Below, piece by piece: positions 1-50,212 of a DNA stretch of 50,212 nt. The notes under the pieces were generated by a model. That model was not told where the DNA came from. It did not search any database and saw nothing but the letters and a program-made list of their open reading frames with translations. Each line of letters begins with the position of its first letter. Within the stretch, counting starts at the first letter, position 1. Where the stretch lies: the NCBI GenBank assembly GCA_030625575.1, contig DAOUQP010000003.1, positions 1-50,212 on the forward strand, written 5' to 3'. Made by a program: the position numbers and the translations under genes. This stretch comes from Eubacteriales bacterium (GTDB lineage Bacteria > Bacillota > Clostridia > Peptostreptococcales > Acidaminobacteraceae).

Positions 1-1
1 T

Positions 2-550
2 GAATTATGGAAGAGTTTTCCCTTTTTAACGCCTGTATTGAAGTGGGCAGGCTTCAGCCCAATCAACAGAAGGAACAAAAATCCACAGGAAGTGGAAGAT
101 TTAATAATATATTTGGAGGATACAAAAGACAAAACCTTGATTATATGCCCAGACGGCAGGCATATTGATCCGGAAGTCGCTGCGAAATTAGGACGAGAAT
201 ATTGCAAAATGGTTAAAAAAGGGTCGTTTTATATTGCAGCCCAATCAGGCAAAAAGGTGTTGCCGGTATTTATAGAGCCAAATCGATATTTTAAAAGAGT
301 CCGTGTCCTTTACGGCAATCCGATTGATCCAAAGACTTTAAATATTTATGATGAGAACGGGGAAATATCTAGGAAAAAATTAAATGTTTTTATCGAAGAA
401 TGGCAAAAAGAGATTTCACGCCTTTATTTTGAAGCACCATTGATGGAAGATAGGGAAGTAAGAGAGTATAAAATTCATAAAGTATATCGTGAAAGCGATG
501 GATACGACGTAAAAGTCGATCCGAATATTGCATACCGATCCATGCTGTGA
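2..550 (+). CDS. PlsC-like lysophospholipid/1-acylglycerol-3-phosphate acyltransferase family protein (5' truncated by window start)
   Basis: Frame stays open to the window edge (ELWKSFPFLTPVLKWAGFSPINRR...); TLIICPDGRHID and GSFYIAAQSGKKVLPVFI resemble the FPEGTR and SG-x-PVLPV acyltransferase blocks. Confidence 0.6.
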   Translation, partial: ELWKSFPFLTPVLKWAGFSPINRRNKNPQEVEDLIIYLEDTKDKTLIICPDGRHIDPEVAAKLGREYCKMVKKGSFYIAAQSGKKVLPVFIEPNRYFKRVRVLYGNPIDPKTLNIYDENGEISRKKLNVFIEEWQKEISRLYFEAPLMEDREVREYKIHKVYRESDGYDVKVDPNIAYRSML

Positions 551-606
551 AAGATGTCCGAGTATTGACCAAAGAATAATAATATTGTATTATATATTAG
601 CTATAT

Positions 607-632
607 GCAACCTTTATGGTTGCTTTTTTGAT
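607..632 (+). terminator. Rho-independent terminator
   Basis: GCAACC-TTTAT-GGTTGC followed by TTTTTT. Confidence 0.7.
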
Positions 633-647
633 GAAATAGGTGATTTT

Positions 648-1343
648 ATGAAAAGAACCAAGGCTATAATAGTATCTCATAAAGCTGATAAAAGACTCGT
701 TGAATTTTTTCGAGAGTTGGATTTAGAAGTGATTTTTACAAAAGAAAATAAATTTGTTTATGATGCCATATCGGACCATCCAGATTTGTTTATTTTTCAG
801 GATAAGTCAAGATATATTATCGACCCGAATATGTATGATTATTATGTTGATCGTTTAAAGAAATACGATGTTGAAATAATCAAAGGCAGAAAGAATATTG
901 GATTCAAGTATCCTGATAATGTCCTTTATAATTCTGTAGTTATAAATGATATATTGATAGGCTCAAAATATAATGATGATTCAATTCAAGATCGTTATGA
1001 TGAGAAAATATTAGTAAAACAAGGATATACAAAATGTAATGTTTTGCCGGTTGACAATGAAAGCTTTATAACAACCGATGTTGGGATTTATAATAGTACT
1101 AAGGATACATTCGATGTTTTGCTTATTGAACCGAGTGGAATACTTCTAGATCAAATGGAGTACGGTTTTATCGGCGGAACAGGTGGTAAAATATCTGAAA
1201 GTGAAATGATTTTCACTGGAAATATTGAATTGCATGAGGATTATGAAAAAATCAAAGAATTTATTGAATCAAAAAATATAGAAATTCACTATCCCAAAGA
1301 TGTTGAATTGATAGATTTGGGAAGTATTATACCGATATATTAG
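648..1343 (+). CDS. DUF6873-like conserved protein
   Basis: ORF 528..1343; more likely ATG at 648 after AGGTG; sequence MKRTKAIIVSHKADKRLVEFF... Confidence 0.55.
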   Translation: MKRTKAIIVSHKADKRLVEFFRELDLEVIFTKENKFVYDAISDHPDLFIFQDKSRYIIDPNMYDYYVDRLKKYDVEIIKGRKNIGFKYPDNVLYNSVVINDILIGSKYNDDSIQDRYDEKILVKQGYTKCNVLPVDNESFITTDVGIYNSTKDTFDVLLIEPSGILLDQMEYGFIGGTGGKISESEMIFTGNIELHEDYEKIKEFIESKNIEIHYPKDVELIDLGSIIPIY

Positions 1344-1345
1344 GA

Positions 1346-1933
1346 GTGATTAAGATGATAGAAAAATTGTTGTTTTTAAGTTTAATTGGGGCGTTGATAG
1401 GATATTCAACGAATGTCATTGCAATAAAATTATTATTTAGGCCTTATGAGCCAACTAAAATCTTTAAATTTCAGGGATTGATACCAAAAAGAAAACCTGA
1501 TATAGCCATCAGTATAGGGGAACTAGTTGCATCGGAACTAATTATGGTTGAAGAATTGATGGATGTTTTTATTGAAAATGCAGATAAGGAAAAATTGAAA
1601 AAAGAAGTTGGAGAGAAGATATCAAGTGCAATTGCAGAAAAATTACCTCCTTTTATACCATCTTCGGTAGTTACCGTTTATGTAGATCAATTCATTCAAG
1701 AAAAAGGTGACGATTTAATTAATGAACTTAGTGAGAAGATGATTCACGAGGCAACAGAAAATATCAAGATAAATGAAATTGTTGAAGAAAAAATCATGGC
1801 CTTTGATTTTATCAAACTAGAAGAAGTCATTCTTAGAATTGTCCGCAAAGAACTTAGACATATTGAAATATTAGGTGGAGTATTAGGACTGATGATCGGT
1901 TTTGTACAAGGGTTGATAGTATTGTCCATCTAA
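1346..1933 (+). CDS. DUF445 family membrane protein
   Basis: GALIGYSTNVIAIKLLFRPYEPTKIFKFQGLIPKRKPDIAISIGELVASEL and C-terminal TM are typical of DUF445 (YheB-like). Confidence 0.8.
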   Translation: MIKMIEKLLFLSLIGALIGYSTNVIAIKLLFRPYEPTKIFKFQGLIPKRKPDIAISIGELVASELIMVEELMDVFIENADKEKLKKEVGEKISSAIAEKLPPFIPSSVVTVYVDQFIQEKGDDLINELSEKMIHEATENIKINEIVEEKIMAFDFIKLEEVILRIVRKELRHIEILGGVLGLMIGFVQGLIVLSI

Positions 1934-1982
1934 TTTGACATTTTTAAATAAAAGTTATAAAATAATAAAAATTACATTTTAG

Positions 1983-2325
1983 CGATGATGGGAATAAGTA
2001 CTGTGTAAACTGCTTAAAGAGAGGAAAAGCCGTGGCTGTAAGCTTTTTCAAGTAAGTAATAGAGGAAAACTAATCCCTAAGCTCTGGTTTAGTAGCATAA
2101 GCGAAATATCAGCGATTGAAGTCTCGTTACGGCTTTGTGAGTGGCTATTTATCCGATGATTAAGAATTCTATAATGATTAAACAAGAATTCAACAGTCCC
2201 TGGATAACGATTTCTAACCATCAGAAAGGTTATATTTCATTCTGATGATAAGAACTCTGTTTATAGCAACTAAGGTGGAACCGCGTTAACTCGTCCTTTA
2301 ATATTATTAAGGATGGGTTTTTTTA
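1983..2325 (+). ncRNA. T-box riboswitch leader of thrS (carries an inserted repeat at 2148-2264)
   Basis: AGAGAGG and stem-I-like sequence, T-box AAGGTGGAACCGCG at 2272-2285, terminator TCCTTTAATATTATTAAGGA...TTTTTTT directly before thrS. Confidence 0.9.
2148..2264 (-). repeat. Structured repeat element, type I (reverse-complement copy of the 39.07-39.2 kb unit) inside the T-box leader
   Basis: Reverse complement reads ATAAACAGAGTTCTTATCATCAGAA...TCTGATGGTTAGAAATCGTTATCCAGGGACTG...GAATTCTTAATCATCGGATAAA, near-identical in blocks to 39074-39207. Confidence 0.9.
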
Positions 2326-2348
2326 TTTTTTAAAGGAGGATGAAAGGT

Positions 2349-4262
2349 ATGATTAAAGTAACATTAAAAGATGGCTCTGTAAGAGAATACGAAAAAGGGA
2401 TTTCATTATTTGAAATTGCAAAATCTATTAGTGGTCGTTTGGCAAAAGAAGCTATTGTTGGAGAAGTGAATGGAGAAGAAGTCGACTTGTCTTATAAGCT
2501 CGATGAAGACGCAGAAGTAGGCATATTTACATTTAATGACGAAGAAGGAAAACATGCTTTTAGACATACAAGTTCTCATATATTGGCACAAGCTGTACTT
2601 AGATTGTTTCCAGGAACAAAACTTGCGATAGGTCCTCCGATTAAGGATGGATTTTACTATGATTTTGATTCAGAACATGTATTTACTCCTGAAGATATGG
2701 AAAAAATAGAAGTTGAAATGAAAAAAATCATAAAAGAAAAATTAGTGCTTGAGAGATTTGAATTACCAAAGGATGAAGCTATAAAATTTATGGAAGAAAA
2801 AGAAGAGTCATATAAGGTTCAATTGATAAATGAACTTCCTGAAGGAGAGATTATTTCTTTTTATAAACAAGGAGAATTTGTTGATTTATGTGCCGGTGTG
2901 CATGCTTCTGACACTTCTAAAATAAAGGCTATAAAATTATTGAATTTAGCAGGCGCGTATTGGAAAGGTGACGTCAAGAATAAGATGCTTCAAAGAATTT
3001 ATGGAACATCATTTTCAAAGGCATCATTGCTTGAAGAATATATTGTAAGATTAGAGGAAGCTAAAAAAAGAGACCATAGAAAACTCGGTAAAGAGTTAGA
3101 ACTATTTGCTCTATTAGAGGAAGGTCCTGGTTTTCCATTCTTTTTACCTAAAGGAACAATACTTAAAAATCAATTATTAGAATATTGGAGAGAAATTCAT
3201 ACTAGAGAAGAATATGTTGAAATTGAAACACCGATAATTCTCAACAGAAAACTTTGGGAAACTTCAGGTCACTGGTATCATTACAAAGAGAATATGTATT
3301 CTTTGAAAATCGATGATGAAGATTATGCTATTAAGCCGATGAATTGCCCAGGTGGAATGCTGGTTTACAATCAGAGTATAAAATCATACAGAGACCTACC
3401 GATAAGAATGGGCGAAATAGGTCGTGTCCATAGACATGAATTATCAGGGGCTTTACATGGATTGATGAGAGTAAGAGCATTTACTCAAGATGACGCACAT
3501 ATCTTTATGCTTCCTGAGCAGATAAAAGATGAAATCATGGGTGTAACTAGATTGTTTGACGAAGTTTATTCAACATTTGGATTTGAATATTTCGTAGAGT
3601 TATCGACTAAACCTGAAAAATCTATGGGTTCTAAGGAAGAATGGGATCATGCAGAGGCATCATTAGCTGCAGCATTAGATGAAATGGAAATTCCTTATAA
3701 AATCAATGAAGGGGATGGAGCTTTCTATGGCCCTAAAATCGACTTTCATTTAAGAGATGCCATTGGACGTTCTTGGCAATGTGGAACTATTCAACTAGAT
3801 ATGCAATTACCTCAAAGATTTGAACTATCTTACATTGGAAAAGATGGCGAAAAGCATAGACCGATAGTTATTCATAGAGTGGTTTATGGATCAATAGAAA
3901 GATTTATCGGTATTTTGATAGAACATTTTGCTGGAAAATTCCCACTTTGGGTTGCTCCTGAGCAAGTCAAGATTATCCCGGTTGCTGATAGACATGCTGA
4001 TTTTGCAAAGACAATTAAAAAACAGCTTTATGATGCAGGTTTACGTGTAGGAGTAGATGAAAGAAGCGAAAAAGTAGGTTACAAGATAAGAGAAGCTCAA
4101 CTTCAAAAGGTACCGTATATGTTGGTAGTTGGAGATAAAGAGATTGAATCAGGAGATATTTCTGTAAGAAGTCGTGATAAAGGCGAAATTGGTGTTCAAT
4201 CTATTGAGTCGTTTATTGAAGATCTTCATAAAGAGATTAAAGATAAAACTTTTGATTTATAA
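2349..4262 (+). CDS. thrS: Threonyl-tRNA synthetase
   Basis: TGS domain, HTSSHILAQAV, MNCPGGM, HRHELSGALHGLMRVRAFTQDDAHIF; SD AAAGGAGG with ATG at 2349. Confidence 0.97.
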   Translation: MIKVTLKDGSVREYEKGISLFEIAKSISGRLAKEAIVGEVNGEEVDLSYKLDEDAEVGIFTFNDEEGKHAFRHTSSHILAQAVLRLFPGTKLAIGPPIKDGFYYDFDSEHVFTPEDMEKIEVEMKKIIKEKLVLERFELPKDEAIKFMEEKEESYKVQLINELPEGEIISFYKQGEFVDLCAGVHASDTSKIKAIKLLNLAGAYWKGDVKNKMLQRIYGTSFSKASLLEEYIVRLEEAKKRDHRKLGKELELFALLEEGPGFPFFLPKGTILKNQLLEYWREIHTREEYVEIETPIILNRKLWETSGHWYHYKENMYSLKIDDEDYAIKPMNCPGGMLVYNQSIKSYRDLPIRMGEIGRVHRHELSGALHGLMRVRAFTQDDAHIFMLPEQIKDEIMGVTRLFDEVYSTFGFEYFVELSTKPEKSMGSKEEWDHAEASLAAALDEMEIPYKINEGDGAFYGPKIDFHLRDAIGRSWQCGTIQLDMQLPQRFELSYIGKDGEKHRPIVIHRVVYGSIERFIGILIEHFAGKFPLWVAPEQVKIIPVADRHADFAKTIKKQLYDAGLRVGVDERSEKVGYKIREAQLQKVPYMLVVGDKEIESGDISVRSRDKGEIGVQSIESFIEDLHKEIKDKTFDL

Positions 4263-4338
4263 AACAATAAAATAATGCATGATGCTCATTTCTTATTATT
4301 GTATAAAGAAAGAAAAGCCAAAGGACCACTCAGGTTAA

Positions 4339-4370
4339 GGGATATATTTTAAATATATCCTTTTTTTTTG
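4339..4370 (+). terminator. Rho-independent terminator after thrS
   Basis: GGATATATTT/AAATATATCC followed by TTTTTTTTT. Confidence 0.8.
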
Positions 4371-4467
4371 TTGATATATCGGAAGATTTCAAATCGAAGC
4401 AATATTCTGACTATTGTTAAATTATAGATTAATTGTAATAGTAATATACGTATGATACCATGAATAA

Positions 4468-4503
4468 ATATTCTTATATTACAATATTGTAATATAAGAA
4501 TAT
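4468..4503. promoter_or_regulatory. Perfect 36-bp palindrome, probable ArsR-family operator
   Basis: ATATTCTTATATTACAAT|ATTGTAATATAAGAATAT directly upstream of the ArsR gene; TTGTAA(17)TACCAT promoter-like sequence just upstream. Confidence 0.75.
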
Positions 4504-4521
4504 AGGGAAAAGGGGGTTGTT

Positions 4522-4842
4522 ATAATCAAAATTGATATTTTAAATGAAAAAGAAAACAAACAAGAGCTTATTGAAAAAAAAGTAGATTTGCTTAAGGCTA
4601 TTGCTCATCCAATTAGACTTTGTTTATTAAACTGTTTGATTTATCAGGATGAATGCAATGTTACAAATATGATAGAGCTTTTAGGCAAACCTCAGTCGAC
4701 TATTTCGCAGCATCTAGCTAAATTAAGAGCATATGGAATTGTTGAAGGAAACAGAAAAGGACTTGAAGTGAAATATAAAATAATAAATGATGATGTTGAA
4801 AAAATAGTTAGAATACTTTTAAAGAAAAACGATGGGGATTAA
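4522..4842 (+). CDS. ArsR/SmtB-family winged-helix regulator, Cys-rich
   Basis: LKAIAHPIRLCLLNCLIYQDECNVTNMIELLGKPQSTISQHLAKLRAYGIVEGNRKGLEVKYKI. Start uncertain: the only canonical start is TTG 4588; SD GGGGG at 4512-4516 points to ATA 4522 / ATC 4525. Confidence 0.85.
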   Translation: MIKIDILNEKENKQELIEKKVDLLKAIAHPIRLCLLNCLIYQDECNVTNMIELLGKPQSTISQHLAKLRAYGIVEGNRKGLEVKYKIINDDVEKIVRILLKKNDGD

Positions 4843-4867
4843 ATTTTAAGAATAGGGGGGGAGAAAA

Positions 4868-5353
4868 TTGAAAAAAAACATATCATCTTTTTTGATTATT
4901 TGGATTACATGGATTTTGTTGACTGGAATTAATATCAACGAACTTATTGTAGGTTTTATCGTTTCGGCATTATTGTCATATGTTATTTCAAATCTAATCG
5001 ACTATGAATTTAGTTTTAATAGTATCCCAAAAATTATTAAATTCTTAGTTGTTTATATTCCAGTATTTTTATTCGAATTAATTAAAGCAAATCTTGATGT
5101 CGCGTATAGGGTGTTAAGTCCATCTATGCCTATCAATCCAGGTTTTGTAAGAATACCGACGAAAATAAAAAGTGAATATGGAAGACTGACTTTGGCAAAT
5201 TCAATAACACTTACTCCAGGAACCCTGACAGTCGATGTTTCTGAAGACAGTGTATATATTCATTGGATTGATGTTAAAGGAAACAATAACGAAGATTATC
5301 AAAAGAATGTATCTGCTTCTTTTGAAAAAATTTTAGGAGGTATTTTCAATTGA
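4868..5353 (+). CDS. MrpE/MbhA-like antiporter subunit
   Basis: MrpE-like GFIVSALLSYVISN... LTLANSITLTPGTLTVDVSEDSVYIHWIDV; TTG start. Confidence 0.9.
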   Translation: MKKNISSFLIIWITWILLTGININELIVGFIVSALLSYVISNLIDYEFSFNSIPKIIKFLVVYIPVFLFELIKANLDVAYRVLSPSMPINPGFVRIPTKIKSEYGRLTLANSITLTPGTLTVDVSEDSVYIHWIDVKGNNNEDYQKNVSASFEKILGGIFN

Positions 5354-5601
5354 TAAATACATTAGTGTTTTTACTTATTGGAATTGGCGTGTTTTTTGCT
5401 TTTCTAAGACTTGTTATTGGACCTTCTAGTTTTGATAGAGTACTTAGTTTGGATATTATCAATATAATCGTAACTGGCACTTTAGTTTTTGTGGGATTTA
5501 TCTTCAATAATGAGTTATACCTTGATATTGCAATAGTTTATGCGATACTTTCATTTATTGAAACTGTTGTATTTGCAAGATATTTGGAGGGAAGCATATG
5601 A
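5350..5601 (+). CDS. MrpF/MbhB-like subunit
   Basis: FLRLVIGPSSFDRVLSLDIINIIVTGTLVFVGF; TTG start; overlaps mrpE-like gene. Confidence 0.88.
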   Translation: MINTLVFLLIGIGVFFAFLRLVIGPSSFDRVLSLDIINIIVTGTLVFVGFIFNNELYLDIAIVYAILSFIETVVFARYLEGSI

Positions 5602-5942
5602 TGTATATAGCATATTTTTTCTTGATTTTAGGAGCGTTTTTTTATGCTATAGGAGGTCTTGGAGTTTACCGTATGCCTGATGTATACAATAGATCTCAAG
5701 CAGGCACTAAAGCCACTACACTAGGTACACTTGCATTGCTGATAGGAATTGCAATAATAAATCCATCTTGGATTCCAAAATTATTGATAATAGTTGTTTT
5801 TATAGCTATTACGAATCCTATAGGAAGTTCGGTATTGGTTCGTAGTGCATATTTAAAAGGTGCAAAGCAATATGAAGGAACGAATATCGATGAGTTGAAA
5901 GAGTATTATAACAAGGAGGATGCCAACCATGAGACTAATTAG
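5598..5942 (+). CDS. MrpG/MbhC-like subunit
   Basis: GAFFYAIGGLGVYRMPDVYNRSQAGTKATTLGTL. Confidence 0.9.
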   Translation: MMYIAYFFLILGAFFYAIGGLGVYRMPDVYNRSQAGTKATTLGTLALLIGIAIINPSWIPKLLIIVVFIAITNPIGSSVLVRSAYLKGAKQYEGTNIDELKEYYNKEDANHETN

Positions 5943-6180
5943 TTTAATTGAGACAATTACATCCTTGTTATTGATTTTATTGGCCATACTCGCAGTAAGC
6001 AGTAAAAAAATGATTACTTCGATAATATACTTATCATTTCTTAGCATGCTTGCTGTTTTAAGCTTTGCGATAATGAAGGCGCCCGATGTTGCGGTCACTG
6101 AAGCTGTAATTGGCTCTGGACTCGTGACTGCTGTATTTTTATTCACTCTCTTATCTATGAAGAAAGCAGGTGACGAGTGA
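5929..6180 (+). CDS. DUF4040/MbhD-like subunit (MrpA C-terminal-like)
   Basis: FLSMLAVLSFAIMKAPDVAVTEAVIGSGLVTAVFLFTL; likely ATG at 5929 after AGGAGG. Confidence 0.85.
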   Translation: MRLISLIETITSLLLILLAILAVSSKKMITSIIYLSFLSMLAVLSFAIMKAPDVAVTEAVIGSGLVTAVFLFTLLSMKKAGDE

Positions 6181-6926
6181 TGAAGAGAATAGCTGTAATA
6201 ATACTTTTAGGCGTTTTAGGATTCTTTATTTTTAGTGGAATTTATAGCAATGAAGCATTTACAGAGTTTGGAAATGTTGATTTGAATAACAGGGTTTCAA
6301 ACAAATTTATTACAAAGAGCGTCACTGATGAAAACGACATAGTCGAATTTGGAAAGTCTTCTAATTTAGAAACAGGCTCAGCAAACTATGTAACTTCAAT
6401 TGTAGTGAATTATAGATCGTTCGATACTCTTGGCGAGGTTACTGTGCTTTTCATATCTTCTTTAGGAGTTGCTCTTTTACTTGGAACACTTGGTGGTAAA
6501 TTAACGCATAAGTATAGAGCCAATTTTATCTTGAGAGTTGGGGCTAAAACGATTTTTCCATTGATAGCCTTGACGGGAATATATATCTTTATTCATGGAC
6601 ATTTAACTCCAGGTGGAGGATTCCCAGGTGGAAGCATGATTGCATCCGCAGTGCTTTTGCTGTATTTAGCAGATGAAAACTTTAGGGCTAAAATGAGTTC
6701 GTTCAAACTTGCTGAAAGTTTCGCGGGTAGTTTATATGTGCTCATTGGTATATTTGGACTATTAACATCAGGATATTTCTTAAACAATTTCATGAACACT
6801 GGTGTAATAGGAGATTTGTTTAGCGCTGGTATAATACCAATCGTATATGTCCTTGTCGGACTTAAGGTTGGATCAGAATTGACAGGAATTATCACAGATT
6901 TCCTGAAAGTGGAGGTCGATGAATAA
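6177..6926 (+). CDS. MbhE/MbhF-like (MrpB) fused subunit
   Basis: TM plus LGVALLLGTLGGKL plus MrpB-like GIYIFIHGHLTPGGGFPGGSMIASAVLLLYLA. Confidence 0.88.
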   Translation: MMKRIAVIILLGVLGFFIFSGIYSNEAFTEFGNVDLNNRVSNKFITKSVTDENDIVEFGKSSNLETGSANYVTSIVVNYRSFDTLGEVTVLFISSLGVALLLGTLGGKLTHKYRANFILRVGAKTIFPLIALTGIYIFIHGHLTPGGGFPGGSMIASAVLLLYLADENFRAKMSSFKLAESFAGSLYVLIGIFGLLTSGYFLNNFMNTGVIGDLFSAGIIPIVYVLVGLKVGSELTGIITDFLKVEVDE

Positions 6927-7270
6927 TGATACAATACGTTTCGATTGTGCTTATGCTAATAGGCATATATGGATTATTAATAGATAGAAACATTATTAAA
7001 ATAATAGTGGCACTCAATATTTTTGAAGTAGGCTTAAATATATTTATTGTAAGTGTCGGTTTTGTGAGTGGAGGAGTTGCTCCAATTTTAACATCTGTCA
7101 ACAGCAATTCTGCATTGATATATGTAGATCCGCTTCCTCAGGCCTTGGTGCTTACTTCTATAGTGATCGGGCTAGGTACTACTGCACTTGCTCTTGCAAT
7201 TGCAAGAAAAATGTATAATGCTTATAATTCCTTAGATCTTGATGAGATTGGAGGGATGGATAATGACTAA
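6926..7270 (+). CDS. MrpC/MbhG/NuoK-like subunit
   Basis: LIGIYGLLIDRNIIKIIVALNIFEVGLNIFIV... VDPLPQALVLTSIVIGLGTTALALAI. Confidence 0.92.
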   Translation: MIQYVSIVLMLIGIYGLLIDRNIIKIIVALNIFEVGLNIFIVSVGFVSGGVAPILTSVNSNSALIYVDPLPQALVLTSIVIGLGTTALALAIARKMYNAYNSLDLDEIGGMDND

Positions 7271-8696
7271 TCCAGTGCTGCTTATAGTAGTTCCTCTTTT
7301 ACTGGCATTTTTATCAGTGGCCTTAAAAAATAATAAAAAGCAATTGCTCTTTATAGCGGCTGTTTTCAATGTTGTGGGAGTATTCATTATAGAAAATGGA
7401 AGCTACGTTATTGGTGGATTTAGAGCTCCATATGGAATTAATCTCAATTTAGATGCCTATTCGCATTTAGCTGTATTAGTAATAAATATCTTGTTTTTAT
7501 TGATTATTACAATGTCTAATGAAAAGACAAAAGAATTTTCAACTGTATTATTGGTAGCGTTAGCCGGCTTAAATGGAATGTTGCTTACAGGAGACTTGTT
7601 TAATTTATTCGTTTTCTTGGAAATCGTTTCAATAACCGGTTATATATTATCGACTGAATCTAAAAAGTATAAATATTCATTTAATTATTTAATATTAGGA
7701 ACAATAGGATCTGGGCTGTATCTTTTTGGATTGATTATTCTTTATGCTATATTTGGAAGTTTGAATATGGCGGATATAAGCTTTAAAATGCTTTCTTACG
7801 ATACAGGCAAACTTGTAGTTCCAATATTTTTAATGTTCATCGGACTTGCTGTTGAAGCAAAATTGATACCATTTAATGGTTGGGTGAGAGGTGTTTACGG
7901 AAATGCAAATAGTTTGATAGGATCATTATTTGCTTCAGTATATGCGGGAACGATTTTATTTGTATTCGGCAGAGTTTTTGGACAGGTCTTAGTCCTAAGT
8001 GAATACCTTGTGGCTGTATTTGTAGCAATCGGCGTAATCACATTGATTGCTGGAGAAGTAGCGGCGTTCAGTAAAAATAAAATCAGGGAGATACTTCTGT
8101 TTTCGAGCATTGCCCAGTCAGGTTTAGTCGCTTTATTGTTTGTAACAGGTTTGATTTTTCCAACTGTACTTCAGCTTTTGAATAATATCATTACTAAAGC
8201 TGTCATGTTTACTATCGCAGGCAAAATTTCTGATGACGCTGATACTGATGAGGCTGACAAACTAAAAGGAATTTTTGCAAACAATAAAATCATAGGAGTC
8301 AGTTTTACTGTTTCAGCACTATCTCTTATCGGTTTGCCATTGTTCTATGGATTTTATTCAAAGATAAATTTGCTTTTAGGTTTGTTTTCAAAAATCAATT
8401 ATTTTGTCGCAGCATTTATTTTGCTGGCTACTATCATAGAGGGAGCATATTTTATTAGATTATTAGTAAAATTATGGACTCCGGGAGAAGAAGGAAAAGA
8501 ATCGAATATCAAGTTCGTAACAGATAGAAAAGTAGAGTTCGATTTTAATAAAAAGGTTATCGCTTTTATGCTTTCATTGATTATTTTACTAGCAGGCATA
8601 TCGCCAAGTCTGGTAAAGACAAATTTGTTTGCAATGAATAAATTGTTGAATGAAGAGAATCCTTCTTATATGTTTGAACTTAAAGGAGGGATGTAA
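7263..8696 (+). CDS. MrpD/MbhH-like proton antiporter subunit
   Basis: NuoL/M/N-type fold: LLTGDLFNLFVFLEIVSITGYIL, KLIPFNGWVRGVYGNA; likely ATG 7263. Confidence 0.9.
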   Translation: MTNPVLLIVVPLLLAFLSVALKNNKKQLLFIAAVFNVVGVFIIENGSYVIGGFRAPYGINLNLDAYSHLAVLVINILFLLIITMSNEKTKEFSTVLLVALAGLNGMLLTGDLFNLFVFLEIVSITGYILSTESKKYKYSFNYLILGTIGSGLYLFGLIILYAIFGSLNMADISFKMLSYDTGKLVVPIFLMFIGLAVEAKLIPFNGWVRGVYGNANSLIGSLFASVYAGTILFVFGRVFGQVLVLSEYLVAVFVAIGVITLIAGEVAAFSKNKIREILLFSSIAQSGLVALLFVTGLIFPTVLQLLNNIITKAVMFTIAGKISDDADTDEADKLKGIFANNKIIGVSFTVSALSLIGLPLFYGFYSKINLLLGLFSKINYFVAAFILLATIIEGAYFIRLLVKLWTPGEEGKESNIKFVTDRKVEFDFNKKVIAFMLSLIILLAGISPSLVKTNLFAMNKLLNEENPSYMFELKGGM

Positions 8697-8697
8697 T

Positions 8698-10524
8698 TTG
8701 GACTTCAATGCACTGATTTTATTTATGGTTTTTTCTGCTGTTTTATCATATTTAGTATCTAAATCAAATATTAAACTAGGCGCTTATTCAACTATTTTAT
8801 TTTCTCTAATCAGTTTAATAATATTGTTTTTAGGGAGAAATAATATTGGAAATGAATTTTCATTGCTTTATATGAATTTCAGAGTTACTGCAATCGGCTG
8901 GTATTTTTCACTTATAATGATATTGATATATTCGATGACAGCTTTCTTCAACCCGTATTGGATGGAAAAAATACTATATCCAAGCAGCTATAATTTCTTG
9001 TATTTATTTTCGCTGGCGGCGACTGTTGGGTTGTTTTTTGCAGCTGATTTGATTACGCTGTTTATATTTTGGGAAGTAGTAGTATGGTCTTCGACATTTA
9101 TCGTGCCGCTTGGCAAATCAAGAAAGGCAGCTGTAGTATATTTCACTATCAGCAGCATAGGCTCGATGGCTACATTGTTTGCCATAATGTTTGTATATTC
9201 AAAGTCGGGAACCTTTGATATCAATGAGGCTTTTAAATTTTTAGCAAGTGAACCTTTAACGGCTACATTTGTATTTTTCACATTTATAACGGCTGGATTG
9301 ACCAAAATCGGTATTTTCCCATTTCATATTTGGTTACCGCTAGCCCATGGAAATGCACCTCATACGTTTTCCCCTGTTCTTTCAGGTGGACTTGTAAAAA
9401 TGGGAGCATTCATCGCATATTTAAGTGTCGGTATTCTTCCTGCTTATAAGGCCTTTTCAACTAGTATGACTATTATGGGGATACCGTTTCAGATTTATTT
9501 ATTGATGGTACTTGGAGCTATAAGTATAGTTGTTGGAACTTTAATGGCCATCAAGCAAGACGATGTAAAAAAATTAATTGCATATTCATCTGTTGCCAAT
9601 GGTGGATATATTTTGATAGGAATACTTATGATGGACCAAGTGACATTTGCAGGTTCGCTGATGCATATTTTCAATCATGCCATAGCATCAGCTGCAGCTT
9701 TTCTTACTATAGCTGCAATCGCTCATAGAACTAAAACTACAAAGATTTCTGAACTTGGCGGCATGATTCATAAAATGCCAGTAAGCTATGTGGTATATTT
9801 GATTTCAATTATTTCACTTGCCGGGATTCCACCAATGGGAGGATTCGTATCAAAGTGGCTCATTGTTCAAGGTTTGGCGAGTAAAGGTCTGATATTTATT
9901 GCATTCGCTGCATTCTTTGGTTCAATTGGATCTTTCCTTTATGTATTCAGGCCTCTTGCTGGATTGTTTTTAGGACAGCTTGCACCTAAATATGAGAATA
10001 TAAAGCCATCGACACTAGTAATGAAAATTCCAATGGTGATTCTGGCATCCATGTCGGTATTCTTTGGAATATTTCCTAAATATTTATTAGAAACAATTGG
10101 TGAAATCCAAACATCTATAGGAATAGATCCTATAATGATCAACGGTGATACTATTACTACAATAAATGGAGTGCTCAATACAAATAAAGTTGCAGCAATA
10201 TTTGGCTTTGGGTTTGTTATAAGTTTAATGATATTTTTAGTTCTTCCGAAAAGCAGAAAGGTTGGACTGATGGATACCTATACTTCAGCTGAATTTATTT
10301 ATACTCCCGAGTTATATCATTATGCGAATAGTTTCTATGCACCATTTGAAAGACTATATAAAAATCACCCGTCTGTAGAGAAATTCCTAGGTAAGTTTGC
10401 AGTAAAAACAGAAGAGTTGGGAATTCTCGTGAATTCTCTATTCTTTAGCCACAAGCCTTCGGTTACAGTGCTTTGGGTAATGGCAATTGCTACGTTAATA
10501 TTTCTAGGTGGTGTTGATATATGA
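8698..10524 (+). CDS. Second NuoL/M-type antiporter subunit (MbxH'-like)
   Basis: LFIFWEVVVWSSTFIVP, KIGIFPFHIWLPLAHGNAPHTFSPVLSGGLVKMGAF, HIFNHAIASAAAFL; TTG start at 8698 after AAAGGAGG. Confidence 0.9.
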   Translation: MDFNALILFMVFSAVLSYLVSKSNIKLGAYSTILFSLISLIILFLGRNNIGNEFSLLYMNFRVTAIGWYFSLIMILIYSMTAFFNPYWMEKILYPSSYNFLYLFSLAATVGLFFAADLITLFIFWEVVVWSSTFIVPLGKSRKAAVVYFTISSIGSMATLFAIMFVYSKSGTFDINEAFKFLASEPLTATFVFFTFITAGLTKIGIFPFHIWLPLAHGNAPHTFSPVLSGGLVKMGAFIAYLSVGILPAYKAFSTSMTIMGIPFQIYLLMVLGAISIVVGTLMAIKQDDVKKLIAYSSVANGGYILIGILMMDQVTFAGSLMHIFNHAIASAAAFLTIAAIAHRTKTTKISELGGMIHKMPVSYVVYLISIISLAGIPPMGGFVSKWLIVQGLASKGLIFIAFAAFFGSIGSFLYVFRPLAGLFLGQLAPKYENIKPSTLVMKIPMVILASMSVFFGIFPKYLLETIGEIQTSIGIDPIMINGDTITTINGVLNTNKVAAIFGFGFVISLMIFLVLPKSRKVGLMDTYTSAEFIYTPELYHYANSFYAPFERLYKNHPSVEKFLGKFAVKTEELGILVNSLFFSHKPSVTVLWVMAIATLIFLGGVDI

Positions 10525-11432
10525 ATATAATGAATTTTATTTATGCATTTTTACTATTGGTATTTGTTTTCCTTTTTCAAACGAGCATCACTGGAATAAA
10601 TAGAAAAGTCATGGCAAGGCTTCAAAGAAGAAGAGGACCAAAATGGTATCAGCAATTTATAGATATTTTCAAAGCCATGAGTAAATCTTCTACAACTCAT
10701 GGGTGGATATTCGATTTTGGAGTTATAATGGCGCTTGGAGGAATTATGGCGACGACCATTTTGATTCCGATTGGACCATTCAAAGCATTTGCAGATGTCG
10801 ACAATATATTCATTGTTTCCTATCTACTTGCAGTAGGTATGCTCGGAATGGCAATGAGCGCATCTGGCTCTGGCAACCCCTGGGCAAGTATTGGAGTAAG
10901 TAGGGCCCTAACCAACATGCTTGCATACGATGTACCATTTATGGTTTTGATAGTATCGTTCATATATGCTTTTAAAACATCGTCACTATCAGGATTTGCC
11001 GCTCTTCAGCAAGGTGCGGGAATTTTAGGATGGAATTTCTTTAGATTTCCACTAGGTGGTATAGTCGCGCTTATTTGTCTACAAGGAATGCTCGGCAAAA
11101 AACCCTTTGATTCATTTATCGCTCCTGCCGAAATTGCGTCGGGTCCGATGGTTGAGTATGGAGGTAGACATTTAGGGATGTTGTTTTTATTACACGAATT
11201 CTCAACATTCATTGAAGTTTCTATAATCGTTCATATTTTCTTTGGAGGGGGAGCGACTCCTTTGGAATTCATGGTGAAATATGCTCTTTTATATACATTC
11301 ATGAATATAATTTCAGGTGTGTTTCCGAGATTCAAAATTGATCAAGCAGTCAAGTTTTATTACAAGGTACCTCTTGCGCTTGCGTTTATACAAGGTTTGA
11401 TTATTATATTTACAGGTTTGGGGGTGTCTTGA
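10521..11432 (+). CDS. NuoH/MbhM-like membrane subunit
   Basis: RKVMARLQRRRGPKWYQ, FDSFIAPAEIASGPMVEYGGRHLGMLFLLHE. Confidence 0.92.
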   Translation: MNIMNFIYAFLLLVFVFLFQTSITGINRKVMARLQRRRGPKWYQQFIDIFKAMSKSSTTHGWIFDFGVIMALGGIMATTILIPIGPFKAFADVDNIFIVSYLLAVGMLGMAMSASGSGNPWASIGVSRALTNMLAYDVPFMVLIVSFIYAFKTSSLSGFAALQQGAGILGWNFFRFPLGGIVALICLQGMLGKKPFDSFIAPAEIASGPMVEYGGRHLGMLFLLHEFSTFIEVSIIVHIFFGGGATPLEFMVKYALLYTFMNIISGVFPRFKIDQAVKFYYKVPLALAFIQGLIIIFTGLGVS

Positions 11433-11435
11433 AGA

Positions 11436-12008
11436 ATGAAAATTATTAGCAACAACTCTAAAACCGATAAGGAAGACATGAGAAAAATTTGGGAAAAGAT
11501 CGGCGATTATTTTAGGGCGAATTCAATTTGGATGAAGTGGTATTGCACAGGATGCGGCGCAATAGAGCTTCCCCCGACAATGACTTCAAGATTTGATATG
11601 GAAAGGCTTGGCATGGGACCTATGGCTACGCCGAGACAAGCCGATGTTTTACTTATTACTGGTTATCTAAGTTCAAAGACACTTAGAAGAATAATATATT
11701 CTTATGAACAAATGCAAGATCCTAAATATGTTGTAGGTTTTGGTTCATGTACAATCAACGGCGGAATCTACTATGATTCATATGCAACAATGAAACAGCT
11801 GGACAATTACCTGCCTGTCGATTTATATATTGCCGGTTGCATGCCGCGCCCTGAAGCTGTTATGAATGGTTTCGACACTCTCATATCCATGATTAAAAAA
11901 GGTGAGGCGAATGGATGGAAGCATTATAAAGAAAATTATGATTGGTATAGCCGAAATCAATTGCACTCGTTAGGGGAGGTGTATGTTAAAGATGAATTCC
12001 ATGAATAG
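11436..12008 (+). CDS. NuoB/MbhJ-like [4Fe-4S] subunit
   Basis: WYCTGCGAIELPP, VVGFGSCTINGGIY, YIAGCMPRPEAVMNGF: four Cys for an N2-type cluster. Confidence 0.93.
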   Translation: MKIISNNSKTDKEDMRKIWEKIGDYFRANSIWMKWYCTGCGAIELPPTMTSRFDMERLGMGPMATPRQADVLLITGYLSSKTLRRIIYSYEQMQDPKYVVGFGSCTINGGIYYDSYATMKQLDNYLPVDLYIAGCMPRPEAVMNGFDTLISMIKKGEANGWKHYKENYDWYSRNQLHSLGEVYVKDEFHE

Positions 12009-12507
12009 CATTTATGAAAATTTAAAGAGTAAATTTAACATATTAGGTGTAGACTACCCTGATGATATGCAAATGGCGATTGATTTAGATGAAAAAGATA
12101 TTCATACAGTGATTGTATATTTGAAATCGATTGGTTATACACAGCTAAGCATGTTGACATGCGTAGATTGGATCAAAGAAGGTGTTTTTCAGTTGGTTTA
12201 TATTGTTTTCAACTGGGATAACGGCATTCATATCTTGGTCAGAACAAAACTAGATAGAGAAAATCCAAAGTTTAGAACTATTGTTGAAATATACCCGGGA
12301 GCTCAGTTTTATGAAAGAGACGTTCATGAATTTTTTGGAGTAGAGTTCGAAGGCAATGAGATATCATATAAAAATTTATTTCTTGAATTGTGGGATGATA
12401 TGCCTCCTATGAGAAAAGATTTTGATCCGCAAAAATATTCGGATGAAAAATATGCTGCAAGAGAATACAAATCTAAATTCATTTCAGAAGTAGGTGGCGA
12501 AAAATAA
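11983..12507 (+). CDS. NuoC/MbhK-like subunit
   Basis: YPGAQFYERDVHEFFGVEFEGN and PMRKDFDP. Confidence 0.9.
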   Translation: MLKMNSMNSIYENLKSKFNILGVDYPDDMQMAIDLDEKDIHTVIVYLKSIGYTQLSMLTCVDWIKEGVFQLVYIVFNWDNGIHILVRTKLDRENPKFRTIVEIYPGAQFYERDVHEFFGVEFEGNEISYKNLFLELWDDMPPMRKDFDPQKYSDEKYAAREYKSKFISEVGGEK

Positions 12508-13616
12508 TGAAAGAAGTCAAATTGTTTTTAGGACCTCAGCATCCAGGAATGCATGGCAATTATAGTGTTCATATGTATGTTGATGGAGATATCATAAAAA
12601 AAGCATATCCACTGCCTGGAATGTTGCATCGCGGTTTTGAAAAACTTATGGAAAGAAGACTATGGATGGGTAATATCGCTCTTATTCCAAGGATTTGTGT
12701 TGTCGAACCGGATATAAATGAAATGGTTTATGCAATGGGCATAGAAAAGCTTGGAAATATCGAAGTTCCAGAAAGAGCGCATTGGATTCGCATGATAATT
12801 TTAGAACTTGCAAGGATTGCGATTCATTTGATGTCGTTTGGAGGAATAGGTGGACCAACCGGTCTATACACTGCAAGTTATTGGTCGATTGCAGATAGAG
12901 ATCTGATATTGGATATTTTCGAAAAAATAACAGGTGCTAGAGTTTATCATATGTATATTGTAGCGGGTGGAGTTAGAAAAGACTTGCCTGAAGGAATAGA
13001 AGAAGAAATTATCGGTCTTTTGGATTATCTTGAAAAAAGATTACCTGAATATGAGGAATTGATACTAAAAAATCCTATTATTCATGCAAGATTAAAGGAT
13101 AATATCCTTCTCCCAGAGGAAGTGGTTTGGGAATTGGGAGTTACAGGAATCGGGATGAGAAGTGCTGTTGATAAAGAATATGACATTAGAAAGGTCAAAC
13201 CTTATGCAAGGTATGATCAAGTTGAATTCGATGTTCCATTTGGTCCATATTCGGATGCATATACAAGGGTTAGTTATAAACCTATTGAAATTAGACAAAG
13301 CATAAGAATAATCAGGCAGTCACTAGAGAAAATGCCCAAAGAAGGTCCTGTAAGAGTTAAAATTTCAACCGGAAGTGCTCTTAGGTGGACTGTACCTGCA
13401 GGGATGGTTTATCCAGTGATCGAATCTGCGAGAGGTGAATATGGTTATCTAATGGTTTCGGATGGATCAGAAATGCCATATAGAATTGCGGTGAGAGGTG
13501 CTTCATATCCTCAAGGATTGCTCGGAGTTGAGAAATATCTTCCAGGCCATAGAATTGACGATGCATCACTTTGGATGGATACCATGGGTGTATGTGCACC
13601 CGAGATAGATAGATAG
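12507..13616 (+). CDS. NuoD/MbhL-like large subunit with both CxxC motifs altered to CxxE
   Basis: LFLGPQHPGMHGNYSVH, MLHRGFEKLME, RICVVEPD (C64/E67), terminal GVCAPEIDR (C363/E366). Confidence 0.92.
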   Translation: MKEVKLFLGPQHPGMHGNYSVHMYVDGDIIKKAYPLPGMLHRGFEKLMERRLWMGNIALIPRICVVEPDINEMVYAMGIEKLGNIEVPERAHWIRMIILELARIAIHLMSFGGIGGPTGLYTASYWSIADRDLILDIFEKITGARVYHMYIVAGGVRKDLPEGIEEEIIGLLDYLEKRLPEYEELILKNPIIHARLKDNILLPEEVVWELGVTGIGMRSAVDKEYDIRKVKPYARYDQVEFDVPFGPYSDAYTRVSYKPIEIRQSIRIIRQSLEKMPKEGPVRVKISTGSALRWTVPAGMVYPVIESARGEYGYLMVSDGSEMPYRIAVRGASYPQGLLGVEKYLPGHRIDDASLWMDTMGVCAPEIDR

Positions 13617-13627
13617 GGGGGGATGAA

Positions 13628-15457
13628 TTGACTGTTGACAAAAGTGTGTTTTCACCAATTAGAGCTTGGAAATATTTAATTGAAAAACCCGTGACAATTC
13701 CTAAAAAATTAGTTTTTGATACTCCAAGAGAAGCTTCTGACAATTATAGAGGTTTTCATATAAACGATTGGACCACCTGTGTCGGATGTGGTATTTGCGC
13801 AGAGATATGTCCAACGAATGCAATTAATATGATAGAAATAGATTCACTTGAGCAATCGACTGGAAACAAACCGGAGCGTCCTGCGATAGATTACGGCAGA
13901 TGTAGTTTTTGTGCACTTTGCGTAGATATATGCACATCCGATTCACTTTCTATGTCTAAAGAGTATATTCACCTTTCAAAGGATGCAGACACTTTTTATT
14001 TTCTTCCTGAGAGTGATGGAATTCATCAAATTGATTTTGACAAGGGATATGATAGAGATGAGGTTTCTGAACTTCTCGATCTTGAAAGGTATGAAATCGA
14101 CGAAACTCCAATTGAAGGTAGAAATGAATCGTTTATAGAAATAATTAGAGGTTATTCGAAAGAAATGGCTATTGCTGAAGCTTCAAGATGTGTAGAGTGC
14201 GGTGTGTGCACTGCTACCTGTCCGGCTAATATGAATATTCCAGAATATATCAGATCTGTTTGGACAGAAAATCTAGAAGAAGGAGTAGATTACCTTTATA
14301 AGACTAATCCCCTTTCAAATGTATGTGGTAGAGTGTGTACGCATACATGTGAAACTGCCTGTGTAATTGGAAATAGAGGCACGCCTGTTGCAATCAGATG
14401 GCTTAAAAGGTATATTGTGGACAATACTCCTAAAGAGGATTTTGAAAGAGTAGTTCTTTCGAATGTATCAGAAAAAATCAATGGGAAAGTAGGAATTATC
14501 GGAGGTGGGCCTGCAGGTTTATCTTGTGCTTATTATCTTAGAACAATGGGATATGAAGTAGATATTTATGAAGAAAGGGCGCTGCTGGGTGGAGCTGTAA
14601 GGTATGGTGTTCCTGAATATAGACTTCCAGAAGAATCGGTTAAAGAAGATATCGAAATGATTAGAAAAATGTGTGTGAATTTTATTACGAATACAAAGGT
14701 AGGTAGAGATATAAGCTTTGAAGAGATAAGAAACACTCATGATGCCATATTTTCTGGATCGGGAAATTGGATTCCTAAAAAACTCAAGGTTATAAATGTT
14801 GATCATAAAGATATTAGATTTGCTACAAAGTTTCTTGAAGAGTCTAGAGATTATTCAAGAGATATGGGGAGAATGCCTGAATTTGAAGATGATATAATAG
14901 TTATCGGCGGTGGAGATGTTTCTTTTGATGTTGCGAGATCTTTAGCCAGGCTTCAAAAAATTAAAAATGGTAAAATAAATATAAAATTTATTGCAAGAAA
15001 ACCGATTGAATTTTTAGCGGCGGATCAAGAGGAAGTTGTTGAAGGAAAAGAAGAGGGACTTGAATTAAGACTTAATAGATCTCCTGTGGAAATTTTAGTG
15101 GATGAAAACAATAAAGTTTATGGTGTCAAAGTTGCCAAGTGTACTTCTAAGCTTTCTGAAAATGGAAAAGCCAAGACAACTTGCAGCGAGGAAACCGAAG
15201 AAATTTATGCAAAAGAAGTATTTATGTCAGTAGGCAGCGACCCCGATTTTGAGTATTTTTCTAAAGAGATGATGGAAAATCTCGAAATGGATAAAAATAA
15301 GATTATTGTAGAAGAAAACGGACAGGTAAAAGGGTATCCATGGTTATTTGCAGGTGGGGATATTGTACGCGGACCAGATATCATTACTGCTGTTGCGGAC
15401 GGTCATAAGGCTGCTATAGGAATAGATGAGTATTTATATAATAGAGAAAAAATATAA
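13628..15457 (+). CDS. Fusion: NuoI-like 2x[4Fe-4S] ferredoxin + NfnB/GltD-like NAD(P)/FAD oxidoreductase
   Basis: CVGCGICAEICP and CSFCALCVDIC, then CVECGVCTATCPANMNIP, GRVCTHTCETACVIGN, GIIGGGPAGLSCAYYLRTMGYEVDIYE, VIGGGDVSFDVARSL; TTG start. Confidence 0.93.
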   Translation: MTVDKSVFSPIRAWKYLIEKPVTIPKKLVFDTPREASDNYRGFHINDWTTCVGCGICAEICPTNAINMIEIDSLEQSTGNKPERPAIDYGRCSFCALCVDICTSDSLSMSKEYIHLSKDADTFYFLPESDGIHQIDFDKGYDRDEVSELLDLERYEIDETPIEGRNESFIEIIRGYSKEMAIAEASRCVECGVCTATCPANMNIPEYIRSVWTENLEEGVDYLYKTNPLSNVCGRVCTHTCETACVIGNRGTPVAIRWLKRYIVDNTPKEDFERVVLSNVSEKINGKVGIIGGGPAGLSCAYYLRTMGYEVDIYEERALLGGAVRYGVPEYRLPEESVKEDIEMIRKMCVNFITNTKVGRDISFEEIRNTHDAIFSGSGNWIPKKLKVINVDHKDIRFATKFLEESRDYSRDMGRMPEFEDDIIVIGGGDVSFDVARSLARLQKIKNGKINIKFIARKPIEFLAADQEEVVEGKEEGLELRLNRSPVEILVDENNKVYGVKVAKCTSKLSENGKAKTTCSEETEEIYAKEVFMSVGSDPDFEYFSKEMMENLEMDKNKIIVEENGQVKGYPWLFAGGDIVRGPDIITAVADGHKAAIGIDEYLYNREKI

Positions 15458-15469
15458 TTTTATAATCAT

Positions 15470-15498
15470 TTGACATTAATGAATATTAGTGCTATTAT
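15470..15498 (+). promoter_or_regulatory. sigmaA-type promoter of infC-rpmI-rplT
   Basis: TTGACA - 17 bp - TATTAT. Confidence 0.8.
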
Positions 15499-15509
15499 AT
15501 TTGAGTAAT

Positions 15510-15625
15510 TGAATATGATGAAAGAAGAGGTCCGTAACTTCTCACCTTATAACGATGTAGTTCATAGGGTTAAGATAAATTAGATTATTTATGAGCGGAC
15601 TTTGTCTGCTCATTTTTTATTGTAT
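15510..15625 (+). ncRNA. infC leader (L20-leader-like attenuator)
   Basis: Conserved position upstream of infC; CTCACCTTATAACGATGTAGTTCATAGGGTT then terminator ATGAGCGGACTTTGTCTGCTCATTTTTTA. Confidence 0.75.
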
Positions 15626-15655
15626 ATTCCAGAAAAATATTAGGAGGTGTACGTT

Positions 15656-16162
15656 ATTAAAAAAGCTGAAATTAATGAAGACATTCGTGACAGAGAAGTC
15701 CGATTAATCGACGTTGATGGGGAACAATTAGGTGTTGTTTCAACGAAAGATGCTATGAACATCGCAATCGAAAAGAAACTTGATTTAGTTAAGATCGCTC
15801 CGAATGCAAAGCCACCGGTTTGTAAAGTTATGGACTATGGTAAGTTTAAGTACGAGCAAGCTAAAAAAGAAAAAGAAGCGAAGAAAAAGCAAAAAACAAC
15901 ACAGGTTAAAGAAATTAGATTGAGCTTGAATATTGAATCTAATGATATGCAAACTAAAGCAAATAATGCTATTAAGTTTTTAGAAAATGGAGACAGGGTA
16001 AAAGTGTCTTTACGTTTCAAGGGAAGACAATTAGGACATACTGAATTTGGTTATGAGGTCATAAATAAATTTGCTGAGTATATTGGCGAAAATGGACAAA
16101 TGGAAAAAAGACCAAGTTTTGAAGCAAGAAGTCTTGTTGTAATATTTACACCTAAGAAATAA
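15656..16162 (+). CDS. infC: Translation initiation factor IF-3
   Basis: INEDIRDREVRLIDVDGEQLGVVSTKDAM...; AGGAGG at 15642-15647 places the start at ATT 15656 rather than the GTG 15647 of the ORF track. Confidence 0.95.
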   Translation: MKKAEINEDIRDREVRLIDVDGEQLGVVSTKDAMNIAIEKKLDLVKIAPNAKPPVCKVMDYGKFKYEQAKKEKEAKKKQKTTQVKEIRLSLNIESNDMQTKANNAIKFLENGDRVKVSLRFKGRQLGHTEFGYEVINKFAEYIGENGQMEKRPSFEARSLVVIFTPKK

Positions 16163-16185
16163 GAGCATAGAGAGGAGGATTTATT

Positions 16186-16383
16186 ATGCCTAAAATGAAA
16201 ACACATAGAGGGGCTAGAAAAAGAGTTAAGTTAACTGGAAAAGGTAAACTAAAGAGATCTAAGGCTTATACAAGTCATATATTAACTAAAAAGTCTCCAA
16301 AGAGAAAAAGAAATCTTAGAAAAGCTGGTTTAGTATCAGCAGGAGATATGAAGCGTGTAAGAAAGTTATTACCATATATTTAA
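16186..16383 (+). CDS. rpmI: 50S ribosomal protein L35
   Basis: [46 protein letters not shown]. Confidence 0.97.
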
Positions 16384-16409
16384 ATAGATTATGATAGGAG
16401 GTTAAAGCA

Positions 16410-16763
16410 ATGGCTAGAGTAAAAAAAGGCGTTAACGCTAAGAAAAAACATAGAAAAGTTTTGAAATTAGCTAAAGGATATTATGGACAAAAAAGCAAGG
16501 TTTTTAAAGCTGCTAATCCAGCAGTAATGAGAGCTTTGAGATCAGCATATGTTGGTAGAAAATTAAGAAAAAGAGACTTCAGAAAATTATGGATTGCTAG
16601 AATCAATGCTGGAACAAGAGCAAATGGGTTATCTTATAGCAAATTCATTAATGGAATGAAGAAAGCTGATATTAACATCAACAGAAAGATGTTATCTGAA
16701 ATGGCGATTTATGATCCAGAAGGTTTCGCAAAATTAGTAGAAACAGCAAAAGCTGCTTTATAA
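16410..16763 (+). CDS. rplT: 50S ribosomal protein L20
   Basis: [43 protein letters not shown]. Confidence 0.98.
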
Positions 16764-16767
16764 TAAC

Positions 16768-16797
16768 AAAAGAGTCGATTTATGACTCTTTTTTATT
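16768..16797 (+). terminator. Rho-independent terminator after rplT
   Basis: AAAGAGTCGATTTATGACTCTTTTTT. Confidence 0.8.
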
Positions 16798-16846
16798 TTG
16801 TTTAAAAATGTTATAATTACTTGATATTACATACAGGGGGGAACCT

Positions 16847-18196
16847 ATGAAATTCAACAGGTTTCGTAAAAAAGAACTCAATCCTGCTCAGATTTTAGCC
16901 ATCGGTTTTGCTGGGATCATATTGCTGGGTGCGATTCTGTTAAATCTACCTATAGCTACTATTTCAGGTAAAAGCACTGGATTGATAAATTCGTTTTTTA
17001 CTGCAACTTCATCTGTTTGTGTTACAGGTTTGGTTGTAGTTGATACAGGTACATATTGGTCGACATTTGGTAAAACTGTAATTTTGCTGTTGATACAAAT
17101 AGGTGGGTTGGGATTTATGTCGATGACCACACTTGGAGCACTGATTCTTGGCAGCAAGATAACTCTGCGTAATCGATTGATTATGCAAGAAGCATTCAAT
17201 TATTTTACAATTTCCGGTATAGTTCGATTAGTCAAATATATTCTGATATTCACTTTGTTAATTGAAGGAATTGGAGCATTTTTATTATCGTTATTCTTTA
17301 TTCCTATTTATGGAGAGGCGAAAGGAATAGCATATGGAATATTTCATAGTATATCGTCATTTTGTAACGCGGGGTTTGATCTAATTGGAAATGGACAGAG
17401 TTTTACTCCGTTTGTAAACAGTACATATTTGAATTTGATAGTAATTGGTCTAATTGTTATTGGAGGATTGGGATTTTCGGTATTGTTGGATATTGCCAAG
17501 GTTAAATCTTTCAATAAATTGACACTTCATTCTAAACTAGTTGTTACAATGACTGCTATTTTGCTCTCGACAGGTTTTTTGTTGTTTTTTGTATTGGAGT
17601 TCAACAATCCTTCAACTATAGGTAATTTGAATTTTGGAGATAAGGTAGTTGCATCATTTTTTCAATCGGTAACTACGCGAACAGCTGGATTCAATACTAT
17701 AGACACTGCAGGATTGACTGATTCATCAAAATTTTTGACAATGCTTTTGATGTTTATCGGAGGGTCTCCTGGTTCAACAGCCGGTGGAATCAAAACGACT
17801 ACAATGGCCATATTGATATTGTCTATTGTTGCAGTAATCAGAGGCCGTGAAGATACGGAATTATTCAATAGAAGATTAAGTAGGGATCTTATTAATAGAG
17901 CACTTACGGTGTTTGGAATTGCGATATCATTAGTAATATTCGTTACATTTTTATTGACAATCATTGAAAGCAACAAAGAATTTCTTGATATTTTCTTTGA
18001 AACGATATCAGCTTTTGGAACTGTCGGACTGTCAACTGGAATTACGGGTGATTTATCAGGATTTGGTAAAATAATCATTTCGTTGACGATGTTTTCTGGA
18101 AGAGTTGGGCCGCTGACAGTCATTGTTGCTTTAGCACAACGTCGCAAAAGAAAAGTTTTAATTCGTTATCCAGAAGGGAAAATAAGTGTAGGGTAG
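16847..18196 (+). CDS. TrkH/KtrB-family potassium transporter
   Basis: LINSFFTATSSVCVTGLVVVDTGTYW, GGSPGSTAGGIKTTTMAIL, SAFGTVGLSTGIT. Confidence 0.93.
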   Translation: MKFNRFRKKELNPAQILAIGFAGIILLGAILLNLPIATISGKSTGLINSFFTATSSVCVTGLVVVDTGTYWSTFGKTVILLLIQIGGLGFMSMTTLGALILGSKITLRNRLIMQEAFNYFTISGIVRLVKYILIFTLLIEGIGAFLLSLFFIPIYGEAKGIAYGIFHSISSFCNAGFDLIGNGQSFTPFVNSTYLNLIVIGLIVIGGLGFSVLLDIAKVKSFNKLTLHSKLVVTMTAILLSTGFLLFFVLEFNNPSTIGNLNFGDKVVASFFQSVTTRTAGFNTIDTAGLTDSSKFLTMLLMFIGGSPGSTAGGIKTTTMAILILSIVAVIRGREDTELFNRRLSRDLINRALTVFGIAISLVIFVTFLLTIIESNKEFLDIFFETISAFGTVGLSTGITGDLSGFGKIIISLTMFSGRVGPLTVIVALAQRRKRKVLIRYPEGKISVG

Positions 18197-18205
18197 GTGT
18201 CATAT

Positions 18206-18856
18206 ATGAAAAAGCAATATGTAATAATAGGTTGTGGTAGGTTTGGTACTAGCGTAGCAAATAAATTAACGGAGCTTGGTAGTGAAGTGATGGTTATAGA
18301 TAAAAATGAAGACATTATCCAACAACTATCTGATACAGTCACATATGCAGTTCAAGCGGATCCTACAGATGAAAACACATTAAAATCATTGGGAATAAGA
18401 AATTTCGATGTTGCAATTGTTGCGATTGGTGAAGATATTCAGGCATCTATTTTAGTGACTTTGATGATAAAAGAACTAGGCGTCAAACAAATAATTGCAA
18501 AAGCTCAAAATGATCTTCATGCCAAGGTATTATATAGGATTGGGGCGGATCGTGTGGTGTTTCCTGAAAGAGAGATGGGCATACGAGTTGCTAAAAATCT
18601 GATTTCAGAAAATGTTTTAGATTTTATTGAACTTGCTCCCGAATATAGTATAGTTGAAGTTGTTGTTTTAGAAGAATGGATAGGAAAGAGTTTAAAAGAA
18701 TTGAATGTTAGAGCACGACATGGAATCAATGTTATGGCCATAAAAAACGGATTGAATATCAACATTAATGTCGATGCTGATGAAGTAATAAAAGAAGACG
18801 ATATTTTAGTTGTCATAGGTCATAATGATGATATAAACAAGATAAATAATGAATAG
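18206..18856 (+). CDS. TrkA/KtrA-family K+ channel RCK subunit
   Basis: MKKQYVIIGCGRFGTSVANKLTELGSEVMVIDKNED; TrkA_C domain; ATG 18206. Confidence 0.92.
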   Translation: MKKQYVIIGCGRFGTSVANKLTELGSEVMVIDKNEDIIQQLSDTVTYAVQADPTDENTLKSLGIRNFDVAIVAIGEDIQASILVTLMIKELGVKQIIAKAQNDLHAKVLYRIGADRVVFPEREMGIRVAKNLISENVLDFIELAPEYSIVEVVVLEEWIGKSLKELNVRARHGINVMAIKNGLNININVDADEVIKEDDILVVIGHNDDINKINNE

Positions 18857-18867
18857 GTGTATATAAT

Positions 18868-19632
18868 ATGAAATTTATTCAATCGAAGGAAAATAAAATT
18901 TTCAAGCAATACAAAAATCTTAATAAAAGAAAATTCAGGGATACATATAATCAATTTCTTATCGAGGGTGAGAAGTTTATCGACGATGCAATCGATAAGA
19001 ATCAATCGATAGAATGTATTATTGTCAATAATTTCTATGAGAAGTATTTTGAAAAGTACAAAGAATATGAAATAGTTTCATTAGAAGATACTTTGTTCAA
19101 TGAACTTTCAGATACAGTTCATTCTCAAGGCGTCATTGCGGTGATTAATAAAAATCAATCAATGGATATTTCTTTGGAAGATCCTATTGTCATACTGGAT
19201 AAATTGCAAGATCCGGGGAACATGGGAACCATACTAAGAACTTCTGTCGCTGCCGGCATTAAAAATATCGTCACCATAAAGGGCAGTGTAGACATCTATA
19301 ATCCTAAAGTCGTCAGAAGCACGGCTGGAGCAATATTTAATATCAGGAGTATTGAAATTGACGATGTCAAGCATTTTGCCGATGATATAAAAGCACAGGG
19401 ATACAAGCTTATCACGACAAAAATGGAGGCTGAAACAGCATTCAATGAATATAAATATTCAAAAAAAACAGCGATAGTCATAGGTAACGAAGGGAAGGGA
19501 ATTTCTAAAGAAATCTTTGAGTTGTCAGACCTGAGCGTCAAGATTCCACTCTTTGGTGAAATTGAATCACTGAATGCTTCAGTAGCTGCAGCCATAATTA
19601 TCTATGAAATGGGAAGTCAATTAAACAAATAA
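18868..19632 (+). CDS. TrmH/SpoU-family rRNA methyltransferase
   Basis: LDKLQDPGNMGTILRTSVAAG, VIGNEGKGIS, PLFGEIESLNASVAAAIIIYE. Confidence 0.93.
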   Translation: MKFIQSKENKIFKQYKNLNKRKFRDTYNQFLIEGEKFIDDAIDKNQSIECIIVNNFYEKYFEKYKEYEIVSLEDTLFNELSDTVHSQGVIAVINKNQSMDISLEDPIVILDKLQDPGNMGTILRTSVAAGIKNIVTIKGSVDIYNPKVVRSTAGAIFNIRSIEIDDVKHFADDIKAQGYKLITTKMEAETAFNEYKYSKKTAIVIGNEGKGISKEIFELSDLSVKIPLFGEIESLNASVAAAIIIYEMGSQLNK

Positions 19633-19721
19633 CAAACGATGCACTCAGTCAGTAGATAGATACTGACGAGGTGAGAACGTATTCTATAAAACTTGAAACC
19701 AGTTTATAATTAACTTTTAAA

Positions 19722-19755
19722 GGGTCAAAACATTTTGTTTTGGTCTTTTTTATTT
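19722..19755 (+). terminator. Rho-independent terminator
   Basis: GGTCAAAACATTTTGTTTTGGTCTTTTTT. Confidence 0.75.
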
Positions 19756-20150
19756 TTTGTATGTCCATCAAAACTTGAGCACACTAGTAGGGCGAGTGTA
19801 ACATAAAGTGAATTCTACATATTCTATAGAAAAAGAAATATAATGGAATCAATGTGGTATAATGGAAATATATGAAAGTGGTGGTGAAAGTGGATGATTA
19901 AATAGATTGATACTTAGAAAAGGAATCAGTTTCTTTTTAAATCCTATCATGAAGAAAATGAGATGGCTATTGTCATTCAGTTCCTAGTGATGAACTTTGG
20001 ATAGGAGGCTCAGGCTTCTTGTTGTCAAAATTCTGGAAATGCTTCGAAACGTGTTGAAGGAGAATCTAAGAAGTCAAAACTGGGTTTGGAAAATGCAAGA
20101 GCTTCCGTTGCGTAGTTGTTCAGGAAGCCCTATTTGCAGGAGGTTACAAA

Positions 20151-20780
20151 TTGATTGAACGCCGAATGAAATTATTTATAATTATCTTTTTAGGTACTAT
20201 TGGTATAATTTTATTTTTAAATCACAATTTTTCAAATAAAGCAGTTACTAAAATATATGGACAAGTATTCTATATTGAAAACAGTGAAGATACTCAAAAT
20301 CAAGTGATTTTAAGTGACGTTGTCGATAAAAAATTTGACTTGAATTATGTTTTAAAAAATGAAACATATTTAGCTTTTAAGTACTTACCTAATAAAATTG
20401 TCTATATTTATATTCCTTTGGAAAATAGTTATCAAAAAATAATCATAAGCTACAATATTGAAATTAATGATTCTGTTCAAATCCAAATTCCCGATAATGC
20501 AAAGGAAATTTACTATTCATTTCCAGAGTACACTGCTACAAGAGCAGTTACTGTAAATATGATAGATTCTATTAATGAAATATGCAATATTACAATTATT
20601 GAAAAAAGTAATGATGAACCTGATGTTGGTGGAAATATGAAGAGAAGAGTTTATCTTCAAGAAAATTGTGAAAATGACTTAGAAGTAAAATTTGCAGTAT
20701 ATTCTGAGTTTAACAGTAATCAAATCACTCAAAATTCTGAGATTTATGGAATATACGATTTTGTGTTGGTCAAAAAGTGA
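20151..20780 (+). CDS. Hypothetical protein with N-terminal TM/signal anchor
   Basis: SD GGAGG then TTG start; MKLFIIIFLGTIGIILFLNHNF hydrophobic segment; no family recognised. Confidence 0.6.
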   Translation: MIERRMKLFIIIFLGTIGIILFLNHNFSNKAVTKIYGQVFYIENSEDTQNQVILSDVVDKKFDLNYVLKNETYLAFKYLPNKIVYIYIPLENSYQKIIISYNIEINDSVQIQIPDNAKEIYYSFPEYTATRAVTVNMIDSINEICNITIIEKSNDEPDVGGNMKRRVYLQENCENDLEVKFAVYSEFNSNQITQNSEIYGIYDFVLVKK

Positions 20781-20830
20781 GAGTGAATTCTTATTAATAT
20801 TTGATAGTCATATACGGGAAGGTGAGAATA

Positions 20831-21337
20831 GTGAAGAAAATTAGTACAAACTTTTATACAAATTTATTTTTAATTGTAATTATTATATTTATTACTGTGT
20901 TCTCTTTGATTGGTAATTATCAAGAAAATGAAAAAGAAATAAATTTAACTAAAATATCTGTTGAGTATAATTTAAATCAGATTAAAGATGTATTGGAAAG
21001 CAATGATATTGATAAAATATATCTGGATAAATATTATATATATTCAATGATAACAACATCATCATTTATTGAGAAAAATTTATCGTCAAATATACATGAC
21101 AAATTATTGGAAATAACTATTGAATTCAATGCATTTATGATTTCTTATAAGAATAACGATTTCCTAACCGCCAAAAAAAATATTGATGTTACTATTAATA
21201 AAATGAATATTTTATTAACTGAATATGAAAAATTCGCAGACGAATGTTTTATTACAGAGGATTATAGCCCACCAAGACTTAAATATATTTACGCTTTTAA
21301 AGATATAAATAAAATGAAGCTAAAATATTTTAAATAA
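20831..21337 (+). CDS. Hypothetical membrane-anchored protein
   Basis: GTG 20831 start after AAGGTG; TM NLFLIVIIIFITVFSLIG; no family recognised. Confidence 0.55.
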   Translation: MKKISTNFYTNLFLIVIIIFITVFSLIGNYQENEKEINLTKISVEYNLNQIKDVLESNDIDKIYLDKYYIYSMITTSSFIEKNLSSNIHDKLLEITIEFNAFMISYKNNDFLTAKKNIDVTINKMNILLTEYEKFADECFITEDYSPPRLKYIYAFKDINKMKLKYFK

Positions 21338-21504
21338 CATAATACGTTTTTTATATTGCTTTTTCATATTTAAGTATACTTTTTTGACAATAGCCACCTT
21401 TAGATTCATATTTCTATAGAATGTTATTAAAAATGAATCATAAAAATTTGGAATCAATTAAACAAATAATTGTTATACATAGAATAATGTGTTATAATTT
21501 TAGC

Positions 21505-21735
21505 GAAATACGATGATAGAGAAAAGTAGCATTATAAGTATTTTAGAGAGAAAAACCTCGGCTGAAAGTTTTTCATAGGAATGATGTGAAGTTCGCTCTG
21601 GAGTAGTCTTCTTGAAATAATAGTAGAGAAGGACGGTTGTGCCGTTATAACTTTCAAGTGGTTTTTTAACAATTTGGGTGGTACCGCGGAGAATGTCTTC
21701 GTCCCTTTTATAGGGATGAAGGCTATTTTTATATA
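21505..21735 (+). ncRNA. T-box riboswitch leader of pheST
   Basis: GATGTGAAGTTCGCTCTGGAGTAG (candidate TTC/Phe specifier), T-box GGGTGGTACCGCGG at 21677-21690, terminator CTTCGTCCCTTTTATAGGGATGAAG. Confidence 0.92.
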
Positions 21736-21751
21736 TAGAAAGGGGATCAAA

Positions 21752-22771
21752 ATGAGAGATAAATTACAAGCTATTTTGAAAAGCGCTGAAGAAGAGATAA
21801 AAATTGTTACTTCAAGTGAACAACTCGATGAATTTCGTGTTAAATACTTAGGAAAAAAAGGTGTTTTAAAAGAGATTTTAAAAGGAATGGGTAAATTATC
21901 CAATGAAGAAAGACCTTTAATAGGGAAATTTGCTAATGAGACTAGAGAAAACATAGAAAAACATATTGAATCAATGAAAGAAAGAATTAAAAGCATTGAA
22001 CTAGAAAATCAATTACTAAAAGAAGATATAGATGTTACATTGCCTAGCAGTGAAATTAATATAGGTCATAAACATCCTTTAAATGTAATACTGGATGAGA
22101 TAAAGGATATCTTTATAGGGATGGGATATAAAGTTGCTGAAGGACCAGAAGTCGATACTGTCTATAATAATTTCGATGCATTGAATTCTCCTAAGGATCA
22201 TCCTTCGAGAAGTTTATCGGATACTTTTTATATCAATGAGGAATTGTTGTTGAGAACACAAACTTCACCAGTTCAGGTGAGAACGATGAAGGCCAATAAT
22301 CCTCCAATTAAAATTATTTCTCCAGGAAGATGCTTTAGATATGATGAATTGGACGCAACTCATTCACCAATGTTTCACCAGATAGAGGGATTGGTTGTTG
22401 ATGAAGATGTCACAATGGCTGATTTAAAAGGAACGCTGGATCTATTCGCTAAAAGACTTTTTGGCGAGAATACAAAGACTAAATTCAGACCTCACTATTT
22501 CCCGTTTACAGAACCGAGTGCAGAGGTTGATGTAAGTTGCTTCAAATGCGGTGGAGAGGGTTGTAAATTCTGTTCTAACACTGGTTGGATAGAAATACTG
22601 GGCTGTGGCATGGTTCATCCAAATGTGCTTGAAGAGTGTGATATCGATTCAAAGAAATATTCGGGTTTTGCCTTTGGAATGGGTCTTGATCGTATTACTA
22701 TGCTTAAGTATGAAATTGATGATATCAGGTTATTGTTTGAAAATGATATTAGATTCATAAAACAATTTTAA
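21752..22771 (+). CDS. pheS: Phenylalanyl-tRNA synthetase alpha subunit
   Basis: [61 protein letters not shown] 21752. Confidence 0.97.
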
Positions 22772-22786
22772 CAAGGGAGGAAAATC

Positions 22787-25183
22787 ATGAGAGTACCAGT
22801 AAAATGGCTAAATGAGCATGTAGAAATAGATGATATAAATATTAAACACCTAGAAGAAAAATTAATTCTTTCAGGTTCAAATACAGAAGGTGTAAAAGAC
22901 TTTTCAAAGAATAATACAAAGATTGTTATTGGAAAGGTTTTAGAGCAAACAAAACATCCCGATGCAGATAAACTATTTGTTTTACAAGTGGATATCGGTG
23001 AAGAAGTAACGCAAATAGTTACTGGAGCCACAAATGTAAATGTTGGAGATTTCCTACCAGTTGCAAAAGTGGGTGCGCATCTTGCCAACGGGATTAAAAT
23101 TAAAAGAGGTAAATTAAGAGGAGAAGTTTCAAACGGAATGCTTTGTTCACTTGATGAAATTGGATTTGATAAAAGCGTTACACCAAAGATGTTCGATGAT
23201 GGTATTTATATTTTAGAAGGTGAATATAAAGTTGGAACGCCGTTATTTAAAGCTGTAGATTTAGGAGATTTTGTTATAGAATTTGAAATCACTCCTAATA
23301 GACCAGATTGCCTTTCTATAGAGGGCATGGCTAGAGAAACAGGGGCGACATTTAATAGAAAAAGAAAGCAATTAAATGATAAAAATGATTTTAAAGAAAA
23401 TGATATTAAAAAGTATATAGATATTGAAGTTGAAGATTTGGATTTATGTCCTAGATATGCAGGTTTTGTAATTAATAATGTCAATATCGAGCCATCGCCG
23501 CAATGGATGCAAATTAGATTGATGCAAGCGGGAGTTAGACCTATCAACAATATTGTCGATGTTACAAATTATGTCATGTTGGAAGTCGGTCAGCCGATAC
23601 ATCCTTTCGATTTAGATTTAGTGGATGACAAAAAAATAATTGTCAGAAGAGCTTTAGACGGCGAGAAGATGACGACATTGGACTCTGTTGAGAGAACATT
23701 GAAAAATGATGATTTAGTAATTGCGAGCGCAAAAAAATCAATAGGTATTGCCGGTGTCATGGGTGGAGAAAATACTGAGATTACTGAAAACACAAAAAAT
23801 ATTTTTGTTGAAGTTGCAAATTTTAATAAAACTGCAATTAGAATGACTTCAAAGCATCTTGGATTGAGAACTGAAGCTTCAGCAAGATTTGAAAAGGGAA
23901 TAGATTCTGATAGAGTTGGAAAAGCAGTTAATAGATTAATAGAACTTTACTCAGAGATGAATATTGGAGAACTTGTCGATGGAGTTATAGATATTTATCC
24001 AAATTTACCAGATAAAAAAAATATCAACCTAAGAACTTCTGAAATAAAGAGAATATTAGGTATTGAGCTTTCAACTGATAATATGAAAGAAATGCTTGAA
24101 AGACTTGAATTTAAAGTTGTCGAATTGAATGAAGACGATTTGACAGTCGAAGTACAGTCTTTTAGATTGGATATTTGCGAAGAAATCGACCTTGTAGAAG
24201 AAATTGCAAGAATGTATGGATATGATAATATTCCAACGACATTGCCTGGTGGAGTACAATACGGAGAGTTTAATTATAGACAAAAGATTGAAAACAAGGT
24301 TAAAAAATTATTGGTGGCAAAAGGTCTATATGAAATTTCTACTTATTCTTTTGTTTCACCTACTGCAGTAGAAAAGATAAATAGAAGCGAAGATGAAATT
24401 TTAAATAAATTTGTTCGCTTGATTAATCCGCTTGGTGAAGAATATTCAGTGATGCGAACAACATTGTTGCCTAATATGCTTGAAGTTTTGACTAGAAACA
24501 ACAATAACGGCAATGATAAGATGTTGTCATTCGAACTTGGAAATACTTTTATTGCAAAATCAATTCCGGTGACAGATTTGCCGATAGAAAAAAAATCAAT
24601 ATGTATCGGAGCTTATGGCGAAGGTGTCGATTTCTTTTCAGTTAAAGGAATTGTTGAATTACTACTGAAACACTTAGGAATTGTGAATATTAAATTTGAA
24701 AAAACAAATGATATATTAACTTATCATCCTGGACGTTTAACAAAGGTGTATACTGATGATATACTATTAGGAGTTGTTGGAGAAATCCATCCAAATGTTT
24801 TAGAAAATTACGGTATGGGAAGCAGGGTTGTTGCTGCTGAATTGGATTTTGAAAAAATTGTGGAAGATGCAAATTTGACAAAGTTATATAATCCAGTTCC
24901 AAAATATCCTTCTATTGAGAGAGATATTGCAATTTTAGTAAAAGAAGAAGTTACTAATGCTGAAATTATTGATATAATTAGTGCAAGTGGTGGTAATAAT
25001 CTAGTAGATGTAAAATTGTTCGATATTTATAGAGGTGCTCAGATAAAATCAAACCACAAGAGCGTAGCCTATAATATGATTTTCAGAGCAGATGATCGCA
25101 CTCTGACATATGAAGAAGTTCAAAAACCATATGATAAAATTTTGAGAAATTTAGAAGAAAAACTGGATGCGATTAGACGCTAA
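22787..25183 (+). CDS. pheT: Phenylalanyl-tRNA synthetase beta subunit
   Basis: MRVPVKWLNEHVEI, tRNA-binding domain, ITPNRPDCLSIEGMARE, NNIVDVTNYVMLEVGQPIHPFD. Confidence 0.97.
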   Translation: MRVPVKWLNEHVEIDDINIKHLEEKLILSGSNTEGVKDFSKNNTKIVIGKVLEQTKHPDADKLFVLQVDIGEEVTQIVTGATNVNVGDFLPVAKVGAHLANGIKIKRGKLRGEVSNGMLCSLDEIGFDKSVTPKMFDDGIYILEGEYKVGTPLFKAVDLGDFVIEFEITPNRPDCLSIEGMARETGATFNRKRKQLNDKNDFKENDIKKYIDIEVEDLDLCPRYAGFVINNVNIEPSPQWMQIRLMQAGVRPINNIVDVTNYVMLEVGQPIHPFDLDLVDDKKIIVRRALDGEKMTTLDSVERTLKNDDLVIASAKKSIGIAGVMGGENTEITENTKNIFVEVANFNKTAIRMTSKHLGLRTEASARFEKGIDSDRVGKAVNRLIELYSEMNIGELVDGVIDIYPNLPDKKNINLRTSEIKRILGIELSTDNMKEMLERLEFKVVELNEDDLTVEVQSFRLDICEEIDLVEEIARMYGYDNIPTTLPGGVQYGEFNYRQKIENKVKKLLVAKGLYEISTYSFVSPTAVEKINRSEDEILNKFVRLINPLGEEYSVMRTTLLPNMLEVLTRNNNNGNDKMLSFELGNTFIAKSIPVTDLPIEKKSICIGAYGEGVDFFSVKGIVELLLKHLGIVNIKFEKTNDILTYHPGRLTKVYTDDILLGVVGEIHPNVLENYGMGSRVVAAELDFEKIVEDANLTKLYNPVPKYPSIERDIAILVKEEVTNAEIIDIISASGGNNLVDVKLFDIYRGAQIKSNHKSVAYNMIFRADDRTLTYEEVQKPYDKILRNLEEKLDAIRR

Positions 25184-25207
25184 AAAAGATTAAAGGAGTG
25201 TCAATCA

Positions 25208-26149
25208 ATGGAAAAAAATAGAATTAGCGTAATAATTGATGGAAATACTTATAATGTTATTTCTGATGATGATGAAATGCATGTATTAACAGTTGCAGAA
25301 ATGGTTGACCGACAGATTCGTGATATAAAGAAAAAAACGGATAGCTTAAACCCTTCAATGGTTTCTGTGTTATCAGCCATGAATATTGCAGATGAATTTA
25401 TTAAATTCAGAGATATTATCAATGATAGCAAGAGGGTTCAAACACGTAACAATGCCTTGGAATTAATGGAAAAACAGATAAAAAATTTAAGAAACGAATT
25501 GCAAAACAGCCAAGGAACTTTGGAAAAGTCAAATGAAAAGGTCTTTTTTCTTCAAAGAAAGCTAACGGATAAAGAAGAAGAGATTCAAAATTTGAAAAAT
25601 GAGCATCAAAATTATTTAGAAAGCAATGACAGCGAATTAGAAAACAGTTTGAAAGTATTAGAGGATGAACGTAATAAGAATAATGCGATTATTGATGAGG
25701 CTAATGAAAAAATCAGTTATCTAAAAGGAAAGCTTTCAGATAAAGAAGAAGAACTTCAGAATCAGCTGAATGAACAACAAAATCTATTTAAAAATAATAA
25801 TAGCAAATTAGAAAACCGTCTAAAAACATTAGAAGAGGAAACTAATATGAAACAAGCAACAATAGATGAAGCAAATGAGAAAATTCTTTATCTTCAAAGA
25901 AAATTAGATGATAAAGAAGAAAACATTCAAAGTTTGCAAAATGAGCAACAGAATTTTTTCGATGCTACCAATAATGAATTAGAGAATAATTTTAGAGTAT
26001 TGGAAAACGAGAATAATAAAAACCAAGTTTTAGTTGGTGAAGCAAATGAAAAGGTTTTTTACCTTCAGAGAAAACTCACAGATAAAGAAGAAGAACTTCA
26101 GAATGTAAAAAAAGAATTTGAACAATTTTTAGAAGAGTTTGAAAAATAA
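25208..26149 (+). CDS. ZapA-like cell-division protein with extended tandem coiled-coil repeat
   Basis: N-terminal ZapA-like IDGNTYNVISDDDEMHVLTVAEMVDRQI; residues 108-313 are 57-aa repeats. Confidence 0.75.
   Translation: MEKNRISVIIDGNTYNVISDDDEMHVLTVAEMVDRQIRDIKKKTDSLNPSMVSVLSAMNIADEFIKFRDIINDSKRVQTRNNALELMEKQIKNLRNELQNSQGTLEKSNEKVFFLQRKLTDKEEEIQNLKNEHQNYLESNDSELENSLKVLEDERNKNNAIIDEANEKISYLKGKLSDKEEELQNQLNEQQNLFKNNNSKLENRLKTLEEETNMKQATIDEANEKILYLQRKLDDKEENIQSLQNEQQNFFDATNNELENNFRVLENENNKNQVLVGEANEKVFYLQRKLTDKEEELQNVKKEFEQFLEEFEK
25529..26146 (+). repeat. 3.6 tandem copies of a 171-bp (57-aa) coding repeat
   Basis: Unit (S/A)NEK(V/I)xxLxxKLxDKEEExQNxxNExQN...LEN..K.LE.E......; unit starts at 25529, 25700, 25871, 26042. 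Confidence 0.9.
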
Positions 26150-26213
26150 TAAAATAAATGTTTATAATAAGTAGTGATATACATTGCTACTTATTTTTTT
26201 AGGAGCTTGAAAT

Positions 26214-28481
26214 ATGAAAAAGATTGAATTGCTTTCTCCGGCAGGAGATATGGAAAAATTTTATGCGGCATTGAAGGGTGGAGCAGATGCTTTTTATTTA
26301 TCTGGTAAAGATTTTGGCGCCAGGAAATTTGCTGGGAACTTTTCAAATGACGAGTTGATTGATGTAGTGGAGAAATCTCATCTATATGATAAAAAAGTGT
26401 ATGTAACTGTCAATACGATTGTTTTCAACGACGAGATAAATGAAGTATTTGAGTATATCAAATACCTCAACAATATTAACGTTGATGGAGTGATTGTTCA
26501 AGATTTAGGACTTATCGAATTCTGCAAAGTGAATTTTAAGGATTTAGAAATACATGCGAGTACTCAAATGAGCATACATAGTTCATTTGGTTCAAAACTT
26601 GTCAAAGAATTGGGCGTAAAAAGAGTTGTTTTAGCGAGAGAAAACACACTAGAGGAAATCAAGAATGTTGTTGATGAAGGAATAGATGTAGAAGTGTTTG
26701 TTCATGGAGCACATTGTATTTCATATTCAGGGCAGTGCTTGATGAGCTCGTTGATAGGTGGACGTTCTGGAAACAGAGGAGCTTGTGCACAGCCGTGCAG
26801 GCAAAAGTATGAACTTTATAATAATAACCATGAGTTGGTGAATATAAATGTTGGAGAATATTTACTTAGCCCAAAAGATATGAAAACCTTGGATGATATT
26901 CATAAACTCAGTGAAATAGGTGTAGAAAGCTTGAAGATCGAGGGCAGAATGAAAAATAAATATTATGCATTTGCGACTGCTCACGAGTATCATAATTCAT
27001 TGATGAATGAACCCATCAAATTCAGCTCTGAATCGATATTCAATAGAGAATACACTAAAGGAAGAATTTTCAAAACCGCCGATAGTGAATTTATGAATTA
27101 TAATTCTCCAGAGAATCATGGAATCGCTATAGGTACGGTTGATGAGTTCATGAACAATTTTTTAACTGTCAATACAGAAAAAGCACTTGGTGTAGGCGAT
27201 GAAATAAAAATTTTTAGAAGCGATAAAAGCATCGGCGGCAGGATCGAAAAAATAATCAGTAAAAATAAATATAAGGTCACTACAAAGTCGATTTTCAAAA
27301 AAGGGGAAATTCTTCATCTTACTTATGATACTAAGTTAATCAAGGAAATCGATGAAGAACTCAATAAGAATTTGCAGAGTATTCCTTTAAACATTTCATT
27401 TTATTCTAATGAAGATGGACTGACTAAAATGGAATTAATGTCGAAAGGACAAAAGATTTCTGTTGTTAAAGAAGACATATCGCAAATTTCCAATAATATT
27501 ATATTGACTAAAGACGATGTTTTTAAACAATTATCAAAATTGGGGGACACTGTATATTATCTCAATAATTTCGAATGCTATATTGAAGGTAATATTTTTA
27601 TTAGAAAATCCGATTTAAATAAACTGCGAAGAGAAGGAATCGAAAAAATTGACGAAATAAGGAATTCTAGATTTGAAAACACACAAGTTGATGATTTAGT
27701 AATTCCAAGTGTTGATACTGAAAATAAAACTGAAAATAAATTATTCAGCGTTGAAGTAAATTCAATAAATCAACTTTTAGCAATAGATGTATCCAAAGTA
27801 AGCAGTATTTATTATGGAGATTGCTATTCGGTATTAGAGGCATATAAATTAAACGATAATATCATACCGATTCTACCTGAAATCAGCAAAGATAATGAAT
27901 TTGTGTTGTTACACAATACTTTGAAACAAATGACAGGGCTTAAGAGGATTATGGTTAGAACCCTAGGGCAACTGAATTATTTCAAAGAGTTTTATGAAGT
28001 TGAAACTGATTTTACTTTTAATATAACGAATCAACACAGTATTAAATTCTTGGAAAATCAAGGAGTGGAGAAAATCACTCTTTCTGAAGAACTAAGTGAA
28101 AAACAAATAAATGATTTAAAAGGTCCATTGGAATTAGTAGTTTATGGTCATCAGAGAATGATGATTACTGAATATTGTATTTATAGAGCCAATAATTCAT
28201 GCAATGAGTGTTCATTGGACGGAAGTTGTTTGAATGACCGTTTTAACAATAGATATCCACTCATGAGAGGGTTTGGTTGTCGAATGAAAATCATGAATAA
28301 TAGACCTTTGAATCTGTTGAAATTTATCGGGGAAATTTCAAACTTGAACATGCGTTTGAGATTTACTAATGAAAACGAACAAACAGTAAAAGATGTTATT
28401 CAGTCTTTTACTAAAGGAACATATCGAGATTTTGATAAACAAGCTTATACTATTGGTCATTTTGTAAACGGGGTGATTTGA
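26214..28481 (+). CDS. Peptidase U32 family protein
   Basis: ELLSPAGDMEKFYAALKGGADAFYLSGKDFGAR, VFVHGAHCISYSGQCLMSS, GRSGNRGACAQPCR. Confidence 0.93.
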   Translation: MKKIELLSPAGDMEKFYAALKGGADAFYLSGKDFGARKFAGNFSNDELIDVVEKSHLYDKKVYVTVNTIVFNDEINEVFEYIKYLNNINVDGVIVQDLGLIEFCKVNFKDLEIHASTQMSIHSSFGSKLVKELGVKRVVLARENTLEEIKNVVDEGIDVEVFVHGAHCISYSGQCLMSSLIGGRSGNRGACAQPCRQKYELYNNNHELVNINVGEYLLSPKDMKTLDDIHKLSEIGVESLKIEGRMKNKYYAFATAHEYHNSLMNEPIKFSSESIFNREYTKGRIFKTADSEFMNYNSPENHGIAIGTVDEFMNNFLTVNTEKALGVGDEIKIFRSDKSIGGRIEKIISKNKYKVTTKSIFKKGEILHLTYDTKLIKEIDEELNKNLQSIPLNISFYSNEDGLTKMELMSKGQKISVVKEDISQISNNIILTKDDVFKQLSKLGDTVYYLNNFECYIEGNIFIRKSDLNKLRREGIEKIDEIRNSRFENTQVDDLVIPSVDTENKTENKLFSVEVNSINQLLAIDVSKVSSIYYGDCYSVLEAYKLNDNIIPILPEISKDNEFVLLHNTLKQMTGLKRIMVRTLGQLNYFKEFYEVETDFTFNITNQHSIKFLENQGVEKITLSEELSEKQINDLKGPLELVVYGHQRMMITEYCIYRANNSCNECSLDGSCLNDRFNNRYPLMRGFGCRMKIMNNRPLNLLKFIGEISNLNMRLRFTNENEQTVKDVIQSFTKGTYRDFDKQAYTIGHFVNGVI

Positions 28482-30841
28482 TGGATAGAAATTTAAGAGT
28501 ACTAGAATACAATAAAATTATTGATAGAATTGCATCTATGTCTTCATCTTCTTTGGGAAAAGAAAAAATAATGGAAATCAGACCATCTAGTTCATTAGAA
28601 GAAATAATGATTTTACAGAAATTCACTTCTGAGATGACATCTATTCTTATATCGAAAGGACATTTTCCATTTGGACCGTTATTCGATCTAAAAAAAGAAA
28701 TAAAAATTGCTGAAATAGGTTCTGTGCTGAACCCGAAGCAACTTCTGCAAGTGGGAGATAGCCTTAGAACGACTAGAAATGTGCATAGGTTTATCAATAA
28801 TATTGAAGAATCCAGTGAGAAATATCCAAGAATTTTTCAAATGGTTCAAATGTTGACGCCTCTAAAACGAATAGAGGATGAGATTAATAATGCCATTATC
28901 AGTGAAGAGCAAATTTCTGATAATGCATCTCCAGAATTAAGAATTATTAGAAGAAATATAGAGAGAAAACAAGCTGCTATAAGGAGCAAATTAGATACTT
29001 ATACAGGATCTTCTCAAATGTCGAAGTATCTCCAGGATTCAATTGTAACGATTAGGAATAATCGATTTGTAATACCGGTAAAAGCTGAACATAAAAGTAT
29101 TGTCAAAGGAATGGTACATGATCAATCAGCTTCGGGCTCGACGGTGTTTATTGAACCGATGGCAATTGTTGAATTAAACAATCAATTGAACCAGTTCAAG
29201 ATAGATGAAGTGAGAGAAATCGAGAGAATACTATCGGTGTTGACAGGACACGTTGGTGAGAATGGCAGTGCAATAAGAACAAATTTTGAAATTTTGACTG
29301 AAATTGATGTGATTTTGGCTAAAGGTAAATATTCTTTAGAAATCAGTGGAATCTCACCAGAAATTTCAAAAGACAGGTTTTTAAAGATAAAATCTGGAAG
29401 ACATCCACTTTTAGATTTCAAGAGTGTTGTACCTTTAGATATTGAGATTGGAAAAGGGTATAAATCTCTAATAATTACAGGACCTAATACAGGTGGTAAA
29501 ACAGTAACGTTAAAAACTGTAGGATTATTTGCCTTAATGTTTCAATCTGGTTTTCATATTCCTGCAAAATTTGGGTCTAGCATGCCGGTTTTTAACAACA
29601 TATATGCGGATATCGGGGATGAACAAAGCATTGAACAATCACTCAGTACTTTTTCTTCACATATGACGAATATTGTAAATATCATTGATAAAGCTGATGA
29701 CGATAGTTTAGTGTTGCTAGATGAATTAGGTGCAGGAACAGATCCGGTTGAAGGTGCGGCTCTCGCGATGGCGATTTTACAAAAATTTTATAAAAAAGAT
29801 GTTATGACTTTATCTACAACTCATTACAGTGAATTAAAACATTACGCACTCTCAAGAGATGGTTTTCAAAATGCTTCTGTGGAGTTTAATGTTGAAACGT
29901 TGAATCCGACGTATAGATTGATAATAGGAATACCGGGAAAATCGAATGCTTTTGAGATATCAAGAAAGCTTGGCTTAAATGAAGAGGTTATTGAAAAGGC
30001 GAGAGAGTTTGTTGAACATACTAATATCGAGTTTGAAGATATATTGGAGAAAATCAACAAGAATTTAAGTGAAGCTGAAAATGATAGAGATGAGGCTATT
30101 AGACTTAAAATAGAAAGTCAGAAAATCAAAGAAAAATGGGATAAGAAAAACGAAAAATTAGAAGAATCAAGAAATAAGGTTTTGAAGCAAGCCAAGGATG
30201 AAGCAAAGAAAATACTAATGGATTCAAAGAAAGAAACCGAAGCGATAATCAAAGAGCTGAGAGGAATGAATATCAGCAGCAAAGAGGATAATAAACGTAT
30301 TGAAGATATGAGAAACCAATTGAAGGGACGATTAAGTGAAGTATCTGAAGTTGATAGTTTAAAAGACAAGCATAAAGGGCAGCATCCTAAAAATGTATCG
30401 ATAGGAGACAGGGTGAAGATTTTAAGTTTGGATTCAGATGGAGAAGTCCTATCGAAACAAGATAAAGATGGTAATTTTTATGTGCAAGCCGGCATAATGA
30501 AAGTCAAGGTCAATCTATCGGATGTAATCTTGATCAAGACTAAGAAAAACGTAGAAGCTACTATTGCAAAGTCATATTCTTCAAATAAAAAATTCTCGAT
30601 AGATCCCGAAGTGGACTTGCGTGGGATGGATTTGGAAGAAGCTAGAATGACTGTTGATAAGTATATAGATGATGCGTTTATGGCTGGATTGGATAAGGTT
30701 CAAATCATTCATGGAAAAGGAACTGGTGTTCTTAGAAAAGGAATAAAAGAATTGTTGAAATCGAATCGTCATGTCAAATCACAAAGAGATGGTATTTATG
30801 GTGAAGGTGGAATGGGCGTGACAGTTGTGGAGTTGAAATGA
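28481..30841 (+). CDS. mutS2: MutS2 (Smr-domain) family protein
   Basis: ITGPNTGGKTVTLKTVGL, LVLLDELGAGTDPVEGAALA, C-terminal Smr IIHGKGTGVLRKGI. Confidence 0.96.
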   Translation: MDRNLRVLEYNKIIDRIASMSSSSLGKEKIMEIRPSSSLEEIMILQKFTSEMTSILISKGHFPFGPLFDLKKEIKIAEIGSVLNPKQLLQVGDSLRTTRNVHRFINNIEESSEKYPRIFQMVQMLTPLKRIEDEINNAIISEEQISDNASPELRIIRRNIERKQAAIRSKLDTYTGSSQMSKYLQDSIVTIRNNRFVIPVKAEHKSIVKGMVHDQSASGSTVFIEPMAIVELNNQLNQFKIDEVREIERILSVLTGHVGENGSAIRTNFEILTEIDVILAKGKYSLEISGISPEISKDRFLKIKSGRHPLLDFKSVVPLDIEIGKGYKSLIITGPNTGGKTVTLKTVGLFALMFQSGFHIPAKFGSSMPVFNNIYADIGDEQSIEQSLSTFSSHMTNIVNIIDKADDDSLVLLDELGAGTDPVEGAALAMAILQKFYKKDVMTLSTTHYSELKHYALSRDGFQNASVEFNVETLNPTYRLIIGIPGKSNAFEISRKLGLNEEVIEKAREFVEHTNIEFEDILEKINKNLSEAENDRDEAIRLKIESQKIKEKWDKKNEKLEESRNKVLKQAKDEAKKILMDSKKETEAIIKELRGMNISSKEDNKRIEDMRNQLKGRLSEVSEVDSLKDKHKGQHPKNVSIGDRVKILSLDSDGEVLSKQDKDGNFYVQAGIMKVKVNLSDVILIKTKKNVEATIAKSYSSNKKFSIDPEVDLRGMDLEEARMTVDKYIDDAFMAGLDKVQIIHGKGTGVLRKGIKELLKSNRHVKSQRDGIYGEGGMGVTVVELK

Positions 30842-31257
30842 TGTATATAGTTAGTAGCTGTTTGGTAGGAATAAATTGCAAGTATAATGGGGAAAATAAT
30901 TATAATGAAGATGTAATTGATTTTCTGAAAGACAAAGAATTTATTATTGCATGCCCAGAACAGTTGGGAGGTCTTTGTACACCTAGACCTAAATCTGAGA
31001 TTAGCGGTGACTTGGTAATATCTGAATTTGATCAAGATGTTACAAAGCAATTTAAAAAAGGTGCAAGTGAAACTTTGAAAATTGTAGAAATGTTCAATTG
31101 TACCCATGCGATTTTAAAAGAAAGAAGTCCGTCTTGTGGAGTTTGTGAAATCTATGATGGAACTTTCAGTGGAGTGGAAATCAAGGGAATGGGGAGAACT
31201 GCAGAATTATTAAAAAACAATGGAATAGTAATAATGAGTGAAAAAGACCTTGGATAA
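30838..31257 (+). CDS. DUF523 family protein
   Basis: SSCLVGINCKYNG, ACPEQLGGLCTPRPKSEI, ILKERSPSCGVCEIYDGTF. Confidence 0.9.
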   Translation: MMYIVSSCLVGINCKYNGENNYNEDVIDFLKDKEFIIACPEQLGGLCTPRPKSEISGDLVISEFDQDVTKQFKKGASETLKIVEMFNCTHAILKERSPSCGVCEIYDGTFSGVEIKGMGRTAELLKNNGIVIMSEKDLG

Positions 31258-31267
31258 TCCAAGGTCT
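31241..31267 (-). terminator. Minus-strand terminator of the rhomboid gene, embedded in the DUF523 3' end
   Basis: Minus strand: AGACCTTGGA-TTA-TCCAAGGTCT-TTTT; the plus-strand loop TAA is the DUF523 stop codon. Confidence 0.75.
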
Positions 31268-32066
31268 AATCTGTTTGTACGATAAATAGGTTGTAGAGTT
31301 CTAATAAATCTTCATCGTCAGGATGTTTTTGCAATCCTTCTAGAATCAAATGATATGCGGCTTCGAAGTCTTCGTTTCTAATCTCATAGATACTTTTACG
31401 TAAATAGTAATCTCCAGAATATTTGTAGGAGCTAAACCTGATGCCGAATAGAAGGACAATTACAATTATCATGCCAGATGCAATAGATTTTTGATTGATT
31501 TTAAGATTTGGAATCTGTTTTCCGATGTAAAGGGTAACAATGAGACCTCCAATCAATCCAAAGATATGAGCGGCATTGTCAATATTTTGATTCATTAACC
31601 CATAAACAATATTTATACCTATCAATATTAAGAAATCATTTCCAAAGTATTTTTTATAACCTTTTCGATTGTATAGAAACAAATATACATGAGTTCCCAT
31701 TAGTCCAAATATACCAGCTGATGCTCCAGCTGCAACATAGTCGTTTGCTATAAAACTTCCCATTGAGCCAATAATTCCTGAAACAAAATATATAATCAAA
31801 AATTTCTTTTTACCCATAATGCTTTCTACTTGATTTCCGATTATATATAGAGCAATAGTATTGAATAATAAATGATAGAAGTTGACATGTAAAAACATTG
31901 GAGTCAAAAGCCTGAAAATTTGAAAATCCACAATACTAAAATTTGATTTGGCTCCAAATTTTATTAGAGTAGTTGTAGTTATCGATGGATCGTAAAAGAA
32001 CATCATTATAAAGATAATAATATTAATTACTGCAATGTAGTTTGAATAAGTTTTTTTGAAATTCAT
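31266..32066 (-). CDS. Rhomboid-family intramembrane serine protease
   Basis: RLLTPMFLHVNFYHLLFNTIALYIIG, AAGASAGIFGLMG (GxSxG), AAHIFGLIGG. Confidence 0.9.
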   Translation of the reverse strand: MNFKKTYSNYIAVINIIIFIMMFFYDPSITTTTLIKFGAKSNFSIVDFQIFRLLTPMFLHVNFYHLLFNTIALYIIGNQVESIMGKKKFLIIYFVSGIIGSMGSFIANDYVAAGASAGIFGLMGTHVYLFLYNRKGYKKYFGNDFLILIGINIVYGLMNQNIDNAAHIFGLIGGLIVTLYIGKQIPNLKINQKSIASGMIIVIVLLFGIRFSSYKYSGDYYLRKSIYEIRNEDFEAAYHLILEGLQKHPDDEDLLELYNLFIVQTD

Positions 32067-32154
32067 TTAATCACCTGTATGTATTATAATTCTTTTACTT
32101 ATAACTTGAAAGAAAAATATTTATATGTTAAACTTATTTCAAATTTCAATATTT

Positions 32155-32360
32155 GCCGACGATAAAAGAGAGTAGATAAAATGATGTTTAAAGCGAGATG
32201 AGGAATGGTGCGAGCTCATTAAAATTTTATTGAAAAGAACTTTTTAGGTATAGCTTTGCTATGGTTCACCCGCCATTACCGGGTTAAAGTGAGTGTATGC
32301 TAATAAGAGTGGTACCGCGGATAATATTCGTCTCTTGATTTTTTCAAGGGATTTTTTTAT
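32155..32360 (+). ncRNA. T-box riboswitch leader of argS
   Basis: GGTGCGAGC block, T-box GAGTGGTACCGCGG at 32307-32320, terminator before argS; candidate AGA specifier in GAAAAGAAC is tentative. Confidence 0.88.
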
Positions 32361-32380
32361 TTAAAGGAGAGGGGATTTTT

Positions 32381-34081
32381 ATGTTAGATTTTAAAAACAT
32401 TGCAGCACAAGTATTAAATGAGCATATTGAATCTATGAGTATCGAAGAAATCAATGATAATTTCGAAGTGCCAAAATATTCTCATATGGGAGATTTAGCT
32501 TTTCCATGTTTTAAACTTGCCAAAATCTTTAGAAAAGCACCTAAAATGATTGCTGAAGAACTTGCTGAGAAATTAAATAAAGGTGAAAATTTCGAAAAAA
32601 TTTCAGCAGAAGGTGGTTATGTCAACTTCACAATATCAAAAGCGATATTGGCTAAAGAAATATTGGTAAAAATAAAAACTGAAAAAGATGAGTTTGGTTC
32701 TTCAAATCTTGGAAATGATAAAACGACAATTGTAGAGTTTTCTTCTACAAACATTGCCAAACCTTTTCACATTGGTCATATCAGAAGTACAATGATAGGA
32801 AATTCTCTTTATAGAATTTATAAATTTTTAGGCTATGATGCTGTTGCGATAAATCATCTAGGTGATTACGGAACTCAGTTTGGTAAACTTATTGTTGCAT
32901 TCAAATTATGGGGCGATAAAGAGACAATTGAAAATGATCCTATTCCTGAACTTTTGAAATTATATGTTAAATTTCATGAAGAAGCTGAAATTAACCCTAA
33001 GCTTGATGAAGAAGCAAGAATGTGGTTTAACAAACTTGAAAACAACGATAATGAAGCGTATGAATTATGGAAATGGATACGAGATGAATCCCTAGAAGAA
33101 TTCAACCGTGTGTATAAAATGCTGGGAGTTCACTTTGATTCATTTGCGGGTGAGAGTTTTTACTCTGATAAAATGCCGGCAGTATTAGAAGAGATGAGAT
33201 CAAAAAATATCATGAAGAAAGATCAAGGTGCGGAAATTGTAGATTTATCAGAACATGATATGCCACCTGCTTTAATAACAAAACAGGACGGTTCTTCTCT
33301 CTATATTACAAGAGATTTGGCTGCAGCATTTTATCGAAAAAAGCATTATGACTTTTATAAAAATATTTATGTTGTCGGTTCTCAACAACATTTACACTTT
33401 CAGCAGTGGTTTAAAATTATTGAACTTATGGATCACGAGTGGGCAAAAGATTGCATCCATGTTGAATTCGGTACAATTTCATTAGAAGAAGGTTCTTTAT
33501 CAACTAGAAAAGGAAAAATAATATTTCTAGAGGATGTATTGAATAAAGCTACAGAACAGACTTTAAATATTATTAATGAAAAGAATCCAAATTTAGAAAA
33601 TAAAAATGAAGTTGCCAAAGATGTAGGAGTTGGTGCTGTTGTATTCCAAGAATTATCAAATAATCGCATCAAGGATTATACTTTCAGTTGGGAACAAACA
33701 CTAAGCTTTGAAGGGGAAACTGGTCCTTATGTACAATACACTCATGCTAGAGCGTGTTCGGTACTTAAAAAAGCTGATAGTAAAGTTGAATTAGATGTTG
33801 ATTTCAGTCTTTTGAATGATGAAAGAAGTGTTGAGGTAATAAGAGCGTTAAATAAATTTTCTGAAGTCATAATATCAGCTGCTGATAAAAATGAGCCATC
33901 GATTATCACTCGATATATTGTTGACCTTGCGCAGGAATTCAATCGTTTCTATCATGACAATCCAATTATTACAGATGATAAAGAACTGACAAAAGCAAGA
34001 GTGTTGTTGGTAGATGCAGTACGTCAAACTATAAAAAACGGACTATATCTAATAGGATTAAAAGCTCCAGAAAAAATGTAA
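32381..34081 (+). CDS. argS: Arginyl-tRNA synthetase
   Basis: VEFSSTNIAKPFHIGHIRSTMIGNSL, NHLGDYGTQFGKL, SLSTRKGKII. Confidence 0.97.
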   Translation: MLDFKNIAAQVLNEHIESMSIEEINDNFEVPKYSHMGDLAFPCFKLAKIFRKAPKMIAEELAEKLNKGENFEKISAEGGYVNFTISKAILAKEILVKIKTEKDEFGSSNLGNDKTTIVEFSSTNIAKPFHIGHIRSTMIGNSLYRIYKFLGYDAVAINHLGDYGTQFGKLIVAFKLWGDKETIENDPIPELLKLYVKFHEEAEINPKLDEEARMWFNKLENNDNEAYELWKWIRDESLEEFNRVYKMLGVHFDSFAGESFYSDKMPAVLEEMRSKNIMKKDQGAEIVDLSEHDMPPALITKQDGSSLYITRDLAAAFYRKKHYDFYKNIYVVGSQQHLHFQQWFKIIELMDHEWAKDCIHVEFGTISLEEGSLSTRKGKIIFLEDVLNKATEQTLNIINEKNPNLENKNEVAKDVGVGAVVFQELSNNRIKDYTFSWEQTLSFEGETGPYVQYTHARACSVLKKADSKVELDVDFSLLNDERSVEVIRALNKFSEVIISAADKNEPSIITRYIVDLAQEFNRFYHDNPIITDDKELTKARVLLVDAVRQTIKNGLYLIGLKAPEKM

Positions 34082-34112
34082 AAAAGGTTTGCTCGAAAGA
34101 GCAAACCTTTTA
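34081..34112. terminator. Bidirectional terminator between convergent genes
   Basis: AAAAAAGGTTTGCTCGAAAGAGCAAACCTTTT. Confidence 0.85.
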
Positions 34113-34133
34113 TTCTTTTATTCATCTTGTTTT

Positions 34134-34658
34134 TTATTCATCAAGTTTTGGATGATCATATTCAACGTCATTTGAAAGCACATCGGGTTCTTTATCAAAA
34201 AAGACTCTTTCAGAATTATTTTTGATTTTTTTGATGATGTTTAGAAGAAGGTGTATTTCATTATCCATAATATCAAGATCTTCTTCTTTTATATTATAAT
34301 ACAGATATAAGTCTTCAAATAAACGTACAAGTTTAGCGATATTATAATCTAATTCAATAAATCTACTGAAGTTATGACTATGCATTGCATTTTTGAATTG
34401 AGCAATATCAATTTTGACAACATCGATAATTTCTTCTTCTGATTCATAATTTCCAACAGGCATTGAATAAGGTTTGATTCTTTCTAAAAAGAATGTATTA
34501 TCATCGTTTAAATGATAAATATAAGAAATAACTGTCCCATCAAGGTTGAATTTCACAAGTGACATTACACCTTGTATATCTATAACACGTGCTCCCATTC
34601 TTTTTAGTTCGTCTTTACATATTTCATGTCGAATTAATCTAGATGACATTATTGCCAC
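34134..34658 (-). CDS. Conserved hypothetical protein
   Basis: 174-aa ORF preceded on the minus strand by a GGAGG-like SD; no family recognised. Confidence 0.55.
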   Translation of the reverse strand: MAIMSSRLIRHEICKDELKRMGARVIDIQGVMSLVKFNLDGTVISYIYHLNDDNTFFLERIKPYSMPVGNYESEEEIIDVVKIDIAQFKNAMHSHNFSRFIELDYNIAKLVRLFEDLYLYYNIKEEDLDIMDNEIHLLLNIIKKIKNNSERVFFDKEPDVLSNDVEYDHPKLDE

Positions 34659-34742
34659 AAAAACACCTCCAGTTCATTTATTCATCAATAGTATAGCATA
34701 AATATGTTATAATTACTTAGAATTATTAAGAAGGAGATTATC

Positions 34743-36461
34743 ATGAAAGTATTTATTACAAGTTTAAATTCAAAATATATTCATTCAAATTTAGCAATAA
34801 GGTATTTATATAAATATACATTACAGATTTCAGATGTTGATGTATCAATTGAAGATTTTACAATAAATCAGAGAAAAGATTCTATTATTAAAAAAATTAT
34901 TATGAGTAAGCCCGATATAGTTGCTTTCTCCATTTACATCTGGAATTATTCAATGACTATTGAGATTGTTGAAAGCATAAAAAAGATAAATCCAAATATT
35001 AAAATTATTGTGGGAGGCCCAGAAGTAAGTTATGATCCAGAAGAATTACTTAAAAGAGCGCCTTCTATAGATTATGTAGTTTTTGGAGAAGGTGAAATTC
35101 CTTTTCAAAATTTAATAAAAACAATAATCGATAATGAAAAAGATATTCGTTTATCAGGTGTTGGCTATATCAAAAATAAAGAGATGGTAATTGGACCTAA
35201 AAGCCCATTGATGAATATTGATTCATTGATTTTTCCGTATGATTTGCCATTTGATAAAACCAAGTTGGTATACTATGAGTCATCAAGAGGTTGTCCTTAT
35301 AACTGTTCATATTGCATTTCGTCAACTATTAAAGGTGTAAGATATAAGACGCTTGATTTAGTTAAAAAGGATCTTCAACTTTTCTTAGATCAAGAAGTGA
35401 AAATTGTTAAATTTATCGATAGGACTTTTAATATTGATAAAAAGAGAAGCCTGGAGATCATCAAGTATATGATTGATAATGACAACGGAGTTACAACCTT
35501 TCATCTTGAATTATCTCCTAATCTCATCGATGAAGATTGGATTGATTTACTAAAAGGAGTTAGAAAAGATTTGGTTCAATTTGAAGTTGGAATTCAAAGT
35601 GTGCATGAAAATGTTATTAAAGCGGTTAATAGAAATATATACTTCGATAAGATTAAGGTTACTCTAAAAGAGCTGATCGATCTTCAAAATATTCATATGC
35701 ATGTAGATTTGATTGCGGGATTGCCTTATGAGGGATTAAAAGAGTTTATGGAATCTTTTGATGAGGTTTATGCTTTAAAAGCCGATCATTTTCAATTGGG
35801 ATTCTTAAAGTTGCTCAAAGGAAGTCAAATAAGAAGAGAGCAAGAGAAATACGGATATATATATGACAGTGAACCTCCGTATGAAATATTCAGTAATGAT
35901 TTTCTATCATATTACGATATAGTTTATTTAAAGGATATTGAGGAATTACTTGAAAACTACTATAATTCTCATCATTTTGAAAATACTATTGAATTTGTTG
36001 TGAGTCAATTTGATTCTCCATCTGATTTTTACGATGCTTTCAGTAAGTTTTGGAATAAGAGAAAACTATTTGAACAGAAACATAAATTGATTGATTTATT
36101 TATATATCTTTATCAATTTTCAGAAGAAAAAGAAGGATTGAATTTGCCTTTAGTAAAAGAATTGATGAAATTGGATTATCATAGAAAAAGCAGATATAAA
36201 GAAACAGAATTCTTTGGACGTTTGGATGTTGATATTCCTAGACATGAAATTCATGAAATGATTAAAGATGAAAAATTCATTTTAAAAACAATGCCACAAT
36301 TCAAAGAAAATAGTGCTAAAGAAATAATTAAAAGCATACAAATTATGAGTTTTGACTACAATGTTTTTGAAAAATCATATCAAAAGATAAAAACGATTGG
36401 CTATTTTGATTATAAGAATGATAAATTTGGTATTATAGGAGTAGATGATAATAATGAGTAA
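34743..36461 (+). CDS. B12-binding-domain radical SAM protein (DUF4080-like)
   Basis: N-terminal cobalamin-binding-like fold, YYESSRGCPYNCSYCIS (CxxxCxxC). Confidence 0.92.
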   Translation: MKVFITSLNSKYIHSNLAIRYLYKYTLQISDVDVSIEDFTINQRKDSIIKKIIMSKPDIVAFSIYIWNYSMTIEIVESIKKINPNIKIIVGGPEVSYDPEELLKRAPSIDYVVFGEGEIPFQNLIKTIIDNEKDIRLSGVGYIKNKEMVIGPKSPLMNIDSLIFPYDLPFDKTKLVYYESSRGCPYNCSYCISSTIKGVRYKTLDLVKKDLQLFLDQEVKIVKFIDRTFNIDKKRSLEIIKYMIDNDNGVTTFHLELSPNLIDEDWIDLLKGVRKDLVQFEVGIQSVHENVIKAVNRNIYFDKIKVTLKELIDLQNIHMHVDLIAGLPYEGLKEFMESFDEVYALKADHFQLGFLKLLKGSQIRREQEKYGYIYDSEPPYEIFSNDFLSYYDIVYLKDIEELLENYYNSHHFENTIEFVVSQFDSPSDFYDAFSKFWNKRKLFEQKHKLIDLFIYLYQFSEEKEGLNLPLVKELMKLDYHRKSRYKETEFFGRLDVDIPRHEIHEMIKDEKFILKTMPQFKENSAKEIIKSIQIMSFDYNVFEKSYQKIKTIGYFDYKNDKFGIIGVDDNNE

Positions 36462-37149
36462 GATACAAGATGTTATGAACCTTTTTATGGAATCGTGGAA
36501 AAATTCAACACAACTTATAAAAAAACTACCACTGCTATTAGTGGTTCCGATTGTCCATTTTTTAGCATACTATTTATCGCTGTATTTGGTTTCGTTCATC
36601 AACCTGGGAATATTGTCTTCATTATTTAGAAGTCTAATATTTGCTGTCATATTATCAAGTTATTTTTATGTGCTTTTTCAGGCGATGTATTATAAACGTT
36701 TCAAGTTTGAATATCTCTACAGTGGAATAAAGGTGTTTTTGTTGAAAAGTTGGATTTTTTTATTAATTATGAATTTAGCTTTTTATATATTGATGTTATT
36801 GGGAATCAATATTTTGCTAGGAAAATATATATTTGTTCTTCCATTCATCATATTTCTTCTTTTTAATCCAATGCCGGAAATCATTTATATTTCAGACTAT
36901 GATGAAAGAGATATGTTTTTTTATAATTTTAATTTTATTAAAAGAAATTTCTTTCAGTGGTATTCAATAAATGCCGTATTTCTATTAGGGTTGTTAGTAT
37001 TGTTTTTCATAGGAAGTATAATACCGTATGTTTCAAATATATTAATATTGGTATATACGTCATTTGTAATGATATTCAGAGGACAATTATTTAAAAAGCT
37101 ATATTTATCAAATTATAGGAAAAGGGTTTTTAATCATTTTAACCAATAA
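36454..37149 (+). CDS. Hypothetical multi-TM membrane protein
   Basis: Several hydrophobic segments; likely ATG 36454. Confidence 0.6.
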   Translation: MSKIQDVMNLFMESWKNSTQLIKKLPLLLVVPIVHFLAYYLSLYLVSFINLGILSSLFRSLIFAVILSSYFYVLFQAMYYKRFKFEYLYSGIKVFLLKSWIFLLIMNLAFYILMLLGINILLGKYIFVLPFIIFLLFNPMPEIIYISDYDERDMFFYNFNFIKRNFFQWYSINAVFLLGLLVLFFIGSIIPYVSNILILVYTSFVMIFRGQLFKKLYLSNYRKRVFNHFNQ

Positions 37150-37161
37150 GTGGGGGATATA

Positions 37162-37980
37162 ATGCGAAGAATTTTTATTCATCATAATAATAAAAAAGCA
37201 AGTTTACAGGTAAAAGAAAAACTAATTGAATTATTAAAAGAGAATGGCTTTTACCCTACAAGGTTTCAGCCGGATGTTATTATTGTAATTGGAGGAGATG
37301 GCACCATGCTTAGTGCCATTAGGAACCATTCTACAAAAGATATTCCTTTTATAGGAATAAACACGGGCAATTTAGGTTTTTTGCCTTCTATACTTCCCGA
37401 AGACATTGGTATGTTGATAGATATTCTAAAAGGAGAAAAACTTAATGCTTTTGAATATCCACTTTTAGAAGTGCATAGTAAAACTATTCATAATGAAATA
37501 ATAGTCAATTATGCCTTTAATGAGATTTTGATTAAACATCAACAACCTAGATTGATGGAAGCGTTAATATACCTCAATAAAAAACCTTTTAATTATTTTA
37601 CTGGTGATGGTTTCATCATCTCTACTCCAATAGGAGCTACAGGATATGCAATATGGGCGGGAGGCGCTACGGTTCATTCTGATTTGCCGGTTTTTCAGTT
37701 GACGCCTTTGAATCCAAATGACAATCGAGTGAATAGACCGATGAAAAATTCAATAATCATTTCTAATGAGACTTTAATTGATTTTAAAATTATAAAAGCA
37801 AATCAAAGAGCTGTTATGGTGGCATGTGATGGAAAAAGTGTTTCAGATGAATATATTTCTGAACTTCATGTGAAAGTATCAGATTTAACAGTTAAGATTT
37901 TAAGGTTGGACAGTTATGATTATTTTGAGCTTTACAGACAAAAGATTATTGATAAAAATATTAATAAATATTTAAAATAG
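37162..37980 (+). CDS. nadK: NAD kinase
   Basis: VIIVIGGDGTMLSAI, FIGINTGNLGFL, TPIGATGYAIWAGG; ATG 37162 after GTGGGGG. Confidence 0.92.
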   Translation: MRRIFIHHNNKKASLQVKEKLIELLKENGFYPTRFQPDVIIVIGGDGTMLSAIRNHSTKDIPFIGINTGNLGFLPSILPEDIGMLIDILKGEKLNAFEYPLLEVHSKTIHNEIIVNYAFNEILIKHQQPRLMEALIYLNKKPFNYFTGDGFIISTPIGATGYAIWAGGATVHSDLPVFQLTPLNPNDNRVNRPMKNSIIISNETLIDFKIIKANQRAVMVACDGKSVSDEYISELHVKVSDLTVKILRLDSYDYFELYRQKIIDKNINKYLK

Positions 37981-37990
37981 GAGAAATAAA

Positions 37991-39091
37991 ATGATAATAA
38001 GTTTAGATTTTTTAGGTGAGAAATTAGATCAAATTGCTTTTTTTGAGTTAATGAAAGACATTGAATTAGGAAATAGAATTACTCTTGATAAAAACATTCC
38101 ATTACCATTAGTTGTAGAAGCTGTAAAAGATAAAATATATGATTCTGACCCTAGTTTTTCTCAAACAGAACTAATTGATGGAATCATATTTTTATTGGGG
38201 TTAGATTCTAAATTTAAGCATAAAGATTATTACACAGAGTTGTTATTAAAAATAGATGATAATATTTTAGGGATATCAGCAGATAATATACTTAAGAATA
38301 TAACGCCTGTTAATCAAATTGATTCACTTATAAAGATAGTAGGGCTATTTAATTTAGGTTTTGAATCTGAAGAGCTTTTGGTTAATATCGGAAGATTAAG
38401 CCTTGATATTTACAGAGAGAATAGTATTGAAGATTTTAATGATCTGGGTAGAAGAATTTTTGAACATTTATTAAAGAAGGAATCGACGAGTCCTCTTCCA
38501 GAATACTATTTAGGGTATTACTATTACAATAAGGGGATATATTCAAAAGCTAAATATCTATGGGAAATCAGTATCGATAAAGAGCTAGATGAACAACTAA
38601 GAATTGAGCTTGCTGAGATTTTTCCAAAATTACAATCGAGAATGATTTATGAAGATGGTTATGAATTGATTTTAAAAGGAAGATATGATGAAGGATTAGA
38701 AAAATTGCTCTTTATCAAAGATGAATTCTCTGAGTGGTGGAATGTGTTCTTTTTTATTGGTCTAGGATACAGGTTTAAAGAAGAATATCAAAGTGCGATT
38801 CATTATTTGAATCGTGCACTTGAACTAAGTGAAGAAAATGTAGATATTATGAATGAATTAGGAATCTGTTTTACCATGACTTCTGAGTATGAAAAGGCAA
38901 GTGAAATTTATAGAAAAGCGATAGTTTTAGATCCGACTAATCATGAATTGATCTGTAATATGGGAATTATCTACTTCAATAAAGGAGAATTGGATTTAGC
39001 TAGAAAGTTCTTTAATCAGGCACATGATTTAAATCCTGAAGATGAAATAACTAAGCAGTGGATGGAACATATAGATAAACAGAGTTCTTAG
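37991..39091 (+). CDS. TPR-repeat protein; last codons and stop lie in a type I repeat
   Basis: TPR-like YQSAIHYLNRALELSEENVDIMNELGICFTMTSEYEKASEIYRKAIVLDPTN; C-terminal DKQSS* is encoded by GATAAACAGAGTTCTTAG, identical to 39202-39219. Confidence 0.85.
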   Translation: MIISLDFLGEKLDQIAFFELMKDIELGNRITLDKNIPLPLVVEAVKDKIYDSDPSFSQTELIDGIIFLLGLDSKFKHKDYYTELLLKIDDNILGISADNILKNITPVNQIDSLIKIVGLFNLGFESEELLVNIGRLSLDIYRENSIEDFNDLGRRIFEHLLKKESTSPLPEYYLGYYYYNKGIYSKAKYLWEISIDKELDEQLRIELAEIFPKLQSRMIYEDGYELILKGRYDEGLEKLLFIKDEFSEWWNVFFFIGLGYRFKEEYQSAIHYLNRALELSEENVDIMNELGICFTMTSEYEKASEIYRKAIVLDPTNHELICNMGIIYFNKGELDLARKFFNQAHDLNPEDEITKQWMEHIDKQSS

Positions 39092-39227
39092 CATCAGAAA
39101 AAAACATTAGTAGATCTGATGGTTAGAAATCGTTATCCAGGGGCTGTAGAATTCTTGTTTTAATTATATAGAGCTAAAAGTCATAGAATTCTTAGTCATC
39201 GGATAAACAGAGTTCTTAGCATCAGAA
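39074..39227 (+). repeat. Type I structured repeat unit with direct-repeat ends
   Basis: GATAAACAGAGTTCTTAGCATCAGAA at 39074-39099 repeated exactly at 39202-39227; same unit as inverted copy at 2148-2264. Confidence 0.9.
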
Positions 39228-39238
39228 TGACCTTTAAC

Positions 39239-39308
39239 GTAAGAGGCACGGTTTTGACAACGAAATTCTTATATCCATAGGAAAATTTCTGTCAAAGTCG
39301 TGTCTTAC
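39239..39308 (+). repeat. Long inverted repeat (type II hairpin 1)
   Basis: GTAAGAGGCACGGTTTTGACAACGAAATTC ... AAATTTCTGTCAAAGTCGTGTCTTAC. Confidence 0.8.
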
Positions 39309-39387
39309 CTACTACCAAATCAAGCAGTTTCGATAACAAAATTAGTCAGTTCCGTTAGCCAAATCGGAGATTTTGACTACATGACAT

Positions 39388-39425
39388 TTGACCTGCTGCG
39401 GAATTATAAATTCCTGCTAGGTCAA
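39388..39425 (+). repeat. Inverted repeat (type II hairpin 2)
   Basis: TTGACCTGCTGCGGAATTATAAATTCCTGCTAGGTCAA. Confidence 0.85.
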
Positions 39426-39447
39426 GAAAATTTCTATCTCATTGCAT

Positions 39448-39509
39448 TTGACTTACAACGGAATCAAAGATTCCTGTTAAGTCATAAAGATTCCTGTTAA
39501 GTCATAAAG
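39448..39509 (+). repeat. Inverted repeat (type II hairpin 3) followed by exact 20-bp tandem duplication
   Basis: TTGACTTACAACGGAATCAAAGATTCCTGTTAAGTCA; ATTCCTGTTAAGTCATAAAG at 39470-39489 and 39490-39509. Confidence 0.85.
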
Positions 39510-39532
39510 ATTTTAGTTAGATCAAGATTGTA

Positions 39533-39626
39533 ATCCAGGGGCTCTAGAATTCTCATCTCTGTCATGTAAAGGGTTATAGTCATAGAATTCTTAGTCATTG
39601 GATAAACAGAGTTCATAGCATCAGAA
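39533..39626 (+). repeat. Partial type I repeat unit
   Basis: ATCCAGGGGCTCTAGAATTCT ... TCATAGAATTCTTAGTCATTGGATAAACAGAGTTCATAGCATCAGAA; the last 47 bp match 39181-39227 with 2 mismatches. Confidence 0.9.
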
Positions 39627-39746
39627 AGAAATTATTACTAAATCTATGATTGAAAGTATTGAAGTTTTGTTGTAAACTGATACTGTATTCAACAATTTGT
39701 TGAATTGTTGTGAAAAAATTATAATTTTTGTGGAAGGAGTAAAAAA

Positions 39747-40655
39747 GTGATTAAAAATTTAACGGATTTATTGAATGAAGCAAAAAATCAAAAGAAGATG
39801 AAATTGGCTGTTGCGGCAGCTCAAGATTCTGACGTTTTAACTGCAGTTGTGGATGCGGCTAACGATGGAATTATCGATCCGATTCTAGTAGGAAATGTTG
39901 ATGAAATAAAAATAATTGCTAAAGAGAAGAACTTAGAAATAGGAAAGTTCAAACTTGTTGAAGCGGATACTTTACAAGATGCGGCAGAAATTTCAGTAAA
40001 AATGGTTAACAATGGTGAAGCTGATTTTTTGATGAAAGGTTTGATTGATACAGCAGTACTATTAAAAGCTGTGTTAAACAAAGAGTATGGGCTAAGAACG
40101 GATTCTCAATTAAGCCATGTAATGCTCTATTCTAATGAAAATTATCACAAGTTTCTATTTTTAACTGACGGTGGTATGAACATTGCACCTACTTTAGAGG
40201 AAAAAGTTAAAATTACAAAGAATGCTATTGATGTAGTAAAGGCTTTTGGAATAGAAACAGTAAAAGTTGCTGCTTTGGCTGCAAAAGAAAAAGTTAATCC
40301 TAAAATGCCGGTAACTGTTGAAGCGCGTGAACTACAGAACATGTGTGAAGCTGGAGAATTTGGCGAAGGTGTAATAGTTGAAGGACCTTTGGCATTTGAT
40401 TTAGCGGTTTCTAAAAAAGCTGCAGAAGTGAAAAAATTTGAAAGTAAAATTTCAGGAGATGTAGATGTTTTGCTTGTTCCAAACATAGAAGTAGGAAATG
40501 GAATTGGTAAAGCGTTGACATATATTGCAAAGGCAGATTCTGCTGGAATTATTATGGGAGCAAAAGTACCAATAGTTTTAGTGTCACGAGCAGATAGTTA
40601 TGAATCAAAATTATATTCAATTGCATTAGGTAGTGTAGTTGCGGCGAACATTTAA
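39747..40655 (+). CDS. Phosphate butyryltransferase/phosphotransacetylase family
   Basis: MKGLIDTAVLLKAVLNKEYGLRT, LSHVMLY, TDGGMNIAPTLEEKVKITKNAI, VPIVLVSRADS. Confidence 0.9.
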   Translation: MIKNLTDLLNEAKNQKKMKLAVAAAQDSDVLTAVVDAANDGIIDPILVGNVDEIKIIAKEKNLEIGKFKLVEADTLQDAAEISVKMVNNGEADFLMKGLIDTAVLLKAVLNKEYGLRTDSQLSHVMLYSNENYHKFLFLTDGGMNIAPTLEEKVKITKNAIDVVKAFGIETVKVAALAAKEKVNPKMPVTVEARELQNMCEAGEFGEGVIVEGPLAFDLAVSKKAAEVKKFESKISGDVDVLLVPNIEVGNGIGKALTYIAKADSAGIIMGAKVPIVLVSRADSYESKLYSIALGSVVAANI

Positions 40656-40676
40656 TTTATTAAGGAGAGTGGAAAA

Positions 40677-42455
40677 ATGAAGAAGTTTCTTACAGGAAAC
40701 GAGGCGGTTGCTAGAGGAGTTTATGAAGCTGGAGTAACATATGCAGCTGCATACCCGGGTACACCGAGCACGGAAATTTTAGAAAATGTTGCACTTTATA
40801 AAGAAGACATAGTTGCAGAATGGGCTCCTAATGAAAAAGTAGCATTAGAGTCAGCATTTGGAGCATCAGTTGCAGGAGCTAGAGCTTTAGCAGCAATGAA
40901 ACATGTAGGAGTCAACGTGGCTGCTGATCCATTATTTACTATTGGTTATACAGGAGTTACTGGAGGTCTTGTATTAGTGAGTGCCGACGATCCTGGTTGT
41001 CATTCATCACAAAATGAGCAAGATAACAGATATTATGCAAAATTTGCGAAAATTGCTTGTGTTGAACCAAGCGATTCTCAAGAATCAAAAGATTTTGTTA
41101 AAGAGGCATTTAAAATCAGTGAAGAATTTGATGTTGCAGTTCTTTTTAGAATGACAACTAGAGTATGTCACTCTAAGGGTTTAGTAGAATTTAAAGAGCG
41201 TGAAAATATCGATATAGTACCTTATGAGAAGCAACCGAGAAAATATATTGCCGCTCCTGCTCACGCAAAGCTTCTTCATCCAATAGTTGAAGACAAACTT
41301 GTGAAACTAGAAGAGTATAGCAATAATACTTATTTAAATAGAGTTGAATGGAATGATTCTAAAATCGGTATTATAACTTCAGGTGTAGCATATACTTATT
41401 CAAAAGAAGTATTTGGAGATACAGCAAATTATTTAAAAATTGGATTTTCTTTTCCATTACCGATGAAAATGATTAAAGAATTCGCTGATAAAGTTGAAAC
41501 ATTATATGTAATTGAAGAATTGGAACCATTTATAGAAGAGCATTTAAAGGTTGCTGGAATCGATTGTATCGGTAAGGATAAGATTCCTAATATCGGAGAA
41601 CTTAATCCTGATATTATTGAGAAAGCATTATTAGGAAAAGAAACGACTACTATTGAAATCGATAGTTCAAAAATAGTAAATAGACCTCCAACATTATGTG
41701 CTGGTTGTCCACATAGAGGCTTTTTCTATCAATTGGGTAAAAAGAAAAATGTTATGATTACTGGAGATATCGGTTGTTATACTTTAGGTTTTGCTGATCC
41801 GCTTAATGCTATTGATACTGTAATCTGTATGGGTGGAAGCATAAGCATGGGACATGGTGCTCAAAAAGCTTTTGAAAAAAATGGAGTAGATAGAAGAGTT
41901 GTTTCTGTAATTGGTGATTCAACATTTATGCATACAGGAATTAATTCATTGGTAGATGTAGCATTTAATCAAGGGAATACAGTAAGTGTAATTTTGGATA
42001 ATAGAATTACAGCAATGACTGGTCATCAAGAGAATCCAGCAACAGGTTTTACATTACAAGGAGATCCTACAAATCAAGTTGATTTTGAAGAACTTGTAAG
42101 AGCTATTGGTGTTAAGCATGTTGTCACTGTTAATCCGCTTAAACTGGATGAGGTTGATAAAGCCTTGGAAGATGCATTTGAATATGATGGACCTTCAGTA
42201 ATTATTACTAGATGGCCTTGTGCACTTAAGAAGTACTCTGAGCAAGATCTTGCTGAATTTGGACCATTGGAAAACAAGTGTTTCATTATCGAAGATGAGT
42301 GTAAAGGTTGTAAAATTTGCACTAAGACTGGATGTCCTGCAATTAGTTTTGATAATGGCAAGATGAAGGCGTTTATCGATCCAAATCAATGTGTTGGCTG
42401 TGAAGTATGTTTACAAGCATGTCCATTTGATGCAATTGTAAAGGCGGGTGAATAA
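40677..42455 (+). CDS. iorA: Indolepyruvate ferredoxin oxidoreductase alpha subunit
   Basis: AAYPGTPSTEILENVA, RPPTLCAGCPHRGFFY, ITGDIGCYTLGFADPLNAIDTVICMGGSI, C-terminal CKGCKICTKTGCP and CVGCEVCLQACP. Confidence 0.95.
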   Translation: MKKFLTGNEAVARGVYEAGVTYAAAYPGTPSTEILENVALYKEDIVAEWAPNEKVALESAFGASVAGARALAAMKHVGVNVAADPLFTIGYTGVTGGLVLVSADDPGCHSSQNEQDNRYYAKFAKIACVEPSDSQESKDFVKEAFKISEEFDVAVLFRMTTRVCHSKGLVEFKERENIDIVPYEKQPRKYIAAPAHAKLLHPIVEDKLVKLEEYSNNTYLNRVEWNDSKIGIITSGVAYTYSKEVFGDTANYLKIGFSFPLPMKMIKEFADKVETLYVIEELEPFIEEHLKVAGIDCIGKDKIPNIGELNPDIIEKALLGKETTTIEIDSSKIVNRPPTLCAGCPHRGFFYQLGKKKNVMITGDIGCYTLGFADPLNAIDTVICMGGSISMGHGAQKAFEKNGVDRRVVSVIGDSTFMHTGINSLVDVAFNQGNTVSVILDNRITAMTGHQENPATGFTLQGDPTNQVDFEELVRAIGVKHVVTVNPLKLDEVDKALEDAFEYDGPSVIITRWPCALKKYSEQDLAEFGPLENKCFIIEDECKGCKICTKTGCPAISFDNGKMKAFIDPNQCVGCEVCLQACPFDAIVKAGE

Positions 42456-42457
42456 TA

Positions 42458-43039
42458 ATGGCAGAAGTTAAGAATATTTTATTATCAGGTGTTGGCGGTC
42501 AAGGTATTATTCTTGCTAGTAAAATTCTAGCAACAGGATTAATCAATGCTGGTTATGATGTGAAAATGTCTGAGGTTCACGGTATGGCGCAAAGAGGTGG
42601 AAGTGTTACAACTCAAGTGCGTTTTGGTGAAAAAGTTTATTCTCCGATTATCGGTAAGGGTCAAGCTGATGTTTTGGTTTCATTTGAAACAATGGAAACT
42701 GGCAGATGGTTGGATTATGTTAAACCAGAAGGAACAGTAGTAATAAATGATTTCGAAATTGGTTCTGCTCCTATTTTAATGGGTACTGTAGAATATCCTG
42801 AAGGTGTGATTGAATATATTCAATCACACGCAAAAGATACAATCGTGATGAAAGCTGCTGATTTAGCTGTTGAACTCGGAAATGTCAGAACAATGAATGT
42901 AATCATTGTAGGTGCTTTAATTAAAGCTCTCGGTTTAGAAGGTATCGATTGGGAAGAAGTAATTAAAGAAACTGTTAAGCCGAAGTTTGTTGATATTAAT
43001 GTCAAAGCTCTTAAACTCGGTATGGATCAAGTAAAATAA
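42458..43039 (+). CDS. iorB: Indolepyruvate ferredoxin oxidoreductase beta subunit
   Basis: NILLSGVGGQGIILASKILATGLINAGYDVKMSEVHGMAQRGGSVTTQVRFG. Confidence 0.95.
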   Translation: MAEVKNILLSGVGGQGIILASKILATGLINAGYDVKMSEVHGMAQRGGSVTTQVRFGEKVYSPIIGKGQADVLVSFETMETGRWLDYVKPEGTVVINDFEIGSAPILMGTVEYPEGVIEYIQSHAKDTIVMKAADLAVELGNVRTMNVIIVGALIKALGLEGIDWEEVIKETVKPKFVDINVKALKLGMDQVK

Positions 43040-43047
43040 TCTTAAAA

Positions 43048-43085
43048 ATGGCGTATACTTCATTGTATACGCCATTTCTTTTTTC
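43048..43085. terminator. Terminator between convergent iorB and AIM24-like gene
   Basis: ATGGCGTATACTTCATTGTATACGCCATTTCTTTTTTC. Confidence 0.8.
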
Positions 43086-43090
43086 TTTTT

Positions 43091-43774
43091 TTACTTGCTT
43101 TGAACAGGAACATAAGGAATGATGTTTTTAGCAAGATTTTGTACAGGCATGGTCTGCAACCATACTCTACCTGGTCCTTTTAGTGCTGCCAGGAAAAGAC
43201 CTTCTCCACCAAATAGTACATTTTTAAATCCTTTCACCATTTCTATTGTATAAGATACACTAGGCTCAAACATTGCAATGTGTCCGGTGTCGACTTTTAA
43301 TACTTCTCCTGGTTTTAAATCATATTCAACAACGCTACCGTCAAATTCCATAAATGTAATTCCGGGACCTGTAATCTTTTGAAGAATAAAACCTTCTCCA
43401 CCAAATAATCCAGTACCGAGTTTCTTTCTAAAATGCATTTCTAGTGTGACAGATCTTTCAGCACATAGGAATGCTTTTTTTTGGCATATTAAACTTTCGC
43501 CATCTTTTAATTCGTGAGGTAGAATTTTTCCTGGAAAAGAAGATGGGAAAGAAATCTCTGCTTCATTTGCTTTAGATTTGTATGTAGTCATGAAAAGTGA
43601 TTCTCCTGAAAGCTTGCGTGCAAGACCTCCAAATAATCCGCCTTCCATATTTGTGCTCATATCGATGTTGTCTGTCATCCAACCCATTCCGCCTGATTCA
43701 GTAAATACGGATTCTCCCTTATCTAGATGCATGATAATTACTGGAAGTTCTCCACCTTTAATTTCATAGTTCAT
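43091..43774 (-). CDS. TIGR00266/AIM24-family protein
   Basis: Gly-rich beta repeats: LDKGESVFTESGGMGWMTDNIDMSTNMEGGLFGGLARKLSGESLFMTTY. Confidence 0.9.
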   Translation of the reverse strand: MNYEIKGGELPVIIMHLDKGESVFTESGGMGWMTDNIDMSTNMEGGLFGGLARKLSGESLFMTTYKSKANEAEISFPSSFPGKILPHELKDGESLICQKKAFLCAERSVTLEMHFRKKLGTGLFGGEGFILQKITGPGITFMEFDGSVVEYDLKPGEVLKVDTGHIAMFEPSVSYTIEMVKGFKNVLFGGEGLFLAALKGPGRVWLQTMPVQNLAKNIIPYVPVQSK

Positions 43775-43938
43775 TAAATCTCCTCCTTTATATTTATATA
43801 CTTAGAATATCATACCCATATATTAAATGGCTATAACAGTGACAAAAAATAAAAATTAAATAATTGTTTAAAAACTATTGCATTATATATAATATTTGCT
43901 ATAATACATTTAATAAATATACATTAGGAGGTATAAAT

Positions 43939-45165
43939 ATGAATAAAAAAGTTGTTTTAGCGTATTCGGGTGGATTAGACACTTCAGTTATTTTAAAATA
44001 TCTGGAGGAAAAATATAGATACGATGTTATTGCAGTTTGTGTAGATGTTGGTCAGAGAGATGATTTTATGGCCGTTAAGAAAAAAGCATTGGAGACTGGT
44101 GCAGTTAAAGTTTATATTGAAGATGTTAAAGAGGAATTTGTTACTGAGTATTTGTATAAAGGGATTAAATCTGGAGCGATTTACGAGGATGATTATCTTC
44201 TAGGAACATCTTATGCTAGACCGTTAATCACAAAAAAATTAGTTGAAATTGCAGAAAAAGAGGGAGCCGAAGCTATTGCTCATGGAGCAACTGGAAAAGG
44301 AAACGATCAAGTACGTTTTGAGGCGGGTATTAAAGCCCTTAATCCGAATCTGAAAATAATCGCACCATGGCGTGAATGGGACCTTAATTCTCGTGAAGTT
44401 TTAGTCGATTATGCAGTGGAGCATAATATTCCTATTCCTGTAAGTAAAAAGGATATTTATTCAAGGGATGAAAACCTATGGCATATTTCGCATGAGGGTG
44501 GAGATTTAGAAGATCCATGGAATGCATATGATGAAAATGTTTTAAAGTGGTCGAATACACCAGAAAAAGCACCGGATAGCCCTGAAGAATTAATTATTGA
44601 ATTATATAAAGGAGTACCAAAATCTATAAATGGTAAAGAAATGAATCCTGTGGATCTGATTAAATATTTAAATGAAATTGGCGGCAAACATGGCGTTGGA
44701 ACTATAGATATAGTAGAAAATCGTCTAGTTGGGATGAAATCTCGTGGTGTTTATGAAACACCAGCAGGAACAATTTTATTTGAAGCACACAAAGCTATTG
44801 AGAAGTTGACTTTAGATAAGGATACTATGTCATTTAAAAGAATTGCAGCACAAAAATATGCAGAGCTTATATATAACGGACTATGGTTCACACCTTTAAA
44901 AGAAGCTTTGGATGACTTTGTAGATAGTACACAAAAAACTGTTACGGGAAAAGTTAAGTTAAAATTATATAAAGGAAAGTGTTATGCTATTGCTAGTGCA
45001 TCTGAATATTCTTTATATAGTGAAGAATATGTTACTTTTGGTGAAGATGAGGTATATAATCAAAAGGATGCAGAAGGGTTTATCAATCTATTTACTCTTC
45101 CACTTAAGATACGAGCAATTATGAATGAAAAAAAAAACAAAGATGATGGTGTTGAGGTAATATGA
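43939..45165 (+). CDS. argG: Argininosuccinate synthase
   Basis: [40 protein letters not shown] 43939 after AGGAGGT. Confidence 0.97.
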
Positions 45166-46538
45166 AACTTTGGAGCGGTAGATTTAAAGAGAATACAAAT
45201 GAGTTGATGGATCTGTTCAATGCATCGATAGATATCGACAGCAGGTTATACAAAGAAGACATCGAAGGAAGTCTGGCTCATTCTCAAATGCTGAGTAAAA
45301 TAGGTATATTGACGAGTGATGAGTATAAGCAGATTGAAAATGGCTTAATTGAAATTCTTAGTGATATTGAAAACAATCGAGTAGAATTCAAAGTAACCGA
45401 TGAAGATATTCATATGTGCATAGAAAGTCTGTTGATTGAAAAAATCGGCGTAGTCGGGAAGAAACTGCATACTGCTCGTAGTAGAAATGATCAGGTTGCT
45501 GTTGATTTGAGACTTTACGTTAAAAAAGAAGTTAAGAAAATAATGTTGTTGACCTTGCAGTTGATGGAAGCCTTATATCAGAAAGCAAATGATAATGTTG
45601 AAGTTATTATGCCGGGATATACACATTTGCAGAGAGCACAGCCTATCAGATTATCATTTTATCTGATGGCGTACTTCTCTATGTTAAAAAGAGATTATAT
45701 TAGATTTAGCAATGCTTATCAACTGATGGATTCAATGCCACTTGGTGCAGGAGCATTAGCCGGTACTGGTTATGAGACTGACAGAGAATATTTAAAAGAG
45801 ATATTAGGCTTTGATTCTATTATGGAGAATGCCCTAGATGCTGTGAGTGATCGTGATTATGTCATTGAGACTTCTTCTGATATTGCCCTTGGGATGATGC
45901 ATTTAAGTAGATTAGCTGAAGAGATTGTGATATATAGTTCGAAGGAATTTGATTTTTTCGCACTTTCAGATCAATTTTCTACAGGATCAAGTATTATGCC
46001 TCAGAAGAAGAATCCTGACGCAGCCGAATTAATCAGAGGTAAAACTGGCAGCATTTACGGTAATCTTATATCTTTATTAGTTATGATGAAAGGATTGCCT
46101 TTAGCATACAATAAAGATATGCAAGAAGATAAAAAACAAATTTTTGAAGCAACAGACAATTATAAAATTTCTTTAGAAATAATGGCTAAAATGATAAATA
46201 CCATGACTTTCAAAGAAGACAAGATGTACATGGCTACAAAAGAAGGATTTTTAAATGCAACTGATTTAGCGGATTATCTTGTAAGTTTTGGAATTCCTTT
46301 TAGGGAATCGCATGAGATTGTTGGAAATCTTGTTGCATTTGCTATTGATAATAACTTGACTTTAGAGGATATTTCACTCGATAAATACAAAGAGTATGTT
46401 ATAGATATTGATGAGAAAGTATATGAAATATTAGATATAAAAAATTGTGTAGAATCTAAAAAATCAGCTGGTTCTACAAATAAAAAAAGCGTGTTGAAAA
46501 TGCTGGAAAATGCATCAAAGTGGTTGGAGGAAAAATAA
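45162..46538 (+). CDS. argH: Argininosuccinate lyase
   Basis: [56 protein letters not shown]. Confidence 0.97.
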
Positions 46539-47623
46539 TGAATGGATATTTGCTTTTAGAAGATGGGACGAAGTACAAGGGTACAATATTCGGCGCAACG
46601 AATATTCAAGCAGGTGAAATAGTTTTTAACACAAGTATGACGGGGTATCAGGAAATTATGACTGACCCCTCTTATTTTAACCAGATTGTTGTTATGACAT
46701 ATCCGCTGATAGGAAATTACGGGATTCATCGTAACATCAATCAATCGAAAAATCCGATTATTAAAGGGTTTATTGTAAGGGAGAGTCATGATGGTTATTC
46801 TCATTGGAATGGTTATATGAGTTTAGATGATTTTCTAAAGAAAAATAATATAATAGGTTTGTTGGGTATCGATACAAGAGCTTTAGTAAGAAAAATTAGA
46901 GAAATGGGAACTATGAAAGGTGTTATTGTTTCTGAAGATATTTCTAAAGATGAGGCTTTTGAAATTATTCATAAGGCTAAATTAAATAATTATGTGAAAT
47001 CTGTTACAACGAAAACAGCTTATGATCTTTGGCCTTTAGATAAACCGATTGCCAAGGTTGCTGTTATTGATTTTGGAATTAAAAGAAATATCATCAGGGC
47101 ACTTCTAAAAAGAAATTTGCAGCTAAGAATTTTTCCTGCAACGACAAGTTTTGAAGTGATTAAAGCTTATGCTCCTGATGGTATTTTTATGTCCAATGGA
47201 CCCGGTGATCCAAAAGAAATTCCTAGTGTTATTGAAGAAGTAGGTAAAATTATCGAATCGAATATTCCTACTTTTGGCATATGCTTAGGTCATCAGCTGA
47301 TTTGTCTCGCTTTAGGTGGGGAGACAATACCTCTTAAGTATGGGCATAGGGGAGGAAATCATCCTGTAAAAGATATTCAAATGAATAAAATAGTTATAAC
47401 TGCACAGAATCACGGGTATGTGGTTACTGATGAATCGTTAAAAGATTTACCGGTGGAAATCACCCATACAAATTTAAATGATCAAACCATTGAAGGAATT
47501 AAACATCTGAATAAACCTTTATTTAGTGTGCAGTATCATCCAGAGGCATCTCCAGGACCCGATGATTCTGAATATTTATTTGATCAATACGTAGATTTGA
47601 TTTTAAAACACAAAGAGGAGTGA
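46538..47623 (+). CDS. carA: Carbamoyl-phosphate synthase small subunit
   Basis: [54 protein letters not shown] 46538. Confidence 0.97.
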
Positions 47624-47627
47624 AAAC

Positions 47628-50212
47628 ATGGCTATAAGTAAAGTATTAGTAATTGGTTCTGGGCCTATCGTTATTGGTCAGGGTGCAGAGTTTGATTATG
47701 CTGGAACTCAAGCTTGTCGTGTTCTAAAGCAGGAGGGAAAAGAGATTGTGCTGGTGAATTCTAATCCTGCAACAATCATGACTGATAAAACAATTGCAGA
47801 CCATGTTTACTCAGAACCGTTAAAATTTGAGTTTGTCGAGAAGATTATTGAAATTGAGAAACCCGATAGCATTTTGGTAGGGTTTGGAGGACAAACGGCC
47901 CTTAATTTAGGAATTGAACTTGAGAAAAAAGGGATTCTTGAAAAATATAATATCAAGGTATTAGGAACATCTATCAAGAACATTGAAATTGGTGAAGATA
48001 GAGATTTATTCAAAGAATTGATGGAAAAAATAGGGGAGCCTACTATCGAAAGCCAAATAGCAAATAATCTTGAAGATGCTAAAAGAGTAGCTAAAACAAT
48101 AGGATACCCTGTTGTTGTAAGGCCGGCTTTTACATTAGGAGGAGCTGGGGGAGGAATTGCATCGGATGAAGATGAATTAATCCAAATTGCTCAAAAGGGC
48201 ATTCAGTATTCTATGACCGATCAAGTTCTTATTGAAAAATCAATAAAGGGGTTAAAAGAAGTAGAATACGAGATGATGAGAGATGCAAGTGGCAATGCAA
48301 TAGTAGTTTGCAATATGGAAAACTTAGATCCAGTCGGCATTCACACTGGAGACAGTATTGTATTCGCCCCATCGCAAACATTAAGCGATAAAGAGTATCA
48401 TATGCTTAGAAATGCATCGATTAAAATCACCAACGCTTTGGATATAATTGGAGGATGTAATGTACAGCTTGCGTTAGATCAAGATAGTATGGATTATTAT
48501 ATTATTGAAGTTAACCCAAGGGTTTCGAGATCTTCTTCTTTAGCATCAAAAGCTACAGGTTATCCTATTGCCAAGGTGGCCACAAAGATTTCACTAGGGT
48601 ATGATCTGGATGAAATTTTAAATGAAATAACAAAGAAAACTTATGCTTGTTTTGAACCGACTCTAGATTATTGTGTGGTTAAAATCCCGAAATGGCCATT
48701 TGATAAATTTGATTATGCCGATAGGAATCTTGGAACATCGATGAAGGCGACAGGGGAAGTCATGGCTATTGGAAACAATGTTGAAATGGCACTCTTGAAA
48801 GCTGTGAGATCTTTGGAAATAAATCAATATAATTTAGCATATAAACCGGCAAAAGAGATAGTTTTAGATGAATTGTTTGAAAAAATAGAAATCGGAGATA
48901 CTGAACGGTTATTCTATATTGCAGAGCTTTTTAGAAGAGAAATCAGTTTGAAAAAAATAAATGATTTAACTGCAATTGATTTCTTTTACCTAAGCAAGAT
49001 TAAAAATATAGTGGAAATGGAAAAATCGATTACTAATAGAATGATTCAATATCTTGAGCCGGAATTAATTAAAAAGTTGAAGAAACGTGGATTCTCCGAT
49101 AAAGGTATGGCAGATTTAATGATTGGGACTTCGGAGAAAGATATCTATGAGTATAGAAAACTAAACGATTTAAATCCTGTATATAAAATGGTGGATACTT
49201 GCGCTGCTGAATTCGAGGCAGAGTCTCCATATTATTACTCTACTTATGATGAATTCGATGAGGTTAAGGAAACCAAGGGGAAGAAAGTCCTTGTTCTGGG
49301 TTCTGGTCCGATAAGGATTGGGCAAGGGGTCGAATTCGATTATTGTAGTGTTCACGGAGTATTGGCGCTAAAGGAAAAAGGAATTGAAGGAATTATCATA
49401 AACAACAACCCTGAAACGGTTTCTACAGATTTTGATATCTCTGATAAGTTGTATTTCGAACCGATCACTACTGAGGATGTTATAAGTGTGGTGGAAAAAG
49501 AAAATATCTATGGAGTCATACTGCAATTCGGAGGTCAAACTGGAATAAAATTAGCAAAGGAGCTTGATGATAGAGGAGTGAATATTTTAGGAACTTCGTT
49601 TGATAATCTCGATGCTACTGAAGACAGGGATCGTTTCAATGAAGTACTTAAAGAAAACAATATAAAAAATCCTATCGGGGTCGGTGTATATTCAGTCGAA
49701 GAGGGACTTGAAAAAACAGAATCGATTGAATTCCCCATGCTTGTAAGACCGAGTTATGTCATAGGTGGATTTGGAATGGAAATTGTCTATAATGAAAAAG
49801 AACTGAAAAGATATTTAGAGGCAGCATTTAAAATGGATCCAAATCAATCTGTCCTAGTCGATGAATTTATAAGAGGGATTGAAGTTGAAGTTGATGCCTT
49901 GTCGGATGGAAAAAATATTTTCATACCTGGCATAATGGAGCATTTAGAGGAAGCGGGAGTTCATTCAGGTGATTCCATAGCTGTATATCCTGCTTTCAGC
50001 ATAGAAAAACATATGGAAGAAAAAATAATCGATACTACGGAAAAATTAGGACGAGCTTTCAATCTCATTGGAGTGTTCAATGTGCAGTATATTGTTCACG
50101 AGGATGAACTTTATGTTATTGAGGTTAATCCAAGAGCTAGTAGGACTGTTCCGATGATGAGCAAAGTGACGGGGGTTCCGATTATAGAAATTGCAACAAA
50201 ACTTATGTTGGG
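47628..50212 (+). CDS. carB: Carbamoyl-phosphate synthase large subunit (3' truncated by window end)
   Basis: [48 protein letters not shown], second half [23 protein letters not shown]; open to window end. Confidence 0.97.

Follow-up and report, generated by a model that had tools for sequence, protein, structure and literature searches.

In the stretch of DNA analysed here (the window, 50,212 nucleotides), the leader of thrS, a gene for a threonine-tRNA ligase, is a T-box riboswitch. A mobile repeat of about 110-140 bp, non-autonomous and specific for TTTAT, has very probably inserted into the TTTAT of its stem III loop, and has done so in a way that would be near-neutral for sensing. The mobility of the repeat was inferred from empty sites in related genomes. 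The window is one contig (C166) of a draft genome of 2.29 Mb in 215 contigs, estimated to be 73.6% complete, and the coordinates of the features are given in Table 1.

A preliminary description had proposed that a segment of this leader was the reverse complement of a unit located near 39 kb in the same window. When the window was compared with itself by blastn, positions 2145-2264 (+) matched positions 39075-39210 (-) with 78% identity over 136 columns (E ~2e-26), in agreement with that proposal. The long identical blocks it had pointed to, the 27-mer CTGATGGTTAGAAATCGTTATCCAGGG and the block AACAGAGTTCTTA, were both found exactly in the thrS leader and in the 39-kb unit, and a 25-mer of the repeat had four matches in the window and none in 100 dinucleotide shuffles; taken together, these results ruled out a chance similarity between the leader segment and the 39-kb unit. 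The boundaries were then refined, giving an element that occupies positions 2148-2264 with both TTTAT ends included, and a net insertion of 112 bp.

The thrS leader of G001, the only other genome of the genus among the relatives retrieved, did not contain the segment. Its empty site was GTGAGTGGCTATTTATAGCAAC (wider context GTGAGTGGCTATTTATAGCAACTAAGG), and its flanks matched those of the leader in the window with 96% identity on one side and 91% on the other. The site in the window consists of GGCTATTTAT, 107 bp and TTTATAGC, showing that the TTTAT present once in G001 is present twice here. The thrS leader of the outgroup G003 was likewise empty, with a single TTTAT. Stem III reads GGCCAU-UU-AUGGC in G003 and GGCUAU-UU-AUAGC in G001, and this compensatory pair change confirmed the apex of stem III as the point of interruption. 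As judged from these sequences, the insertion is recent and took place after this lineage had split from that of G001. An empty site in close relatives was what the preliminary description had suggested looking for, and the outcome that it considered adverse, the presence of the same segment in all relatives, is excluded for the two closest leaders.

Table 1. Position of the thrS leader, the inserted element and its 39-kb copies in the window
Feature	Position	Strand	Basis
Promoter-like site TTGACA-17-TAAAAT for the leader	1935..1963	+	Consensus scan, 11/12 matches; sequence match alone, function not implied
thrS T-box leader (RF00230), stem III interrupted	1976..2301	+	cmscan E 1.8e-19, 86.4 bits
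Putative specifier codon ACU (Thr), within GAA-A-ACU-A	2069..2071	+	Analogy with the T-box at 21504 (GAA-G-UUC-G)
RRRxG motif GAGUG	2139-2143	+	Sequence; motif as in PMC7583486
Stem III 5' strand GCUAU	2144-2148	+	Sequence
Left TTTAT, target site and left element boundary	2148..2152	+	Single TTTAT in the G001 and G003 empty sites
Element hairpin A (AUCCG ... UGGAU)	2151..2205	+	Folding; covariation across 42 copies
Net insertion of 112 bp (107 bp element and second TTTAT)	2153..2264	+	G001 comparison; cmsearch 112.2 bits for 2148-2264
Element hairpin B (UUCU..CAUCAG ... CUGAUG..AGAA)	2208..2257	+	Folding; covariation
Right TTTAT, duplicated boundary	2260..2264	+	G001 comparison
Stem III 3' strand AUAGC	2263-2267	+	Sequence; pairing probability 0.79-0.98 in the filled leader
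Conserved AA after stem III	2268-2269	+	Sequence
T-box core AAGGUGGAACCGCG	2272..2285	+	cmscan alignment
Terminator hairpin and U run	2290..2326	+	Folding
thrS	2340..4262	+	Pfam TGS, tRNA_SAD, tRNA-synt_2b, HGTP_anticodon
Full element copy	39075..39207	-	cmsearch 118.6 bits
Second tandem copy, one TTTAT in common with the first	39203..39606	-	Partial model match 39484-39606; hairpin B with ~270 bp of other hairpin repeats

The filled thrS leader scored 86.4 bits against RF00230, below the gathering score of 93 bits, whereas its empty orthologue in G001 scored 98.7 bits and was above it. The reduced score is due to the presence of the insert, and for this reason the thrS T-box is missed by a scan at gathering level, which does detect the T-box at 21504. 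The membership of the thrS leader in RF00230 is not in doubt in spite of this score. The second T-box of the window (21504-21709, 139.4 bits) is uninterrupted and has a UUC (Phe) specifier. The core parts of the thrS T-box were all found intact, that is, a specifier matching the gene, the RRRxG-stem III-AA arrangement, the T-box core and the terminator, and both the cmscan alignment and folding upheld the earlier statement that the core and the terminator had been preserved. The gene itself probably starts at its second ATG (2349), where the alignment with G001 begins.

The position of the insert is precisely the apical loop of stem III. This stem is flanked by 5'-RRRxG and AA-3' and is part of the discriminator that senses tRNA aminoacylation, and its stem and loop are themselves variable among T-boxes (PMC7583486, a review of T-box structure). 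The earlier view that the insert had been tolerated in a variable stem or linker was therefore right as to the stem and wrong as to the linker. The leader resembles T-boxes with an extended stem III in that its core parts are all present and variability of this stem and loop is known (PMC7583486); unlike a native extension, the one in thrS consists of a mobile element, and the corresponding site of a relative is empty.

Copies of the element from this genome and its relatives were aligned in the orientation TTTATCCGAT...TTTAT. The element was found to consist of two hairpins side by side, whose small internal loops are conserved. Across 42 diverse copies, 83.6% of the pairs were standard, 28 of the 40 pairs had changed on both sides, and double-changed cells amounted to 166, whereas shuffles gave 62 and slid controls no more than 49, values to be read with the bias of an alignment that had been fitted to a model of nearly this structure. 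In G027, G028 and G038, the replacement of the AGAAUUCU stem by other complementary sequences was visible by eye.

The TTTAT ends were conserved at 97-100% per position on both sides in the 63 copies of G013 (a complete genome of the same family) that were taken with their flanks, and the flanks beyond them were not conserved. Among 36 diverse full-length copies, TTTAT was present within one mismatch at the left end in 32 and at the right end in 33. No inverted repeat was found across the element, and hence no terminal ones; nor did the left and right ends of the 63 copies of G013 show complementarity beyond a few bases. Internal-deletion derivatives retaining both TTTAT ends were found in G013 (C1:353485-353540, 959214-959269 (56 bp) and 2081035-2081063 (29 bp)). 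There were also longer variants, in which hairpin B was enlarged by further short hairpin repeats (GACAACGAAATTC..., TTTGACTTACAACGGAATC...GATTCCTGTTAAGTCA), at 39203-39606 of the window and in L203 (G000:C123, ~28.9 kb) and L022 (G000:C27, ~9.2 kb); these repeats are possibly a second, nested repeat family.

A genome-wide search with the unit, as had been proposed earlier, gave 12 copies in the draft genome (about 10-14 when counted as confident copies), and these copies, together with the empty sites of G001 and G003, bore out the idea of a structured, dispersed or mobile repeat within the thrS T-box. G013 had at least 82 copies by cmsearch and 90 according to the left-end pattern. The 63 copies taken with their flanks had a mean identity of 93%, and 62 out of 62 were located outside ORFs. 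Tandem copies with one TTTAT in common were found both in G013 (675721-675858 and 675854-675991) and in the array of the window that begins at 39075, an arrangement that would arise when the end of an older copy serves as the target of a new one. The copy at 39075 overlaps the end of an ORF for a TPR protein (37991-39091), to which it gives the last residues (...HIDKQSS) and the stop.

A covariance model of the element (R2, E up to 1e-5) had matches in 22 of the 292 genomes of the class and in 32 of the 399 genomes of the phylum (~8% of the sampled Bacillota), the copy numbers of many of these genomes being lower bounds, and an exact 22-base end was present in records named CSMAG_142, Anaerovorax odorimutans BM5_bin.11 and Clostridia bacterium Soudan_22. 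This is a real family, both wide and structured. When the window and about 60 copy-bearing loci were scanned with Rfam 15, no family matched the element itself, and long fragments of the consensus were found in no paper by literature search, short ones being found in apparently unrelated papers. A phage or plasmid origin was rejected, because the 39-kb copy matched no phage or plasmid and variants of the consensus gave only short partial matches to plasmids, none of them of the B. cereus group, and none to phages.

The nearest described repeat is bcr1 (B. cereus group, group A bcr elements), to which the element is likened by its described features. The bcr1 repeats are flanked by TTTAT, and a mechanism resembling site-specific recombination has been suggested for them (PMC6542083); they have a conserved structure, modelled at 167 bp (PMC2267715), and are often located in UTRs (PMC3446304). 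Like bcr1, the element is short, non-coding, chromosomal, structured, flanked by TTTAT, present in many copies, mostly intergenic and endowed with features of mobile elements (PMC6542083, PMC2267715, PMC3446304). The likeness in secondary structure lies in the presence of a conserved structure in each. These shared flanks, structure and locations would fit a clostridial branch of bcr1 that moves by the same mechanism, possibly site-specific recombination. However, bcr1 has been described as specific to the B. cereus group, whereas the element was found in clostridia and other Bacillota, and its consensus variants matched no plasmid of that group; we regard such a branch as quite possible while leaning somewhat against it. 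Given that description and a comparison with bcr1 made on grounds other than sequence, the element was classified as being of the same kind as bcr1 and not as bcr1. It also resembles classical MITEs (RUP, BOX) in being short, non-coding and dispersed and in duplicating its target, but it is not one of them, since it has no terminal inverted repeats and its boundaries are a fixed TTTAT.

The conversion of one TTTAT into two is compatible with duplication of 5 bp at a fixed sequence, with single-strand movement of the Y1 type and with site-specific recombination. A refinement of the main explanation, and not an opponent of it, would be that the element is a PATE- or REP-like derivative mobilised by a Y1 HUH transposase (IS200/IS605 TnpA or RAYT-like). 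This enzyme would bind the hairpins of the element, move it in single-stranded form and place it 3' of TTTAT. The two hairpins between fixed pentanucleotides, with no terminal inverted repeats, are consistent with this, and TTTAT has been reported as the insertion site of group A IStrons (PMC4227781) and as the flank of solo-tnpB elements (PMC10640517). Y1_Tnp was present in the seven element-bearing genomes first tested (7/7) and in 20 of the 22 element-positive genomes of the class, against 155 of the 270 element-negative ones (Fisher p = 0.001, with genome size as a confounder). On the other hand, two element-positive genomes had no Y1_Tnp (one of them only 61% complete), none of the 19 Y1_Tnp loci examined had an element within 1.5 kb, the wider loci L171-L175 had none either, and the copies of G013 showed no replication-strand bias (45:37, p = 0.44). 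Among the lone ends of G013 there was no longer element with the same ends, and the search there for a parent or autonomous element yielded only decayed copies. Movement by a Y1 enzyme is accordingly a tentative proposal, which we judge rather unlikely.

As in the PATEs of IS200/IS605, there is a hairpin at each end, insertion at a fixed pentanucleotide and no terminal inverted repeat. In contrast to them, no parent IS sharing the ends of the element was found among the lone ends of G013, no transposase lay near the copies and there was no replication-strand bias; in addition, the element carries TTTAT at both ends, whereas PATEs have a distinct right-end cleavage sequence. With REP/RAYT systems it shares extragenic palindromes and the presence of RAYT-like Y1 proteins in the genomes, but it is much longer than a REP, has two hairpins and no GTAG/CGTC end tag that we could see, and its copies do not flank RAYT-like genes. 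A RAYT adjoining the element was rejected on the basis of the 19 Y1 loci (within 1.5 kb) and of L171-L175. Among the Y1 homologues, those of G000:C39 and G001 and one from G013 have lost the HUH motif, and one G013 protein, encoded near C1:2976913, retains it together with the Tyr. L142 (G000:C39), L137 (G001:C6) and L143 (G013:C1:2636058) encode a conserved Y1_Tnp-like protein of ~250 aa, present as a single copy, in which the motif has been lost; it is possibly a domesticated RAYT. In L005 (G000:C107), a HEARO (IscB omega) RNA at 48-269 begins 13 bases from a copy of the element, whose end falls where the IscB guide would be read. An IscB/HEARO transposon was rejected as the driver, because HEARO abuts one G000 copy but does not occur in G013, where there are at least 82 copies.

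Several copies of G013 were located, as in thrS, in the loop of a terminator-like hairpin (L130:8788, L156, L151, L181, L121 and L114:6200). With a hairpin score of at least 20, such targets accounted for 6 of 60 copies, compared with 2.4% of the control TTTAT sites in non-coding DNA (Fisher p = 0.007), a cut-off that was picked after the data had been seen; a rank test on the whole distribution gave p = 0.06. A strong preference for hairpin loops was consequently discarded, since only a tail exceeded the controls, and the modest excess is explained as well by tolerance (selection) as by target preference. No other riboswitch was interrupted by a copy in the approximately 60 loci scanned. In L006 (G000:C191) a copy lies 29 bp from a Moco riboswitch, and in L161 (G013) another lies 113 nt upstream of a SAM riboswitch, both riboswitches being uninterrupted.

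According to the mechanism that we propose, the non-autonomous repeat of ~110-140 bp would have inserted into the TTTAT forming the apical loop of thrS stem III after the split from G001, through an enzyme acting in trans that may recognise the folded hairpins and join the ends at TTTAT. Once transcribed as part of the leader, the element would fold on its own as two hairpins on top of stem III, producing a three-way junction, while the base of stem III, the purine motifs, the antiterminator and the terminator would stay unchanged. Otherwise the leader would only be lengthened, and the decision point reached slightly later. In the thermodynamic model, the predicted structure outside the insert was identical with and without it, the terminator fold included; the four lower pairs of stem III had probabilities of 0.94-0.98 in the filled leader versus 0.77-0.97 in the empty one, and the folding of the insert with stem III gave z = -3.2. 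When the whole thrS leader was folded without tRNA, the minimum differed from the canonical T-box fold, so that the argument for neutrality rests on the isolated domain. With the predicted fold of the switch unchanged, the insertion is most likely near-neutral for the sensing of tRNA-Thr; the altered sensing that the preliminary description considered is not what folding predicts.

Alternatively, the insert could alter the behaviour of the T-box and have been retained for this effect, for instance if a slowed polymerase or a locked stem III led to more readthrough. Its location inside the discriminator that senses aminoacylation (PMC7583486), the 112 nt added before the terminator and the slight stabilisation of the top pair of stem III in the model are compatible with this, but the unchanged fold outside the insert, the lack of a gene or orientation pattern among copies elsewhere and the absence of interrupted riboswitches from the other ~60 loci make it quite improbable. 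That the segment is a native part of stem III lost in the relatives is extremely improbable, for although stem III loops differ in length in other relatives (L044), two losses would be needed, each leaving a perfect single-TTTAT loop. Moreover, many unrelated loci carry copies with the same ends, as do other orders and classes, and the empty sites of G001 and G003 weigh strongly against a native T-box stem.

The insertion of a mobile repeat in thrS is a clear empty-site case of a structured element located in the sensing domain of a riboswitch, at the one point where the fold can absorb it, and the filled and empty leaders form a natural pair for probing the tolerance of T-boxes to the extension of stem III. 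A broader conjecture, which we put forward as unlikely, is that there is a phylum-wide and undescribed class of TTTAT-bounded, two-hairpin mobile elements, with bcr1 as one branch, recognised by their fold and mobilised in trans by Y1 (RAYT-like) enzymes resident in the genome, and that these elements would sometimes land in hairpin loops, including riboswitch arms, and extend regulatory RNAs without breaking them. Because the family is wide, structurally conserved and without an Rfam match, a model of it would aid the annotation of many Bacillota genomes, and it would make testable what moves repeats of the bcr1 type. The element is thus of a known kind, in an unusual and instructive location.
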